A stretch of DNA of 64,000 nt from contig JAJCXN010000019.1 in assembly GCA_029263415.1 (NCBI GenBank), positions 1-64,000 on the forward strand, read 5' to 3'. Of this stretch, positions 1 through 64,000 are shown piece by piece (within the stretch, counting starts at the first letter, position 1; every line of letters starts with the position of its first letter). Source of the stretch: Acidobacteriota bacterium. Its GTDB lineage: Bacteria; Acidobacteriota; Thermoanaerobaculia; Multivoradales; Multivoraceae. Both the position numbers and the translations under genes were made by a program. The notes under the pieces are model-generated. The model did not search any database. It was not told where the DNA came from and worked only from the letters and a program-made list of their open reading frames with translations.

Positions 1-54
1 AGCCTTGCAAGCAGGTCGGATGCCGACCTGCTGCGCGAGTTCTACGGCGGTCAC
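1..54 (-). CDS. IS3-family transposase OrfB, N-terminal fragment (cut by window edge)
   Basis: Only the first 18 codons lie in the window. They read VTAVELAQQVGIRPACKA, which resembles the beginning of IS3-family OrfB proteins just before the usual 'ALG-hS+xTYYR' segment. The GTG start overlaps the OrfA stop as GTGA, so the two frames are coupled or joined by frameshifting as is normal for IS3 elements. The DDE catalytic domain would lie outside the window, so whether the element is intact cannot be judged. Confidence 0.6.
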   Translation of the reverse strand, partial: MTAVELAQQVGIRPACKA

Positions 55-536
55 GAGCAGTTGCTCCCGTCGGACAGGTTGAATCCCAGCAGCCCCGCAA
101 CTTTTCCCTGGACATCAAGAATGGTCTCGGCCTTCGTGAGCAGCGCGCGTAACCGTTGATTCTCACGCTCGAGCTTGACCACCTTCTTCTCCAGAGTCTT
201 GCTTGGGTTCGGTTTGCGACCGCGCTTTCTCTCGAGGCCATCCGTCGATGACTCCGCTCGCACCTTGCGCCAATTGGCAAGGTGAGATGAGTGCAATCCT
301 TCGCGACGAAGAATGCGGCCCACGGCACCGGTCTCGGAGCACTCCTCCACTTCCTCGAGAATCCTCAACTTGTAGCCCGCCGTGAACCGACGTCTGCTTG
401 CCTTGGCCACCACCTCGGTGTCGGGTGGGGCGCCGTTGGTGGAAACTCCGGATCGGCTCAAGTCGCTACGCGACTCTCCCCTCGACTCCGTTCCTGTCAA
501 CGGGCTTGGTATACCGCCATCTTGCTGTTTCGACAT
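51..536 (-). CDS. IS3-family transposase OrfA
   Basis: A 161-residue protein with a helix-turn-helix of the HTH_Tnp_1 type around residues 48-95 (key stretch FTAGYKLRILEEVEE, then HSSHLANWRK), followed by a basic linker and a leucine-zipper-like coiled coil at about 112-145 (LEKKVVKLERENQRLRALL). This is the DNA-binding and dimerising half of an IS3-type transposase. It is longer at the N-terminus (about 45 polar residues) than usual OrfA proteins of about 100 residues, so the real start could be further in. The 74 bp around and upstream of the ATG recur at 6155-6228, which marks the element end. Confidence 0.85.
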   Translation of the reverse strand: MSKQQDGGIPSPLTGTESRGESRSDLSRSGVSTNGAPPDTEVVAKASRRRFTAGYKLRILEEVEECSETGAVGRILRREGLHSSHLANWRKVRAESSTDGLERKRGRKPNPSKTLEKKVVKLERENQRLRALLTKAETILDVQGKVAGLLGFNLSDGSNCS

Positions 537-606
537 CTCTGGTTCCTGTCTCCGCCCTCATTGATTTCGCGAGGCCTTCGTGTCTCGGGGATGTTGGCAG
601 ATAGGG
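533..606. repeat. 74-bp IS3-end repeat, copy 1
   Basis: This stretch includes the OrfA start codon and 70 bp upstream. It is repeated at 6155-6228 in the same orientation with one mismatch (G versus A). Similarity stops immediately after ATAGGG in both copies, so position 606 is the likely outer end of the insertion sequence. Confidence 0.85.
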
Positions 607-820
607 TTGATCCTGCTGGAGAATGAAGACATCTGGCAGTTTGGACCTCACAAGATCGCGCCGCCCGCGCACGATTGCTCGTGCTCGTTCTTTGGCGACG
701 GTTCGAGACTGGCAACACGAATACCAGGACCTCAGCGCCTCTTATGCTCAACTGGTTTCGCCGGTTGTGCGGCGCACCAAAGCCGATTCAAACGCCCCTA
801 ACCTCAACTAGGATCAGGCC
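607..820. other. Non-coding spacer between IS end and sigma factor gene
   Basis: No convincing gene is seen. The last bases before the sigma factor gene contain AGGATCAGG, a usable ribosome binding site for the ATG at 821. I see no clear ECF-type promoter. Confidence 0.4.
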
Positions 821-1366
821 ATGATCCTAAAGTTCCAGCGCACCGACGATCTCCGCCATCGCTTCACTGATGGTGAACCTAAGGCTGTAGAGACAGTCAG
901 AGCCCTCGTAGCCCGGGCCGTGGGCCCGTACAAGGCAAGTTTGGGTGAATCTTGGGAAGACGTCGCGTCCAAGGCGTTCCTCACGGTCTACGAAGCATGT
1001 ACGGCAGGAGAGGTTTCCGGCTGCGGTCCATTCGAGGGCTGGATCTGGCGGGTAGTAGCCCACGACTGCCTTGACGAGTTGCGCCGTCGTCGACGCTGGC
1101 ACATGGTTGGCCTAGACACCGTGATTGATCTTGAAGACGGCGAAAACTCGCTCTCCCAGTTGCTGGAGTTGGAAAGAGAGGGGTCGGCCTTAGAACTGCT
1201 AGGCGAGGCAAGTGCCGAATGCCGTGAGATCTGGGCCCTGCAGCTGCGAGGCTGGACTTACGGAAGAATGAGCGAGTACCTCGGTGCATCCGAAGGAGCC
1301 CTCCGCGTTCGTTGTCTACGCTGCCGTCGTTGGGCACGGAGTCACAACGGCTCAGACCTCACCTAG
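821..1366 (+). CDS. ECF-type RNA polymerase sigma factor
   Basis: A 181-residue sigma-70 family protein of the extracytoplasmic function class, which would direct RNA polymerase to a small regulon. Region 2 is visible around residues 63-92 (FEGWIWRVVAHDCLDELRRR, matching the 'F..Wl..Ia.n...D..R+..R' pattern). Region 4 lies at about 132-172 (ECREIWALQLRGWTY, then YLGASEGALRVRCLRCRRW), an HTH in which the usual 'IA..LG.s.gtVk.r..R' is recognisable but diverged. Regions 1 and 3 are absent, as expected. The next gene encodes an anti-sigma factor, so the pair should work as an on/off switch. The exact ECF group cannot be assigned by eye. Confidence 0.85.
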   Translation: MILKFQRTDDLRHRFTDGEPKAVETVRALVARAVGPYKASLGESWEDVASKAFLTVYEACTAGEVSGCGPFEGWIWRVVAHDCLDELRRRRRWHMVGLDTVIDLEDGENSLSQLLELEREGSALELLGEASAECREIWALQLRGWTYGRMSEYLGASEGALRVRCLRCRRWARSHNGSDLT

Positions 1367-1521
1367 AACCTTCAGTTCCTGCCTTCTCAGCCACTTGGAG
1401 CACCAGCCAGATCACTTTTTCTGGAAACTTTGTAACGAAATCCACCCCGGCGCGCTACACACTCTGAACGGAGTAGAACCAGAATGAGCCAGGAAACCAT
1501 CACCAACCCCATCCCACCTCC

Positions 1522-1977
1522 ATGCTAGGCGGTGAGATGTTGGGCGGCACCCACCCGTCCGCCGAAGTTATCGTGCGCCACTGCCTCGGTGAAACTAGCG
1601 CCGCTGAGCAGGTGTGGCTGACCGAGCATGTACAGGTCTGCGATGGATGTCGGCTCGACTTAGAATCCACGCAGCAGAGCCACGCCACCGTTTTTGTGGA
1701 AACAACTACCTCAGCTGCTCCGCCTTTTGGGAAACGTCAAATCGTGCTCGCTTCAGCGGCGGCACTGCTACTCACAATTGGCGTAGCCACGAAACACAGC
1801 ATCGGTCCGGAATCCGATCCAGAGACAACCATCGTTTCCGTTGGCGAAATCAACCAGGATCAGGAAATGATCTCGTCGGTCAGTTTTGAGGGAGGGCTCC
1901 ACAACACTGATCTGCCAACAATCACTCACACCTCAAAAGCGAATACCCCCGCTGAGAAGATCCTCACGGGGAGCTGA
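1522..1977 (+). CDS. Membrane anti-sigma factor with zinc-finger motif
   Basis: A 151-residue protein. An N-terminal anti-sigma domain carries H-x3-C-x2-C (HVQVCDGCR, about residues 36-44), the zinc-binding ASD signature of proteins that hold ECF sigma factors. One membrane helix follows at about 75-92 (IVLASAAALLLTIGVA), then a polar extracytoplasmic tail. It lies 155 bp after the sigma factor gene and probably is its negative partner. An ATG at 1537 in the same frame is an alternative start. A 14-codon open frame (ATG 1484 to TAG 1528) overlaps the start region and could be a leader or coincidence. Confidence 0.75.
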   Translation: MLGGEMLGGTHPSAEVIVRHCLGETSAAEQVWLTEHVQVCDGCRLDLESTQQSHATVFVETTTSAAPPFGKRQIVLASAAALLLTIGVATKHSIGPESDPETTIVSVGEINQDQEMISSVSFEGGLHNTDLPTITHTSKANTPAEKILTGS

Positions 1978-2061
1978 ACAAACCTCATTTTGAGTACGAA
2001 GAATCTGCGCAGGCAGAATCAGAGTACGAAAAACACCAACCCTGAACCCAAGGAGACTCAA

Positions 2062-2736
2062 GTGAAGAATAGAAATGTAGTCCTAGGAGCCTGTCTGCTG
2101 CTGCTAGTTACTGGCGGAATGGCCTCTGCGCAAAACATGGTCGACGTAAACGGCTCAGCGGCAAAAGACGGCAGCTTTGGAATGGAGACCATTTCAGACG
2201 GTTCGAGCAACTCAATGTTTGTCCAGGATGACTCCCCCGAATTAGAAACCGTCTACCGCGCATCGTTCTGGTTTAATCCAAACGATCTTCCGCTAGCCAA
2301 CGGCCAAGCGCACTTCATTCTGGCTGGAAATATGCCTAAGGTAAACGGAGATCCAGGATTCAGCCCTAAGCTACAACTGGAGATCAGGAAGCGAGCCAAC
2401 GGGAACAGCTTCCGCGTCCGGGTGGCTTCTTGGTCCGGCAGCATCGGCAATCCGACTCGGCACTACACTGCATTTATCGCGTTGACACGAACTGACTGGC
2501 ATCAACTGCAGATTGAGTGGCGGCGCTCAACCAGCAACGTGACCGCCGATGGATTCCATCGTCTATCGATTATCGGTGGTCCTCAGGCCGGCCAGTCGGT
2601 TGAGATCGCCAACGTGACCAAAGATGCGAACGTCACGGTCGATCGCGTCCAGATGGGTGTGATCTCAGGCTACGACGGAGCTGTTGGCAGCTCATACTAC
2701 GACAGCTTCGAGTCTTTCCGTACACTCGCTCCGTAG
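2062..2736 (+). CDS. Secreted LamG/concanavalin-like protein of unknown role
   Basis: The GTG at 2062 is chosen because AAGGAGA ends 6 bases upstream and the N-terminus then reads as a clean signal peptide (VKNRNVVLGACLLLLVTGG, cleavage after ASA). The frame is open back to 1990 but that would place 24 polar residues before the signal. The mature protein, about 200 residues, is rich in beta-strand patterns (YRASFWFNPNDLP, WHQLQIEWRR), resembling LamG/concanavalin-A-like folds that bind carbohydrate or protein. It is the third gene after the sigma/anti-sigma pair and ends the unit, so it may be a target of that sigma factor. Function not known. Confidence 0.7.
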   Translation: MKNRNVVLGACLLLLVTGGMASAQNMVDVNGSAAKDGSFGMETISDGSSNSMFVQDDSPELETVYRASFWFNPNDLPLANGQAHFILAGNMPKVNGDPGFSPKLQLEIRKRANGNSFRVRVASWSGSIGNPTRHYTAFIALTRTDWHQLQIEWRRSTSNVTADGFHRLSIIGGPQAGQSVEIANVTKDANVTVDRVQMGVISGYDGAVGSSYYDSFESFRTLAP

Positions 2737-2778
2737 GCTTTTCGAACAGAGCGATCTTCACCAGAAGGTCCGATCTAG

Positions 2779-2818
2779 AGGCTCGAATCCCAGCTGGGGT
2801 TCGAGCCTTTCTTCTTTG
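2779..2818 (+). terminator. Rho-independent terminator after the sigma factor unit
   Basis: A 13-bp stem (AGGCTCGAATCCC pairing with GGGGTTCGAGCCT, one G-T wobble) with a 4-base loop is followed by TTCTTCTTT. It lies 42 bp after the stop of the secreted protein gene and closes the sigma/anti-sigma unit. Confidence 0.85.
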
Positions 2819-3013
2819 AAGACCTCAGCTTTCGGTCTTGATCGCGTCCGGCGAGCCGCTACACTATGGGTCTACTGTGGCATACCGTACTTGCCTACTT
2901 CGCATGCACAGAGTTCCGTGGGGACCGGGTCTTGAGCTCCGCGATTCCGCAGCCTGATGAGCAAAGCGACCAGAAGATAGTCGCTATCTTCGTCGGCAAA
3001 CTAGGCCTCGCAA

Positions 3014-4108
3014 ATGGGTGTATTGATGGGCAAGAACGCCGAACCTAAATCCGCTACGGGCAACATGGTCGTCGAGAGGTTCCAGAGCCTGGAGGGTGCC
3101 AGATCCTTGCTCGCCTGGTGGGTGGTTTTCTCTCACCTTCTGCTCAGGTCAGGTGTGCCCAGAGACGAGCTCATTTGGCCACTGGACGTAGTTCGCGCAG
3201 GTGGCTACGCAGTAGATGTCTTCATGATGTTGAGTGGGTTCGTCATCACGCACCTGCTTTCGGTGAGCAAAGAACGCTACTCCGTCTTCTTGATTCGAAG
3301 GTTCCTACGCCTCTGGCCAGCTCTCACTGCCTCGATTGCCTTCGGTTTTGGGATTTCCTGGTTGTTCTCCATTCGAGTCTTCAGGTTTGACCAAGAGCAC
3401 TTCTGGACGTATTTGTTGTCCCACCTGACCCTCTTGCATGGCGTCATACCCAACGAGATTGCAGCCAATGCCGCCTCCGCATTTATCGGGCCAGCTTGGA
3501 GTATCTCGCTCGAGTGGCAGTTCTATCTCGTAGCACCCCTTGTAATTGCCGCTCTGCGCCACAAGCCTCAGTGGATCCTGGCAATTTTGGCGACTTTTGC
3601 GATCTTCGTGAATTTCAAGAATGCCGTGACTTTTGGCGACAACACCTGGATTTTCTCTCACGGCGCCTTCCTGCCAATCAACTTTCACTTCTTTGTGTTC
3701 GGGATTGGCACCTACCTCTTCTTGAAGAAGTTTCAAGACCGCCTCACCACAAGCTTCGTGCTCGTACTCGCTGCGGCACTCTTGGTAATGAAGATGAACT
3801 ATCCGTTGGCCGTTTGGGTCCTGATAATGGGATCTCTTCGGTCAGACCAGCTTGGACGCTTCTTCTCTTGGCGCCCGTTCATTTTTCTCGGAAAGATCTC
3901 TTACAGTACGTACCTTGTTCATATCGTGATTATCAGGGCCCTCGAGATTGGAATCGGCCTTGAAAAGTACGGTCGCGGGTGGGATCTGTTCTGGTTCCTG
4001 TCAGCGACGGCAATTCCAGCAACGTTAGCCATGTCGCTGATCATGTTCTACTGTATCGAGCGACCGGCAGTGAAGCTTGGGAGCGCTCTCAAGAAGCGAT
4101 TCTCTTGA
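3014..4108 (+). CDS. Membrane acyltransferase, acyltransferase-3 (OafA/YrhL) family
   Basis: A 364-residue polytopic membrane protein that should transfer acyl groups to surface sugars. Family hallmarks are present: SLEGARSLLAWWVVFSHL near residues 25-42 with the conserved His, GGYAVDVFMMLSGFVIT at about 64-80, the RRFLRLWPA segment at about 95-103, GPAWSISLEWQFYLVAPL at about 158-175, and a C-terminal ERPAVKLG. About ten membrane helices can be seen. There is no C-terminal SGNH domain. Its neighbour is a phosphatase-superfamily lipoprotein, and the glycan locus begins 2.5 kb on, so a role in decorating a surface polymer is plausible. ATG 3026 is an alternative start. Confidence 0.9.
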   Translation: MGVLMGKNAEPKSATGNMVVERFQSLEGARSLLAWWVVFSHLLLRSGVPRDELIWPLDVVRAGGYAVDVFMMLSGFVITHLLSVSKERYSVFLIRRFLRLWPALTASIAFGFGISWLFSIRVFRFDQEHFWTYLLSHLTLLHGVIPNEIAANAASAFIGPAWSISLEWQFYLVAPLVIAALRHKPQWILAILATFAIFVNFKNAVTFGDNTWIFSHGAFLPINFHFFVFGIGTYLFLKKFQDRLTTSFVLVLAAALLVMKMNYPLAVWVLIMGSLRSDQLGRFFSWRPFIFLGKISYSTYLVHIVIIRALEIGIGLEKYGRGWDLFWFLSATAIPATLAMSLIMFYCIERPAVKLGSALKKRFS

Positions 4109-4185
4109 CGCACGCTAGACGCCCGTTCCACATCCACATTAGCCGCAGAACGCACTCCTCTCAGGAGTGCAGAAAGGACGATCCG

Positions 4186-5997
4186 ATGGCTCGCCATGCG
4201 AATGCTCATGGGCTCGGACCGCGAGCGCTTCTTGGTCTCACTGTCGCCCTGGCCGTTTCTAGCCTAGCTTGCGCCCCAGAACTCCCGAACGAAGGCCGCG
4301 GTCCGACTCAACTAGACCTGCGTTTCACGCAGACACTCGGCAACGTGGTCCACCAAGAAGGGTACTCCCAGGCCGGGGAGCCACTAGAGGCTGTTCACTC
4401 GGCTCTTGGTCGTGATTCTCGGCTCGGGGTCCGGCTCGGAGCCGGAGACGTCGCCCTTTTTCGCTCCTCCACCGGCCAGGTCACGCATGGTGATGATGCT
4501 CCCGGTGAGTTTCGATTCTCCATTAGATCGCTTGCCACGCAGCCTGAAGAGGAAGTGAGAGTGATTCATGGAGCGGAGGAATGCGAGCATCTCTTTACTC
4601 CGAAACGCCCATGGGAGGAGCACGTTCTGGAGGTCGAGCCAAATGAGAGTCAAGTTCGGGTAGAGACCGAGGGGCCCGTTTTCGTCGGTGAGATGCGCTT
4701 CGTCAGGGCAGTAGTCGCTGATCAGCTTCCACCCAACAACTATCTAGTCTGGCTGATCGACACCCTGCGCGCGGACGCCCTGCGCGACTCTGATTCAGAA
4801 GGCTCAGCCACTCCCTTCTTGTTCCAACTGTCGAGCCGCGCTACGACCGCTATCAACAGCTACAGCACCGCCGCCTGGACGCGGCCATCCACGGCGAGCG
4901 TCCTAACAGGGTTGTTCCCGTCCCATCATCGAGCGAACGCTCAACGTTCTCTCCCCGAGTCCGTGGTCACCATAGCCGAACTCTTCCGTGAAGCTGGTTT
5001 CGCCACGGCCGCGTTCGTTGAGAACGCGAACATCGCCGCAGAGGGTTTGGGGTTCACGCAAGGCTTCGATCGTTTCGCGGCCTATCGTCCCAGAGGCCTC
5101 GATGGAGCGGAAGACGCGCAAAGAGATGCCGTCGAATGGATACGTCAACACGAGGGCGAGAGAGTCTTCGTCTACGTCCACTCAATCATTCCACACGCGC
5201 CTTACGATTCGCCCAGTGACTTGCAGGCACGCTTCTTAACAGACTCCTACGTAGGGCCGATTGGCATTTGGAATGCCAACAAGAAAGATCTCGCGAAAGC
5301 GAAGCTGACAGAGGAAGATCGCCGCCACGTGCAGAATCTGTACCGCGCTGCGGTCGCCACGCAAGATCGCTACCTTGAGGACTTCTTTAGTGAGCTACAG
5401 CAGATCGGTGCTCTAAAAGACCTCTTCACCGTCATCACTTCTGACCACGGCGAAGAATTCTACGAACACGAGGGTTGGGAGCACGGTAAACGCCTGTGGC
5501 AAGAGCAAGTAAGAGTTCCGCTAATCTTGCTACCACCGCTACACGAACCGCCGCAGAGAACAACGATCAATCTTCCCGTCCAGGGAGTCGATGTGTTTCC
5601 GACTCTCCTCGCTCACGTCGGGATCGACTACAGCGGCACCATTCATGGATTCGACCTACTAAACCCGACCCTCGACTCCTCGATTGTAGACCGGCTCGTC
5701 CTGTTCGAGGAGATTCGCCATGACAGCAAGATCGCCCTCTACGGACTGATCAAGGGCGACCGAAAGCTGATTATTCGGCGCAATGCACAAGGCAATGACC
5801 GGCGGATTCTGTTCGATTTGGTCGCCGATCCGGGAGAGTTCCAGAACTTGTGGAAGAACCAACCAGAGGATCTCGAACTGCTTGAGCTGTTCAACACGTT
5901 TCGGGAGCAACTAGCGGGTGTGCCGCACCAGCCAGTGATCGAACCGAAGTTCAGCGGCGAAGTCAACGATACTCTCAAAGCTCTCGGCTACCTCTAG
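4186..5997 (+). CDS. Sulfatase-like lipoprotein (alkaline phosphatase superfamily)
   Basis: Start ATG 4186 follows AAAGGA by 8 bases and gives a lipoprotein signal (LTVALAVSSLAC, lipobox Cys at about residue 26); the frame is open further upstream but overlaps the previous gene. 603 residues. The catalytic domain begins near residue 185 with YLVWLIDTLRADAL (metal-binding Asp), and later has SDHGEEF (about 419) and HEGWEHGK, the metal ligands of sulfatases and phosphodiesterases. At the nucleophile position it reads WTRPSTASVLTG, so the Cys or Ser converted to formylglycine in true sulfatases is Thr. It may thus be a phosphotransferase or phosphodiesterase. The first 160 mature residues form a separate, unrecognised domain. 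Confidence 0.8.
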   Translation: MARHANAHGLGPRALLGLTVALAVSSLACAPELPNEGRGPTQLDLRFTQTLGNVVHQEGYSQAGEPLEAVHSALGRDSRLGVRLGAGDVALFRSSTGQVTHGDDAPGEFRFSIRSLATQPEEEVRVIHGAEECEHLFTPKRPWEEHVLEVEPNESQVRVETEGPVFVGEMRFVRAVVADQLPPNNYLVWLIDTLRADALRDSDSEGSATPFLFQLSSRATTAINSYSTAAWTRPSTASVLTGLFPSHHRANAQRSLPESVVTIAELFREAGFATAAFVENANIAAEGLGFTQGFDRFAAYRPRGLDGAEDAQRDAVEWIRQHEGERVFVYVHSIIPHAPYDSPSDLQARFLTDSYVGPIGIWNANKKDLAKAKLTEEDRRHVQNLYRAAVATQDRYLEDFFSELQQIGALKDLFTVITSDHGEEFYEHEGWEHGKRLWQEQVRVPLILLPPLHEPPQRTTINLPVQGVDVFPTLLAHVGIDYSGTIHGFDLLNPTLDSSIVDRLVLFEEIRHDSKIALYGLIKGDRKLIIRRNAQGNDRRILFDLVADPGEFQNLWKNQPEDLELLELFNTFREQLAGVPHQPVIEPKFSGEVNDTLKALGYL

Positions 5998-6034
5998 CCC
6001 GCTTCCTAGCGGCGACCATCACATAACAGTTGGC

Positions 6035-6084
6035 ACCGATTCTGAAGTTATCCGACCAGGTGGTCGGATAACTTCGGAATCGGT
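6035..6084. repeat. Near-perfect 50-bp palindrome of IS21-like end sequences
   Basis: Two 24-bp arms (6035-6058 and 6061-6084, one mismatch) flank GG. The arm TGGTCGGATAACTTCGGAA recurs at 6298-6316 and shorter TGGTCGGAT copies lie near 6130 and 6320, as in the multiple terminal repeats of IS21 elements. The palindrome thus looks like two element ends facing each other. It could also serve as a transcription stop for the upstream gene. Confidence 0.65.
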
Positions 6085-6154
6085 GGTCGCTTTGCGTCGG
6101 AATCACTAGTCGGATTCGATTGGAATCAGTGGTCGGATACCGTCGGTGCAGGCA

Positions 6155-6228
6155 ACATCTCTGGTTCCTGTCTCCGCCCTCATTGATTTCGCGAGGCCTT
6201 CGTGTCTCAGGGATGTTGGCAGATAGGG
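6155..6228. repeat. 74-bp IS3-end repeat, copy 2 (solo end)
   Basis: Identical to 533-606 except one base, same orientation. On its left it breaks exactly in the OrfA start region and meets IS21-like sequence; on its right it diverges at the same base as copy 1. It is a leftover end of a second IS3-type element of which the transposase genes are gone. Confidence 0.85.
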
Positions 6229-6270
6229 GCTGAACATCAGGCAAAGCGACCACTTCAGTCCTGGATCAAA

Positions 6271-6486
6271 CTAGATCTCTGAGAACCACCAAAACTGGTC
6301 GGATAACTTCGGAACTGGTGGTCGGATTCGTCGGAATAGGCACTCCTTGAGTCGATAGGAAGCGGCCTCGATCGAGGTCAGTTCGCAACGGTGGAGCAAG
6401 CGATCAACGATGGTGATGACGCAGATCGCGTTGGGGAAGACTTCGGCCCATTCCGCGAAGGGCTTGTTAGTAGTGACGAGGGTGGA
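6271..6486 (-). pseudogene. istB (IS21 helper ATPase) C-terminal remnant
   Basis: The minus-strand frame reads KSTLVTTNKPFAEWAEVF, then ITIVDRLLHRCE and ASYRLKE, which match the C-terminal third of IstB helper proteins (pattern 'ST+iTSN.pf.eW...f.....a.a.lDRllH....+...g.SYR+'). The Walker A and B part is missing: upstream of KSTL the sequence is instead that of a sulfotransferase fragment. The IS21-like terminal repeats lie around it. It is a dead remnant. Confidence 0.8.
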
Positions 6487-6605
6487 CTTGTGTGCCTGCA
6501 CCGACATACGTGCCACCGCGGAACGTTCCCGACTGTCAACGCCGACTGGTGGCACCCGAGCACCACGACGCCTTCCAACCGCTCGACCTCTTCTCGAAGC
6601 ACCAA
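6487..6605 (-). pseudogene. 5' remnant of a second sulfotransferase gene
   Basis: On the minus strand this stretch encodes EGVVVLGCHQS and, after a small insertion that shifts the frame, SAVARMSVQA. The intact sulfotransferase next door begins EGVIVLGCHRSGTSAVARILVKA, so this is the start of a paralogue. It is fused to the istB remnant right after SVQA. It lies 52 bp after the stop of the intact gene, in the position of the next gene of the operon. Confidence 0.65.
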
Positions 6606-6657
6606 CTCCGTCCCCTTGGAGCAGGCTCAGATTCGCTGTACCGCGTTGGCGGAGCAG

Positions 6658-7626
6658 CTATCGACCTTTCGGTCGCCCAGGCGCCAGATTCACCGCACCC
6701 TGAACCCTCTGCAGGGCCTGCTGACAGAGCATCAGAGTCGACCGAACCTGGTCAACGCAGCGGACCTGATCATGACTCGCTCGATCTTCCGCGTCACCTC
6801 GAACTTGTTCAAGACCACGGAGTCCAGACGTCACCGCATGAAGCTGCTTGGGATCAAAACGAGGAGGCCCTCCCTCAGCCAAACTGGCCCACAGGTAGCT
6901 TTCTGCATCTGAGAGGTCCTCTACAAACTCGGGCCAAGTGGACCACTGGTTCAGCAGAGATGTCTCTAAGCCAGAGAGCTCGCGCACTGACCGCCCAGAA
7001 CTGAGCTCGGGAAACTCTCGCAGAATCGCTGGGAACGCAGAGTGCCCTCCTCTGACGAGCGCGCTGAAGTTGAGAATCTCAAGATCTCCCCCGCCCATCC
7101 CTTCGAGAGCTCGTAGGTTATAAAAGGCCCACAGTGCCCTGCTGTGTCTCCTCGTCAATAGGTTTCTCGCTCGCAAGGACCACGCGACTTCGCAAGGGTC
7201 TCGAACCACCAGCACGTACTTCACGTTGTCACCAAAATGTGGTTTCCAGGCTGACAGTAGGAGACAGAATCGTGGTTCCTTAACCACAAATGGAGCACCT
7301 TGACTCCTCAGGTCCTCAACGATCGCCTTTGCGTCCCGGTCAAAGCGAATCATGACCTCTTCGGGCACGCGGCTCGGGCAAAACTCTGCGGGCCGATCCC
7401 AGTCACATCCCACACTGCGAAGCAACAGATCGTTCAGATCTCGAACGTCTCTTCGCTCAAAGAACCCACGACGATTCTGTCGATTGCTGCCGATCGACTG
7501 GCCTGGGGCGCCAAGCGAGAAACCAGCTTTGACGAGAATCCTCGCCACCGCCGAGGTGCCAGACCTGTGGCAACCAAGCACAATGACCCCCTCGATGGGG
7601 CTCTTCCGGCCCCGCCCAGAGCCCAT
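6658..7626 (-). CDS. Sulfotransferase family protein
   Basis: A 322-residue cytoplasmic enzyme expected to transfer sulfate from PAPS to a sugar. The 5'-phosphosulfate loop is HRSGTSAVARIL at about residues 20-31, and the 3'-phosphate site is seen in VVRDPCEVAWSL at about 140-151 (Arg-Asp-Pro). In this subfamily the enzyme often acts within glycan loci. It starts 5 bp after the glycosyltransferase gene and is the last intact gene of the leftward operon, so it probably sulfates the glycan made by the locus. The C-terminal 70 residues are weakly conserved and rich in charged residues. Confidence 0.85.
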   Translation of the reverse strand: MGSGRGRKSPIEGVIVLGCHRSGTSAVARILVKAGFSLGAPGQSIGSNRQNRRGFFERRDVRDLNDLLLRSVGCDWDRPAEFCPSRVPEEVMIRFDRDAKAIVEDLRSQGAPFVVKEPRFCLLLSAWKPHFGDNVKYVLVVRDPCEVAWSLRARNLLTRRHSRALWAFYNLRALEGMGGGDLEILNFSALVRGGHSAFPAILREFPELSSGRSVRELSGLETSLLNQWSTWPEFVEDLSDAESYLWASLAEGGPPRFDPKQLHAVTSGLRGLEQVRGDAEDRASHDQVRCVDQVRSTLMLCQQALQRVQGAVNLAPGRPKGR

Positions 7627-7631
7627 CCGCC

Positions 7632-10079
7632 CTAGGTCCCTTCCAAAACCATAAGCTCCGACGACGCCGCGCGGATTGCGCTGTAGCTCAGAGCCTCCGG
7701 CGTCGCTGCTGTTGCAAGACGCTCCCTAAGTCCGCGATCTAGGACGAGTCTCTTGAGAGAGCGAAAGCACTCATCCTCGTCCTCAGTATCCACAACAAGT
7801 GCTGTCTCCTCGTGCCTACCGAATTCCGGAGCGCCCCCAACCGCAGGAACGACCACCGCACACCCACATGCCATCGCCTCGACCGAGGTGCGACCGAAAG
7901 CTTGATACGTGGAGAGGTCGGCAAAGATATGACTCGCGCGCAGCACTTCCGCGACCGCTTCTCTTCGCAACACACCGTGGTTTCGGCGGAACGTTCCTGG
8001 TGTCAACGCCTGCAGGTCCTCGTCGTCACAACCAAAGAAGTCGACTTCGACCTGATCTCCCAACTCCCGAGCCAGCCTCGCAAACACTCTCACGGTCCCC
8101 TCCGGATTTCTCCTAGGCGTTGCGGGACGGACCATCGCCGAGAGCCTCACCGGCGAACCCGACCGCTCAAGGCCAGGGTGATAAACGGACGTGTCCACGC
8201 TTGGGAGAACACGATGCACCTTGACCCCATGCTCCTGTTGCACTCTCTCGCAGATCCAATCGGTCTTCGCGAACAAACGGCAGTCGTCGATCAGAGTGTA
8301 GGACGCGAGCGCTTCTTCGTAATAGTCGCTACCCTCCGGCACAATCCAGGGCTCGTAATCTTGAACGTAGTAACCAACGTTGAACCTTGTATCCAGATCG
8401 GTCTGGAGCTGCTTAATGGTCTTGATTGAGGTAAAGAGGGTTCCAATCAACCAACCAACATTCTTCACCTTTCGCCCAAGGTCTCGAGAAGAAGAGTAGC
8501 CGAAGAACAGGCTGGAGGGCATCGAAGGATAGTTGCTCAAGTATCGGTTCAAAGCGGTCTGGGGTACAGCAACTCTGGCGTCCAGTCCAATGCTCTGCAT
8601 CGCTTGAGCCTCCTGAACGATGGAATGAACGCCGCCACCTCCGCCTTTGACAGGCAAGAAGAAGACCACGCCTCTCTCCAAGGCCGAAGGTTCCTGACTC
8701 TCGATCGGTGGTGGCTCCTTGGACAGCCGAGCAGAAACCGCCTTTCTGACTTGTTCCATTGCGGGTTCTGCTCGCAACGAAGCAACCGCTTTCTCGACTC
8801 GAGCAGCACCGTGAATGCGAGCCAACGCTTCACGGCCGGCGGCTGCTAGAGGCTTCCGCCCCTCTACAGAATAGCTCTTCGACTTCTCGTGGTGAACGTA
8901 CACGCTCGTCGCGATCCGGATGTCAAACCCCGCGTTGACAGCACGAAGGCAATAGTCATTCTCCTCCCCGTAGCCTTTCGGAAATGACGCTTCGTCCAAG
9001 AGACCGATCGCATCAAGCACCTCGCGGCGCACCAGCATGCAAAAGCCATTGACGATTTCCACTGAGCTGCCGCTAGCTACTCCGACCTCACGGACCTCGT
9101 TTGCAAGGCCCTCATGTGTCCAACCATCAGGCAACGGGTTGGTGCTCCACGTGCCTTCGTCGCCGAAGCGATGAGGCACGGACTGCCAACTTGCTGCGTT
9201 TGAGAGTGGGCCGACAATCGCGGCGCCCGTGTTCTCTGCAGCTGCTAAGAGGCCTCGCAGCCAGCCTGTCGTCACCACCGTATCGCTGTTGAGGAGAACG
9301 ACCGCATCGGCGGTGCTCTTGGCTAATCCGGCATTAGCAGCGCGGGTATAGCCGCGCGCCGACTTGTGGCGGACTAGAGTTGCTCCCAAAGCCTTCGCTT
9401 GCTCCCTAAGGTACTTCTTACACTCTGGATCCGAACCGTCGTCCACGATGATCAGCCGGTAGTCCTGCAACGTTCGGGACGCAACCGACTCAAGGCACGC
9501 CTTTGTGTCAGCCAGAGCATTGTGCACACAGACGATCACATCGATCGTCGCAAGCCTCGACAACTCAACGTCAGCCCGAGCCACCTTGCCTCTCTGCTTC
9601 GTTTGTCGCTGAGCAACGACGACTTGTGGTGCTGGTGCACCTACAACCGGTCGTTTCCAGCCCCGCAAACGCCGTAGCGGCTCTGTAATACGCCAACTCA
9701 GACTTGACTCATAAGCAGCTAGGACGGACCGCACCTCACGCTCTTTGCCCTTGCGAAGCGCGAGTGCTTCGCCAGCCCTTTTTAGCTCGGACTTCATTGC
9801 TCTGACCTTGCGGGTCGCTTTCTGGGTCGCACGCTCTGCGGCGAGTTCGGCATCTCCGGCAAGCTCCTCAGCGAGCCTTACACGTTCGTCCGCTTGGCCC
9901 TGCGTCTCCAAGACTTCAACCTGCAACGCCAAAAGCCGAAGCTCCTGGAGTGCGGACAGCTCGGGGCTCGGAATCGGTCCCATCTTCGATTCAAGTTGAG
10001 CTAGCTCACTACGGAGTTGCCGCGCGATCTCTCGCAGCACCGCAACTTCCGCACGGACATCGGCTTCGATAGAAGTCAA
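7632..10079 (-). CDS. Bifunctional glycosyltransferase: coiled coil, GT2, GT4
   Basis: 815 residues in three parts. Residues 1-140 are a Glu/Arg/Ala-rich coiled coil. About 172-400 is a GT-A fold family 2 domain (IDVIVCVHNAL, LIIVDDGSD, VVLLNSDTVV as the DxD-equivalent, GYGEENDYCLRA). About 470-810 is a GT-B fold family 4 domain (VFFLPVKGGGGGVHSIVQEA, then AFGRTSVEAMACGCAVVVP, the donor-binding E-x7-E region). Two sugar additions by one polypeptide fit a repeating-unit or chain synthase; the coiled coil may set chain length or bind partners, as in WbdA/WbbB-type enzymes (inference). Start is TTG at 10079, overlapping the previous stop as TTGA. Confidence 0.85.
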   Translation of the reverse strand: MTSIEADVRAEVAVLREIARQLRSELAQLESKMGPIPSPELSALQELRLLALQVEVLETQGQADERVRLAEELAGDAELAAERATQKATRKVRAMKSELKRAGEALALRKGKEREVRSVLAAYESSLSWRITEPLRRLRGWKRPVVGAPAPQVVVAQRQTKQRGKVARADVELSRLATIDVIVCVHNALADTKACLESVASRTLQDYRLIIVDDGSDPECKKYLREQAKALGATLVRHKSARGYTRAANAGLAKSTADAVVLLNSDTVVTTGWLRGLLAAAENTGAAIVGPLSNAASWQSVPHRFGDEGTWSTNPLPDGWTHEGLANEVREVGVASGSSVEIVNGFCMLVRREVLDAIGLLDEASFPKGYGEENDYCLRAVNAGFDIRIATSVYVHHEKSKSYSVEGRKPLAAAGREALARIHGAARVEKAVASLRAEPAMEQVRKAVSARLSKEPPPIESQEPSALERGVVFFLPVKGGGGGVHSIVQEAQAMQSIGLDARVAVPQTALNRYLSNYPSMPSSLFFGYSSSRDLGRKVKNVGWLIGTLFTSIKTIKQLQTDLDTRFNVGYYVQDYEPWIVPEGSDYYEEALASYTLIDDCRLFAKTDWICERVQQEHGVKVHRVLPSVDTSVYHPGLERSGSPVRLSAMVRPATPRRNPEGTVRVFARLARELGDQVEVDFFGCDDEDLQALTPGTFRRNHGVLRREAVAEVLRASHIFADLSTYQAFGRTSVEAMACGCAVVVPAVGGAPEFGRHEETALVVDTEDEDECFRSLKRLVLDRGLRERLATAATPEALSYSAIRAASSELMVLEGT

Positions 10080-11419
10080 CTTAGCCGAGCCTCTTCTACG
10101 ACCTCATCGTAGAGATCCAAGTACAACTTCCCCATCTCCACCTCATTCCTTGCGTGAGCGGCCAGATCCTTGACTGACTCTATCGCCTCAGCGTGTTCCG
10201 CCGGAGTTCTTATCAGTCGCATGAGCAAGCCAGTCACAGCGTCGGCGTCTCCCGGTGGCACGACCCACCCGCCACCATGACGCCGAACCCGCTCTGCAGG
10301 CGCCCCCAAGTCGCCCACAATGGCCGGCAGACCGAGCTGCCAGCCCTCCGTGAGAACGTGACTATAGGTCTCCGGCCAAATGGATGGGAGAAGCAGCAGA
10401 TGGGCGTTGATGCCTGCTGCACGAGCGCGCAACTCGTCTCTGCTGTAGCGCCCTGAGTACTTGAGGCAGCTGAAACGTGTGAGTTCTCTCAGGCTTTCTC
10501 CATCGGCACCCAGTGAGTAGATTTCAATTGGCCAGCCGTTGCTGTCGATTTCAGACATGATCCGGCTGAGCCAACCCGCTCCCTTGTGCCGGTTGATCGC
10601 GCCGAGCACAAGAACCCGAAGTGACTTCCCCTTACGAAGATGTCCAACGGCTTGCTGTCGCCCCGGAAGGGGCTGGCGCCCGTGCTCGAGAATCACAATC
10701 CTGTCTTCAATAGTAGGAAAGCGAGCCGCAAAGAGGTCCTTGACGCTCTCGCTCGTGACCACCACACGCTTCGCCGATCCTAGAAACTCCCGTGCGTTTT
10801 CTTGCCACGCCCGAACCCGGCCGTGCTTGAGACCGTCTAATTCTCCCAACCAACTCAGCGGAGGGCGACACTGTCCGTCCCCCTCGGTGCAAACGCCACC
10901 GCAATACTGGCCGCGATCGTCGAGGAGGTGAATCGTCGGGCAGACAAGAAAGTAGTCGTGGGCGGAGAACACCCAGGGCGCTCGATTTGCCTCGAGAGCG
11001 TGACCCAAGTCGTGCGTGTGCCCAAGAAGATGGCGAACATGAACCACGTCCGGCTCAAGGAGCGCCAGAACCGAATCATAGGCCGCCCTGTAGCGTGGAC
11101 TTAGTTGGGGGAACGGTGACCAAAAACCGGCCAGCTCGATGCGCCTAAGATCTACCCAACCCTCACCGGGCTCAAACAGTCGAAGGGTCATTCCATAGGG
11201 ATCAGCCTCCAACGAGAACACTTGCACGCCAACAGCAAACTGACGCGCTAGATCTGCCGTTGTCTCTGCCACCCCTCCGGGTGCATCATGCAGAACAAAC
11301 AAGAAACGGCGACCGAGTCGCTTCGGAATCGGGGCATACCTCTTGCGAAGGCGTCGCGCTCGGCGCACCGCCTTGTGCCTCAGCGAGGGTACGGGAATGA
11401 CTAGTTCTCGGAGGGGCAC
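10076..11419 (-). CDS. Glycosyltransferase family 4
   Basis: 447 residues with GT-B architecture. The N-terminal half has RFLFVLHDAPGGVAETTADL (acceptor-side Gly-rich loop) and HLLGHTHDLGHALE, HDYFLVCPTIHLLD; the C-terminal half has RVLVLGAINRHKGAGWL and LLLPSIWPETYSHVLTEG, the family 4 donor-binding Glu region. A Cys-rich loop (CGGVCTEGDGQC) lies between, as in several family 4 enzymes. It overlaps the upstream GT2 gene by 19 bp and the downstream fusion gene by 4 bp. GTG start at 11419 is the only workable start. Substrate unknown. Confidence 0.85.
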   Translation of the reverse strand: MPLRELVIPVPSLRHKAVRRARRLRKRYAPIPKRLGRRFLFVLHDAPGGVAETTADLARQFAVGVQVFSLEADPYGMTLRLFEPGEGWVDLRRIELAGFWSPFPQLSPRYRAAYDSVLALLEPDVVHVRHLLGHTHDLGHALEANRAPWVFSAHDYFLVCPTIHLLDDRGQYCGGVCTEGDGQCRPPLSWLGELDGLKHGRVRAWQENAREFLGSAKRVVVTSESVKDLFAARFPTIEDRIVILEHGRQPLPGRQQAVGHLRKGKSLRVLVLGAINRHKGAGWLSRIMSEIDSNGWPIEIYSLGADGESLRELTRFSCLKYSGRYSRDELRARAAGINAHLLLLPSIWPETYSHVLTEGWQLGLPAIVGDLGAPAERVRRHGGGWVVPPGDADAVTGLLMRLIRTPAEHAEAIESVKDLAAHARNEVEMGKLYLDLYDEVVEEARLS

Positions 11420-12240
11420 AAATCACTCATTGCGGCCGTGACGCCCTGCAACGGTTCTTGCTCAAGCCAGGCGGAGATTGCCTGAGTATAGGCCGGGTAA
11501 AGGCGCTTGAGTGTTCGTTGTGCCCGCAGAATATGAAAGCGGCGACGTAGTCCGTGACTAGCACCCTCGCGATGAAGCACAATCGTGTTATCCGCCAAGA
11601 CATGTACAAACCCTTCCTTCGCACACCTCATACAGAAATCGTTCTCGCTGCCATACCCGTTCGGGAAGCGCTCCTGCGAGAACCCACCTACCCTCGAAAC
11701 AGCGTCTCTACGAAGATAGAGACAGAAGCCATGGCCAGTCGGAACGACCGGGAAACGCGGCACCCAAACCTCTTGCAGCCGCCGCTGCAGTTCAACGGCT
11801 GATTGATCAGCCAGAGACCCTAACGGCACTGAAAAAGGGCCTGCACGATCTGATAGCGGGGTCGCTGTTGCCGCATCGTCATACTGATACGCGGCCAATC
11901 GAAGCGATGAAGCCCATCCAGAGGCAACCAGTGTGTCGGAGTTCAGGATGATCGCATCGCTGGGAGCAACCTGCGAAAGCCCTTGGTTCACCCGGTGTGT
12001 GAACCCTCTCCGGCTGCGCCCTCGCAGAACCTGGGTCGAAGGCCATCGGCTTGCGGCCGAGAGCAATCTAGCGACGGGGGCAGACTCGCTGCAATCATCT
12101 AGCAACACCAATTGGGCGATCTCTCCGAGCGTCGGCCGCAGCGACTCTAGGCACCGCTCAAGGGCCTCCGCGGCTCGAAAAACAGGAACCACCACAGCAG
12201 GCCTGGTGTCCCTCAACCAACGATCGTCTGGTCCAGCCAC
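11401..12240 (-). CDS. Glycosyltransferase family 2
   Basis: 279 residues. Family 2 features are AVVVPVFRAAEALERCLESL, VLLDDCSE, the DxD-like AIILNSDTLV, and FPNGYGSENDFCMR near the acceptor site, similar to rhamnosyltransferase-like enzymes. The GTG at 12240 shares one base with the TAG of the methyltransferase gene (TAGTG) and gives the expected N-terminus; the frame runs 20 codons further into that gene (GTG 12300), which is less likely. It resembles the GT2 half of the downstream fusion protein, so the two may have a common origin. Confidence 0.85.
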   Translation of the reverse strand: MAGPDDRWLRDTRPAVVVPVFRAAEALERCLESLRPTLGEIAQLVLLDDCSESAPVARLLSAASRWPSTQVLRGRSRRGFTHRVNQGLSQVAPSDAIILNSDTLVASGWASSLRLAAYQYDDAATATPLSDRAGPFSVPLGSLADQSAVELQRRLQEVWVPRFPVVPTGHGFCLYLRRDAVSRVGGFSQERFPNGYGSENDFCMRCAKEGFVHVLADNTIVLHREGASHGLRRRFHILRAQRTLKRLYPAYTQAISAWLEQEPLQGVTAAMSDLCPSEN

Positions 12241-13526
12241 TATTTTTTGCTGCGGAGCACCGTTCGAGTCGGCCCCAGCGTGACCTTGCGCTCCGACCAC
12301 ACGACATCTAGCAGAGCAAGTCGGCGGAGCCCGTCAATTCTCTCCTGCAAAGCTTGCACACTGTACTGATCAACAGCAGCCTGCAAGGCAGCCACCACTT
12401 CTTCAGAGTGCGTGGGCACACTGCCCTCGGACGCCTCAAAGGAGTGTTGTTGAAACCCTCCAAGGCGCCACTCAGTTGCCATCTTTGCGACCTGCACGCT
12501 GGGCGCTTCCCTTAGCCGAGCGACCAGGTCTGCTTCCTTGAAGACCGCGGTGGCTTTCGCCGGAACAAAATCAAATGACATCTCCGCAAACTCGAGTGAC
12601 AGTACTCGGCGTAGTGGCCGCGTCGCTCCAACAAGGACGACGTGCTGGCTATCGGCACCCAACTGTAGTTCCTCGCGCAGGTGCATGTAATCGAGAAAAG
12701 CCACTGCACCCTCAGCGAGCAAGAGCGCTTGCTCCACCCGCAGCTTTTCTTGTACTTTTCGCCCTACTCCGCTCCAATCTTTCTCCTCAAGCGCTCGTGA
12801 CTCCCAGTTGGTTCGAGGAGCCCGTTCCGCCTTGCGCATGCGCTGCACTCTCGAAAGAAGCAACTCCCAGCGAGTATCAGAGATATCGTCTAAGCGAACA
12901 CAGCACACAAACTCACGATAAATCGGTCGATCAAACTGACACACCGGCTTGGGTGGGTGCACTTCGGGGTCAAACTCGTGCTGATTTCTAGCAACCATGA
13001 GAGAGTGAAGTGCCTTGTCTTCGGAGTCGTACATCCTGTCGCGCCCCCAAATCCGAAAGTTGGGCGCACCGAGCTCCCGCAAAAGCTCTCCTAGGTCTCG
13101 TGTCGTCATGTGGTAGCGGTGGCCGCTCCAGTTCGACCAGTACGGCCGCAGTCCCAAATCTTCTAGATACTCGTCCTCGTCGTACCAGGGTCCGGCGATG
13201 TAGATCCATTCGCTCGCAACGCGAACTGCCGAGGCAATGACTGCTTTGGCCTGCTCTCGGCTATCCAGGTGCTCAAGCAAATGACTGATCAGGACGAAAC
13301 GCACCGACTGTGACGGCCAATCCAACTCTGTAAGATCACCTTCGATACAGTCCAGCCCTGCGGCATGCATTGTTGCCACCTTGGCTGGATCAATATCGAC
13401 CCCAAGCCCTTTGACACCGCCGAGTAGAGAGTAGCCAAGCTTCAGTGATCCTCCTGTGGAGGCACCAAAGTCCAAGAAATCGCATTCCTGGGCGGAGGGT
13501 GGTTTCGCTTGCTCTTCCGGATTCAC
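12240..13526 (-). CDS. SAM-dependent methyltransferase, first gene of glycan operon
   Basis: 428 residues. A class I methyltransferase fold is at residues 15-120: FLDFGASTGGSLKLG (motif I), GVDIDPAK (motif II acidic), CIEGDLTELDW and FVLISHLLEHLD (Methyltransf_11 style). The C-terminal 200 residues are unrecognised and partly helical. GTG 13526 is preferred: it has GCGAGG upstream and leaves 46 bp to the divergent exporter gene. A longer frame from GTG 13628 would overlap that gene. In glycan loci such enzymes cap or modify chain ends, which can stop elongation; that role is inference. Confidence 0.75.
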   Translation of the reverse strand: MNPEEQAKPPSAQECDFLDFGASTGGSLKLGYSLLGGVKGLGVDIDPAKVATMHAAGLDCIEGDLTELDWPSQSVRFVLISHLLEHLDSREQAKAVIASAVRVASEWIYIAGPWYDEDEYLEDLGLRPYWSNWSGHRYHMTTRDLGELLRELGAPNFRIWGRDRMYDSEDKALHSLMVARNQHEFDPEVHPPKPVCQFDRPIYREFVCCVRLDDISDTRWELLLSRVQRMRKAERAPRTNWESRALEEKDWSGVGRKVQEKLRVEQALLLAEGAVAFLDYMHLREELQLGADSQHVVLVGATRPLRRVLSLEFAEMSFDFVPAKATAVFKEADLVARLREAPSVQVAKMATEWRLGGFQQHSFEASEGSVPTHSEEVVAALQAAVDQYSVQALQERIDGLRRLALLDVVWSERKVTLGPTRTVLRSKK

Positions 13527-13572
13527 AGTACTTGCCTCGCTCTTCAATTCTTGCGTATACGAAGGAGCTTCA

Positions 13573-14346
13573 TTGTCTCGCCACGACTGGGATACCGCTA
13601 GAAAGCTGGAGTTCCTTGCTTTCAGCACCGCAGCGGAGTCGAAAGCAGAGGGCCAACGGACCTATCTGGGGCTACTTTGGTGGTTGATCGACCCGGCCGT
13701 GAGCTTGGTCGTCTACTACATCGTCTTCGAGATGGTACTCCAGAGAGGCGGCCCGAACTTCGTTCTTTTTCTGTTTGTGGGACTTGTGCCGTGGAGGTGG
13801 CTATCGGCGTCCCTTGAGCAGAGCGGCCCGGCCCTGCTCAACTCACGTGCACTCATGCAGTTGGTATATGTACCTAAGGCACTGTTCCCACTTAGGATCC
13901 TAGCGAGCAACACGATCAAGTTCCTCCCCGTCTTTTGCCTCGTAATTGTCATTGTCTTGGCCTCCGGAATACCGCCGACCCGCGCCCTGCTCTTCTTGCC
14001 GTACATCATCCTCGTCCAAGGCATGTTGATCACCGGTTGCGCACTGTGTTTGGCCAGCATCGTCCCCTTGTTCCCCGACCTACGGCTGATCATTGGCAAC
14101 CTGATGCGACTGTGGCTGTTTCTTTCTGGAGTGTTCTTCGATGTCGGGATACTGGAGGGGAAACTTGAGCAGACCTTTAGACTCAACCCGATGACAATCG
14201 TCCTTGAGGCCTATCGAGACGTGTTGCTCAAAGGCCAAGCACCGTCCTCGGCCATGCTGCCCGCCCTAGCGCTCGGTTGCATATTCGCTGCAATCGCCAT
14301 TCTTGTAATGAGACGACTCGACTTCCAGTATCCAAAGATGGTCTGA
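13573..14346 (+). CDS. ABC-2 type glycan exporter permease (Wzm-like)
   Basis: The TTG at 13573 is chosen because GAAGGAG lies 5 bases upstream, and the resulting 257-residue protein matches the usual size. Near the N-terminus it has the cytoplasmic interface segment followed by RTYLGLLWWLIDPAVSLVVYY, the classic 'ry+.t.LG..W.ll.Pl' motif of polysaccharide and teichoic acid exporters. Six membrane helices are seen, and LNPMTIVLEAYRDVLL is the conserved 'NP....i..yR..ll' segment. It is divergent from the glycosyltransferase operon and followed 2 bp later by its ATPase. Confidence 0.9.
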   Translation: MSRHDWDTARKLEFLAFSTAAESKAEGQRTYLGLLWWLIDPAVSLVVYYIVFEMVLQRGGPNFVLFLFVGLVPWRWLSASLEQSGPALLNSRALMQLVYVPKALFPLRILASNTIKFLPVFCLVIVIVLASGIPPTRALLFLPYIILVQGMLITGCALCLASIVPLFPDLRLIIGNLMRLWLFLSGVFFDVGILEGKLEQTFRLNPMTIVLEAYRDVLLKGQAPSSAMLPALALGCIFAAIAILVMRRLDFQYPKMV

Positions 14347-14348
14347 AC

Positions 14349-15131
14349 ATGACCTCTGCTACCCATCCAACCGAGTCCTCGTCCTCCGAGGTCATCCGAG
14401 TTAGCAACGCGGGCGTGAGCTATCGCCGGCGCCTCTCTTGGTTCGGCAACAGCAACAGGCTCTGGGCACTGTCCGATGTTTCAATGTCCTTGCATCAGGG
14501 TGAAACTCTCGGCGTAATCGGAGCCAACGGAGCCGGCAAGAGCACCCTCCTCCGCCTGTTGGCTGGAATCATCCAAACAGATCGCGGCACGATCACACGA
14601 ACCAACATCACTGTGTCGCTGCTGTCTCTGCAAGTCGGTTTTATCCCGGATCTCTCCGGTCGCGACAACGCCATCCTGAGCGGGATGTTGCTCGGCTTAA
14701 GAAAGAGAGGGATCATCGCCCGACTCGATGAGATCATCGAATTCTCCGAGCTCGGTGAACGTATCCTCGACCCGATCCGCACCTACTCGACCGGGATGCG
14801 CGCGAGGCTCGGTTTCGCAGTGGCTCTTGCGGTTGATCCGGACGTGCTGTTAATCGACGAAGTCCTTGGGGTCGGCGACGCGGACTTCGCGCAGAAATCG
14901 CGCGACGCGATGCAAACTAGGATCCAATCAAACCGTACCGTGGTTCTCGTGACGCATAGTGAAAGCCTCTTGCGGAGCGTTTGTGATCGCGCCATCCTGC
15001 TCCATCGGGGTAGGACGATCGCGGACGGAGACCTGGATACAGTTCTGCTTCTCTACCGCCGCTCTAGAAAGAAGGCAGAGCAAGAGAATTTCGCAGGTGT
15101 CGTCAAACCCGATACCGAGCAAGACCGATGA
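14349..15131 (+). CDS. ABC glycan exporter ATPase (Wzt-like, without sugar-binding domain)
   Basis: 260 residues. Walker A GANGAGKST, a Q-loop region, signature YSTGMRARLGFA (the form YSTGM typical of Wzt/TagH/KpsT exporters), Walker B VLLIDEVLGVGD and H-loop VLVTHS are all intact. Start ATG 14349 sits 2 bp after the permease stop. The protein ends soon after the nucleotide-binding domain, so it lacks the C-terminal carbohydrate-binding domain that Wzt of some O-antigen systems uses to recognise capped chains. With the permease it should move the completed glycan across the inner membrane. Confidence 0.9.
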   Translation: MTSATHPTESSSSEVIRVSNAGVSYRRRLSWFGNSNRLWALSDVSMSLHQGETLGVIGANGAGKSTLLRLLAGIIQTDRGTITRTNITVSLLSLQVGFIPDLSGRDNAILSGMLLGLRKRGIIARLDEIIEFSELGERILDPIRTYSTGMRARLGFAVALAVDPDVLLIDEVLGVGDADFAQKSRDAMQTRIQSNRTVVLVTHSESLLRSVCDRAILLHRGRTIADGDLDTVLLLYRRSRKKAEQENFAGVVKPDTEQDR

Positions 15132-15150
15132 GAAGGCCGATTCCGTTGCG

Positions 15151-15180
15151 CAGCGTCATTTCCGACAGCGTCATTTCCGA
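15151..15180. repeat. 15-bp tandem duplication
   Basis: CAGCGTCATTTCCGA occurs twice without gap, just after the exporter ATPase gene. No function is evident; it is one of many short tandem repeats in this window. Confidence 0.8.
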
Positions 15181-15358
15181 GGGTCCCCGCACCCCAGCAA
15201 ATTGGTATCGTGGTCTCGATCGGGGGAGCACGCGTGGCCCCCTTTGGCAATTGTCTCGGTCGCGATCTCATTCGCCCCAATAGGAGTCACCAAATGAGTG
15301 CAAGCGCTTACTCAAACGCCCAACGTTCATCAGCAGCAACTTCTTGGTTTGCGTCTTG

Positions 15359-16270
15359 ATGCTTGATGCCGCCCAAAAAGCAGCTGGCCCAGGCTCTATG
15401 CCGCAGCATACTTCGAACGCACCCGCCCCCGGGAACACCGCCAACGCCCACCCCGACCTCAAGCCCCCCCGCCTCCTCTACCTAGCCACCGAGGGTCGTA
15501 CCCTGCTCGAGTACGGTTGGTACCTGCAGTCACTCCTCTGGCTACGCACCCTCCCAAAAGGCGACGGCCACCCCGTTCTGGTCCTCCCCGGGTTCACCAC
15601 CAGCGACGCGACAACCGGCGCGTTGCGCCGGTTCCTACGCAGTCGCGGCTATCGCGCCTACGGCTGGCGGCAAGGCCTCAACCTTGGCCTCAAACCCGGC
15701 CTCGAGATCAAGATGACGAGGCGCCTGCGCGATCTCCATCACCGCCACGGCCGTCGCGTGTCGATGATCGGCTGGAGCCTGGGCGGCATCTATGCGCGTG
15801 AGCTAGCACGGCAGAACCCGGAATTCGTGCGTCAGGTGATCACGCTTGGTTCACCGTTCAATCACTCGCCCCGCGCCAATCACGCTTGGCGGCTCTACGA
15901 AAAGCTCGCCTCAGACAAGGTGGAAGAGCAAGCGGAACGGTTGAGCGGTCTCGAGAAACCGCTCGATGTGCCGTCGAGTGCTGTCTACTCGCAGACCGAC
16001 GGGATCGTAGCGTGGCAGTGTTGTCTGCAAGAAGAAGGTACGGAGGCTGAGAATGTCCAGGTCTATGGCAGCCACTGTGGACTGGGACATAACCCGATGG
16101 CGCTCTATGTGATCGCCGATCGGCTGGCGCAGTCGGAGAACCACTGGGCACCGTTCGACAATGGCGGGATGCGTCGCCTGTTCTTTCGGTCACCGCCAGG
16201 CGCCCGGTCCCAGGACACCGAGCCGCGACCAGCACAGGCCGTTAGCAAACTGGAGTTGGCGGCCCGGTAA
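15359..16270 (+). CDS. Alpha/beta hydrolase (lipase-like)
   Basis: About 303 residues. VLVLPGFTTSD carries the oxyanion-hole segment, MIGWSLGGIYARELA holds the nucleophile elbow G-W-S-L-G, and the C-terminal part has SQTDGIV (acid) and SHCGLGHNP (probable catalytic His). The fold is that of lipases and acyl-glycerol or ester hydrolases; no signal peptide, substrate unknown. Starts at TTG 15344, ATG 15359 and ATG 15398 are all possible; none has a strong ribosome site. The region before residue 40 is Pro/Ala-rich and not conserved-looking. It stands alone on the plus strand. Confidence 0.8.
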   Translation: MLDAAQKAAGPGSMPQHTSNAPAPGNTANAHPDLKPPRLLYLATEGRTLLEYGWYLQSLLWLRTLPKGDGHPVLVLPGFTTSDATTGALRRFLRSRGYRAYGWRQGLNLGLKPGLEIKMTRRLRDLHHRHGRRVSMIGWSLGGIYARELARQNPEFVRQVITLGSPFNHSPRANHAWRLYEKLASDKVEEQAERLSGLEKPLDVPSSAVYSQTDGIVAWQCCLQEEGTEAENVQVYGSHCGLGHNPMALYVIADRLAQSENHWAPFDNGGMRRLFFRSPPGARSQDTEPRPAQAVSKLELAAR

Positions 16271-16642
16271 ACCTGGGCACCCAAGCCGTTCCGAGAGCGG
16301 GAATCAGATTAGGAGCACGGAGCCCATCGGGCTTCAACGCGGAACGATCCCTGCGGCACACGTCCGCGAGCTATGAGTCGCCGCGACGGCGGCGAGCCAC
16401 TCAGAAACTCAGCGCGTCCTGCGGGCCATCTCGCCAAGCGAGCCGGTGCATCCTCTACGCCCGTTCCACGCTTTGCTTGGCAGGCCTCCAAGCAAAGCGG
16501 TTTCCGATGCCACAGCAGTCGTTGCCTTCGACCGCTCAGCTCTCAGGGTGACCACAACCAGCCAAACCGCCTTCGCAACGAAGTCTCCGTCTTGAAGTGA
16601 GGCCTCGGCCTTGAAAGCGCAGCCCCGAATCCTGATACCCCT
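16271..16642. other. Intergenic region, no gene recognised
   Basis: Convergent spacer between the hydrolase gene and the MoxR gene. Short open frames here lack ribosome sites and recognisable motifs. I see no clear terminator hairpin. Confidence 0.4.
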
Positions 16643-17713
16643 CTACCCGCTCCCAACCTTCGCCTGCACCCGCGCAACGATTTCACCCATCCGCGCCGCC
16701 ACCTCTTCGGGCACCCGGAACGTACTCATCCACAACAGTACGTCGAGATCTTCAGCCGTCGCACTCCTCCGACCGCGCAACAACGCCCGACCGCGGATCA
16801 GCTTGACCGCCTTGACCAAAAAGCTGCGATCGGTGAGCAGTGAGTTCGACTCATCGCACTCTTCATCGGTGACCAGCGTACGCAACACCTCCAAGAGTCC
16901 GGCACGCACGCCGTCTGGCACCTCGACGTTCGAGAGCTCGTCATAGGCGCGATCGAGATCTTCGCGATCGATGACCGCACTCGGTTCGGGCCGTTCTTCG
17001 ACGTCGCCTGACGCGAATCGATCGATCAGCTCCCGCGCGGCTTCGCCGCCGTCGTGAATCAAGCCACGAACCCGCAGCTGCAAGGCAAACCGGTCGAGGT
17101 TCGCGGGATCAAGAGGCTCGTTGTAGTACTCGTCGTCCATCGGGTTGCCGGTCGCGATCGCGGTCAACAGTGGAATCTCGTCGCTGCCGAAGCGACGCTC
17201 ATTGAGCAGGCGCAGCAGCACGTTGAGCGCTTCACCCGGGGCCCGCGAAATGTCGTCGAGTACGCAGATCTCGGCGACCAACAGACCGCCCGGTTCAATG
17301 CGTTGGTGAATGCGTTCGCCAATCGACGCACCGGGCGCTTCTGCGGCCGGCGGCTTTGCATCAGACGGCCCTGCGTCCGGCGCCGGCGCCCCCCCTGGAC
17401 CTGCAAGCAGCTCTTCTGGGGCTTGCTCGATCGGTCGGCGCTCGAGCACGATGTCACCGACCAACTCCGCAAGCCGCGTGTCGCGGTGCAACTGGTAAAA
17501 GAAGAACTCGAGCCCGCAACCGCTGGCAACAATCTCAGCCAGCCGGGTCTTTGCGGTTCCTGGCGGCCCTTCGATGTAAATGTGCTCGCGACATACGAGA
17601 GCCAGCAGCAACGCTTCTTTGACGTCATCGTGCGCTACGACATGCTGATCCAGCAGTCGTGCGAGGCCAGCTAGTGGAGTGGACGGTTGCTCTGCAACAG
17701 GTTCGGCGGTCAT
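16643..17713 (-). CDS. MoxR/RavA-type AAA+ ATPase
   Basis: 356 residues. Walker A GPPGTAKT at 49-56; Walker B region ICVLDDISRAPGEALN at about 149-162; sensor 1 IATGNP; then DPANLDRFALQLRV and the lid with sensor 2 and LLTDRSFLVKAVKLIRGRALL. This is the MoxR family, chaperone-like ATPases that usually work with VWA-domain proteins to insert cofactors or mature enzymes. The second Walker B acidic residue is Asp, not Glu. A Pro/Ala-rich insert occupies about 97-131. It is related to the AAA half of the gene at 20054 (shared HRDTR and RAPGEAL). It diverges from the dehydrogenase gene at 18224 across a hairpin-repeat array. Confidence 0.9.
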   Translation of the reverse strand: MTAEPVAEQPSTPLAGLARLLDQHVVAHDDVKEALLLALVCREHIYIEGPPGTAKTRLAEIVASGCGLEFFFYQLHRDTRLAELVGDIVLERRPIEQAPEELLAGPGGAPAPDAGPSDAKPPAAEAPGASIGERIHQRIEPGGLLVAEICVLDDISRAPGEALNVLLRLLNERRFGSDEIPLLTAIATGNPMDDEYYNEPLDPANLDRFALQLRVRGLIHDGGEAARELIDRFASGDVEERPEPSAVIDREDLDRAYDELSNVEVPDGVRAGLLEVLRTLVTDEECDESNSLLTDRSFLVKAVKLIRGRALLRGRRSATAEDLDVLLWMSTFRVPEEVAARMGEIVARVQAKVGSG

Positions 17714-17864
17714 TCTCTTCGAGAGTCTCTAGTGATTCACACGTTTTGATTCAAAAAGGCGATTCAACCGCGAGGTCCTCGCCAAACGGGCCAACCGAGA
17801 GGTTCAAATCGGCACCGCACTTTATCGGGTTGCAAGTTCGGACCCTCTTGATCCTAGGGATGGC

Positions 17865-17994
17865 GCAGCAAACCTGCGTCTAGCGATCCCGCGGCAAACC
17901 CGCGTCTAGCGATCCCGCAGCAAACCTGCGTCTAGCGATCCCGCGGCAAACCCGCGCCTAGCGATCCCGCGGCAAACCCGCGCCTAGCGATCCC
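17865..17994. repeat. Five 26-bp tandem repeats forming covarying hairpins
   Basis: Units start at 17865, 17891, 17917, 17943 and 17969. Each contains a short inverted repeat around CAAAC. Units 1 and 3 have GCAG...CTGC, units 2, 4 and 5 have GCGG...CCGC, so both arms change together and pairing is kept. The rest of the unit is (T/C)CTAGCGATCCC. The array lies in the intergenic region between the divergent MoxR and dehydrogenase genes, upstream of both. Confidence 0.9.
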
Positions 17995-18223
17995 GCGAAA
18001 ACTCCGCCCAGGCACTACAATGACCCTCCCGCCCCACGAATAAGACTCCCCCATAACCCTAAGGCGCAAGGCCTCATTGGTGATCAAGCCAATTGCTATG
18101 GGGGAGCCAACGACACTGTACTGCGAAATCCATCTTCCGATCAGTCGATCTCGTACACCTGAACAGGTCCCAACCACTAGCTCTTAGGCGCGCGACCTGC
18201 TCGTGAGCATGGAGGAGATTCGA

Positions 18224-19972
18224 ATGCCTCAACCGTCTGCAACCAAACAGCTCTTCGTGTCTCTCGCAGCCGCTGCAGCGCTCACGAGCCTCGTCTTGGC
18301 CGCGGCACCGGCGACCGCTCGGTCTAGCCAAGCCACTCAGCCAGGCCAGCCAGCTCAGGCACCACAGTCAGCCCAGCCAGCGCAGCCGGCCCCACAAGTC
18401 GACTTTGCGACCGACATCCAACCCTTCTTCGCCGCTTATTGCCACGAATGCCACGGCCCCGAACGCGCAACGCGAGAGGCCAATCTAAGGCTTGACGAAA
18501 AGCAGTTCGCCTTCCGCGACCTGGGCGCTGGCTACCACACCATTGTGCCCGGTGATGCCGAAGGCAGCGAGGTGTTCGCGCGCATCAACTCAGAGTTCGC
18601 TGAAGATCGCATGCCGCCCTACGCGACCGGCATCGAGCTCACCAAGGACGAGATCAACCTCGTTAAGCGCTGGATCAACGAGGGTGCCAACTGGCCCGAC
18701 ATCGACCCGAACGCCGCCAACACGGCTGCTGAAACCGCAACCACCGCCGCCCGACCGCGCCGCGGCATGTCTGGCATTCCCGCGATCAGCCTCCCCGATC
18801 AACCGATCATCATCAACACGCACGCCATCCCCGAAGTCCGCCTCGTGGTCCTCGCCCGCGGTCTCTCACACCCGTGGTCGCTGGCGTTCCTGCCCAAGGG
18901 CGACATGCTGATCACCGAGCGCAGTGGCAATCTGCGCATCGTGCGCGACGGCGTACTGGTTCCCGCGCCCATCTCAGGCATCCCCACCGACATCATCGCC
19001 AAAGGACTCTCGGGCATGATGGAAGTCGCGATCCATCCCGATTTCGAGAACAACGGCTACGTCTACTTGACCTATACCCGCGACCTCAAAGAGGCTGGCG
19101 GCACCGTGGCCCTGGTGCGGGGCGTGCTCGAAGGCCTAACGCTCACCAACGTCGAAGATGTGTTCGTCGCCGAACCTTGGGTGAGCGACGATCAAGCTGG
19201 AACAACCCAAGGCGGCAACTCCTCAGCGACCGCTTCAGCGCGACTCGCCTTCGCTCCAGATGGCAAGCTGTTCATGACCATGGGTGGCTCGTTCGGCGTC
19301 GAGCGCGACGATGGCACCTCGAGCTTCTTTGGCAACGGTATGTTGGCGCAAGATCCCAACAGTCACGCGGGCAAGTTGCTGCGCCTCAACGACGACGGTA
19401 CAGCGCCTAAAGACAACCCGTTTTATGGCCGTCCGGACCACAAGCCGGAGGTCTACTCAATCGGTCACCGCAACCAGATGGGGCTCGTTTTCCATCCAAC
19501 AACTGGCCAGCCCTACGCCACCGAGCACGGACCCCAAGGTGGCGACGAGCTCAACGCAATTGAACCCGGTGGCAACTACGGGTGGCCGGTGGTTTCCTAC
19601 GGCCGTCACTACGACGGACCACGCATCGCTAAGCAGTTCTGGCGAGAAGGCATGAAGGAGCCGCTGGTCTACTGGGTACCTTCCATCGCGCCCTCTGGGC
19701 TCGCGTTCTACACCGGTGAGCAGTTTCCCGAATGGAAAGGCAACCTGTTTGTTGGCGCGCTGATGGAAGGCCGGATTCCGCGTACAGGTCACCTCGAGCG
19801 CATCATCTTCAATCCAGCGGGGGAAGAACTCGGCCGCGAATCGCTGCTCACCGATCTCCGGCAACGCATCCGCGATGTCAGGCAAGGTCCAGACGGCTTG
19901 ATCTACATCCTCACTGAGGAAGCACAGGCCGCCTTGATCCGCTTAGAACCGGTGCCCGCGCCCGCTCCTTAG
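18224..19972 (+). CDS. Secreted c-type cytochrome domain fused to PQQ-type sugar dehydrogenase propeller
   Basis: ATG 18224 follows GGAGGAG by 6 bases; the N-terminus is a signal peptide (LFVSLAAAAALTSLVLAAAP, cleaved near ATA). After a Gln/Pro/Ala linker, residues 66-165 are a Planctomycete-type cytochrome c domain with heme motif C-H-E-C-H and a distal MPPY methionine. Residues 200-575 are a six-bladed GSDH/aldose sugar dehydrogenase propeller: GLSHPWSLAFLPKGDMLITER, HPDFENNGYVYLTYT, GHRNQMGLVFHP, HGPQGGDELNAIEPGGNYGW. The expected catalytic His in the 'GxHxGGRL' segment is not seen (GGNSSATASARLAF). It would oxidise sugars or alcohols in the periplasm and pass electrons to the heme, if active. 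Confidence 0.85.
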   Translation: MPQPSATKQLFVSLAAAAALTSLVLAAAPATARSSQATQPGQPAQAPQSAQPAQPAPQVDFATDIQPFFAAYCHECHGPERATREANLRLDEKQFAFRDLGAGYHTIVPGDAEGSEVFARINSEFAEDRMPPYATGIELTKDEINLVKRWINEGANWPDIDPNAANTAAETATTAARPRRGMSGIPAISLPDQPIIINTHAIPEVRLVVLARGLSHPWSLAFLPKGDMLITERSGNLRIVRDGVLVPAPISGIPTDIIAKGLSGMMEVAIHPDFENNGYVYLTYTRDLKEAGGTVALVRGVLEGLTLTNVEDVFVAEPWVSDDQAGTTQGGNSSATASARLAFAPDGKLFMTMGGSFGVERDDGTSSFFGNGMLAQDPNSHAGKLLRLNDDGTAPKDNPFYGRPDHKPEVYSIGHRNQMGLVFHPTTGQPYATEHGPQGGDELNAIEPGGNYGWPVVSYGRHYDGPRIAKQFWREGMKEPLVYWVPSIAPSGLAFYTGEQFPEWKGNLFVGALMEGRIPRTGHLERIIFNPAGEELGRESLLTDLRQRIRDVRQGPDGLIYILTEEAQAALIRLEPVPAPAP

Positions 19973-20053
19973 CTAAGCGCCCCACGCAAGCCGGCTCTTA
20001 GGTTCGCCGGGTCGGGTTGGATCGGGCGTTGTACCGGCGTTGGACAGGGCACC

Positions 20054-22045
20054 CTAAGCCGGCGCGGCAACCATCGTTGCTTCGGCAACATCACCCGGAG
20101 AACCAGGAGCACCAGGAGCACCAGGAGCACCAGGCAGGGCACCACGCTCAGACAGCACCAAACTGCCACTCCGCTCGATCGCTTGAAACCGCAACCCCGA
20201 TGTCTCGTGCGAAATCGAGTCGAGTACCGGCGGACTCGCACCATCGCCGACGAACACCGTGTGCAAACTAACGCCAAGCTTCTTGGCCAAAGCTCGCTCG
20301 GCGCGGACCTGCGTATCCCCTAGGATCGGCAACCCATCGGTGAGCATCACCACATGCCGGTTCGCCCCGCGCCTGCCGCGCAGGGCATCCAAGGCCATGC
20401 GCAATGGAGCTTCGTAGTTGGTCTGCCCCATGGGACGCGCCTCACGCACCAACTGATTGAGCTGCTCGTAGCGACGATGTAGCAAGCGGCCCCCAAGTAT
20501 GCGTGGAATCGCTCGCTGATGAAATTCGAGGTAGCCCACCCGCATCCGTCGTCTTGCAGCTGCCCGCACCAAGCCGCAGATCAACTCACTCGCCCAATCG
20601 TTACGGAAGCCCGCCATGGAGCTCGAAACGTCGCGAGCGATGACCACCGCGCCACCGAGCGTTCGGCGCCTGCGCCGCAGCACGCGCGGCGGCCCAGCCA
20701 AGGTGCCGTCGACCAACAACAGTGCATCCAGTGGGTCCGCGTCAATCAACTCGTCAAATCGACGCAACGGCCTGAAACCGCGCGGCTGACCGCCTGGGTC
20801 ATCGTCCAGATCGCTACGTCCACGATCCAGCCGACCCTCAAACGCCTTGATCAACGGCTCGACATCAGCGGGACGCGGTTTGCGACGACGAGGCGGCAGC
20901 GCTGGCGCTTCGGGCAACTCCGCCTCGGTGGTCGGCGCACCCGGAACTTGTCCGGGCAGAGCATCGGTCATCACCTGCTCGTTGGCACCATCGGCAGTCA
21001 TCGGCAGTCCCTGATCGCCCTCCTCGCTGGTGCTCATAGACTCGGGTGAAGGCACTGCGATCGCTTCGTGCAAGACCTCTTCGAGCACGTCTAACAATCC
21101 TTGTGGCAATCGCTGCGCAACCATCACGCGCAACACCCGAAGATCTTCAACACCGACCACCGCAGCACCACGGACAGCGGCATGCGCGCGCAGCACTTTG
21201 GGCAAGACGGCGCCAAACACCCGATCCGATAGCAGCGCCCGACCATCGCCACCGCGAGTCGCTGCGCGCACGCGTGCTGCCAGCGCCAGGACGGTCTCTC
21301 GCACGGAGGCCTGCACGTCTTCAGGATACGGAATCCGCGTGACCCAGTCCTGCAACCGCAGCCGCTCCGCCGCGTTCAGCTCTGCCAGCCGAACCCCGGG
21401 CTCAGCTCGCTCGAGACTCGAATCCAAGACCGCGCGACACAGCCCCCATCGCCGCGCGGTCACCAGACCCTCCATGCGTACCTGAAGCGCAAATCGATCC
21501 AGCTGACTGGGCTCCAACGGATCGACAGCAACCCCCTCGTGCCCGACCTCGCCACCCGGTAACGCCATGGTTGCCACCGCCGTCTCCAGTGGCAAGCGCA
21601 TCATCCCGCCTCGACCGAGATCTACAACCCGGCTGCCCAAAAGCTGCAGCAGTGGCGCCAACGCTTCGCCGGGCGCTCGTCCCAGATTGTCTAGCACCAC
21701 CAACTGAGCCTTCAGCATCCGACCCGGTTCAAGATCGAACGACAGCCGCTCCGAGTTCCCGTGCACTCGACGATGAAGATTCACTTCACCCAACAGATCC
21801 TCACGTCGCGTATCTCGATGAAACGAGCACAGGTGAACGTCCGCGCCCATCGCCCCGAGCCCTGCTTCTGCGAGCAAGCTCTTGCCGCACCCTGGAGCCC
21901 CCTCCAACAGCACATGCTCTCGAGCGAGCACGCCAATCAGTACGGCCAGCTTCGCCTGCTCTTGGCCCACGAGTACAGCGTCCAAGCGCCGACGCAAGCC
22001 TTCCACTAGGTCCAGCGCAAAAGAATCGATCCGCTCAGTCGTCAT
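20054..22045 (-). CDS. MoxR-type AAA+ ATPase fused to VWA domain (ChlD/BchD-like)
   Basis: 663 residues from ATG 22045 (the frame reaches TTG 22069). Residues 1-330 are a MoxR AAA+ module: Walker A GAPGCGKS at 49-56, Walker B LVVLDNLGRAPGEAL (Asp-Asn, not Asp-Glu). After a Pro/Arg linker, a VWA domain follows from about 470: MIDAS motif DVSSSM, a Thr in GQTNYEAPL, and LTDGLP, so the metal site looks complete. The layout is that of magnesium-chelatase D-like and MoxR-associated proteins. The C-terminus has a Gly-Ala-Pro triplet repeat encoded by a 9-bp DNA repeat. A small gene lies 37 bp upstream in the same direction. Confidence 0.85.
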   Translation of the reverse strand: MTTERIDSFALDLVEGLRRRLDAVLVGQEQAKLAVLIGVLAREHVLLEGAPGCGKSLLAEAGLGAMGADVHLCSFHRDTRREDLLGEVNLHRRVHGNSERLSFDLEPGRMLKAQLVVLDNLGRAPGEALAPLLQLLGSRVVDLGRGGMMRLPLETAVATMALPGGEVGHEGVAVDPLEPSQLDRFALQVRMEGLVTARRWGLCRAVLDSSLERAEPGVRLAELNAAERLRLQDWVTRIPYPEDVQASVRETVLALAARVRAATRGGDGRALLSDRVFGAVLPKVLRAHAAVRGAAVVGVEDLRVLRVMVAQRLPQGLLDVLEEVLHEAIAVPSPESMSTSEEGDQGLPMTADGANEQVMTDALPGQVPGAPTTEAELPEAPALPPRRRKPRPADVEPLIKAFEGRLDRGRSDLDDDPGGQPRGFRPLRRFDELIDADPLDALLLVDGTLAGPPRVLRRRRRTLGGAVVIARDVSSSMAGFRNDWASELICGLVRAAARRRMRVGYLEFHQRAIPRILGGRLLHRRYEQLNQLVREARPMGQTNYEAPLRMALDALRGRRGANRHVVMLTDGLPILGDTQVRAERALAKKLGVSLHTVFVGDGASPPVLDSISHETSGLRFQAIERSGSLVLSERGALPGAPGAPGAPGSPGDVAEATMVAAPA

Positions 22046-22082
22046 GCAAGCACAATACCGCGGACCCAAGGCGCCGCCGACA

Positions 22083-22631
22083 TTACAGCTCGGACGCCAT
22101 CGACAGGTCTACCAGTTCAGTCAGGTTCAGCATCCAGGACGGCCCATCTTTCTCAACAACGAACCGTTTGTCCTGCTTTAGATCCCTGGCCAAGGCCTCC
22201 TCCTCGAAGCACAAGTACTCACCCCAGAACACCATGAACCGAATCTCGCAAACATCCGCCCACTCCGCCTCTGCCTTCAACCACTGATAGATCCGTTCCC
22301 TGGTTCCCTTACCCAGTCGCACCACCGACGGCTCAAAGAGCCACTCGAAGTCGCGCTCACTGAGCCCCTGCTTGAAGAGCACGTCCAAGATCAGCTCCTG
22401 CACCTCGTAGGCGTCTGGACGCTGGGTGTGCATCACCGTCAACCAACGCATTGCCGGCTTCAAAGCCCCCTGCTCAATCAGTTCGTCGCACAGATCCAGA
22501 TCTCGGTACCACTGCTGCTCTTGTTCAAAGCGATTGGTGCTCTCGCTAACCACTCCCGCTCCTTGAACCCTGAACGCCGCGATCGACTCCTGATCAGCGA
22601 CGCTCCAATGCTCTAGGTCTTGCAAGGTCAT
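22083..22631 (-). CDS. Hypothetical protein upstream of MoxR-VWA gene
   Basis: 182 residues, acidic, helical, with many Trp, Glu and Leu (FEQEQQWYRDLDLCDELIEQG, then LKPAMRWLTVMHTQRPDAYE, similar to a TPR-like helical pair). No signal peptide or membrane segment. I do not recognise a family. ATG 22631 is the start; the stop is 37 bp before the MoxR-VWA gene, so the two are likely cotranscribed and this protein may be a partner or adaptor of the ATPase (inference). Confidence 0.65.
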   Translation of the reverse strand: MTLQDLEHWSVADQESIAAFRVQGAGVVSESTNRFEQEQQWYRDLDLCDELIEQGALKPAMRWLTVMHTQRPDAYEVQELILDVLFKQGLSERDFEWLFEPSVVRLGKGTRERIYQWLKAEAEWADVCEIRFMVFWGEYLCFEEEALARDLKQDKRFVVEKDGPSWMLNLTELVDLSMASEL

Positions 22632-22792
22632 GCTCTTCGGTCTCCATAGCTCTTGAGGATGCCGGCGTGAATCGCCTCGGCTCGATCGCCCCCGTATTGG
22701 TGCGGCCGATGCCCTATGTCCTCATTCACCAAAGACGTCAATTGCAAGCGCGCAAGCTCAAATCGGCCTCAGACCAGGAACAACCCTCGTAC

Positions 22793-22809
22793 TATTAGAA
22801 TCTCTAATA
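22793..22809. promoter_or_regulatory. Palindrome upstream of LysR gene (candidate LysR box)
   Basis: TATTAGA, three bases, TCTAATA: perfect 7-bp inverted repeat that also fits T-N11-A. It lies 25 bp before the -35 element of the LysR promoter, a position suited to autoregulation. Confidence 0.55.
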
Positions 22810-22834
22810 TCTAGACTACGCACATTAGATTTCC

Positions 22835-22863
22835 TTGACATAGAGGTGTCGAGCGTCTAGAAT
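22835..22863 (+). promoter_or_regulatory. Sigma-70 promoter of LysR gene, probably leaderless
   Basis: TTGACA (22835-22840), 17 bp, TAGAAT (22858-22863). The ATG of the regulator gene is only 9 bp after the -10, so transcription would start within a few bases of the start codon, with no room for a ribosome binding site. Confidence 0.7.
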
Positions 22864-22872
22864 CCGCCACCC

Positions 22873-23799
22873 ATGCAAGACCTACGACTATTCTGCGACA
22901 TCGCCCAACTCGGCAGCATCAGCAAAGCCGCGCAGAAGCACCGCGTCACACAATCCGCGGTGAGCCAGCGTATTCGACACTTCGAGATGCGCCTTGGCGT
23001 CCAACTGCTCGATCGATCCGTACGCCCCTTCCAGCTGACCTCAGCCGGAGACTTGCTGCTCAAAGAGGGCGCTGGGCTGATCGGCCAATACTCAGATCTG
23101 ATCGACCGGGTGACCGCACTGGAGCCTGATCTCGGCCGGGAGATCCGCATCGATGCCATCTACTCTGCCGGCATCGGCCCCCTCAGATCACTTGCAAAAG
23201 CGTTTCAGAAACGCACTGGCGTCGAGGTCATCTTCGAGTTCAAGCGACCGGAAGAGGTTGCCGATTCCGTGCGCGCGCATCGCTGTGAGTTCGGCATCAT
23301 TTCGTACCCCAAGCGCTGGCGAGACCTCAAGTCCAAAGCGCTGCGCAACGAGCGCATGGCGCTGGTCTGCTCAATCGAGCACCCACTCGCACGCCGCCGC
23401 AAGATTCAAGCAAAGCAACTGAATCAGGTCGACCTGATCGGCTTTGAAAAAGACCTGCCTGTGGGTCGCTCGGTCAGACGGTACCTACGTGAACAGGGCC
23501 ACTCGGGCGAGTTCGTCAGTGCCGTCGACAACATCGACACCATCAAGTCCATGATTCTGGAAATGGCCGGCGTCGCGATCCTGCCAAGCCCGACCGTGCG
23601 TCGCGAAGTTGGCGCCGGCCTGATGAAGGTGATCGCCCTCGAGCCGGTGTTCGAACGGCCTATGGGGATCATTGTGGCGCCAAAGACCACGCTGCCGTCG
23701 GCAGCCCAAGAGTTCTTCGAAATCTTGGTCAAGGAAGCCCAGACCGGCGCCGACCAGAGCCGCCCCAATCCCAACGTCCGACGGGTCCGCGCTCGATGA
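22873..23799 (+). CDS. LysR-family transcriptional regulator
   Basis: 308 residues. The winged HTH fills residues 1-60 (FCDIAQLGSISKAAQKHRVT, QSAVSQRIRHFE, LGVQLLDRS), and the effector-binding domain with two alpha/beta lobes follows (about 92-295). It lies directly before gltB on the same strand, 116 bp apart, so regulation of glutamate synthase in the manner of GltC is a reasonable guess but rests on position only. The first ATG is used; the transcript is probably leaderless (see the promoter at 22835). Confidence 0.9.
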   Translation: MQDLRLFCDIAQLGSISKAAQKHRVTQSAVSQRIRHFEMRLGVQLLDRSVRPFQLTSAGDLLLKEGAGLIGQYSDLIDRVTALEPDLGREIRIDAIYSAGIGPLRSLAKAFQKRTGVEVIFEFKRPEEVADSVRAHRCEFGIISYPKRWRDLKSKALRNERMALVCSIEHPLARRRKIQAKQLNQVDLIGFEKDLPVGRSVRRYLREQGHSGEFVSAVDNIDTIKSMILEMAGVAILPSPTVRREVGAGLMKVIALEPVFERPMGIIVAPKTTLPSAAQEFFEILVKEAQTGADQSRPNPNVRRVRAR

Positions 23800-23820
23800 A
23801 CCCGCTGAACACACTCCGCT

Positions 23821-23834
23821 CACTGAGCTCAGTG
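23821..23834. promoter_or_regulatory. 14-bp perfect palindrome between LysR gene and gltB
   Basis: CACTGAGCTCAGTG. It sits 82 bp before the gltB start and could be an operator, or a weak hairpin. It differs from the palindrome upstream of the LysR gene. Confidence 0.4.
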
Positions 23835-23915
23835 CCCCACTCCCAGTGCGTGCTCGGCCTCAGAGGCAACACCGTTGCGCCTCTCCAACTCAATCCCGCG
23901 GTGGAGTTCTAGAGG

Positions 23916-26900
23916 GTGGCGCCGAGGCCACCCCTCCAACCAGTCTCGACCAAGCGCCCAGGAGCTACCGGTCTGTATCGTCCTGCCTTCGAGCATGACG
24001 CCTGCGGTATCGGTTTCATCGCGCAGATCTCTGCCACACCATCTCGCACCCTAGTGGAGCAAGGGCTGGGCATGCTGTGCCGGATGGACCATCGTGGCGC
24101 ATCCGGCAGCGAAGCTAACACCGGCGACGGCGCGGGCATCTTGGTCGCAATGCCGGACAGTTTCGTGCGTCAAGTTGCGCTCCAGGCGTTCGGTATCGAA
24201 CTACCCGCTGCCGGGCAATACGCGGTGGGCAACGTCTTTCTCCCCCACGAGAGTGGCGCGCGCAGCCAGTGCATAAGAAAACTCGAAGGGCGCCTTGAGG
24301 CACAGGGCCTGCAGATCGCTGGTTGGCGCGAGGTGCCCACCACTCCGGTGGCAGCAGACCTAGGGGCCACTGCACTTCGATCGATGCCCTTGATTCGGCA
24401 GATCTTCGTGGTCGACCAATGTGTCTCTAGTGAAGAGACGCCCACGCAAGGCACGTTCGAGCAACGCCTACTGATCGCTCGAAAGACAGCTACCCATCAG
24501 CTACGCACGTCGCACCCGGATTTCACGGTGTGCTCGCTGTCCTCGCGCACACTGGTGTACAAGGGCATGTTGATGCCGCACCAGCTCGCCGACTTCTTCA
24601 CTGATCTTCAACAGGACAGCTTCGCTTCGCACCTGGCCATGGTGCACTCACGCTTCTCCACCAACACTTTCCCGTCTTGGGATCGCGCCCAGCCCAACCG
24701 CTGCATGAGCCACAACGGCGAGATCAACACCTTGCGCGGCAACGTCAACTGGATGGCCGCGCGCGAAGCAGCGCTCGATGACCCAGTGTTCAATCAGCAT
24801 TGGAAGGAACTGCTGCCGATCATCGAAGCCGACGGTTCCGACTCCGGCAACTTCGACAACGTGCTCGAGTTCCTGACCGCCAGCGGCCGATCAATCCCCG
24901 AAGTCATGATGATGATGGTGCCCGAGGCCTGGCAGAACGACGATCTGATGGCCGCCGACCGCCGCGCTTTCTACGAGTACCACTCAGGCGCCATGGAACC
25001 GTGGGACGGCCCTGCTTCGATCGCCTTCACCGACGGGCGCTACGTCGGTGCGGTCTTGGATCGCAACGGGCTGCGACCGTCGCGCATCCAAGTCACCGAC
25101 GACGGCCTGGTGATCATGGCCTCGGAGACGGGTGTAGTTTCACTGGACCCGGCTCGAATCGTGCGCTCGTCTCGGCTCGAACCAGGCCGCATGTTCTTGG
25201 TCGACTTCGAAGAGGCACGTATCGTCGAAGACGAGGAGATCAAGACGCTGGCGGCACAGCGTTACCCTTATCAAGACTGGCTCGCGCAGCAGCGTGTCGA
25301 CATCCGCGACCTGGTCAATCCCACGACGCCCAAGCCCGATGACGCGCTCGCTGATCCCGGCGTCGATCTCGGTGCCGATCTCACTGCCGATCCCGGCGTC
25401 AATCTCACAGGCGATCTCACAGGCGACCTCACAGGCGATCCCGCAGCGACTGCACCGTACGATCCTGAGCTGCTGCTGCAAGCGCAGCGCACGTTCGGCT
25501 ACACGGTTGAGACCCTACGGTTCATGCTGCGCCCGCTGGTCGCCTCCAAGCGAGACCCGGTCGGCTCCATGGGCAACGACGCAGCCCTTGCGTGCTTGTC
25601 AGAGAAACCCCGCCTGCTCTTTGACTACTTCAAGCAGCTCTTCGCGCAGGTCACCAATCCGCCGATCGACTCCATCCGCGAAGAAGTAGTGATGTCGCTC
25701 GAGTGCGCCATCGGACCCCAACAGAACCTGCTGAGGAGGACCGCCGAGGGCGCGCGACGCCTGCGCCTCGAATCACCGATCATCTCAACCGAGGAGATGA
25801 CGGCACTCAAAGCACTCGACCCCCAACAGGGCACGGCCGCTCACGCAAACGGCTGGACATCCGCTAGTCTCGACACCACCTGGCCCGCAGCGGTAGGCGA
25901 AGTAGGGCTAGCACCCGCCCTGAGTTCACTGACTCAAGCGGCGGAACGAGCCGTCGACGCTGGCGCCTCGTTCCTGATCCTGACCGACCAACGCACCGAT
26001 CAAGCGCGCGCACCAATCCCCAGCCTGCTTGCCTGCGGCGCGGTTCACCAGAGCTTGCTCCGCACTCGCAAGCGCACTCGCGTCGCGCTCATTGTTGAGA
26101 CCGGCGAAGCGCGCGAAGTGCACCACCACTGCCTGCTCCTAGGTTTCGGCGCAGACGCAATCCACCCCTATCTCGCCTTTCAGTCTTTGTGGCAAGCCGA
26201 GTCCGATGGTCGCTTCAAAGAGGACGAAGAGGGCGGCCTGTTCCAGCACGATGAATTGGTCCGTCGCTACCGCCTTGGCGTACACAAGGGCCTGCTCAAG
26301 GTGATGGCCAAGATGGGCATCTCCACCCTTCAGTCGTACAAGGGTGCGCAAATCTTCGAAGCCGTGGGCGTCCGCCAGGAAGTGGTCGACACCTGCTTCA
26401 CCGGCACCGTCAGCAGGCTCGGCGGTGTCGACTTCGAGATTCTCGCCGGCGAAACCCTAGAGCGCCACGCCACAGGATTCCCCAACAGTGCTCAGCCTCC
26501 ACAAACCGCGGCCCTCAGCAACTTAGGCGAATTCCATTGGCGCGCCGGCGGCGAGGAGCACATGTGGAGCCCGAACGCCATCGCGTCGTTGCAGGAATCC
26601 GCACGATCGGGAGATGAAGGCGCTTATTGGAAGTTCGCCAAAGAGGTCAACGAGACCACCACTCGCAACTGCGCTCTGCGAGGCATGCTGCGCTTCCGCA
26701 CCGAGGACCCGGTAGCGCTCGAAGACGTCGAGCCTGCCAAGGAGATCGTGCGGCGATTCTGCACCGGTGCGATGAGCTTCGGGTCCATCTCGGCCGCTAG
26801 CCACGAAGCCTTAGCTATTGCAATGAACCGGCTCGGCGGCAAGAGCAACACCGGCGAAGGCGGCGAAGATCCGGCGCGGTTCACAACGCAACCGAACGGC

Positions 26901-28748
26901 GACAGCAAGCGTTCAGCGATCAAGCAAGTCGCCTCCGGGCGTTTCGGTGTAACCGGCTGGTACCTACACAACGCCGACGAGCTGCAGATCAAGATCGCCC
27001 AAGGCGCAAAGCCCGGCGAAGGCGGCGAGCTACCGGGTTTCAAGGTAGACAACATCATCGCTCAGACCCGCCACTCGACCCCGGGCGTCGGCCTGATCTC
27101 CCCGCCTCCGCATCACGACATCTACTCGATCGAAGACCTAAAGCAACTGATCTCCGACCTTAAGCACGCTAATCCAACAGCCCGCATCAGCGTCAAGCTG
27201 GTCTCGCAAACGGGGGTTGGAACGGTGGCTGCGGGTGTGGTCAAAGGATTCGCCGAGCACGTTCTCATTTCCGGTCACGACGGCGGCACCGGTGCCTCGC
27301 CGCTCACTAGCGTCAAGCACGCCGGTCTCCCCTGGGAACTTGGTCTTGCGGAGACCCACCAAACTCTGAGCCTCAACGGCTTACGCTCGCGGGTGGTGCT
27401 ACAAACAGACGGACAGCTCAAGACCGGCCGTGACGTGGTCATCGCAGCACTACTAGGTGCAGAAGAGTTCGGTTTCTCAACCGCGCCGTTGATCACCATG
27501 GGCTGCATCATGATGCGCAAGTGTCACCTAAACACCTGCCCGGTGGGCATCGCCACCCAAGACCCAGAGCTTGTGAAGCGCTTTGCGGGTAAGCCCGAAC
27601 ACGTCCTCAACTATCTGTTCTTGGTCGCCGAAGATGTAAGACGCACGCTCGCAAGCCTTGGCCTGCGAAGCCTCGCTGAAGCGGTCGGCCGGAGTGACCT
27701 GCTGGAGATGGACCAAGGTATCCTCAACAGTGATACCCATCGCAGGCGGGCTGCGAAGGCGGCTCTGCTTGATCTCAGCGCTTTGCTCTATGCGCCAACC
27801 GCAACCACGGATGCGAGCTGCGACGATCTAACAAGTACCGAAGCCGCCGCTCTGCTCTATGCCGCAGACCGCAGGCCGGAACAAGGCCACGACCTTGAAA
27901 GCGCGATCGACCACCTGTTGATCAAAGCAGCGGGCCCTTTGTTCTCGAATTTCCGCCAGCGCGAAGTGTCGCTTACGGGCATCGACATCACGGCTCAAGT
28001 CACCAACACCGACCGCACCATCGGCACCCTCTTGAGCCGCGAGGTGCTGCTGCATCGAGGCCCCGGCGGCTTCGCCCAAGACAGCCTGCGGGTTCATTGC
28101 ACGGGCTCAGCGGGCCAAAGTTTCGGCGCGTTCTTGGCACCCGGAATTCGCTTACAACTCGAAGGTGAGAGCAACGACTATGTGGGCAAGGGGCTCTCCG
28201 GTGGCCGCATCGTCATCGCGCCACACCGTCGCTCGCGTACAGCGCCTGAGGATAATGTGATCTTGGGCAACGTGGCCCTCTATGGCGCAACCTCGGGCGA
28301 CGCCTTCTTTCGCGGCATCGCCGCCGAACGTTTCTGTGTGCGCAACTCAGGTGCAAGCGCCGTGGTCGAGGGTCTAGGCGACCACGGTTGCGAGTACATG
28401 ACCGGCGGGCGGGTGGTCGTGCTCGGCCCCACTGGCCGCAACTTCGCCGCTGGCATGAGCGGAGGGATCGCGTGGGTTTGGGATCGCGACGGCCGATTCA
28501 GTGAACGCTGCAACCAAGGCACGGTCGACCTCGAGCAGGTCGATGAACAGTTCCAAGAGGAACTGTTGGAACTGATCCAGCTCCATCTCGAACTGACTGG
28601 ATCCACCGTCGCCGCCGATCTCCTGGCCGATTGGCCCTGGTGCCTCGATGGGTTCGTCCAAGTCATGCCGATCGACTATCGCAAAGCGCTCAAAAGTGCC
28701 TACCCTGAGAACGGCTCTGAGAACCACTCTGGCGAGGCTGTGGCCTAG
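23916..28748 (+). CDS. gltB: Glutamate synthase (NADPH) large subunit
   Basis: 1610 residues. Makes glutamate from glutamine and 2-oxoglutarate with GltD. The glutaminase domain begins at the nucleophile Cys30 in HDACGIGFIA after a 29-residue propeptide. The FMN/synthase domain has KPGEGGELPGFKV near 1031, and the 3Fe-4S cysteines are in CIMMRKCHLNTCPVG near 1195. The C-terminal beta-helix (GXGXG domain) follows. GTG 23916 is the only start compatible with the conserved N-terminus. Residues about 468-513 are an unusual insert made of Asp/Leu/Thr/Gly repeats (DLTGDLTGDLTGDP) encoded by a 12-bp tandem repeat. The protein is otherwise complete for the bacterial type (about 1500 residues). Confidence 0.95.
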   Translation: MAPRPPLQPVSTKRPGATGLYRPAFEHDACGIGFIAQISATPSRTLVEQGLGMLCRMDHRGASGSEANTGDGAGILVAMPDSFVRQVALQAFGIELPAAGQYAVGNVFLPHESGARSQCIRKLEGRLEAQGLQIAGWREVPTTPVAADLGATALRSMPLIRQIFVVDQCVSSEETPTQGTFEQRLLIARKTATHQLRTSHPDFTVCSLSSRTLVYKGMLMPHQLADFFTDLQQDSFASHLAMVHSRFSTNTFPSWDRAQPNRCMSHNGEINTLRGNVNWMAAREAALDDPVFNQHWKELLPIIEADGSDSGNFDNVLEFLTASGRSIPEVMMMMVPEAWQNDDLMAADRRAFYEYHSGAMEPWDGPASIAFTDGRYVGAVLDRNGLRPSRIQVTDDGLVIMASETGVVSLDPARIVRSSRLEPGRMFLVDFEEARIVEDEEIKTLAAQRYPYQDWLAQQRVDIRDLVNPTTPKPDDALADPGVDLGADLTADPGVNLTGDLTGDLTGDPAATAPYDPELLLQAQRTFGYTVETLRFMLRPLVASKRDPVGSMGNDAALACLSEKPRLLFDYFKQLFAQVTNPPIDSIREEVVMSLECAIGPQQNLLRRTAEGARRLRLESPIISTEEMTALKALDPQQGTAAHANGWTSASLDTTWPAAVGEVGLAPALSSLTQAAERAVDAGASFLILTDQRTDQARAPIPSLLACGAVHQSLLRTRKRTRVALIVETGEAREVHHHCLLLGFGADAIHPYLAFQSLWQAESDGRFKEDEEGGLFQHDELVRRYRLGVHKGLLKVMAKMGISTLQSYKGAQIFEAVGVRQEVVDTCFTGTVSRLGGVDFEILAGETLERHATGFPNSAQPPQTAALSNLGEFHWRAGGEEHMWSPNAIASLQESARSGDEGAYWKFAKEVNETTTRNCALRGMLRFRTEDPVALEDVEPAKEIVRRFCTGAMSFGSISAASHEALAIAMNRLGGKSNTGEGGEDPARFTTQPNGDSKRSAIKQVASGRFGVTGWYLHNADELQIKIAQGAKPGEGGELPGFKVDNIIAQTRHSTPGVGLISPPPHHDIYSIEDLKQLISDLKHANPTARISVKLVSQTGVGTVAAGVVKGFAEHVLISGHDGGTGASPLTSVKHAGLPWELGLAETHQTLSLNGLRSRVVLQTDGQLKTGRDVVIAALLGAEEFGFSTAPLITMGCIMMRKCHLNTCPVGIATQDPELVKRFAGKPEHVLNYLFLVAEDVRRTLASLGLRSLAEAVGRSDLLEMDQGILNSDTHRRRAAKAALLDLSALLYAPTATTDASCDDLTSTEAAALLYAADRRPEQGHDLESAIDHLLIKAAGPLFSNFRQREVSLTGIDITAQVTNTDRTIGTLLSREVLLHRGPGGFAQDSLRVHCTGSAGQSFGAFLAPGIRLQLEGESNDYVGKGLSGGRIVIAPHRRSRTAPEDNVILGNVALYGATSGDAFFRGIAAERFCVRNSGASAVVEGLGDHGCEYMTGGRVVVLGPTGRNFAAGMSGGIAWVWDRDGRFSERCNQGTVDLEQVDEQFQEELLELIQLHLELTGSTVAADLLADWPWCLDGFVQVMPIDYRKALKSAYPENGSENHSGEAVA

Positions 28749-28796
28749 ATGAACGGCATTCAGCTGAGTGAACTCCAGGCGAACCGGGACTAGGTT

Positions 28797-30437
28797 TTGG
28801 GCAAGGTCACTGGATTCAAAGAGTTTGTGCGACAAACCATTCCCTACGCCGGTCCGCTGGTCCGGCTCGGCCACTGGCAAGAGTTCGCAGAAGCAGTCCC
28901 TGCTGAGCATCTGCGCACCCAGGGCGCCCGTTGCATGGACTGCGGTGTGCCCTTTTGCCAATCGGACACGGGGTGCCCGGTGGACAATCTGATCCCCGAG
29001 TGGAACGACATGGTCTACAAGGGGCGCTGGCGCCAGGCCATCGACCGACTGCATGCCACCAACAACTTCCCGGAGTTCACTGGCCGTGTGTGTCCAGCTC
29101 CGTGCGAAGGTGCTTGTGTTTTGGGCATCAACCAAGAGCCGGTGACCATCAAGAACATCGAGAACGCGATCGTCGATCGGGCGTTTGCGGAGGGCTGGAT
29201 CCAGCCGCGCATCCCGCAACGGCGCAGCACTCAGAGTATCGCGGTGGTGGGCTCGGGCCCCGCGGGTCTGGCCGCGGCCGATCAACTCAACCAACTCGGC
29301 CACACCGTCACCGTGTTCGAGCGCGAAGACCGTGCAGGCGGCCTGCTCACCTACGGCATTCCCAATATGAAGCTCGACAAAGCCACGGTCGAGCGCCGTG
29401 TTGAGCTGCTGTGCAAAGAGGGCGTTCGGTTCAAGACCGGAGTGGAGGTTGGCGTCGACATCTCGCCCGACGAGCTGCAACAACAGTTCGACGCGGTGCT
29501 TCTCGCCTGTGGATCGACCGTGCCGCGCGATCTTCCAATCGAAGGACGCGACCTTGGAGGCATCCACTTCGCAATGGACTTCCTCACCGAGAACACCCGC
29601 GCGCTACTCGCTGGCGGCTCCTTGGCGAGATCGGCGCGGGAGACGACGACCGGGGAGACGACGACCGGGGAGACGATGACCGGGGAGACGATGCAAGTTG
29701 AGGAAGCCACCGACACAGCACCCAGCGCACTCGGCACACTCGGGGCACTCGGGGCACTCGGGGCACTCGGCGCACTCGGGGCACTCGGCGCACTCGGCGC
29801 ACTCGGCGAGAACGCAAAACTCATCTCCGCACACAATCGTAAGGTGCTGATCATCGGTGGCGGCGACACCGGTACCGACTGCTTAAGCACGTCCTTGCGG
29901 CATGGTTGTAGCACCGTTGCAAACTTGGAACTCCTCGACGCCCCGCCCAGCGCACGTGCTGAGGCCAATCCTTGGCCCCAATGGCCTCACATCTTCCGCA
30001 CCGACTACGGCCATCACGAAGCTCACGCCATCGCGGGCTCCGACCCGCGCCAGTTCAACGTGCTCACCAAACGCTTCGTCAACGACGGAAGGGGTGGTGT
30101 CGCTGGCGTCGAGACGGTCCACGTCGACTGGACTCAAACCGAGGACGGCCGCCCAACCTTCACCGAGATTCCAGACTCGACCGAGTTCATCGAGGCCGAC
30201 CTTGTCTTGCTCGCCATGGGCTTTGTCCACCCCGAGCAGACCCTTGCCAAGCGCATGGGATTCGCCGTCGATGAGCGCAAAAATTTCGCCGCAGACGCTG
30301 GCGACTTCGCGACTTCAGTGCCAGGTGTCTTCGCTGCCGGCGACTGCCGCAGAGGCCAGAGCCTCGTGGTTTGGGCGATTCGCGAAGGCCGCGACGCCGC
30401 CACAGCCATTGATCACTGGCTGACCTCGCGCTGTTAG
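28797..30437 (+). CDS. gltD: Glutamate synthase small subunit
   Basis: 546 residues against the usual 470-490. TTG 28797 is the start, because it yields the conserved MGKVTGF N-terminus. Cysteines for the 4Fe-4S clusters lie in ARCMDCGVPFCQSDTGCP (about 44-61) and RVCPAPCEGACVLGI. FAD site VVGSGPAGLAAAD near 149-161; NADPH site LIIGGGDTGTDC near 350. It passes electrons from NADPH to GltB. Between the two dinucleotide domains, about residues 280-338, is an insert consisting of ETTTGETTTGET repeats and then a run of Gly-Ala-Leu triplets, encoded by 15-bp and 9-bp tandem repeats. The reading frame is intact. Confidence 0.95.
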   Translation: MGKVTGFKEFVRQTIPYAGPLVRLGHWQEFAEAVPAEHLRTQGARCMDCGVPFCQSDTGCPVDNLIPEWNDMVYKGRWRQAIDRLHATNNFPEFTGRVCPAPCEGACVLGINQEPVTIKNIENAIVDRAFAEGWIQPRIPQRRSTQSIAVVGSGPAGLAAADQLNQLGHTVTVFEREDRAGGLLTYGIPNMKLDKATVERRVELLCKEGVRFKTGVEVGVDISPDELQQQFDAVLLACGSTVPRDLPIEGRDLGGIHFAMDFLTENTRALLAGGSLARSARETTTGETTTGETMTGETMQVEEATDTAPSALGTLGALGALGALGALGALGALGALGENAKLISAHNRKVLIIGGGDTGTDCLSTSLRHGCSTVANLELLDAPPSARAEANPWPQWPHIFRTDYGHHEAHAIAGSDPRQFNVLTKRFVNDGRGGVAGVETVHVDWTQTEDGRPTFTEIPDSTEFIEADLVLLAMGFVHPEQTLAKRMGFAVDERKNFAADAGDFATSVPGVFAAGDCRRGQSLVVWAIREGRDAATAIDHWLTSRC

Positions 30438-30465
30438 CAGTCTGTGGTGAACTCCCGCGCGGCCG

Positions 30466-31578
30466 CTACCGCCTGATCCGGTTCGGCAGAGGCTCGTAGT
30501 CCTGCAAGCTCGGAGCGCTCCTCGCTCTGATCAACAACCGCTCCTCATCCCGCCAGCGGTGATCCAAGATGTACACCCGCGGATCGACCGGCCGGAAGTC
30601 GCCGGTCTCATCCTCGCGCCTCACCTCGTAGTGCAGATGGGGATTGGTACTCCAACCGGTGCTGCCAACAGTGCCAATGACATCACCTTGCTTCACCATC
30701 GATCCGGCCTTGACCTTGATCTCATCAAGGTGACCGTAGAGCGTGATGAAACGATCGCTGTGCTTGATGGTCACCAGGTTGCCGTAGCGCCACCAACCGA
30801 CGCTCTGTCGAACGCTGTAGCGCGAGGCGAAGTTCACCCTGCCATCTGCGGCCGCGTAGATCGGCGTGCCGGTGTTCGCGGCTAAGTCGATACCACCATG
30901 AAAGTCGCTGGCCTTGGTAAACGGGTTGACCCGATTGCCAAACGGGCTGGTGAGCACGAACGTGTCGCTCCGCAGCGGCGAGATTGAGGGCGTGGTGGTC
31001 ACTTGATCGCGATGGTCGCGCTCGAACTCCTCGATCTCACGAATGAAGGCATCCAAGACTGCGGCCTGTTGGCGCAGCTGAGCGTCGAGTGCTGCGGTCT
31101 TCTGTAGCTGCTCGTCCAACGACGTTTCAGGCAGATCGCGCGGCACCGCCGGATACCCGCCTTGGCCGATCGACGTTTCGTGATCCAAGCCGTATGCAAG
31201 GTATATCTTGTTCATCTTGAGCTGCAGCGTGTCGCCGAAGCCCGATAGCTGCTCAAGCTGGTGATCGAGCGCTTGCAACCGTTCGTTGAGCTGACCGCCG
31301 GTGACTAACTGCGCTTGATACTCATGTTGCGACAGCATGCCGCCGATCACAGACGGCCCGATAGTCACCGCGTAGCCAACCCCTACTAGGTAGGCCAGAA
31401 TCCCAGCGGCAACGGCAGCCAACTGACCGCGAGAGAGAAACAGATACTTGACCCCGCTTTGAATATCGCTCGGGTGGATCTGAATCTCAAAGCGCGAATG
31501 CGCACGATCGCCCTCAGCGTCGTGGGGACTGTGGGCCGCAGTCGTGCTGTGGCGCTTTTTGGATTTCTTGGAACGCAT
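30466..31578 (-). CDS. M23-family peptidoglycan endopeptidase, membrane anchored
   Basis: 370 residues from ATG 31578 (MRSKKSKKRH...); the frame is open 86 codons further but that part has no coding character. After a basic cytoplasmic stretch there is one membrane helix (QLAAVAAGILAYLVGVGYAV, about 54-73), a coiled coil (about 95-205), and a C-terminal LytM/M23 domain: zinc ligands in DFHGGIDLA and HLHYEV, with YGHLDEI between. The layout is that of NlpD/MepM-type cell-wall enzymes or of M23 proteins that activate amidases. All M23 ligands are visible, so it is probably active. Converges with gltD, 28 bp apart. Confidence 0.9.
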   Translation of the reverse strand: MRSKKSKKRHSTTAAHSPHDAEGDRAHSRFEIQIHPSDIQSGVKYLFLSRGQLAAVAAGILAYLVGVGYAVTIGPSVIGGMLSQHEYQAQLVTGGQLNERLQALDHQLEQLSGFGDTLQLKMNKIYLAYGLDHETSIGQGGYPAVPRDLPETSLDEQLQKTAALDAQLRQQAAVLDAFIREIEEFERDHRDQVTTTPSISPLRSDTFVLTSPFGNRVNPFTKASDFHGGIDLAANTGTPIYAAADGRVNFASRYSVRQSVGWWRYGNLVTIKHSDRFITLYGHLDEIKVKAGSMVKQGDVIGTVGSTGWSTNPHLHYEVRREDETGDFRPVDPRVYILDHRWRDEERLLIRARSAPSLQDYEPLPNRIRR

Positions 31579-31854
31579 GGGGCATCGGGTTGGGTGAGGT
31601 GGTAGCAAACGGCTGCTACCAGCTGACACAAAGAGCACAGACTCTTCAAACACGGAGAGGACAACATCAATGCCAGGCGAGCACGAAAAAAGTGCTGAAG
31701 CGATCATTCGCTCGAACACCACGATCGCCTGAACTGGCCGATTATACCGCGAAGGGCGCCTGCACGGTGCTTCAACCAACTCGGCTACAACAGCCAAGGC
31801 CATCACGACCCCACTAGTAGGAAGCCCGGGATCCAACGGAGGGGCTGTGCCCGC
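31579..31854. other. Spacer between pyrC and M23 gene
   Basis: Both neighbours point left, so this spacer follows pyrC and precedes the M23 gene. No gene or clear terminator is seen. Confidence 0.4.
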
Positions 31855-33285
31855 TTAGATGATGCGACCGCTCACTACAGTGCCTGCGGGAGCGCCCGCC
31901 AGTGTCCAGCCGTCGAACGGGGTGTTGCGCGAGAGACTCTCGAAACTCCCAGCGTCGACGGTGATCTTGCACTCCAAGTCAAGCAGCGTGACGTCGCCGA
32001 TGGAGCCCGGCGCCAGCGATCCACCCGGCAGCCCCATTAGCTGAGCGGGCACCGTCGACAGCAGCTCGACGAATCGCGCGAGGTCAATGTGACCGGAGCG
32101 CACAAACCGATCCAGGATCAACGAGACCATGGTTTCAAGACCTACGATCCCAAACGGTGCCGCTGAAAAATCCAGCTGTTTTTCATCCGGATGATGCGGA
32201 GCATGGTCTGAAGCAATGCAATCGATGGTGCCGTCTAGAAGACCCGCAACCAAGGCGTCGCGATCGGCAGCTGAACGGAGCGGCGGATTCATCTTGATGT
32301 TGGGATCAAGTCCGGCTTTCCACACATCCTCATCGGTGAGCAGCAGATGGTGAGGCGACACCTCGCACGACACAGCGAGGCCGCGTTCCTTGGCCTGCTT
32401 GATCAGCTCCACACTGCGGCCACTCGAGAGATGCTGCACATGGTAGCGACCGCCAGTCTCTTCCAGCAGCAACAGATCACGCGCGACCATGAGGTCTTCG
32501 GCGATCGCCGGGATACTCGGCACACCCAAACGCGCCGAGAACTCGCCTTCGTGCATGACGCCGTCGCCGCTTACTTCCATGTCCTGCGCGTGCTGCACCA
32601 CCGGCAGATCAAAGTGGCGCGCGTAGTCAAACGCTCGACGCATCAGCTCGGCGTTCTCCACCGGCTTGCCGTCATCTGAGACCGCCACCGCGCCAGCCTT
32701 CGCCATGTCGCCGAACTCTGCCAGCTCGCGACCCGCCAAACCCTTGCTAATCGCGCCAAGCGGGTAAACCCGCGCACACGCTGCACGGCGCGCCTCTTCG
32801 ACGATGTGCTCGGTCACCGACCGACAGTCGTTGGTGGGCTGGGTGTTGGCCATGCACGCAACGGCGGTGAATCCGCCGGCCGCAGCAGCCCGAGTACCGC
32901 TCGCGACCGTCTCTTTCCATTCTTGCCCGGGCTCACGCAAATGCACGTGGATGTCGATCAACCCAGGAATGACCACCTTGCCGGTGGCATCCAGAATCTC
33001 GGCTCCCTCAGGCGCCTCAAGATCGGTGCCCACGGCTTCTACCACCCCGTCTACGATCAAGACATCGCACACCGCATCCAGCGTTGCAGCGCCCTCGCTA
33101 GCCTGTGCCTGGGCCGCAGCCTGGGCCTGGAGCGGTGCTAGCTGCGACTGCGTCGGGTCAACCACCCGGCCACCCCGCACCAGCACACTGCCCGACGGGA
33201 AGCCGTCGATCGCTTTTGCAGCTCGCACCAGTTCCACTGGGTCACGCTGCACTGGGCCACGTTCCACTGGGTCTTGCTCCTTCAT
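31855..33285 (-). CDS. pyrC: Dihydroorotase
   Basis: 476 residues, class I type. Third step of pyrimidine synthesis: cyclises carbamoyl-aspartate to dihydroorotate. Zinc ligands in DIHVHLREPGQ (His113 and His115), later His residues in VVQHAQD and YHVQHLSSG, and the metal Asp in ASDHAPHH. The start ATG 33285 overlaps the pyrB stop as TGATG. An N-terminal extension (VERGPVQRDPVELVR) and a Gln/Ala-rich insert at about 46-70 make it about 45 residues longer than usual. The plain class I motif set argues for an active enzyme. Confidence 0.95.
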   Translation of the reverse strand: MKEQDPVERGPVQRDPVELVRAAKAIDGFPSGSVLVRGGRVVDPTQSQLAPLQAQAAAQAQASEGAATLDAVCDVLIVDGVVEAVGTDLEAPEGAEILDATGKVVIPGLIDIHVHLREPGQEWKETVASGTRAAAAGGFTAVACMANTQPTNDCRSVTEHIVEEARRAACARVYPLGAISKGLAGRELAEFGDMAKAGAVAVSDDGKPVENAELMRRAFDYARHFDLPVVQHAQDMEVSGDGVMHEGEFSARLGVPSIPAIAEDLMVARDLLLLEETGGRYHVQHLSSGRSVELIKQAKERGLAVSCEVSPHHLLLTDEDVWKAGLDPNIKMNPPLRSAADRDALVAGLLDGTIDCIASDHAPHHPDEKQLDFSAAPFGIVGLETMVSLILDRFVRSGHIDLARFVELLSTVPAQLMGLPGGSLAPGSIGDVTLLDLECKITVDAGSFESLSRNTPFDGWTLAGAPAGTVVSGRII

Positions 33286-34226
33286 CACGCCACCCCCGCC
33301 AGCAGGTAGAGAACGGCCATGCGCACCGCTAAACCGTTAGCAACCTGTTCGAGAATCACCGAGCGTGCTCCGTCTGCCACTTCACTGGTGATCTCAACAC
33401 CCCGATTCATCGGTCCTGGGTGCAGGACGATCGCGTCGTCCTTCGCCAATGCCAGGCGTTCAGCGGACAGCCCGAAGAGATGAAAGTACTCGTCGGTCGA
33501 CGGCAACAACAGTTGCGAACCAGAGTTGCCCTGCCGTTCGAGCTGAATGCGCAGCATCATCACCACGTCTGCACCTTCAAGGGCATCTTCGACCCGATAG
33601 GCCACCTCCGCACCCAACGCTTCAGCGTGACGCGGCATCATGGTGCGCGGTCCTGCGACCACCACAGATGCGCCCATCTTGCGCAGCAACAGCACATTCG
33701 ATCGCACCACTCGACTGTGTTCGATGTCGCCTACAATGGCCACTCGCAGACCCTCTAGAGTCCCTTTGTGGCGGCGAATGGTGAACGCATCCAACAGCGC
33801 TTGGGTGGGGTGCTCGTGAGCTCCGTCGCCCGCGTTGACGATGCTCGAGTCGATCAGTCCGGCAAGTTGGTGCGGCACCCGCGGATGTGGATGCCTGATC
33901 ACCAGCACATCGGGCGCCATTGCCTCTAGATTGCGCGCGGTGTCCAACATCGACTCACCCTTAGACAAGGACGAAGTGGAGGTGGAGAAGTTGATCGCGT
34001 CGGCCGACATCCGCTTTTCAGCGATCTCGAAACTCGAACGCGTTCGCGTCGAGGATTCAAAGAAGACATTGAGCACCGTCTTACCGCGCAACGTCGGCAC
34101 CTTCTTGATCGGGCGCGAAGCAACCTCGCGAAAGGACTCGGCGGTATCTAGGATCGACGTGATGTCATTGGCCTCAAGCTCAGCAATGCCGAGCAAGTGC
34201 TTCGCCGACCAGTGGCCCTCAGCCAT
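33285..34226 (-). CDS. pyrB: Aspartate carbamoyltransferase catalytic subunit
   Basis: 313 residues. Joins carbamoyl phosphate and aspartate. Key sites are [13 protein letters not shown] (carbamoyl-phosphate loop), the SLSKGES loop, the [10 protein letters not shown] segment, and [11 protein letters not shown] near the C-terminus. It lies between pyrR (26 bp gap) and pyrC (1 bp overlap), the order found in many Gram-positive and some other operons. No pyrI regulatory subunit is nearby, so it is probably a trimer or a complex with dihydroorotase. Confidence 0.97.
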
Positions 34227-34252
34227 TCCTGCGCCCCGTCTTCAACGCGAAG

Positions 34253-34801
34253 TTAAACGCGATCAAGGAGCTTGACCTCTTCGACCCCATCGGTGTCCAT
34301 GAAGCTCACCTTGATCACCTCGGAGTCGCTGGTTCTGACCTTCTCCCCAACGAAATCAGCGTGAATCGGCAGTTCACGGTGTCCCCTATCCACCAACACC
34401 GCTAGCTGGACCGTCTTCGGTCGGCCGTAGTCCATCAGCGCGTCCATGGCGGCGCGAATGGTGCGACCGGTATAGAGCACGTCGTCGCACAAGACCACGG
34501 TGCAGCCATCAATCGGCTCTGGAAGCTTGCTCTCTTTGACGACCGGCTGTGGCGCGATGGTGGACAGATCGTCGCGATACAGCGTGATGTCGAGGATGCC
34601 TTCGAGCGGGCGAGCGCCTTCCACGCGTTCGATTTCTCTCACCATTGCGTCAGCGAGCGGAACACCTCGAGTGCGGATACCGATCAGCATCAGCTTGTCG
34701 ATGCCGTTGTTGCGTTCGACCACCTCTCCGGCCATACGACGCATCACACGGGCGATCTGAGCCTGGTCGAGCAGGGTCGACTTAGTGACGAGTTCGGTCA
34801 T
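34253..34801 (-). CDS. pyrR: Bifunctional pyr operon regulator / uracil phosphoribosyltransferase
   Basis: 182 residues. The PRPP-binding motif VVLCDDVLYTGRTIRAAMDAL (about 98-118) and the N-terminal RMAGEVVERNNG match PyrR. PyrR binds leader mRNA when UMP is high and lowers pyr gene expression; it also has weak uracil phosphoribosyltransferase activity. First gene of the operon, under the promoter at 34882-34910. The leader carries a possible hairpin (GCGGA pairing with TCCGC with a GAGGGG-containing loop), but I do not see the classical Bacillus PyrR-binding loop, so the mode of control is unclear. Confidence 0.95.
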   Translation of the reverse strand: MTELVTKSTLLDQAQIARVMRRMAGEVVERNNGIDKLMLIGIRTRGVPLADAMVREIERVEGARPLEGILDITLYRDDLSTIAPQPVVKESKLPEPIDGCTVVLCDDVLYTGRTIRAAMDALMDYGRPKTVQLAVLVDRGHRELPIHADFVGEKVRTSDSEVIKVSFMDTDGVEEVKLLDRV

Positions 34802-34881
34802 GGCACTTTGCTCCGCGGATACCCCTCAGGTGGTCCGCAGTGATTTAACGGTCGCGCTTGCGTGGGCCTCGTGGTATCGGC

Positions 34882-34910
34882 ATGCTAGGCCCGCCACCCC
34901 AGCGTGTCAA
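34882..34910 (-). promoter_or_regulatory. Sigma-70 promoter of pyrR-pyrB-pyrC
   Basis: On the minus strand: TTGACA, 17 bp, TAGCAT. It gives a leader of about 75 nt before the pyrR ATG. Confidence 0.6.
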
Positions 34911-35119
34911 TCGTCTTGGCGGCTGAATCGAAGACCGTGGTCAATCCAGCAGCGCTCGTTTGTCACTCCCCTCCTTTGTGACTCCCCCGGGGCGTCACCT
35001 TTGCTATCGTCGCACACCTCGCTAGGGCCCGTGGCCAACGTCAACTGCACGACTTCGCGCCTCAAGGCACCTCCGGCAACATTGCCCGTTATGACCATCG
35101 TCTCAGGACCTTTCCCCGT

Positions 35120-35707
35120 ATGACCGATTCGCCCAAAGCTCAGAGTTCCAAGACCGACCAGACTGACAAGCCCGCAGGCTGGCGCCAGTACAAGCAAGAG
35201 ATCACTTTCCTTACTTTGTTCCTGGTCCTGTTGGGCGGCGGCTTCACCTTGCTGTCGCTCAACTGGGTAAACAGCGCCTTCGTCGATCCGTTCACTATGG
35301 GCGTGGCCAAAACCTCAGGCGCCGTGCTCAATCTGGTCGGGCAAAACGTCACCATGAAGGGCACCCAGGTCTTTGGTTCCAAGTTCGCCGTGGACATCAT
35401 GAACGGCTGTAACGGACTGGAGACCGTGATCATCTTTGTCTCGGCCGTGCTCTCATTCCCGGCGCCGATCAAAGCGCGGCTGATCGGTCTTGCGCTCGGC
35501 GTGGTTGCCATTCAGTTCGTCAACCTCATCCGGGTGGTGGCGCTCTTTCTTACCGGCTCCTACTTTCCCGCTTTGTTTGACAGTTCCCACACGGTGATCT
35601 GGCAGACCATCGTCATCGCCTTTGGTGTGCTGCTGTGGATGTTCTGGGCCAACAAGTTCGCCGCGCCCGAAAGGCCGGATGCTGAACCGACCGGTGCTCA
35701 AGCCTGA
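35120..35707 (+). CDS. xrtH: Exosortase H
   Basis: 195 residues, about five membrane helices. The catalytic triad of exosortases is visible: Cys in NGCNGLE (about residue 96), Arg in NLIRVV (about 138), His in SSHTVIW (about 155). Its short length and the partner gene downstream match exosortase H, which is reported to process proteins with an IPTLxxWG-CTERM tail at the membrane. No protein with such a tail occurs in this window, so the targets are encoded elsewhere. It is divergent from the pyr operon. Confidence 0.85.
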   Translation: MTDSPKAQSSKTDQTDKPAGWRQYKQEITFLTLFLVLLGGGFTLLSLNWVNSAFVDPFTMGVAKTSGAVLNLVGQNVTMKGTQVFGSKFAVDIMNGCNGLETVIIFVSAVLSFPAPIKARLIGLALGVVAIQFVNLIRVVALFLTGSYFPALFDSSHTVIWQTIVIAFGVLLWMFWANKFAAPERPDAEPTGAQA

Positions 35708-35722
35708 GCCCGTGACACTGCC

Positions 35723-36289
35723 GTGAACTTCAATCAGTTCCTCAAAGGCCTCGCGATCTGGCTCATCCCAGTGGTGCTGGTATGGCTGCTAGTCACCCCG
35801 TACTACAACCTGTTTCTGACCACCGCGACCAACAATGTTTTGCGCCTGTCGGAAATCGGTAACAAAACATCGGTTAGGCGACATGACGATCACCACCTGC
35901 TGATCAACCGCACCGACCTGAAGCTCAAGACCTCCACCGGACATGTGGGCTCGGTGCGGGTGACTGATGTGCAGTTCAACTCCTTGCTGATGGCGCTCTT
36001 GTTCCTCGCAGTGCCTGGGGTCCCCTTCAAACGACGCATGCAGGCGCTGGGTTGGGCCATGCTCGCCTTGGTGTTCTTTCACATCATCTTGCTCTTCTTC
36101 TGGGTCAAATTCACCTTGGCCACCCAACTCGGCAGCTGGAGCAGTGAGAACTTCAGCAGTCTTTGGCAGAACTTCTGGGGTCTCGGCAAGCATTTACTCG
36201 ACCTACCGTTCAAGTTCGCCATGCCGCTGGTCCTTTGGGTCGTGTTCTTCTTCGACAAGATCAGGCCCCAGCCTCAACCGGAGCCCTAG
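35723..36289 (+). CDS. Exosortase H-associated membrane protein
   Basis: 188 residues from GTG 35723, 15 bp after xrtH. Four membrane helices: about 8-30, 88-106, 108-130 and 164-182, with a periplasmic loop containing RLSEIGNKTSVRR. It resembles in size, layout and position the membrane protein regularly found beside exosortase H. It probably assists processing or substrate handling; the mechanism is not known. Confidence 0.75.
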   Translation: MNFNQFLKGLAIWLIPVVLVWLLVTPYYNLFLTTATNNVLRLSEIGNKTSVRRHDDHHLLINRTDLKLKTSTGHVGSVRVTDVQFNSLLMALLFLAVPGVPFKRRMQALGWAMLALVFFHIILLFFWVKFTLATQLGSWSSENFSSLWQNFWGLGKHLLDLPFKFAMPLVLWVVFFFDKIRPQPQPEP

Positions 36290-36389
36290 GTCTCGGCAGG
36301 CCAGAGCGCTTCCGCGGGCATAAGAGCAGCGTGCGCCCCGTGCACGTCACGGCGCTACCGAAATCAGCCGGTGTGATCGAACGCTCTGA

Positions 36390-36520
36390 GCTGGTCGGTC
36401 CCGTGCTGGCCAGGCCCGCGCTGGTCGGCCCGTGCTGGCCAGGCCCGTGCTGGACGGCCCCGTGCTGTTAGGTCTCGTGCTGTTAGGTCTCGTGCTGGAC
36501 GGCCCCATGCTGGTCAACCC
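36390..36520. repeat. Degenerate 15-18-bp tandem repeats
   Basis: About seven copies of a unit beginning GTGCTGG or GTGCTGT (for example GTGCTGTTAGGTCTC twice in exact tandem at 36461-36490, and GTGCTGGCCAGGCCC twice nearby). Lies after the exosortase unit. It can fold as GGCC-rich hairpins and might stop transcription. Confidence 0.75.
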
Positions 36521-36690
36521 CGGCGTTGCTCAGCCGTTTGGAGAGCGAGCCCTGTGTGCGGTCGACGATTGGCTGCTCGGCCCCCGTTGCTTACCACCGC
36601 CGAGCCGGCTCTGGTGGAGCCCGGAATCTCCACACATATCGGCCCCCGACCGAAGACCGGATCAAGCGCCCACACGCGGCCCTCAGCGTC

Positions 36691-36830
36691 CTTCCACAGC
36701 CCCACTTATCCACAGGCCATCCACAGGTGTGGGTAACCTCGAAAGTACTGTCAATAAAGGCTTTCGACGATCACTAGAATTGCCGAATCCGCAAGCATCC
36801 GCAGCAGATCGCACCGGATTTCCACAGGCA
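36691..36830. promoter_or_regulatory. Cluster of DnaA-box-like sequences upstream of smc
   Basis: One perfect TTATCCACA (36707-36715), TTACCCACA on the other strand (36729-36737, one mismatch), CCATCCACA (36718-36726), CCTTCCACA (36691-36699) and a TTTCCACA at about 36819-36826. A further TACCCACA lies near 36931. AT-rich sequence (CTATATATTGG) follows near 36861. Could be a DnaA-binding control site for smc, a DnaA reservoir, or part of an origin. No dnaA, dnaN or gidA gene is in the window. Confidence 0.45.
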
Positions 36831-36837
36831 AAAGCCA

Positions 36838-37115
36838 CATCGAACTTCCCCTATCTCACTCTATATATTGGGGTTACACGATTACGCACCACTACCTGTT
36901 GTGGTGGTTCCACTGGGCTTGCTATCGTGTACCCACAGGCCAGCGAGGCTCCCGGCTCGGATCAGCCCGCAGTCAGCTCCCGTTTCCTTCAGGCCACTCG
37001 AAACGTGCCAAAACGGCACCGTTCCCCCGATTTTTTCTACCTAATACCTCGGAAAACCGCAGCGCCTAACAAACCTCCACTTCCTCACTTTGAACACGGC
37101 GAACAACACTCTTAA
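36838..37115. other. Upstream region of smc
   Basis: AT-richer than its surroundings, with CTATATATTGG and a TTTTTT stretch near 37032. No gene is recognised. A long open frame covering 36432-37115 is rich in Pro, Arg and Ser and spans the repeats, so I take it as non-coding. No good ribosome site precedes the smc ATG. Confidence 0.4.
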
Positions 37116-40100
37116 ATGCTTAAGCTAAAGAACATCGACATCTCGGGCTTCAAATCGTTCGTCGATCCCGTCAGCACCGAATTCGCCGACGGCATTACCG
37201 CGATCGTGGGCCCGAACGGCTGTGGCAAAAGCAACCTCTCTGAGGCCATCACCTGGGTTCTGGGTGAGCAAAGCGCCAAGTCGCTGCGCGGCGGCAAGAT
37301 GGAAGACGTCATCTTCAGTGGCACCGATCGACGCAAACCGCTCGGCATGGCAGAGGTCAGCCTCACTCTCGAGACCGACGAAGACATCCACGGCGCAGAA
37401 AACGGCAAGCTGATCATTGGCCGCCGCATCTTCAGGAGTGGCGAGAGCCAGTATCGGCTCAACGACAAGATCGTCCGCCTCAAGGAGATCAAGGACATCC
37501 TCGCCGACACCGGTCTTGGCGTGCGCGCCTACTCGGTGATCGAGCAGGGGCGGATCGGCCAGATCCTCTCGAGCAAGCCAACCGAACGTCGCAAGCTGAT
37601 TGAAGAGGCCGCCGGCGTCACCCGTTACAAAGCGCGCAAGCGGCTCGCCGAGCTCAAGCTCGAAGACGCCACCGCCAATCGCATGCGGCTCGACGACATC
37701 GTCTCTGAAGTCGATCGCGCCTTAAGGTCGCTGAAGCGGCAGTCGAACGCAGCTCTGCGTTTCAAGGAACGGGAGGCCAACTACCGCCAACTGCTTCACA
37801 CCGTGTTGGTCGGCCGCTACGCTGTACTCCACGAGAAGCTGAGCGCACTCGGAAGCTCTTTGACCGAGAACTCAGATGCCGACGCCGCCATGGGCGCAGC
37901 GCTTTCGAGCATCGAAGCTGAGCTTGCCGAGGCCCGCGAGAAGCTCGACCAACTGACCCGCGACATCGGTAAGCGTCACCAACTCAGCGCCGAGCTAGGC
38001 GCCAAGATCGAGGGCCGCCAGGAGTTCATCCGGGGCACGCGTGCCACCATCGGCCAGATTGCCGAACGCATCGACAACGGCGTGCGCATCGCTGAACAGC
38101 GCCAGCGCCAAATGCACGAGCATCTCGAAGCACTCAAGACTCTCGAAGCGCGCAAGCAGACGCTGATTGATGATCGCGGACAAGCGCTGTCACTGGTCGA
38201 ATCAGGATCCAGCAAGCTCGAGACGGCCGCTGGTGCGCTCAAAGAAGTGCAGGCCAAAGAAGCCGAGATGCGCCAGAGCATGGCGGCCTCGTCTGCCCAG
38301 GTGAACACGGTGCAGCAGCGCGTGCAGCGCAATCAAATGGACCTCGAGAAGGCCCAGTTCCGCTCCGAACGGGCCAAAACGTCGCAAGAAGAGAAGGCGA
38401 CACAGATCGAGCAAGCCAAAGCCATTCTCGAAGAATCCGACAAGCAGACCAAGATTTTCGAAGTCGAGAGCAACCAGGCTAGCGAAGAAGCAACGCAGGT
38501 TCGCGCGGCGCTGGACGCAACGGTCAAAGAAGAGGCCGCTTGCAGCGAAGCCTGCGAGCAACAGCGCCTCGAAAGTTCGCAACTCGAACAGCGCCAGGCC
38601 ATCCTCGAAGAACTCGCCAAGGCCGACGAAGAACGTCGCGAAGGTGTGCGCAAAGCGATCGACGACATCGGCCTTGAGGGCACGGATTTTCTCGATCAAC
38701 TGCTATCGAGTTCGCGACTGCCCGCAAAGTTCGAAAAGAGCATCGACACCTTCCTCGCACCTTACCTCGATGCCGTTGTGCTCCCGGCGGACGAAGATCC
38801 GGTTGCGCTCGCTCGCGAGCTCGCGGCCCGCAACCTGGACGCCACCGTGCTGCGATCGGTCGAGAGCGACGAACTGGCGGGCGATCCGTATGCCTCGTTG
38901 CGGGTGCATGCGAAGGCGCAGAAGACCCAGAAGGCCAAAAAGACCGTCACCAAGACGCGACGCGTGCCGATCCAACGTGAAGTGCAGCGCACCGTCGAAG
39001 AGACTGTCGACGTTCCGGTGCCAGTTGAAGCAGCCGATGTCGCCAGTGAGGCACCGGAAAGCACGCCCGCGCTCGAACCCACTCCTGCGCCGACGCCCAC
39101 ACCGGCACCGGCAGCGGTCAAGCGCAGCTGGCTCGATGTCCTGCTTTCTCCGTTCCGTCGGCAGACCGCAGCCAGAAGAGCCGACGCGCCCGCTACAACC
39201 ACCCCGGAATCGGCCTCAACTGCCAATAGCAGAGTCTTTTCCGCAGCGGCTCCCAAGACCCGCAAAGAAACGCGCTCCCGAGTGATCACCGAGACCGTCA
39301 CCGACTACGAACACCAGGAGTACCAGGTCGAGATCGACGTGGACGACCACGCGAACGACTACTCAGGCGACCACGCACCCGACGACGCCACAGCAGGCAC
39401 CTGGTGTCCGGGCGTCGCAGGCATCCTCAGCGACGTGCTCGACCTAGATCCCAACCTGGCACGCGCCCTCCCGCCCGCAGTCTTCGCGGAGTCGGCCCAG
39501 ATTGCGTCCGAGTTGAGTGTCGCTCATCCGCACCTCGCCTTCCTCAGCGAAGACGCCCTGTGCATGCAGGCGGGCCTGGTACGCGTGCGCTCTGAAGCCG
39601 CAGCGCCTGGAGCCCTCGGCCGCTCCAACGAGATGCAGCAAGTCGGCGAGCGACTGCCTCTGCTGCTCACCGAAATTGCCTCAGGCAAGGAGCGGCTGCA
39701 AGAGCTCGTCGCTCGCCGCACCGAAACAGCAGCCAAGGCCAACAAGGTGGCAAGCATCTTGAGCGAGAAGAAGCAACAACTCGCGATTGCCACTGCCCGT
39801 CGCCAAGACCAGCAGCATCGTGTGGAGCGACTAGACGCCGAGAGCCGCGGCATCGCCGAAGAGCATCAGGAGATTGCCGAACTCATCACCAAGATCGAAA
39901 CCACCGGCAAAGACGTCACGTCCGAGTTCGACACCGTGCAGAAAGCGCACAGCGAACTCGAGGCGAAGGTCGAAGGCGTGCAAGCCGAAATGGCCAAGGC
40001 GCGCGACTTCCTGCAAGAAGCCAAAACCGAGGGCGAGGGTCGCAAGAGCCAACTGCGCTTGCTGGAAGAACGGGTCACCTCGCACGCGCAGGAGACCGAT

Positions 40101-41333
40101 CGCCTCCATCTACTCAGCGAAGAAGTCAGCGAATTCCTGGTGCGCTGGGCAGAAGATCGCACTGCCCTCGTCACCCGCCAAGAGCAGATGTCTGGCGAGG
40201 TGGAGCAAGCGCGCGTGGACCTGCAGCGTGCACTGGAGGATCGCGGCGAAGCTGAAGAGGCAAAGGTGCAAGTGCAACAGGCGCTAGACGCCCAACGCAC
40301 TCTGCTCCGCCAACATGAAGAGGCCGCCGCCACCAAGCGCGAAGAACGTGACTCCATGCGCGCTCAGATGCAGGAACTGCGCGTCAGCGAAGCACAGCAA
40401 AAGCAGCAGGCCGAGCACATCGCCGAGACCTACGAGAAAGAGTTTGATGAGCTGCTGGTCTTGCCGACTCAAGTAGCAGTAGCAGAGGTCGCTCAACCGG
40501 AAGCAGCCAGCGGCGCCGACGACAGCGACGCGAACGAGGGCGTAGCAGGATCCACTGAGGCAGCTGAGGGTGACGCAACAGAGACCGAAAGCACGGAAGT
40601 CGCCGCCCAAGAAGCGGACGCCGAAGCAGAACCACCCGCCCCCCTGATCCCGCCCAACCTGCCCGAACTCATCGCCGAGCTCGACAACCTCAAGCACATC
40701 ATGGACCGCATGGGCCCCGTCAACGTGCTCGCCGCCGAGGAGTACACCGAACAAGCAGAACGCCATGTCTTCTTGACCCAGCAACGCGCCGACGTGCAAG
40801 CGTCAATCTTGAGCCTGCGTAAGACCATCGAAGAGATCAACGCCACCTCCATCGATCGCTTCATGAAGGCCTTCACCGAGGTCAACGAGTACTTCGGCGA
40901 GTCCTTCACTAATCTCTTCCGCGGCGGCGAGGCCGGCATGCGCCTGCAAGACGAGGACGATCCGCTCGACTCAGGCATCGAGATCGTCGCTCGACCTCCC
41001 GGCAAACGCCTACAGAACATCCAGCTCATGTCCGGTGGCGAGAAGGCCCTCACCGCCATCGCGCTTTTGTTCGCTCTCTTCCGCCACAAACCCTCACCGT
41101 TCTGCATCCTTGATGAGGTCGACGCCCCGCTGGATGACGCCAACTGCATCCGCTTCATCGAGACCTTGCGCGAAATGTCCAAGGACACTCAGTTCCTGGT
41201 GGTCACCCACAACAAGCTCTCGATGGAAGCTGCCTCCACTCTGTATGGGGTGACCATGGCTGAGAAGGGCGTGTCCAAGCTGGTGGGCGTGAACATTGAC
41301 GAGCTGCATCCTGCGGAGTTGATGGCCTCTTAG
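37116..41333 (+). CDS. smc: Chromosome segregation ATPase SMC with large hinge insertion
   Basis: 1405 residues, about 220 more than usual. N-terminal head with Walker A GPNGCGKSN at 32-40, first coiled coil to about 510, hinge lobe 1 about 530-597 (FEKSIDTFLAPYLDAVVLP), hinge lobe 2 about 763-830 (VAGILSDVLDLDPNLARALP), second coil to about 1110, C-terminal head with signature LMSGGEKAL near 1304 and Walker B CILDEVDAPLDDAN near 1330. Between the hinge lobes lies a 165-residue insert (about 598-762), and just before the C-terminal head a 65-residue acidic Ala/Glu insert (about 1114-1177). Head motifs are intact, so it should compact and segregate DNA. scpA and scpB are not nearby. Confidence 0.95.
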   Translation: MLKLKNIDISGFKSFVDPVSTEFADGITAIVGPNGCGKSNLSEAITWVLGEQSAKSLRGGKMEDVIFSGTDRRKPLGMAEVSLTLETDEDIHGAENGKLIIGRRIFRSGESQYRLNDKIVRLKEIKDILADTGLGVRAYSVIEQGRIGQILSSKPTERRKLIEEAAGVTRYKARKRLAELKLEDATANRMRLDDIVSEVDRALRSLKRQSNAALRFKEREANYRQLLHTVLVGRYAVLHEKLSALGSSLTENSDADAAMGAALSSIEAELAEAREKLDQLTRDIGKRHQLSAELGAKIEGRQEFIRGTRATIGQIAERIDNGVRIAEQRQRQMHEHLEALKTLEARKQTLIDDRGQALSLVESGSSKLETAAGALKEVQAKEAEMRQSMAASSAQVNTVQQRVQRNQMDLEKAQFRSERAKTSQEEKATQIEQAKAILEESDKQTKIFEVESNQASEEATQVRAALDATVKEEAACSEACEQQRLESSQLEQRQAILEELAKADEERREGVRKAIDDIGLEGTDFLDQLLSSSRLPAKFEKSIDTFLAPYLDAVVLPADEDPVALARELAARNLDATVLRSVESDELAGDPYASLRVHAKAQKTQKAKKTVTKTRRVPIQREVQRTVEETVDVPVPVEAADVASEAPESTPALEPTPAPTPTPAPAAVKRSWLDVLLSPFRRQTAARRADAPATTTPESASTANSRVFSAAAPKTRKETRSRVITETVTDYEHQEYQVEIDVDDHANDYSGDHAPDDATAGTWCPGVAGILSDVLDLDPNLARALPPAVFAESAQIASELSVAHPHLAFLSEDALCMQAGLVRVRSEAAAPGALGRSNEMQQVGERLPLLLTEIASGKERLQELVARRTETAAKANKVASILSEKKQQLAIATARRQDQQHRVERLDAESRGIAEEHQEIAELITKIETTGKDVTSEFDTVQKAHSELEAKVEGVQAEMAKARDFLQEAKTEGEGRKSQLRLLEERVTSHAQETDRLHLLSEEVSEFLVRWAEDRTALVTRQEQMSGEVEQARVDLQRALEDRGEAEEAKVQVQQALDAQRTLLRQHEEAAATKREERDSMRAQMQELRVSEAQQKQQAEHIAETYEKEFDELLVLPTQVAVAEVAQPEAASGADDSDANEGVAGSTEAAEGDATETESTEVAAQEADAEAEPPAPLIPPNLPELIAELDNLKHIMDRMGPVNVLAAEEYTEQAERHVFLTQQRADVQASILSLRKTIEEINATSIDRFMKAFTEVNEYFGESFTNLFRGGEAGMRLQDEDDPLDSGIEIVARPPGKRLQNIQLMSGGEKALTAIALLFALFRHKPSPFCILDEVDAPLDDANCIRFIETLREMSKDTQFLVVTHNKLSMEAASTLYGVTMAEKGVSKLVGVNIDELHPAELMAS

Positions 41334-41382
41334 CTCGCGGCCCGGCTCTGCTGTCTCTCAGCCCCACAGTTTTGCGGCGCTA

Positions 41383-41495
41383 CAGATTCGCGGTCCTGCA
41401 GATTCGCGGTTTTGCAGATTCGCGGTCGTGCGGTCTCTGCACCCTGAGTCTCTTGGCCCTGCAGTCTCTTGGCCCTGCGGCTCTTGGCCCTGCGG
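41383..41495. repeat. Two adjacent tandem arrays after smc
   Basis: First array: CAGATTCGCGGTYYTG, 16 bp, three copies at 41383-41430. Second array: TCTCTTGGCCCTGCRG, 15-16 bp, three copies at 41449-41495 and a partial fourth. No coding potential. Confidence 0.85.
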
Positions 41496-41530
41496 CTCTT
41501 GCCGGCCATAGCGACGATCGACGCAACCTA

Positions 41531-41558
41531 TTGACAGTGCCTTCGTATTGAGTATTCT
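41531..41558 (+). promoter_or_regulatory. Promoter of first PadR-ADOP unit
   Basis: TTGACA (41531-41536), 16 bp, TATTCT (41553-41558), followed 32 bp later by the PadR ATG. The -10 is surrounded by short AT-rich sequence that may hold the PadR operator. Confidence 0.5.
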
Positions 41559-41590
41559 CATAACGAGACTACTTACGCGGAGAGCACCCG

Positions 41591-41959
41591 ATGGCACCCA
41601 ACTCTGTCCTTTCACGCCCCATGCAACCTATGGAGCTGATGGTCCTGACCGTACTCTTTGATGACAGCCACCACGGCTACGGTCTGGTGCGCGCCATTGA
41701 GGAACGAACGTCACACTCGGTTCGTGTACGTCCCGGCAATCTCTATCGCGTGCTCGACCGCCTAGTCGACGCTGGCCTGCTGACCGAGAGCGAGGTCAAC
41801 GACGGCCCCTCTGGCGGCGCCGATCGCACGCGGAGCTTCTCGATCACCAAGGCTGGCCGCACCCGAGTCATCAACGAAGCCGAGACCTTGGGTCGAGCGC
41901 TAGGCGCTTCACCGGACTTGAGAAACGCGATCGAACGCGGTCTGGAGTCAACCCCGTGA
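41591..41959 (+). CDS. PadR-family transcriptional regulator
   Basis: 122 residues. Winged HTH with the PadR signature: MELMVLTVLFDDSHHGYGLV (helix 1 and the conserved HGYxL), RVRPGNLYRVLDRLVDAGLL (recognition helix; usual form 'v..GtLY..L.RLe..GLi'), and a wing with DRTRSFSITKAGR. The C-terminal dimer helix is short. It is coupled to the next gene by GTGA overlap, so it most likely represses its own promoter and the ADOP permease. Confidence 0.9.
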   Translation: MAPNSVLSRPMQPMELMVLTVLFDDSHHGYGLVRAIEERTSHSVRVRPGNLYRVLDRLVDAGLLTESEVNDGPSGGADRTRSFSITKAGRTRVINEAETLGRALGASPDLRNAIERGLESTP

Positions 41960-44900
41960 CTGACAGCTCCATTGACCGAACGCCCGCTACGAAGCCTGCC
42001 AACAGTGCTGGCAACACAACTTCCAGCACAGCTGGCAACACGCCTGACGGCGCGCCTGAAGCCACGAACGGCCCGCAGACCCGCACCGAGTCCCGTCCAA
42101 ACACCCCCCAACCGAGCCTCCTACTGCGACTGTTGGTGCGCCTGTACCCGCGCCGACTCAGGGAAAGGTACGGGCAAGACCTCATACAACTGCATCAGCA
42201 ACTGGCTAGCGATAGCCGCAGCAGCGATGGCGATGGCGATGGCGATGCCGATGCCGATGGCGACACCGGCGGCCGCGGCATCAGCGACGGCCACGCCCTC
42301 AGCAACCACAACGCCCAGTCCAACGCCGGACCCGCCAAGAACCACAAACACGGCACCAACGGCCGTTCCGAAACCCATCGCAAGCAAGGCGGCGAGCGTT
42401 CTCGGGGGTCCTGGCAAGCAATCCTCGACACCCTTGTCGACGCACCTGCCGCTCACTGGGCTGAACTACGCCGCACACTCTCCCCTCCCCAACCGCTCAA
42501 CACCAGCGAACCGGGCACCAGCGCACCGGGCACCAACGCACCGGGCACCAGCGAACCGGTCAGGCACCGTCTAATCTTCGACAACCTTCAACGCGACCTC
42601 ACAGTCGCCGTACGCGCGCTCGCCCGTCGACCCGGCTGGACCTGCTTGGTCATCGCCACCCTTGCCATCGGCTTAGGCGGTGTCGCCGCCATGTGGACGG
42701 TGGTCGACGACGTCCTACTCAAGCCACTGCCGTACGCTGAACCCGCACGGCTGCTGCAGCTGGTAGGCACAGAGGATGGCGAGTTGAAAATCGGTGCCAC
42801 CGTTGCCTTTCTAGATGTCATGGATTGGCGAGAACAAAACGAAGCGTTCGAAGACATCTCGGCCTACGATGAATGGAACCCGATCCTCACCGGCAGCGGC
42901 GACCCGGTACGTCTCGATGCCGCGCAGGTCAACTCCGGCTTCTTCGAAATCCTCGGCGTTGAACCTAGAGCCGGTCGTTTCTTCCTCGCCGAAGAAGACG
43001 TCGACGGCAACGACGCCGTGGTTGTCCTGAGCAGTACCCTTTGGCGTAGCCGCTTCAACGCTGACCCAGACGCGATCGGCCGGTCGATCCTGCTCAACGG
43101 CTCACCGCACGTGATTGTTGGAGTCACCAAATCGACCTTTGAAGACCCGGGCCTCTCTGGTCGCTTCGAAAGCGCCGAATTGTGGCGCCCGCTAGGCTAC
43201 GGTGGAGTCGAAGACAATCGACTACCCAATCGAGGTTCGGAGAGCTACGTTGCTATCGGCCGGCTCAAACAAGACGTCAACATCGAAGCGGCGCAAGCGG
43301 AAATCGGCACCATCGCCGCTCGGCTGGAACTCGAGTACCCCAGGAGCAATACCGGGCGCGGCGTGGCGTTAGTTCCCATCAAGGACCGACTACTAGGCGA
43401 CGTGCGCGGCACCCTCGTGCTGCTCTTGATTGCAATGGCTTGCCTGCTCGCCATCGCCCTTTTGAACATCGCCAACCTAACCCTAGGCCGCAGTACCGAA
43501 CGCGTGGACGAACTTGCTGTGCGCGCATCATTGGGCGCCGGCCGCATGGCGCTCTTAAGACCAGCACTCGCCGAAGGCATGCTGTTCGGCCTAGCGGGCG
43601 GAGTGGCGGCCGTGGCCTTAGCGCAACCGCTGCTCGGCAAGATCCTTACTCTTGCCACCGCCGAACTACCACGCGCTGAACGCATCATCATAGATCCTAA
43701 GACCGCAGTTGCCATCGTCGTGTGCGCGATCTTGGTGGGTGCCGTTTGCGCCGCCCTGCCAGCCTTGTCGATCACCCGCGGCGCCTTCAATGTCCAATCA
43801 AGATCCCGCACCTCGGTCGGCAGATCCACCCTGCAACTGCGAACAGGTCTGATTGCAGCAGAAGTTGCCATTGCACTGGTCCTGCTCACCAGCGGAGCCG
43901 TGCTTGCCCGCAGCCTGTTGAACCTGCAACACACTGACGCTGGAATTGATCCGCGAGGCGTACTGACCTTCGATCTCTCGCCTCCTGGAGCAGACTACGA
44001 AGGTGTACCAGAACTCGACGCCTACTACGCCCAAGTGTTTGAGGGACTGCGGGCCATCCCAGGCGTCCGCAAGGTGGCGACCGTCAACATCATCCCGCTT
44101 TCTGGCGGCTTCGATGGCAACGGCCTAATGGTCCCAGGCCAACCAAGCGACGATGAAGACGGAGAGTGGTCAATCGAAGTGCGCACCGTCACACCCGACT
44201 ACTTTTCAGCCATCGGCACGCAGCTGAGCGCAGGGCGCGGCATTGAGCATGCAGATCGAGCATCGAGCGCCCCCGTGGTGGTCATCAACCAGACCGCAAA
44301 GGAACGCTTCTGGCCCGATGCCGATCCGTTGGGTGCTCAGATCAAGGTTGCCGGCAGCGACGCGGTGATCGTCGGAGTGGTTGCAGACACCAAGCACTTA
44401 GCTCTCGACGAGCCCGCACCCTTTCAAGCGTACCTATCTAGGAGCCAGGGCCTCGTTCCGTGGCAGGTCAGGCGACAGTCGGTGGTGCTCCGTGTCGACG
44501 GTGATCCGCTCAATGCAGACCTAGGCTTGGTGCCCCAAGTGCGTGATGCAGTCTGGGCGGTCGATGGCAACATCCCACTAGCCAACCTGCGATCTCTGCA
44601 AAGCGTTGTCAACCAGACGGTCAGCAAAGACATGCTGCGCGCTGCTCTGGTGGGAGCGTTCGCCCTGGTCGCCATCGGGCTGAGTGTGATCGGCAGCTAC
44701 GGGGTCACGTCTTATGCCGTCACCCTGAGACGGCGCGAGCTCGCCTTGCGAATGGCGCTTGGCGCAAGACAAGCAAGAGTGCTTCGCGACGTGGTGCGCC
44801 AGGCTGCGCAACCCGCGCTCATCGGACTCGCACTTGGTATCGGCGGGTCTTGGCTAGCAGTCAGGCTGCTGGCGGGCTTTCTGCACCAGGTCGAAGGCCA

Positions 44901-45018
44901 AGCCTTGATCGGTCCACTGCTCGCTCCGCTCTTCCTTGCGGTGGTGGTCATCGCGAGCCTAGGCCCCGCGAGGCGCGCCACGCAGATCGAACCCATGATT
45001 GCGTTGCGCGAGGAGTGA
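41956..45018 (+). CDS. ADOP-family ABC permease (MacB/FtsX type)
   Basis: 1020 residues. A cytoplasmic N-terminal region (LVRLYPRRLRERYGQDL, as in other ADOP proteins) is followed by two MacB_PCD-FtsX modules: first helix WTCLVIATLAIGLGGVAAMWTVV (about 220), three FtsX helices around 480-600, second module from about 625, and final helices to 1010 with the conserved MALGARQARVLRDV and IEPMIALREE end. Such permeases have no own ATPase; they may use a distant MacB-like subunit or work in sensing or lipoprotein/peptide transport. Two low-complexity stretches sit in the N-terminal region: an Asp-Gly repeat at about 90-102 and a TSEPGTSAPGTNAPG repeat at about 180-197. Confidence 0.85.
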   Translation: MTDSSIDRTPATKPANSAGNTTSSTAGNTPDGAPEATNGPQTRTESRPNTPQPSLLLRLLVRLYPRRLRERYGQDLIQLHQQLASDSRSSDGDGDGDADADGDTGGRGISDGHALSNHNAQSNAGPAKNHKHGTNGRSETHRKQGGERSRGSWQAILDTLVDAPAAHWAELRRTLSPPQPLNTSEPGTSAPGTNAPGTSEPVRHRLIFDNLQRDLTVAVRALARRPGWTCLVIATLAIGLGGVAAMWTVVDDVLLKPLPYAEPARLLQLVGTEDGELKIGATVAFLDVMDWREQNEAFEDISAYDEWNPILTGSGDPVRLDAAQVNSGFFEILGVEPRAGRFFLAEEDVDGNDAVVVLSSTLWRSRFNADPDAIGRSILLNGSPHVIVGVTKSTFEDPGLSGRFESAELWRPLGYGGVEDNRLPNRGSESYVAIGRLKQDVNIEAAQAEIGTIAARLELEYPRSNTGRGVALVPIKDRLLGDVRGTLVLLLIAMACLLAIALLNIANLTLGRSTERVDELAVRASLGAGRMALLRPALAEGMLFGLAGGVAAVALAQPLLGKILTLATAELPRAERIIIDPKTAVAIVVCAILVGAVCAALPALSITRGAFNVQSRSRTSVGRSTLQLRTGLIAAEVAIALVLLTSGAVLARSLLNLQHTDAGIDPRGVLTFDLSPPGADYEGVPELDAYYAQVFEGLRAIPGVRKVATVNIIPLSGGFDGNGLMVPGQPSDDEDGEWSIEVRTVTPDYFSAIGTQLSAGRGIEHADRASSAPVVVINQTAKERFWPDADPLGAQIKVAGSDAVIVGVVADTKHLALDEPAPFQAYLSRSQGLVPWQVRRQSVVLRVDGDPLNADLGLVPQVRDAVWAVDGNIPLANLRSLQSVVNQTVSKDMLRAALVGAFALVAIGLSVIGSYGVTSYAVTLRRRELALRMALGARQARVLRDVVRQAAQPALIGLALGIGGSWLAVRLLAGFLHQVEGQALIGPLLAPLFLAVVVIASLGPARRATQIEPMIALREE

Positions 45019-45094
45019 TCTGGGCCTAAGCGGTGGTGGCACCACGGGCACGCCCGAAGCACTTGTGACTCTGCGGCCTTCCCCCGAAGCGCCC

Positions 45095-45149
45095 CTGAAG
45101 CGGCACTGAAGCGCCACTGAAGCGGCACTGAAGCGGCACTGAAGCGTGT
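45095..45149. repeat. 11-bp tandem repeat, five copies
   Basis: CTGAAGCGGCA, repeated with small changes (GCCA in copy 2, GTGT in copy 5), between the ADOP gene and the amidohydrolase gene. No gene recognised in this spacer. Confidence 0.85.
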
Positions 45150-45273
45150 GCGATCACAAGGCGCCTAGCGTTAGGGTGGGCAGAACCGTCCGCCAACCGC
45201 TGAAGACCATTCACGCCGAAGATCATTCACACTGTGTTCGTACCGTGCAGGTCTGACCAGCACTGGAGAGTCC

Positions 45274-46815
45274 ATGCCGCACCACTCTGTCCTCTCCGAA
45301 GTCCTCTCCCAAGTCCTCCCCAAAGGCTGCTCCAAAGTTCTCTCCGAGATCTACCTGCATCCGCTCTCGCATGTCTCCGTGGAGCAACTCACGCACCGAT
45401 GGAGACGCTACTGCTGCCTAGCTCTTCTAGTGGCGACCGGTTGCACCGCACCGACAGACGATCTCCAGAAGACCGAAGATAAGGTCGACCTACTGATCAC
45501 CGGTGCCTCGATCGTCATCGCCAGCGAGAACCGCGTGACCTCGCCCAAAGACATCGCAATCAGCGACGGCGTGATCGTGGCGATCACAGACACGATCTCG
45601 ATCACCGGAACGGGCTCAGAAGCGGCCTCAGAGCCCACCATGCGAGCCGAGCAGGTTGTAAACGCAGAAGGCCTGTACGTCATACCGGGCCTGATCGACG
45701 CACACGCTCACATCGGTGACGGCGGCATGCAAGAGCAGACCGAGGCCGACCGAATCCAAGCGCTCGAACAGTTCCTCAGCTACGGAGTGACAACGATCTT
45801 CGTGCCAGGGGGTGGCGGCGGCAACGACGATCAACTGCGCCAGTGGAAAAGCCGTTGCTCATCCGGCGAACTCCGGTGTCCCAGGCTGCTCGGATCAGGC
45901 GCGTTGATCACGGCGCCGGGCAGCCACCCAATCAGCACGATCTGGGGTTTTCCGCCTGACGCCGACCCGGCTGTGGTCTATGAGCGCGGCGCAGTCTCGA
46001 TCTCGGAAACCGAGCCAGTTGAGCCTTTGCTCGATCACAAGAAGAGCCTCGGCGCGGACGCAATCAAAATCATCATCGAAGACCAGTTAGGCCCCGACCC
46101 ACCGACGCCGCGGCTTTCTAACACGAAGATCGCACAGCTCACCAGCGCCAGCCACCAACGCGGCCTCAAGGTGTTCGCACACGTTAGCCTAGCGGAGCAC
46201 GTTGCTGACGGAGTGGCAAATGGTGTCGATGCAATCATGCATTCAGCAGACGACCCCATTGCTGCGGAAACACTTGCTGCAATGGCTCAAGAGCGTGTCT
46301 TCTACGTGCCCACGCTGTCGCTGTTTGAAGGCCTTTTCGCCAGAGGTGAAGGTCACTACGAAGCGGAACCGTTCGCTCAGCTAGGGGTCTCCAACCAAGC
46401 GCTGGAGAGCCTCAACGGCCCAGGCTTCGCATTCGGAGGCCCTGCCCAATCCGAAGCCGAACTCGAAGAATGGAAGCGCGCCCTCAACAGCAACATCATG
46501 CGAGCAACAGCAGCCGGCGTCCCTCTGGCCCTGGGCACAGACACCAATAACCCAACCGTCTTTCCCGGCTACTCGGCGCATCGAGAGCTGGCGCTCCTGG
46601 TGGAAGCCGGCCTCACTGCCGCCCAAGCTCTGACCACTGCGAGCCTCAGCAGCGCCGAGATGTTGGGGCTCTCCTCACAGGTGGGCCAAGTGGAAGCTGG
46701 GTTTGGCGCTGACCTGCTCTTGCTGCGCAACAACCCTCTCGACGACATCTTGAACACCCGCAGCCTGCAAGCAGTGATCAGCCAAGGACGGATGATGGAG
46801 CCGGTCGAGCAGTAG
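45274..46815 (+). CDS. Amidohydrolase-family lipoprotein
   Basis: 513 residues from ATG 45274, or 478 from GTG 45379, which would put the lipoprotein signal (YCCLALLVATGC, lipobox Cys) nearer the start. The amidohydrolase (imidazolonepropionase/prolidase-like) domain shows VIPGLIDAHAHIGDGG (metal His pair), HQRGLKVFAHVSLAEH (metal His), NGVDAIMHSAD, and PLALGTDTNNP (metal Asp). These enzymes hydrolyse cyclic amides, dipeptides or similar compounds; substrate unknown. Anchored to a membrane on the outer side of the inner membrane. Stands alone between repeat-containing spacers. Confidence 0.8.
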   Translation: MPHHSVLSEVLSQVLPKGCSKVLSEIYLHPLSHVSVEQLTHRWRRYCCLALLVATGCTAPTDDLQKTEDKVDLLITGASIVIASENRVTSPKDIAISDGVIVAITDTISITGTGSEAASEPTMRAEQVVNAEGLYVIPGLIDAHAHIGDGGMQEQTEADRIQALEQFLSYGVTTIFVPGGGGGNDDQLRQWKSRCSSGELRCPRLLGSGALITAPGSHPISTIWGFPPDADPAVVYERGAVSISETEPVEPLLDHKKSLGADAIKIIIEDQLGPDPPTPRLSNTKIAQLTSASHQRGLKVFAHVSLAEHVADGVANGVDAIMHSADDPIAAETLAAMAQERVFYVPTLSLFEGLFARGEGHYEAEPFAQLGVSNQALESLNGPGFAFGGPAQSEAELEEWKRALNSNIMRATAAGVPLALGTDTNNPTVFPGYSAHRELALLVEAGLTAAQALTTASLSSAEMLGLSSQVGQVEAGFGADLLLLRNNPLDDILNTRSLQAVISQGRMMEPVEQ

Positions 46816-47159
46816 CGTCCGGCTCTCCGTCTTGCCTCAGTCAGCGCTTGAGATCTGCCCTGAGATCGGCCCTGAGATCTGCCCTGAGTTCGACACCTGG
46901 GACCACCTCCTCAACTCAGCCCCTCAACTCACCTCCGGTCCCCAGTTCGGTCCTCCACTCGACCTCCCAGTGCGACCTCCTAGTGTGCGGCCCCCAGCTC
47001 GGTTCCTCAGTACAACCACGGGTTCTGGCCACTCAACCTCGCCACCCGAACCCGCCGTGACGCGGACATGACGCACGCTGGAACTTCTCCCACTGCCCGG
47101 CGTACAAAGACCGACGGCGGCGCCCCAGGGAATCTGGGAACACACACCTAAGGAGAATC
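46816..47159. other. Intergenic region with 12-bp tandem repeat
   Basis: TGAGATCTGCCC is present three times in tandem at 46849-46884 (one change in copy 2), followed by further imperfect GGCC/CCTC repeats. No gene seen. The end of the region carries AAGGAGA, the ribosome site of the next gene. Confidence 0.6.
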
Positions 47160-48530
47160 ATGTTTCCCGGACGCATTACCCTGTGTTCAGCGATAGCGCT
47201 GAGCCTAGTCACCTCGCTGGCCTTCCCATCGCCCTCTACAGCTGCCTCAAAAGACTCGTGGCCCTCGTTCCGCGGCGAGCACGCGCGCGGCATCGCCGAC
47301 GGCCAAGACCTACCCCTGACCTGGGACGCGGATCAAGGCACCAATGTGCGTTGGAAGCTCGAGATCCCTGGCACCAGCCACTCGAGCCCCATCGTCTCCG
47401 GCGGCAAGATTTTCTACATCTCCGCCATCCCGCTGAGCGAGCTTCCGGCACTAGCAACCAAGCCTGCGGACGAGGCAGTCGCGGCACCCAACAACACCAG
47501 AGCCGAGCTGGACCAAGAACTAGCTGCCTCCTTCTCCTGGCGAATCTTCTGCATCGACGCAGAGACCGGCGAACCGGAGTGGGATCGTGAGGCCTACAAC
47601 GGCAAACCCCGCATCAGTCGGCACCCCAAAGCGAGTCAAGCGAACGCCACCCCGGCGACTGACGGCAAAACCATCGTCGCGATCTTCGGATCACAAGGTG
47701 TCGCGGCCTACGACTTCGCAGGCAAACTGCTATGGCGCGTCGACTTGGGCGTGCTCGACCCCGGCCTGTTCGAAGATCCAGGTTCGCATTGGGGCCACGC
47801 CAGCTCGCCCACCATCTTTGGCGACAAGGTATTTCTGCAGGTCGATCGACACGCCAATTCCTTCATCGCAGCGTTCGACCTCGCAACCGGCGAACAGCAA
47901 TGGAGAGTGACCCGCGACGAAAAGCCGATCTGGGCAACCCCCACCATTCACCAAGCCGACGGACGCACCCAGCTGATCGTCTCAGGCGGCGACTTCGATC
48001 GCGGTCTCGATCCCGATACCGGTGAAGAACTCTGGCGGTTCGCTCGCGATCTCGAGGTCAAGACACCGACCCCCTTCGTCGCGGGCGATCTGGTGATCCT
48101 CGCCGGCGGCTACAAAGGCAAAGAAATCTTTGCCGTCTCTGCAAAGTCTCAGGGCCTAGTCGAGGGCAGTGAACTGGCTTGGACATCCGAACCCGGAGGT
48201 CCCTACACCTCAACACCGGTGGCCTACCAAGATCGACTGTTCTTTGTGCGCGACACAGGCGTCTTCAACGTCCTAGATCTCGCCACCGGCTCCCGGCTTT
48301 TGAGAGAACGCACCGACGGCGCCTTCAGCGCATCCCCCATCGCCAGCGACGGCAAGATCTATCTAGCGGGCGAAGATGGCGTGGTGCGCGTACGGTCCAG
48401 CTCCCCGCCGTTTGCCGAACTCGCAAGCAGCGACATGGGCGAACCGTGCATGTCCACACCGGCAGTCGCGGGCGGCACGATGTATCTGCGATGCACTTCG
48501 ACACTGTGGGCGTTGTCTACCGACGAGTGA
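47160..48530 (+). CDS. Secreted PQQ-like beta-propeller protein
   Basis: 456 residues; ATG 47160 lies 5 bases after AAGGAGA. Signal peptide (ITLCSAIALSLVTSLAFPS, cleaved near TAA). The mature part is a PQQ/quinoprotein-alcohol-dehydrogenase-like repeat propeller of about seven blades (FCIDAETGEPEWDREAY, AFDLATGEQQWRVTRD, DPDTGEELWRFARD, NVLDLATGSRLLRE). It resembles BamB-like scaffolds and the WD-like proteins common in Planctomycetes and Acidobacteria. No dehydrogenase active-site Cys pair is visible, so it is probably structural or binding. Its end is 9 bp from the convergent toxin gene. Confidence 0.8.
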   Translation: MFPGRITLCSAIALSLVTSLAFPSPSTAASKDSWPSFRGEHARGIADGQDLPLTWDADQGTNVRWKLEIPGTSHSSPIVSGGKIFYISAIPLSELPALATKPADEAVAAPNNTRAELDQELAASFSWRIFCIDAETGEPEWDREAYNGKPRISRHPKASQANATPATDGKTIVAIFGSQGVAAYDFAGKLLWRVDLGVLDPGLFEDPGSHWGHASSPTIFGDKVFLQVDRHANSFIAAFDLATGEQQWRVTRDEKPIWATPTIHQADGRTQLIVSGGDFDRGLDPDTGEELWRFARDLEVKTPTPFVAGDLVILAGGYKGKEIFAVSAKSQGLVEGSELAWTSEPGGPYTSTPVAYQDRLFFVRDTGVFNVLDLATGSRLLRERTDGAFSASPIASDGKIYLAGEDGVVRVRSSSPPFAELASSDMGEPCMSTPAVAGGTMYLRCTSTLWALSTDE

Positions 48531-48539
48531 GACCTTGCC

Positions 48540-48864
48540 CTAGTCGCGGTAAGCGGCGAGCTTGGTTTCGCGTGCCGTGTGCACGACATCGATCACATGA
48601 ACGACTGCCGCTTCATCATCAACAACGTAGAAGACGCGGTAGGGCCAACTTGGCGTAGACCAAGACTCCTGCACGTTCGGTCCACACAGCGAAAGCTGTA
48701 GGCAGGTGTTCGAGCTTCGAGGTCGAAGCAAGCATGGCCTGAAGCCAGCTTGAAGACGCACCGGGACCACCGGGACCATTGCGTTCTTTGATGTACTCTG
48801 CCGCTTCTTCGAGAGCGGCCAGGGCCAAAGGCTCGTATTTGACCTGGTAGCGCTGCTGGGTCAC
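48540..48864 (-). pseudogene. RelE/ParE-type toxin, frameshifted
   Basis: From GTG 48864 (GTGA overlap with the antitoxin stop) the frame reads QVKYEPLALAALEEAAEYIKE and later VWTERAGVLVYAK, matching the N-terminal two thirds of RelE/ParE toxins, but stops at about 48620. The C-terminal part YRVFYVVDDEAAVVHVIDVV-HTARE (typical 'yRvfY.vdd..v.v..v.H.+r') continues in another frame to the TAG at 48540. The shift lies near 48640. Either the toxin is inactivated or there is a sequence error. Confidence 0.8.
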
Positions 48865-49139
48865 AACTCCAAGCCCAGCTTCTTCGCAACGCCTTCAATT
48901 GCCTGGCGGGCGTCAACGCCGCGATCTTCCGAAAACCGCGCGATCGCTTCGTCCCAAAGATGGCCACGTTCAAGCGTGATCCGCATCGCATCGTAGGTCT
49001 CGGGGCTCATCACCACCATGGCTGCTTCACCGTTTTGGGTGATGGTTTCCACCCGGCCTTCGGCGAGGCGCTCAAGGTGATCGCTTGTGTGCTGACGAAA
49101 ATGGGTCAGCGGGTAAGTGTCCTGTGTGCGGTGTTCCAT
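48861..49139 (-). CDS. Phd/YefM-type antitoxin
   Basis: 92 residues. The N-terminal DNA-binding part reads HFRQHTSDHLERLAEGRVETI, followed by TQNGEAAMVVMSPETYDAM, the classic Phd/YefM pattern. The C-terminal half, which would wrap the toxin, is helical (IARFSEDRGVDARQAIEGVAK). It overlaps the toxin gene by 4 bp. It keeps a full frame while the toxin is broken. Confidence 0.9.
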   Translation of the reverse strand: MEHRTQDTYPLTHFRQHTSDHLERLAEGRVETITQNGEAAMVVMSPETYDAMRITLERGHLWDEAIARFSEDRGVDARQAIEGVAKKLGLEL

Positions 49140-49702
49140 AGCGAGCCTCGTTCGTTATTCGTCCCTTATTCAGTATGCACGAATCAGGCGCGGCGGTCCA
49201 CAAAAATCGAACCACCCTGCGCCTGATAAATGAGGCTCTACGCTGCCACTTTTGCAGCGGGACGCTCGGCCCGCGAAGTGCCGCGATCCGGCCCATAGGC
49301 CTGGGTGGCCAGTTGTGAGATCCGCAGCAGCTCGGCTCCTGAGAACTGTCACTGTCGTTGTAGTTGCCGGCATCGTTCTGGTAGCGCCTGGTGAGCTGGA
49401 CGCTGTGGAGGCGGCTGACCCGTAGTAGACGTAGTAGTGCCTTCCGCCTTCGTTCGACCATTGGAGAGGCTTGGCACCGATGTCCGTCAGGAGCCGTGGT
49501 GTCGAGCCACTAGAACCCCGGGGATCCACTCGGGCTTCGCCATCCATGGCATTGGACATCCGACAGAAGGCCGGTGTAGCGGAACAAGTCCTTCTTCCGG
49601 GGGGTCAGATGGCCGGTTTGCGGCGAATAGCTCCTTATTCCCCGCACATTTTGCGGCGCATAAAGAGCGATCGCGCACATAACCGCATATAAGCACCGCA
49701 GA
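49140..49702. other. Degenerate region between antitoxin and Fic gene
   Basis: About 560 bp with several long open frames on the minus strand, but none has a ribosome site or a motif I recognise. Fragments such as WSNEGGRHYYVYYG and RYQNDAGNYNDSDSSQE in two frames suggest an eroded gene. Nothing else can be supported. Confidence 0.35.
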
Positions 49703-50817
49703 AAGCGCGGCGATTATGACCTCATCTACCAACAGCCTGACTGGCCAAACCTCACGTGGAACAGCGATGAGCTGGTCAAGCGACTGGCTGCGGTAAGGCA
49801 CAAGCAAGGAAGGCACCTCGGCAAGTTGGAGGCCCTAGGCTTCGAACTCCGCGAAGAAGCCAACCTCTCCGCGCTGACCGAAGAGATCGTCAAGTCCTCG
49901 GCCATCGAAGGCGAGCACTTGAATCCAGAAGAGGTCCGCTCATCCATCGCTAGCAGGCTTGGCCTCGATCACGGCGGACTTGTGAACCCCTCGCGCGAAG
50001 TGGAAGGCCATGTCGAGATGACGCTCGACGCAACTCGCAATTTCGCCGAACCACTGACCACCGAACGCCTCTTCGGTTGGCACTCTGCCCTCTTCCCAAC
50101 CGGGCGGAGTGGCATGCACCGCATCGTCGTCGGCGCCTGGCGCGGTGACGAGACGGGTCCAATGCAGATCGTCTCAGGACCACTTGGTAGAGAGAAGGTC
50201 CACTTTCAAGCACCCGATGCCACCACCGTCGCCAGTGAGATGGACCGCTTCATCGAGTGGTTCGAATCATCCCCTGCCATCGATCCAGTGCTCAGAGCGG
50301 CCGTTGCACATTTCTGGTTCGTGACGATCCACCCGTTCGCCGACGGCAATGGCCGCATCGCGCGAGCAATCGCCGACATGGCGCTCTCTCAAGCAGACGG
50401 CACCAAGGACCGTTTCTACAGCATGTCTTCAGGCATCGAGCAGAAGCGGAAGGAGTACTACCGTCAACTCGAGTTCGCCCAACGCGGCACTCTAGACATC
50501 ACAGGTTGGATCGCATGGTTTCTGGATTGCCTCGATCACACCATCGAAGATGCTGAAAGAACTCTGGGTTCCGTGCTGCGCAAAGCGGACCTCTGGCAAC
50601 GGATCAACCTGACCCAGTCAACCCGCGCCAACAGCTCATCATCAATCGCCTGCTCGACAACTTCAAAGGGCAACTCAACACGTCGAAGTACGCGAAGCTA
50701 GCCAAGTGCTCGAGCGATACCGCGCTCAGAGACATCAACGATCTTGTGGAGCGAGGCATCTTGATCAAAAACCCGAGCGGTGGACGAAGCACCAGCTATC
50801 GGCTAGCGAACGTTTGA
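49703..50817 (+). pseudogene. Fic-domain protein gene (DUF4172-Fic), broken
   Basis: The frame gives KRGDYDLIYQQPDWPNLTW (DUF4172 N-terminus), inhibitory motif SSAIEGEHL, the Fic core HPFADGNGRIAR, then SVLRKADLWQRINLTQ. No ATG, GTG or TTG precedes DUF4172; the first start in frame is TTG 49826. At about 50617 a single base is missing: the continuation VNPRQQLIINRLLDNFKGQL and the winged-HTH KLAKCSSDTALRDINDLVE run in another frame to the TGA at 50817. Fic proteins add AMP to target proteins, and the inhibitory Glu motif is kept. Missing start plus frameshift mark it as inactive; a TTG-initiated short form with intact Fic core remains possible. Confidence 0.8.
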
Positions 50818-51005
50818 CCGCCGATTCATCCGCGGACTCCTCGTCCGGCCCCTTGGGACCGTCTTCTTGGAACGCTGCGAAGAAACTCTCGACCTTCTCC
50901 CCCATTAGTCCGGAGTCAGGGCCCTATAAACTCAATCAATAATGCTTGCCAACCCTCGGCCACCAAGGTCGCCAGCCACGAGGCTGTCCAACCGCGCCGC
51001 ATGCG

Positions 51006-51033
51006 CCAATGACCAATGACCAATGACCAATGA
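51006..51033. repeat. Heptamer repeat over the start of the next gene
   Basis: CCAATGA four times in tandem. Each unit contains an ATG, in successive frames; only the last (51030) opens the long frame. Arrays of this heptamer (seen in translation as SLVIGHW on the other strand) occur between genes in many bacteria. Confidence 0.8.
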
Positions 51034-51587
51034 CCAAACGAGCAATCAGCTTCGGTTCTCTTCTCCTGCTCGCCGCGCAAGCGGAGTCCATGTGCATGAT
51101 GATTCCTTGGACCCGTGTCTGGGCACATGAGGTCGACGTCTTGCAGTGCGGAACGCCGCAACGGTTGCTCCTTTCGCGCTACTCACTTATCAAGGGGCGC
51201 TGGCAAGGCTTGAGCTTCGACCTTCGTGGTTTCATTGAAGATCAGCCATACGTGACGCTGCTCGTGCGGCCCGGGCGTACATTTGTCGCGCAATTCAAGG
51301 AACGCAACAAACCGTATCCCCCGCCCGGCTGCTGGGTGTCGAGCACCTTGGAACAGACCGAGTTTCTGATCCCGGCCTCTACTGCCCAAGATTGCTCGAG
51401 CGTTGAGTTGGGAAGACGAGTGTTCGCCGTGAACTACCACTGCGACGACACTCCAAACCTAAAGTCCATGCTGCTGAGCGGCCTAGTCCTGTATCCCGTG
51501 GAAGATCCACAAGCCCTCGAGCAAGCGGAAGAGTGTCCTGCCGATCTCGAGTTTTGGCCAAGGCGTAGGACGAATCTGCAGAAATGA
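51030..51587 (+). CDS. Secreted hypothetical protein
   Basis: 185 residues. A short hydrophobic N-terminus (ISFGSLLLLAAQAESMCMM) looks like a signal peptide with a weak cleavage site. The rest has several Cys (about six) and aromatic residues, with a beta-rich pattern (PYVTLLVRPGRTFVAQF). No family recognised. Its stop overlaps the start of the metalloprotease gene (ATGA), so the two are coupled. The start codon lies in a heptamer repeat, and no ribosome site is seen. Confidence 0.6.
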   Translation: MTKRAISFGSLLLLAAQAESMCMMIPWTRVWAHEVDVLQCGTPQRLLLSRYSLIKGRWQGLSFDLRGFIEDQPYVTLLVRPGRTFVAQFKERNKPYPPPGCWVSSTLEQTEFLIPASTAQDCSSVELGRRVFAVNYHCDDTPNLKSMLLSGLVLYPVEDPQALEQAEECPADLEFWPRRRTNLQK

Positions 51588-52948
51588 ACCGCCACACCAC
51601 GGCCCTCCTCGCACTGGCCATAACAACCACCAGCATCCTTGCGCTCCCCCAACCAGGGACGGCCCAAGAGACCGCGCCCGTCGTTATCTTGCGATCGCTC
51701 ATGACTCCGCCAGAGATCGCTCAAACCGGCCAAGCGCCCGAAGTCCAGATCAAAGCCACCATCGACGCCCGCGGCAACGTCTCCTCGGTCGACGTGCTCT
51801 CGGTCACCCCCAGCACGGAGTTCGATCCAGTCGTCGTCGAGGCGACCAAGCAACTCATCGGCAGCTGGCGCTATGCACCCGCGCGCACAGCAAGCGGCGA
51901 ACCCAAAGAGACCGTCTTGCAGTGGACAATGGACTACTCTCAAGGTTCCAACTTCGAAACCAACGCACCGTTTAGGCAACTCACCCCTAACCTAGCCCGC
52001 ACCGAGCGCGACCTAGAAATTCGACGCATGTCTCGAGGACAGCAATCCGAAATCCTGGTGGGTTATGCCGCAACGGCTGAACGCTTCATCAACAAGGAGC
52101 AACGCAAACGCATCGCCAGCCAACGTTTTGTGGTCACCACAGATGCGGACGGCGATGACATCGCCCGAACGATTGCCATCAACCTTGAAGCAACCTTCAA
52201 CTTTCTCGATCGCCTGTTCGGTCGTGACATTGAGCTCATGCCAGACGGAAACAAACTGGCGGTCTACTTCTACGGGCAGCGGTCGAACTTCCTAAGGCTC
52301 TCAGGCAGCATGTTCACGATCGGCGGTAACTACTCAGGCTTCTACTCTCACCCAGGATTCCTGGCGTTTCATCAGGAACGGTCCAACACCGAAGAACTCC
52401 TCAGTACCCTGCTGCACGAGGCGACACACGCGTACCTCTATCGCTACTTGCTTGAACCGGGCGTGAACCCAGGCCCGTGGTTCAACGAAGGCTTGGCTGA
52501 GTATCTAGGCAACTCCACCGTCAACCGGAAAGGCGAGATCGAGATCGGCCGAGCCATCAAGGGCCGCTATGTCTTGGACTACCACGGTGGTGCCACCCGC
52601 AAGCGCACCGGCACAGGTTGGACGCTAGACCAAACCAAAGATGCCATTCGCAAGGGCGACGCACCCACACTCGGTGAGTTGTTCTTGACGCCATACCCTC
52701 TGTTCACCGGCGAGCGCGGTCCACTCAACTATGGAATGTCGTGGCTGTTTGTTCACTTTCTTCGCCACGGAGATGCGACCAAACGCGGATCCAAAGGTGT
52801 CGATGGAGACTGGGCCTTGACCAAATTCCCGGCCTTCCTGCTCTACTTGATTGAAGGGTACCCACCCCGAGACGCGATCACGCAGGTCTATGGAATGACC
52901 CTGAGTGAAATGAACGAGCAATTCCGCGAGTACGCGCAGCGCTTCTGA
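51584..52948 (+). CDS. Secreted protein with TonB C-terminal-like domain and HExxH metalloprotease domain
   Basis: 454 residues with signal peptide (LLALAITTTSILALPQPGTAQ). Residues 35-120 resemble a TonB C-terminal domain (VQIKATIDARGNVSSVDVLS, then the 'P..f...v.+A...w.y.PA' pattern). Residues 165-450 resemble DUF1570-type gluzincins: LLHEATHAYLYR (HExxH) and NEGLAEYLG (third ligand Glu), so the zinc site is complete. Probably a periplasmic or outer-surface peptidase; no substrate known. It overlaps the previous gene by 4 bp. Starts at ATG 51584. Confidence 0.8.
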   Translation: MNRHTTALLALAITTTSILALPQPGTAQETAPVVILRSLMTPPEIAQTGQAPEVQIKATIDARGNVSSVDVLSVTPSTEFDPVVVEATKQLIGSWRYAPARTASGEPKETVLQWTMDYSQGSNFETNAPFRQLTPNLARTERDLEIRRMSRGQQSEILVGYAATAERFINKEQRKRIASQRFVVTTDADGDDIARTIAINLEATFNFLDRLFGRDIELMPDGNKLAVYFYGQRSNFLRLSGSMFTIGGNYSGFYSHPGFLAFHQERSNTEELLSTLLHEATHAYLYRYLLEPGVNPGPWFNEGLAEYLGNSTVNRKGEIEIGRAIKGRYVLDYHGGATRKRTGTGWTLDQTKDAIRKGDAPTLGELFLTPYPLFTGERGPLNYGMSWLFVHFLRHGDATKRGSKGVDGDWALTKFPAFLLYLIEGYPPRDAITQVYGMTLSEMNEQFREYAQRF

Positions 52949-53155
52949 GCAAGCGGCCTTGGCCTCCAAGAGAACGCCTCAGCCGGGCCACCACCAGGGC
53001 AGCACGCCGGCGCGACACACCAGGGGCAACGTGCCAAAGCAACAGAGCCACCCGGCAGAGCAGCAGGCTTACGCAGCAGGCTTACGCAGCAAGGCTACCC
53101 AAGCAGCTACACCGACCTACCCAGCAGAGCTATGCAGCAGAGCTATGCAGCAGGC
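52949..53155. repeat. Convergent spacer with AGC-rich 13-bp repeats
   Basis: AGGCTTACGCAGC twice (about 53066-53091) and AGAGCTATGCAGC twice (about 53125-53150), plus related copies. Rich in GCAGCA. Lies between convergent genes; could affect termination. No gene seen. Confidence 0.7.
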
Positions 53156-54778
53156 CTACTGGTTGGCGTCGTACGCAGCGCGGTGCTTTGCTGCCTCAGA
53201 CTCGTTGCCTAGCGTCCGAAAACTCACCCACAGCTGGTAGTGCGCCGAGCGCTGTTTGGGATCAAGCTCCAAAGCGCGCTGGAGCATCGGAATGGCCTCT
53301 TGGTGCTGGCCTTGCTTCGCCTTAGCCATACCCCCGAACACCAACGACTGCACTCGTTCGCTGTGCTCGAGCGCGTTGCCAAAGGCGTTCGCCGCATGCT
53401 CCCATTGTTCCACCCGATACGCCGCAATCGCAAAGTTGTACCAAACTGCTTCACCCTCCAACACACCGTCATCGGCGAAGTCACTCACCACCCGCAGCAA
53501 CACATCGTAGGCCCCCTGGTAGTCACGACCGGCGAGCAAGTCTGCTCCTTGATTCACGAGCTCCACAGGGTCCGTCGTCGCCGCGCGCTGAGTCGCAACA
53601 GCGTCTTGGTAGGCGGCACGCTCTGCGTCGCTGCCGTAATAGTGCAGCAGCGCCTGATTTGCGATCACGTGGTTTGGGTCCACTGAGAGAATGCGCCTGA
53701 ACACTGTTTCCGCATCTTGATCGTGACCACCATCGCGAAACTGCCAGGCGATCTCGGTGGCGATCGATGTGAAGAAGCGGACCTCGGTGTGACTCCCACC
53801 AATGCCCTCACCAGGCGGTTTGGCGCCGTTGCCAATGAAGATAGCGGCTGATTTCGCGGTACTTCTCTTAGTGCCCTCCCCAGTGGTCTGCACAGCGCCT
53901 TCCGCAGCGTCTCCAGCGCCGTTCGCAGCCGAAGTCGTCGCCGTTGCCCGCCGGCTCTCCGCTTCAACGGCCAGAGCCTCGAGCTCCTTCATCAGCGGCG
54001 CGCGTCGGCCAGCCCTGGCTAGGGTGAGCACATACGACGGCTGCAGATGCGGATTGCTTTCTTTGAGGCCTTCTAAGAGTTCGAGAGTCCGGTCCCAGTT
54101 CTCGGCTTCGCGGTAGTAGGTCAAGAGTGCCCATGCCACATCGTCTGGCTTGTCCAACGCAAACAGGCGTTCCAACGTGGCCGCGTACTGTTCGTGGTTG
54201 TCGAGCTTGAGGTGGGCCTCTGCCACAACACGCAAGCGCCGAACCTGAAGTTCTCGTTCTGCAAAGCCTTGGCTACCGGCGGCCTGCTCACCCGTCTCCT
54301 GGTTACTTCGCGCCTCGAGTAGCTCCACCACGCGACGGAGAATGTCGGGATCGAGATCGCTTTGGCGCACCAGTTGCTGTGCCACGCCGAAAGACAATTG
54401 GAAGCCTGGCACCGACGTCTTGTCTACGACGGCGCGACTGAGTGCATCGAACTCTTCCGGCGGGAGAGGTGCACGACGATGAAACCGGAGCATGGCCGCT
54501 AGACCGGTGATCCCTGAATCGCAGGGTGGCTGGGCAGCGCGCAGCTTGGTCAGTTCGCCTGCGGTGTTGCCTTTGAGGCGCTCGATATTGGCCGAGCGCA
54601 GGGCTTCGACGCAGTCGGTTGGAGGCAGGGGTGCGCCAAGCGAGTTGGGCGCTGCTTGGGCGGTTGACACGGCTTGGATGAGGGTGGCGACCGCAAGCGC
54701 TAGGTAGGCCAGGGCGGCGGTCGCGCTTCTCGCGCGGCTGGGCGCTGGTGATGACAGTGGCGGCGTTTCAAGAGTCAT
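53156..54778 (-). CDS. Secreted TPR-repeat protein
   Basis: 540 residues from ATG 54778 (MTLETPPLSS...), which gives a signal peptide (AALAYLALAVATLIQAVSTAQA); the frame is open 67 codons further but without support. Helical TPR units are seen, clearest at the C-terminus (AVWYNFAIAAYRVEQWEHAANAF; VFGGMAKAKQGQHQEAIPML; AHYQLWVSFRTLGNESEAAKH) and in the middle (AETVFRRILSVDPNHVIANQ). A Gly/Ala/Thr-rich, disordered stretch lies around 290-340. Such proteins act as scaffolds in the periplasm; no partner is evident. Confidence 0.8.
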   Translation of the reverse strand: MTLETPPLSSPAPSRARSATAALAYLALAVATLIQAVSTAQAAPNSLGAPLPPTDCVEALRSANIERLKGNTAGELTKLRAAQPPCDSGITGLAAMLRFHRRAPLPPEEFDALSRAVVDKTSVPGFQLSFGVAQQLVRQSDLDPDILRRVVELLEARSNQETGEQAAGSQGFAERELQVRRLRVVAEAHLKLDNHEQYAATLERLFALDKPDDVAWALLTYYREAENWDRTLELLEGLKESNPHLQPSYVLTLARAGRRAPLMKELEALAVEAESRRATATTSAANGAGDAAEGAVQTTGEGTKRSTAKSAAIFIGNGAKPPGEGIGGSHTEVRFFTSIATEIAWQFRDGGHDQDAETVFRRILSVDPNHVIANQALLHYYGSDAERAAYQDAVATQRAATTDPVELVNQGADLLAGRDYQGAYDVLLRVVSDFADDGVLEGEAVWYNFAIAAYRVEQWEHAANAFGNALEHSERVQSLVFGGMAKAKQGQHQEAIPMLQRALELDPKQRSAHYQLWVSFRTLGNESEAAKHRAAYDANQ

Positions 54779-54810
54779 GGCAACTAGAGTAACCGGTCTA
54801 GCGCCCAGAA

Positions 54811-55092
54811 GTGGGCACTGGTGAGTGCCAGAACTCGTCCCTCCTAGGACTTCAGCTCGTCTTCTGGATGTCCCCGAGCAGAGCGCGCGAGCAACTGGAA
54901 AAATTCGAAGCTGCAGGACTCCTTGTGAGTCGAACCGTCGGTCGGGCCCGCGTGTTCGAATGGAACCCACGCAACCCAAGAGTCCAAGCGCTGCGAACCT
55001 TCTTGAGTTCTGTGCTCACAAAGACCTCCACTGACATTGCGAAACGGTACTTCCGAGAGCGACAGCGGCCTCGAAGGCGCGGCAAGCCGTAG
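54811..55092 (+). pseudogene. Winged-helix regulator fragment
   Basis: The readable part is SPSRAREQLEKFEAAGLLVS, then VGRARVFEWNPRNPRVQAL and a basic tail (RYFRERQRPRRRGKP). This is the C-terminal half of a winged-HTH regulator ('v.+qL.+fE.aGlLvsr.vGR.R.y.wNPr.p.v..L'). The first half is missing or out of frame (TSARLLD in another frame). It lies in the upstream region of the divergent TPR gene. Probably a decayed gene. Confidence 0.6.
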
Positions 55093-55323
55093 CCGCAAGA
55101 CAGGCCAGGCCCCTGATCAATGAAAAAGCCGCATGTCGATCCGGACCACGCCCTGGTCTCTGCCCCGCTCGCCCCCGCCCCCACCTGACCCAAGTTCTCA
55201 GGCGATAGAATCTCCAAACCGCTCCTTCGCTTGAAGCGCTTCCAAGCACTTCCCCGCCACCTCACCCCCAAAGTCCATCGGCAGGGTGGCGACTAATATG
55301 GCCCCCTGAGACAGGACTCCGCA
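55093..55323. other. Spacer upstream of SpoIIE-type phosphatase gene
   Basis: No gene or clear promoter recognised. Confidence 0.35.
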
Positions 55324-57495
55324 ATGATCCCGATCATCGTCCGCCCGCGGACTTTTGTCCTTGCCGCGCTCCTAGCTCTCGCTCTAACCCTGGCTCTGAT
55401 CGCCCTAGCGCCAGCACCCGCACTTGCCAGCACCGGCAACGGCTCAGCCCTAGTCTCCACGGCCGCTCTGGAGCCCGCCGACTTCATCGACCTAGGCGAG
55501 GTCGCCTGGCGCTTTCAAGAAGGAGACTCTCCCGAGTGGGCCAATCCTGAATTCGATGATTCTTCATGGGCACTCGTCGACCCGGTGAAACCGCCTGCCA
55601 CCGAAGGCACATTCTGGCAAGGCATCGGTTGGTTCCGCCTGCACCTGGAGGTCGAAGGGATCTTAGAGAACACCTCTCTGGCTCTGTCTCTCTACCATCT
55701 AGGCGCATCCGAAATCTGGATCGACGGACGCCTAGTTGGTGGCCACGGAACCATCGGATCAGGACAAACCGCCGACGCAATCTACGCTCCCAAGGGTCTC
55801 CCCACAACCTTCACCCTTACCCCGGCCCTTACCCCGGCCCGAAGCCACTTGATCGCGATCCGCTTCTCGAATCGATCCATCCCGACAAGCACGATGATGG
55901 CTCACCGCGAGAACGTTCACCTGCCCGCCGGACCGCACGTACTGATCGGCAGAGCGCAGCAGTTCATTCCGCGCTACGTGAACGCCGCCCGTTCGCTCTG
56001 GACTGAGGGCCTGATCATGGGAGTGCTGGGGCTCTTGAGCTTCGTGCATCTCCTGCTCTACGCCCTGGATCGGCGCGACCGCGCCAACCTCTGGTTCGGC
56101 CTGTCCACGGGCATACTCACCATTGCAGTGATCCACGGAGGCTCGGTCGGCAGACCGGAGCTGGTCTTCGACGGCAGCGCCAACGGACACATCGTCAGCT
56201 GGCTGATCATGATGACCGGCTTCCCGGCGTTCTTCGTGCTCTTGTGGGCCGCCGTCCGGGAGCTCTTCGGCCGCCGCAAGATCCGTTGGGCCTGGCTCGC
56301 GCTCGCGAGCCTCGTCGTCGCGGTGCTCTATGCCGGTCTGTGGATGCTCGAAGCAGAACTGGCCAGCCAATCGATGCTGGCAGTCTTCTGGGCTCCTGCA
56401 TGGATTTGCCTCTTGGATGCCGTTCGGATTTCCATGTGGGCGGTCTGGCGACGCGAAGACGACGCCTGGGTGATCGGACTTGGCGCACTCCTGACACTTG
56501 TCGCGGCGTTCACTGGCTTCAACATCGGGGCCTTCGTTAGCGAGCCCGGCTTGTGGCTTGCGTTCCAGAGCCCTCAGCTGGTGTATCCATACCTTCTCGG
56601 GATGGTCTTTCTGGTGCTGCCCGTACCCCTCGCCATGTCCGCTCACTTGTCCTTGAGGTTCCAACGCCGTCGACGCCAACTCGAGCTTGAGCTTCGCCGG
56701 GTGGAGGAACTCCAAGAGCAGACCATTCGACAAGAAGTCGAACGGGCGCGACTGCAAGAAGAGGACGCACGTAAAAGCGCCGAACTGGAAGAGGCACGCG
56801 AAGTTCAGCTCTCGATGCTCCCGGAGAGAATCCCCGTCATCCCAGGCTGGGAGGTTGCAGCAGCAATGCAGACCGCAACCGAAGTGGGCGGCGACTACTA
56901 CGACGCCCACGTCCGCTCAGACGGCACCGCCACGCTGGCCCTCGGCGACGCAACGGGGCATGGCCTCAAGGCAGGCCTGATGGTGGCAGCAACCAAAAGC
57001 CTGTTCATCGCAGAAGCACCCCGAGATGACGTCGGCGATTCCCTCTCGCGCATGAGCAACGCAATCCGCGGCATGCGGCTGCCACACCTTGCGATGTGCC
57101 TGGCGATCTGCCGAATCGAAGGACGCGAGCTTCGCTACTCCAGCGCCGGAATCCCACCCCTGTGGATCCAGCGTGCAGCCGACGGCAGAGTGGAAGAGAT
57201 TCTCGCCCCTGGGCTGCCACTGGGAACCATGAGTGACGTCACCTACGCAGAACGCCGCATTGAGGTCCAACCTGGCGATGTTGTGGTGCTCATGAGCGAC
57301 GGACTGCCCGAATGCGTGAATGGCGCGGGCGACCTCTTGGGCTACGAGCGCCCGAAGAGGACTCTCCAGCGTCTCAGCAACCGGTCAGCGTCAGACATCC
57401 TCGCTGGCCTCTTGGCGGAGGCAGATCAATGGCTAGACGGCGGAGCCCTCGACGACGACCGAACCATGCTCGTGCTGCGCTACATGCCTGACTGA
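55324..57495 (+). CDS. Membrane-bound SpoIIE/RsbU-type serine phosphatase with 7TM sensor
   Basis: 723 residues. A signal sequence or first helix (FVLAALLALALTLALIALAP) is followed by an extracellular galactose-binding-like domain (about 50-205; FRLHLEVEG, LGASEIWIDGRLVGG), seven membrane helices (about 225-445), a coiled coil (about 450-500; RRVEELQEQTIRQEVERARL), and a PP2C-like SpoIIE domain (about 505-720) with VGGDYYDAH, LALGDATGHG, MSDGLPECVNG and DDDRTMLVL, all metal Asp residues present. It should sense an external ligand and dephosphorylate an anti-anti-sigma factor, but no such partner lies nearby. Confidence 0.9.
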   Translation: MIPIIVRPRTFVLAALLALALTLALIALAPAPALASTGNGSALVSTAALEPADFIDLGEVAWRFQEGDSPEWANPEFDDSSWALVDPVKPPATEGTFWQGIGWFRLHLEVEGILENTSLALSLYHLGASEIWIDGRLVGGHGTIGSGQTADAIYAPKGLPTTFTLTPALTPARSHLIAIRFSNRSIPTSTMMAHRENVHLPAGPHVLIGRAQQFIPRYVNAARSLWTEGLIMGVLGLLSFVHLLLYALDRRDRANLWFGLSTGILTIAVIHGGSVGRPELVFDGSANGHIVSWLIMMTGFPAFFVLLWAAVRELFGRRKIRWAWLALASLVVAVLYAGLWMLEAELASQSMLAVFWAPAWICLLDAVRISMWAVWRREDDAWVIGLGALLTLVAAFTGFNIGAFVSEPGLWLAFQSPQLVYPYLLGMVFLVLPVPLAMSAHLSLRFQRRRRQLELELRRVEELQEQTIRQEVERARLQEEDARKSAELEEAREVQLSMLPERIPVIPGWEVAAAMQTATEVGGDYYDAHVRSDGTATLALGDATGHGLKAGLMVAATKSLFIAEAPRDDVGDSLSRMSNAIRGMRLPHLAMCLAICRIEGRELRYSSAGIPPLWIQRAADGRVEEILAPGLPLGTMSDVTYAERRIEVQPGDVVVLMSDGLPECVNGAGDLLGYERPKRTLQRLSNRSASDILAGLLAEADQWLDGGALDDDRTMLVLRYMPD

Positions 57496-57600
57496 CGGGC
57501 CCGACTGACAGGCCGCAAACTGACAAGCAAACGCGCCGGGCCGTCCTTCGAGATGAACACGCCTGGCTCTTCTTTCATGGGTCCACCGGAAACCCTGACA

Positions 57601-57627
57601 GTCTAGGTAACGTACTGTTACCCAGAC
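57601..57627. promoter_or_regulatory. Candidate PadR operator
   Basis: An inverted repeat with 11-bp arms (GTCTAGGTAAC and GTTACCCAGAC, one mismatch) around GTACT, 56 bp before the PadR ATG. Inner GGTAAC/GTTACC is perfect. A good candidate for autorepression of the second PadR-ADOP unit. Confidence 0.6.
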
Positions 57628-57683
57628 AAACTGGGCAAAGGCTCAGCGATGAACACCACCACCCATACCTCGAGGCCACGCCA

Positions 57684-58022
57684 ATGACCGTAACCCCAAA
57701 GAACGACCTGCTTCGCGGCACCCTCGACACTCTGATCCTCAAGACCCTCTCCTGGCAAAAACTCCACGGCTACGGCATCGCCCGCCTGCTCGAGCAACGC
57801 ACCAACGACGCCCTACAAATCGAGGAAGGCTCGCTTTACCCCGCGCTCTATCGCCTAGAAACACGCGACCTGATCGAGGCCGAGTGGGGCAAATCCGAGC
57901 TCGGCCGTCGCGCCAAGTTCTACAAGCTCACACCCTCGGGCAAGCGCCAACTGAAGGAACAAACCGAACGCTGGTCTGACTTCTCTCGCGCTGTCTCCTC
58001 TGTCCTTCTGGCAGAAAGCTAA
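57684..58022 (+). CDS. PadR-family transcriptional regulator
   Basis: 112 residues. LLRGTLDTLILKTLSWQKLHGYGIARLLEQRT and IEEGSLYPALYRLETRDLIEAEW are the PadR signature in its Acidobacteria-type form, followed by YKLTPSGKRQL. It precedes the ADOP permease by 18 bp, with GAGGAAAT as the ribosome site of that gene. It probably represses both through the palindrome at 57601. Confidence 0.93.
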   Translation: MTVTPKNDLLRGTLDTLILKTLSWQKLHGYGIARLLEQRTNDALQIEEGSLYPALYRLETRDLIEAEWGKSELGRRAKFYKLTPSGKRQLKEQTERWSDFSRAVSSVLLAES

Positions 58023-58040
58023 GACGAGGAAATCCCACCA

Positions 58041-60695
58041 ATGACAAACCAAAGCAACTCCACCAAGTCCCCCCTCTGGAAGGTCTCACCGCGCAAAGAG
58101 GTCAACGACGAACTGGCCTTCCACGTCGAAATGCGCACCCGCGAGTACATCGCCGACGGCCTCTCCCCTGAAGACGCACGCGCCAAGGCGCTTGAACGCT
58201 TCGGCGACAGCGAACGTCACCGCAGCGACTGCCAACGCCTGGCCCAACAACGCAACCGCCGGCTCACCGTGGCCGAAGCCCTGCGAGACCTAGGCACCGA
58301 CCTGCGCTTCGCGCTGCGCCAGTTCTCGAGGCACCCAGCGTTTGCAGCCGCCCTGCTCTTGACCCTGACCTTTGGCGTGGGCATCAACCTCGCCGGCTTC
58401 TCCATCCTGCAGAACGCCTTGCTCGCTCCGCTTCCCTTTGCCCAGCCCGAGCAGATCATCAGCATCTGGGAGCAGAACGCACCACGGTCAAACACTAAGA
58501 ACGTGGTTGGTCCCGCGAACTTCATGGAATGGCGCGATCAATCCGAGACCTTCCAAGACTTCACCGCCTTCATCACCTTCGACGTCACCCTGCAAGACGC
58601 AGACGTGGCCACTCGCGCCAAGGCACGGCTCGTCACCGACGGCTTCTTTGACGTCTTCAAAGCCAAGCCAGCTCTAGGTCGCTCCCTAGATGCAAACGAC
58701 TACACCGAAGAGGCGAGCTACGCGGTTGTGCTCACCCACAGCTTCTGGCAACAACGCTTTGCCGGCCGCCCCGATGTGCTCGCCCAGATCCTCACCGTCA
58801 ACGGCCAAGCCCGAGAGATCGTGGGCGTCATGCCTGAGTCGTTCGATCTTGACCTAGGCCCCGGCACCTCTGGCTTCGGCCAGAAGCCCGACTTCTACAC
58901 ACAGATGCCAATCAACGAGCAATGGCGCACCCATCGCGGCCGCTACTTGCTGACTGCCGGGCGGCTCGCTGACGGGGTCACGGTTGAACAAGCGCGTGCA
59001 GAAATGGACACCATCTCCTTACGCTTGCAGGAGAAGTTCCCAGAGTTCGACAACGGCTGGTCGGCCCAGCTTGAGCCCATGAGCGAGCATCAACAGTCGC
59101 TGGTGAAGCAATCCACGCTGACCTTGTTCGGCGCCGTTGGGTTGCTGCTCCTGGTGGTCGCTGTGAACGTGGCGAGCCTGCTGGTGGCACGCGCCGGCCT
59201 GCGTGGTGATGAAGTCTCGGTGCGGCTTGCCTTAGGCGCCGGTCGATCGCGCTTGGTGCGCCAGATCTTCGCTGAAGGCGCACTGATGGCGTTCATTGGC
59301 GGCGTGGGCGGTGTTGCCATTGCCTGGATGCTCTTGCGAGTGGTCCGCCCCTTCATGCCCACCGCACTCGCGGGCAGCAGTGAGATCTCACTGGGCGGTC
59401 CACTGATGCTCTATTCGCTGTTGCTGGTGCTTGGCAGCACCCTGCTCTTCGGCATGGCGCCGGCATGGCACGTGTTGCGCGGGCGTCATCGCACCGGTCG
59501 CAAGAGTGTCGGTGGCAGCGTGAAGGGACAGCGTTTGCGCTCAGCCATGGTCTTCGCAGAAACGGCACTCGCCGCCGTGCTTCTGGTGGTCGCAGGGCTA
59601 CTCCTGCGATCGTTGATCAGCATGACCACCGCAGATACCGGCTTTGAGCGGGATCGTGTTCTTACGGCTAACCTCGCCATTCCGCGCGGCAGCTCCATCG
59701 AATCGGCGGCGTTCTTTAGAGACCTGCTCGATCAAGCGGCGGCTCTGCCTGGTGTCACCAAGGCGGGCGCTGTGAGTTCGATTCCCATCGCTGGGCCGGG
59801 TGCTGCAACCAACTTCTGGCCGCTCGATCGGCCTGAAACTCCTGTGGAGGAAAGGCAAGTTGCCGATATCCGGATCGTGCGCGGTGACTACCTCGAGGCG
59901 CTCAACGTGCCCCTGATCGAGGGTCGCACATTTGACGAGCGTGATCATGATGAGGCGGCTACGGTTGTGCTGATCAGCCAACAGGTGGCCGATCTCTACT
60001 GGCCACAGGGCGGCGCGGTGGGCCAGGAGCTGCATGTGCAATGGGACACTCAGGAGCCGCGGCGTGTGATCGGCGTGGTTGGTGATGTGCAGAACGCGGG
60101 GCTCACGACCCCGGCACGGAATACGATCTACCTTGCTCATGAGCAAGAGGGACGCGGGACCATGACTGTGACGTTGCGCACGGATGGGCGGGCGGATTTG
60201 TTGGTGGCGCCGTTGCGGCAGCTGGTGAGTGAGCTGGCGCCCACGGTGCCTCTTGCGGATGTGTTGACGCTGGACGACGCGGTGACTGGCAGCGTGGCGC
60301 AGGAGCGGTTTGTGTTGAAGGGTGTGGTGTTGTTTGCGGTGCTGTCTTTGGTGTTGGCTGCCTTGGGGTTGTACAGCGTGACGAGTTATTCGGCGGCGCA
60401 GAGGCGGCCGGAGATTGCGTTGCGGATGGCGCTTGGGGCGGGGCCTGGGGAGATTCGGGGTTTGGTGTTTCAGCAGGCTGGGCGGTTGGTGGCGGCGGGG
60501 TTGGTGGCGGGGCTTGGGCTGGCGGTGTTGGCGGGGCGGGGGTTGGAGAGTCAGTTGTATGAGGTGCAGGCGCGGGATCCGTTGACGTTTGGGGTGGTGG
60601 CGGTGGTGTTGGCGGTGGCGGCGGGGGTGGCGGTGTTGGTGCCGGCGGTGCGGGCGGCGGGGGGGATGCCGGGGGAGGTTTTGCGGGAGGGGTAG
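58041..60695 (+). CDS. ADOP-family ABC permease (MacB/FtsX type), second copy
   Basis: 884 residues. N-terminal ADOP domain ELAFHVEMRTREYIADGLSPEDARAKALERFGD (about 24-55), first helix AAALLLTLTFGVGINLAGFS (about 105), MacB_PCD periplasmic domain, three helices around 370-480, second module from 505, and the final helices with EIALRMALGAGPGEIRGLVF. It resembles the protein at 41956 in layout but lacks its low-complexity inserts. From about 60150 the codons change sharply: third positions go from mainly C to mainly G (gtg, gcg, ttg, ggg), and GC skew flips. The reading frame and membrane pattern stay intact. Confidence 0.88.
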   Translation: MTNQSNSTKSPLWKVSPRKEVNDELAFHVEMRTREYIADGLSPEDARAKALERFGDSERHRSDCQRLAQQRNRRLTVAEALRDLGTDLRFALRQFSRHPAFAAALLLTLTFGVGINLAGFSILQNALLAPLPFAQPEQIISIWEQNAPRSNTKNVVGPANFMEWRDQSETFQDFTAFITFDVTLQDADVATRAKARLVTDGFFDVFKAKPALGRSLDANDYTEEASYAVVLTHSFWQQRFAGRPDVLAQILTVNGQAREIVGVMPESFDLDLGPGTSGFGQKPDFYTQMPINEQWRTHRGRYLLTAGRLADGVTVEQARAEMDTISLRLQEKFPEFDNGWSAQLEPMSEHQQSLVKQSTLTLFGAVGLLLLVVAVNVASLLVARAGLRGDEVSVRLALGAGRSRLVRQIFAEGALMAFIGGVGGVAIAWMLLRVVRPFMPTALAGSSEISLGGPLMLYSLLLVLGSTLLFGMAPAWHVLRGRHRTGRKSVGGSVKGQRLRSAMVFAETALAAVLLVVAGLLLRSLISMTTADTGFERDRVLTANLAIPRGSSIESAAFFRDLLDQAAALPGVTKAGAVSSIPIAGPGAATNFWPLDRPETPVEERQVADIRIVRGDYLEALNVPLIEGRTFDERDHDEAATVVLISQQVADLYWPQGGAVGQELHVQWDTQEPRRVIGVVGDVQNAGLTTPARNTIYLAHEQEGRGTMTVTLRTDGRADLLVAPLRQLVSELAPTVPLADVLTLDDAVTGSVAQERFVLKGVVLFAVLSLVLAALGLYSVTSYSAAQRRPEIALRMALGAGPGEIRGLVFQQAGRLVAAGLVAGLGLAVLAGRGLESQLYEVQARDPLTFGVVAVVLAVAAGVAVLVPAVRAAGGMPGEVLREG
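60659..60692 (+). other. G-quadruplex-type motif at the ADOP stop codon
   Basis: Four G runs (7, 5, 3 and 4 G) at 60659-60665, 60671-60675, 60685-60687 and 60689-60692, spaced by 5, 9 and 1 bases, on the coding strand just before the TAG. Confidence 0.45.
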
Positions 60696-60895
60696 TTGGC
60701 GCTCGCTCGACTAGAAGCGGGGCTGGTATCTGCTTCGGCGGCGAGTTCTGGTGACTCTTTGGGCATGACTAAGCTCGAGTGCGCTTGGCAAGCGCTCTCA
60801 GCTCTCTTAGAATGCAGCGCCCGCGACGCGCTTCCTTTCACGGAATCCGCCTGCGCGGATGGACTTGCCGTTCGGCGGGTTCGAGGCCGGGGTAA

Positions 60896-60970
60896 GCCGA
60901 TGTAGCTCAGCGGTAGAGCAGCTGATTCGTAATCAGCAGGTCAGCGGTTCAAGTCCGCTCATCGGCTCCA
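60896..60970 (+). tRNA. tRNA-Thr (anticodon CGT)
   Basis: 75 nt. Acceptor stem GCCGATG pairs with CATCGGC, D-arm GCTC/GAGC, anticodon stem GCTGA/TCAGC with loop TTCGTAA (anticodon CGT, reads ACG), T-arm AGCGGTTCAAGTCCGCT. Discriminator base T and CCA are encoded. Confidence 0.95.
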
Positions 60971-61063
60971 AGTGATCTACCGATTCGTCCAACACCTCTG
61001 ACTCACCTCTGACTCGCGTTCAGTTTCACCGCCTGTTGAAACCAATCCGTCTGCTGGACGTAG

Positions 61064-61082
61064 AATGACTGACTTAGTCATT
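61064..61082. promoter_or_regulatory. Candidate TetR operator
   Basis: AATGACT and AGTCATT arms around GACTT, 25 bp before the methyltransferase start. The position fits repression of the three-gene unit by its own TetR protein. Confidence 0.6.
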
Positions 61083-61106
61083 TATCTATCACAAAGGAGC
61101 TAACCA

Positions 61107-61757
61107 GTGGCACTACCCGCATTTCTCTCGAGCCGCATCGCCACTCAGGCGGCGCGACCAACAGGTCTATTCGGTGGCGTCTTGGGCCGAATCATGTTCT
61201 TCGAAACGGCACGCACGAATCGCGAAGCCGTCGATCTCCTGGCCCCGGAAGACGGCGACGCCATTCTGGAGGTGGGCTACGGTCACGGAAGGACTCTGCG
61301 GGAGATCGCACGTCGCGCTTCGGTTCGTCTTGCAGGGGTGGATCGCTCGGAGGCGATGCGCCGACAGGCTGCAGCTAGGAATCGGACTCTGGTTCGCTCG
61401 GGACGGCTCGACCTCCGCCAAGGGGACGTCGCCTCTCTGCCGTTCGCGAACGACTCCTTCGACCGTGCGCTGTGCGTCCATACGTTGTACTTCTGGCCAG
61501 ACCTAGAAGCTCCACTCTCGGAACTCGCTCGGGTCCTCGTTCCCGAAGGAGTGCTGGTCCTCGGATATCGAGACAAGCGCGACATCCAGTCGTTTGATCG
61601 CTATCCCCCGCCGACCTACCTGTTCCGATCCAGCGAGGAGATCGAAGCCGGACTGTCCTCCACAGGATTCGGCAAGCTCTCGACCACGCGTTCACCGGGC
61701 CCGATGCCCACGTGCTCCACGGTCGCGACCCGTCTGGGGACTCAGGATGGCGCGTAA
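61107..61757 (+). CDS. SAM-dependent class I methyltransferase
   Basis: 216 residues from GTG 61107, 7 bases after AAAGGAG. Motif I is AILEVGYGHGRTLREIA; then LAGVDRSEAMRRQAAARN, LDLRQGDVASLPFANDSFD and RALCVHTLYFWPDL, a UbiE/Methyltransf_11 pattern. An N-terminal helix (IMFFETARTNREAVDLL) precedes it. Small molecule or lipid methyltransferase; substrate unknown. First gene of a three-gene unit with overlaps of 11 and 4 bp. Confidence 0.88.
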   Translation: MALPAFLSSRIATQAARPTGLFGGVLGRIMFFETARTNREAVDLLAPEDGDAILEVGYGHGRTLREIARRASVRLAGVDRSEAMRRQAAARNRTLVRSGRLDLRQGDVASLPFANDSFDRALCVHTLYFWPDLEAPLSELARVLVPEGVLVLGYRDKRDIQSFDRYPPPTYLFRSSEEIEAGLSSTGFGKLSTTRSPGPMPTCSTVATRLGTQDGA

Positions 61758-62469
61758 AAAGGACCCCGACTTCCTGAATCGGCTGGTGGACGCAGGCATC
61801 AGAGTTTTTTCACGCAAGGGGATGAATCAGGCCCGCATGTCAGAAGTCGCCCGTGAACTCGGTGTCTCCCAGGGCACGCTGTACAACTACGTCGCAAGCA
61901 AGGAGGCGCTCTTCTATCTCTTGGTGCTGTCTCGACCCGGCGACGGACCTCTGGAATTGCCCCACGAGCTACCGATCAAAGCGCCGGCCCAGCACGTGCT
62001 CGAAGCGCGACTCAGGGAACGCGTCAACAACGACTTCGCCCTTCCGGTTCTCGCTGAGGCGCTCGACAGAGCCGAGGCGATGGATCCAGAACACGAACTG
62101 GAAGAGATCGTCCTCGAACTCTGGGCGGCCACTGCACGGACCCGCGGACCGGCTACGGCCTTGGAAAGGAGCGCCATCGACCGCCCCGATCTGTTCGGCC
62201 ACTTCCTCGAGTTCCGGCGCGAGCTCTTTGGTCGATACGAGCGCTATCTCACCTCGCGCGACCAGAGTGGCCAACTCACGCCTCTGCACAGTCATCGGGT
62301 CGCCGCGCGCTTCCTGGTCGAGACCGTGACCTTCTTCGCACGCCATCGCTACCTCGACCCGGACCGCAGCCTGCTTCCCGACGACGAAACCGTGGAGACC
62401 GCGGCGGTGGACCTCGTCCTCCACGGCTTGATCGGTCCGGGGCGCCGCCGTCAAGGAGGCACCTCGTGA
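61747..62469 (+). CDS. TetR-family transcriptional regulator
   Basis: 240 residues from ATG 61747, which overlaps the end of the methyltransferase gene. The HTH is at about 10-55 (RLVDAGIRVFSRKGMNQARM, EVARELGVSQGTLYNYVASKEALF). The ligand-binding domain is helical, ending with VETAAVDLVLHGLIGPG. It probably represses its own operon through the palindrome at 61064. An inducer cannot be guessed. Confidence 0.92.
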   Translation: MARKKDPDFLNRLVDAGIRVFSRKGMNQARMSEVARELGVSQGTLYNYVASKEALFYLLVLSRPGDGPLELPHELPIKAPAQHVLEARLRERVNNDFALPVLAEALDRAEAMDPEHELEEIVLELWAATARTRGPATALERSAIDRPDLFGHFLEFRRELFGRYERYLTSRDQSGQLTPLHSHRVAARFLVETVTFFARHRYLDPDRSLLPDDETVETAAVDLVLHGLIGPGRRRQGGTS

Positions 62470-63476
62470 GCCAATCGAACCTAGCGCTGCTGACACTTGT
62501 CGTCATGCTGGCCGCGACTCTCGTGGCAGCAAGCCGCCCGAGTGCGAATCGTCCAAACCACTGCAGCGACCTGCCGTCTCGTCAGGCCCCGCGCCCGTCG
62601 ATGGAGACGGTGGACGAAGCAACCGAGAGCCTGGTGCGTGAGATCGAGTCGAACGAAACCAATCGTCGTTTCACGACGCTGGTCGAATCTCACGCTGCAG
62701 CTCTACGTGCCGGTGCGGCCGAGAAGGGCTCGGATTACTTGGTGCTCGTGGTTCCGGGCTTCCTCTATCGGAGCCTCCCGGCCAACGGTGCCGATCTGGC
62801 CGCCCCGCGAAGACTGTTCTCCAACCTGGGAATCGACGTGCGCCTGCTCGAAGTCGGGGAGTCCGCACCCGTAGAGCAAAACGCTCAACGAGTCGCGAGT
62901 TCACTTCGCGCGCTAGCTCGCGACGGACGGAGAGTCATCCTCGTGAGTGCGAGCAAGGGAGGAGCGGAGACCCTCGAGGCTCTTGCGGAGATGGGTCGGA
63001 GCTCGACCGAGACAGTCGCAGCATGGATCAACATCGTTGGCACTCTGAACGGCACTCTGCTCGCCGACCGCGCAATGTGCGGAATGGATCGTCTCCTCAC
63101 AAAGGCCGCCCATACGGTCTGTCGCTGGGATCTGGGCGGCGTCCTCAGCCTATCTCCGGCAGTTCGGCAGCCGAGACGCTGGTTCGAAGACCTCCCAGAG
63201 GACCTGCTCGTCATCAACGTCATCGCGGCACCGAAGAGCACCGAGGTCTCCAAGCGAGCACGGGAGGGCTATCGAGCCCTCGCGCCGTTGGGGCCGAACG
63301 ACGGGCTGACCCTCCTCGAAGACGCCATGGTCCCGGGTCGGGTCACGGTGACGCGCCGAGGCACCGACCACTTCTTCGGTGGGACGGCGATCGACGAACT
63401 CGCATACGGTCTGCTTCGTGCCGTCGAGGAGCAACTCGCGATTCCACCTCCGCAGAAGCGCGGGCCGTCGAGCTGA
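62466..63476 (+). CDS. Secreted alpha/beta hydrolase-like protein
   Basis: 336 residues from GTG 62466, overlapping the TetR stop as GTGA. Hydrophobic N-terminus (LALLTLVVMLAATLVAAS) is a signal peptide or anchor. The fold is recognised by YLVLVVPGFLYRS (oxyanion segment), VILVSASKGGAETLEAL (nucleophile elbow S-A-S-K-G instead of G-x-S-x-G), and GTDHFFGGTA (catalytic His candidate). Hydrolase or esterase acting outside the cytoplasm. Together with methyltransferase and TetR it suggests a response to a lipophilic compound (inference). Confidence 0.75.
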   Translation: MSQSNLALLTLVVMLAATLVAASRPSANRPNHCSDLPSRQAPRPSMETVDEATESLVREIESNETNRRFTTLVESHAAALRAGAAEKGSDYLVLVVPGFLYRSLPANGADLAAPRRLFSNLGIDVRLLEVGESAPVEQNAQRVASSLRALARDGRRVILVSASKGGAETLEALAEMGRSSTETVAAWINIVGTLNGTLLADRAMCGMDRLLTKAAHTVCRWDLGGVLSLSPAVRQPRRWFEDLPEDLLVINVIAAPKSTEVSKRAREGYRALAPLGPNDGLTLLEDAMVPGRVTVTRRGTDHFFGGTAIDELAYGLLRAVEEQLAIPPPQKRGPSS

Positions 63477-63556
63477 TCCGGGCTAGTCTCTCGTAGCATC
63501 GTGCTATCCTCTGCCAGACCAGACCAGACCTGGACTGTTACTTTCTCGGAGATCTC
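63477..63556. other. Spacer upstream of antitoxin gene
   Basis: Short region with CCAGACCAGACCAGACC (direct repeat of CCAGA) and a ribosome site GGAG 8 bases before the ATG. A TA operator may be here. Confidence 0.4.
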
Positions 63557-63793
63557 ATGCACATCACCAATATCAGCGAAGCAAAGACCCAGCTCTCCGC
63601 GATTATCGAGCGGGTCAGCCGAGGCGAGGAGGTCATCCTTGGTAAGGCGGGAAGGCCGGTCGCAAAGATTGTTCGTTTTGAACACCCTTCTGAACCTCGT
63701 ACGCCGGGTGCGCTCAAGGGCAGAATCAAGATCGCTGATGACTTTGACGAACTCCCGAAGGACCTGGAGATTGCTTTTGGGTTGCGCGATTGA
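63557..63793 (+). CDS. Phd/YefM-type antitoxin (VapB-like)
   Basis: 78 residues. MHITNISEAKTQLSAIIERV is the Phd fold with KTQLSxLIxxV, then GEEVILGKAGRPVAKIV. Its C-terminal part (LKGRIKIADDFDELPKDLEIAFG) is the usual toxin-binding tail of PIN-linked antitoxins. It overlaps the next frame as TTGA. Confidence 0.93.
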   Translation: MHITNISEAKTQLSAIIERVSRGEEVILGKAGRPVAKIVRFEHPSEPRTPGALKGRIKIADDFDELPKDLEIAFGLRD

Positions 63794-64000
63794 ACTTGCT
63801 TCTGGATACCCACGTGCTGCTTTGGTGGCTCAATGGCGATCGAGCATTGCGCACAGAGGCACGCAACGCGATCGCCGATCCCAAGAACACAGTGTTCTTG
63901 AGTGCGATCGTAGTTTGGGAGATCAGGATCAAGGAGGCCCTTGGGAAACTCTCGATTCCGGGTGATTTCCGAGAGGCGCTGGCGGCGGAGTCGTTCTCGC
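63790..64000 (+). CDS. PIN-domain toxin (VapC type), cut by window end
   Basis: 70 codons are visible from TTG 63790: the N-terminus LNLLLDTHVLLWWLNGD with catalytic Asp in LLLDTHVLLW, and VWEIRIKEALGKL with the second acidic residue Glu. VapC ribonucleases of this type (with Phd-type antitoxins) cleave RNA. The remaining acidic residues lie beyond the window, so integrity is unknown. The start overlaps the antitoxin stop. Confidence 0.88.
   Translation, partial: MNLLLDTHVLLWWLNGDRALRTEARNAIADPKNTVFLSAIVVWEIRIKEALGKLSIPGDFREALAAESFS

Follow-up and report, generated by a model that had tools for sequence, protein, structure and literature searches.

Five abutting 26-bp repeats between divergent MoxR and dehydrogenase genes of an Acidobacteriota bacterium are probably a young, neutral and lineage-specific non-coding minisatellite, whose quasi-palindromic unit would have been amplified in a new spacer. 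The array lies in a window of 64,000 nucleotides, which is the whole stretch of DNA that we analysed. The two arms of the hairpin carried by each unit change together, and a single paired change suffices for all five units.

Structure of the array and chance expectation

TRF reports an indel-free tandem array with a period of 26, 5.2 copies and 93% matches at 17864-17997, within which five abutting 26-bp units run head-to-tail over 17864-17993. An earlier note had described five 26-bp repeats between divergent MoxR and dehydrogenase genes, which TRF and the gene positions bear out. Its span of 17865-17994 corresponds to a real array, but the true frame lies one base further left. Each unit reads CGCRG-CAAAC-CYGCG and then YCTAGCGATCC, with a 5-bp stem and the loop CAAAC. 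The units and two possible degenerate neighbours, none assigned to a strand, are as follows.

17838-17863, no strand: possible degenerate unit 0; its tail CCTAGGGATGG resembles YCTAGCGATCC (weak, P ~0.01-0.025)
17864-17889, no strand: repeat unit 1, CGCAGCAAACCTGCGTCTAGCGATCC; type A hairpin (CGCAG-CAAAC-CTGCG), column 16 is T
17890-17915, no strand: repeat unit 2, CGCGGCAAACCCGCGTCTAGCGATCC; type B hairpin (CGCGG-CAAAC-CCGCG), column 16 is T
17916-17941, no strand: repeat unit 3, same sequence as unit 1
17942-17967, no strand: repeat unit 4, CGCGGCAAACCCGCGCCTAGCGATCC; type B hairpin, column 16 is C
17968-17993, no strand: repeat unit 5, same sequence as unit 4
17994-18019, no strand: possible sixth unit in degenerate form, CGCGAAAACTCCGCC..., whose stem is broken (weak, P ~0.03-0.06 relative to random positions in the window)

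Units 0 and 6 were suggested as relics by eye, and with such weak support they were kept out of the evidence. No reading frame spanning the array stays open, and the array is thus non-coding.

Three columns vary among the five intact units: column 4 (A, G, A, G, G), column 12 (T, C, T, C, C) and column 16 (T, T, T, C, C), the last of which directly precedes the constant CTAGCGATCC. Columns 4 and 12 are stem partners that co-vary in every unit, so that no arm change disrupts the stem. The division of the arms proposed previously, with A/T in units 1 and 3 and G/C in units 2, 4 and 5, therefore stands, but the arms are 5 bp long (CGCRG/CYGCG) rather than 4. Likewise, the joint change of the arms is confirmed by columns 4 and 12, whereas the constancy claimed for the remainder of the unit overlooked column 16.

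A survey of tandem repeats covered 1.25 Mb of the 6.9-Mb genome (~18%), a draft assembly in 60 contigs, at periods of 15-80 and at least 2.8 copies, and in it the array ranks third by score. Five tandem copies far exceed chance. The hairpin stem itself is unremarkable, since stems of 5 bp or longer are seen in ~13% of 26-mers taken at random from the window and in ~16% of shuffled units. When three changes are placed at random, two of them hit paired stem positions with P = 0.046, and these also compensate one another with P = 0.023. Among 26 indel-free arrays with at least three copies, four have a stem of at least 4 bp, and paired changes occur in the present array alone; the three other stem-bearing arrays in the sample show exclusively unpaired changes. 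The paired change is slightly unusual, and the array a mild outlier (P ~0.02, a value unadjusted for the number of arrays inspected).

The same survey shows that other minisatellites are present in this genome. A second 26-bp hairpin-like array (L110 145-225, corresponding to G000:C56 ~100,145-100,225; 3.1 copies, 72% matches) adjoins another tandem repeat, and was rejected as a relative of the present one because it has a different unit and unpaired arm changes. Elsewhere, a 15-bp array with 35.7 copies of CTTCTTCTTGGCCAC (L102 6383-6918) lies in an open frame and is probably a protein repeat.

Genomic setting and distribution of the unit

The array stands upstream of both divergent genes, a position where regulatory sites belong and which counts against a minisatellite without function. 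Three genes define its setting.

16643-17713, minus strand: MoxR-type AAA+ ATPase gene (bpMoxR PF20030, AAA_5 PF07728); the array is 150 bp from its start codon
18225-19972, plus strand: PSCyt1 + glucose/sorbosone dehydrogenase gene; the ATG at 18225, after GGAGGAG, is the likelier start
20054-22069, minus strand: MoxR-VWA gene, located immediately upstream of the MoxR gene in relatives

The longest open reading frame of the dehydrogenase gene begins with GTG at 18203, and the likelier ATG start codon is 231 bp from the array. In family relatives, MoxR-VWA directly precedes MoxR at 21 of the 22 MoxR loci fetched (the remaining one, L023, ends at a contig end). Examples of this adjacency are L018-L022, with a gap of ~40 bp in L018, and L083; the G002 sequence was also examined. 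Where those relatives' genomes have the dehydrogenase gene, it is sited elsewhere. Within 16643-22069 of the window, the dehydrogenase gene and the array-bearing spacer separate MoxR from MoxR-VWA, and because they stand between genes that are normally neighbours, the array lies in lineage-specific DNA. The dehydrogenase leader region also contains a perfect 10-bp inverted repeat (CTCCCCCATA/TATGGGGGAG, 18046-18055 and 18097-18106, 41 bp apart), and folds slightly better than shuffled sequences (z -1.15).

The earlier note had called for a search of the whole genome for further units, and none was found beyond the array at up to three mismatches in the 6.9 Mb. The unit was also absent from 148 other genomes of the class (one genome per species), from viral contigs, in which the exact core was searched, and from phages. 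A DNA similarity comparison of the intergenic region with 59 relatives gave a single 30-bp match, outside the array; these relatives were likewise searched at one genome per species, with the genus represented by one genome. The hairpin alone, at up to two mismatches, has 135 matches genome-wide (70+65), five of which are the array copies, versus 122 (62+60) in the reversed control, and thus no genome-wide excess of single hairpins was found above control. The CTAGCGATCCCG part is not enriched genome-wide either (79 versus 98 in the control), and five 5-bp stems with a CAAAC loop occur in 1.25 Mb, the number supplied by the array itself.

A scan of the genome collection for two consecutive hairpins of this kind returned 18 places, none with the CTAGCGATCC part. 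Six of these, read by eye, apparently belong to one common coding stretch (..LQTREQHIRREKA.. reading), which may encode glycine dehydrogenase, and the remaining places look by eye like other coding DNA or repeats with different units and spacing. A match in a Burkholderia stagnalis plasmid is a 15-bp GCGATCCCGCGGCAG repeat, different from the 26-bp unit.

Regulatory and mobile-element explanations

A protein-binding ladder and an RNA element had both been proposed for this array, and neither gains from a unit that is unique to one genome among those searched and whose single hairpins are not enriched genome-wide. In the first case, each inverted repeat CGCRGCAAACCYGCG would be a putative operator, and its repetition would allow the divergent MoxR and dehydrogenase promoters to be controlled cooperatively. 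We consider this unlikely. The inverted repeats do lie in a divergent intergenic region, 150 bp and 231 bp from the two start codons, and the paired arm changes preserve their dyad symmetry. However, the related single sites at other promoters that accompany operator arrays were not found above the control level, and the unit was not found in relatives. Moreover, units repeated every 26 bp are separated by ~2.5 helical turns (10.5 bp per turn), which would put adjacent units on opposite faces of the helix, and a search specific to sigma-70-like promoters found none in 17500-18400. A more particular version, in which a new divergent control region took shape in this lineage as the dehydrogenase gene split the MoxR pair, a hairpin unit was amplified in it and hairpin symmetry was selected for a putative lineage-particular regulator, would be decidedly improbable. 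Judged from sequence, nothing was found that would support a local regulatory role for the array.

Alternatively, the dehydrogenase (or MoxR) mRNA could include the array in its leader, where a row of hairpins would affect stability or translation. Each unit alone folds into a hairpin, at -4.6 to -5.8 kcal/mol as DNA, and the centroid structure of the plus-strand RNA shows five hairpins. Yet the folding of the plus strand is barely unlike that of shuffled sequences (z = -1.19), and the minus strand folds no better than shuffles (z = +1.01). No Rfam family was matched at the array, the window's sole match being a tRNA elsewhere. Structured RNAs can also be recognised by several independent compensatory changes, whereas the array offers one paired pair of columns for which one paired change is enough. 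An RNA element is thus very unlikely. These results also weaken selection for the stem, which the earlier note had entertained: the covariation may be a single event, and the folding is not notably better than that of shuffled sequence.

A third explanation is that the array is a relic of a REP/REPIN-like mobile palindrome, or of the event that placed the dehydrogenase gene between the MoxR-type genes. The array is part of the DNA between genes that stand side by side in relatives, three Y1_Tnp transposase genes are present in the genome, and CGTC is found at the stem foot in units 1-3. Units 4-5, however, carry CGCC at this position, and nothing suggests that the array, which starts 150 bp away from the start codon of MoxR, marks a putative junction. 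REP elements tagged with GTAG or CGTC resemble the array in being short intergenic palindromic units, with CGTC following the hairpin in units 1-3. They are dispersed in many genome copies, whereas full matches to the present unit are the five array copies only, in a single, undispersed place. Similarly, they have a constant unpaired tag, and the stem of CGTC REPs is 8-9 bp (PMC3733652), but the array has a 5-bp stem and an inconstant tag, half of which is inside the stem. We therefore regard a relic of this kind as extremely unlikely.

Origin of the paired change

The minisatellite explanation agrees with the usual description of such loci as a unit of 10-100 bp present in three or more head-to-tail copies. 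Like bacterial intergenic minisatellites and VNTR loci, the array has head-to-tail 26-bp units of high identity that are non-coding and restricted to a single place in a single lineage. It differs from them in that its unit holds a 5-bp inverted repeat and its versions differ by a paired change. Such loci also vary in copy number among strains, and the comparison here covers one genome of the genus. CRISPR arrays also have direct repeats with internal dyad symmetry, but here the units abut and there are no unique spacers.

In the history that we infer, with its duplication order, template switching and neutrality, the spacer would have arisen once the two MoxR-type genes had been separated by the dehydrogenase gene together with its upstream DNA. 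Slipped-strand replication or unequal recombination could then have multiplied a 26-bp stretch with a chance 5-bp inverted repeat, and one unit would have gained the paired G-C/A-T change in its stem. This change might have come from hairpin (quasi-palindrome) template switching, in which one arm is copied onto the other. Template switching can produce compensatory changes in both arms of a stem (PMC8794818), and in E. coli it operates at quasi-palindromes (PMC7202029). The array resembles its products in that both members of a stem pair have changed and still pair; here the process would be read from one event. Alternatively, two ordinary transitions may have led to the same result via a G-T wobble.

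Duplication of the A-B dimer (units 1-2 to 3-4) would then have given A-B-A-B, and a column-16 change in the last B, followed by duplication of unit 4, would have given A,B,A,B',B', by which both versions spread. The column patterns AGAGG, TCTCC and TTTCC fit a dimer duplication and a one-unit duplication. The earlier suggestion that whole palindromic units were copied is thus supported, as the array needs one paired change, then 52-bp dimer and one-unit duplications. Since the order of units requires no more than this, the covariation counts as one event.

Among tandem copies, paired arm changes should therefore not be read as independent support for a selected stem, since duplication can multiply one event. 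Should strains differ at this locus, it might be of use as a marker for typing, or as a naturally preserved trace of template switching.
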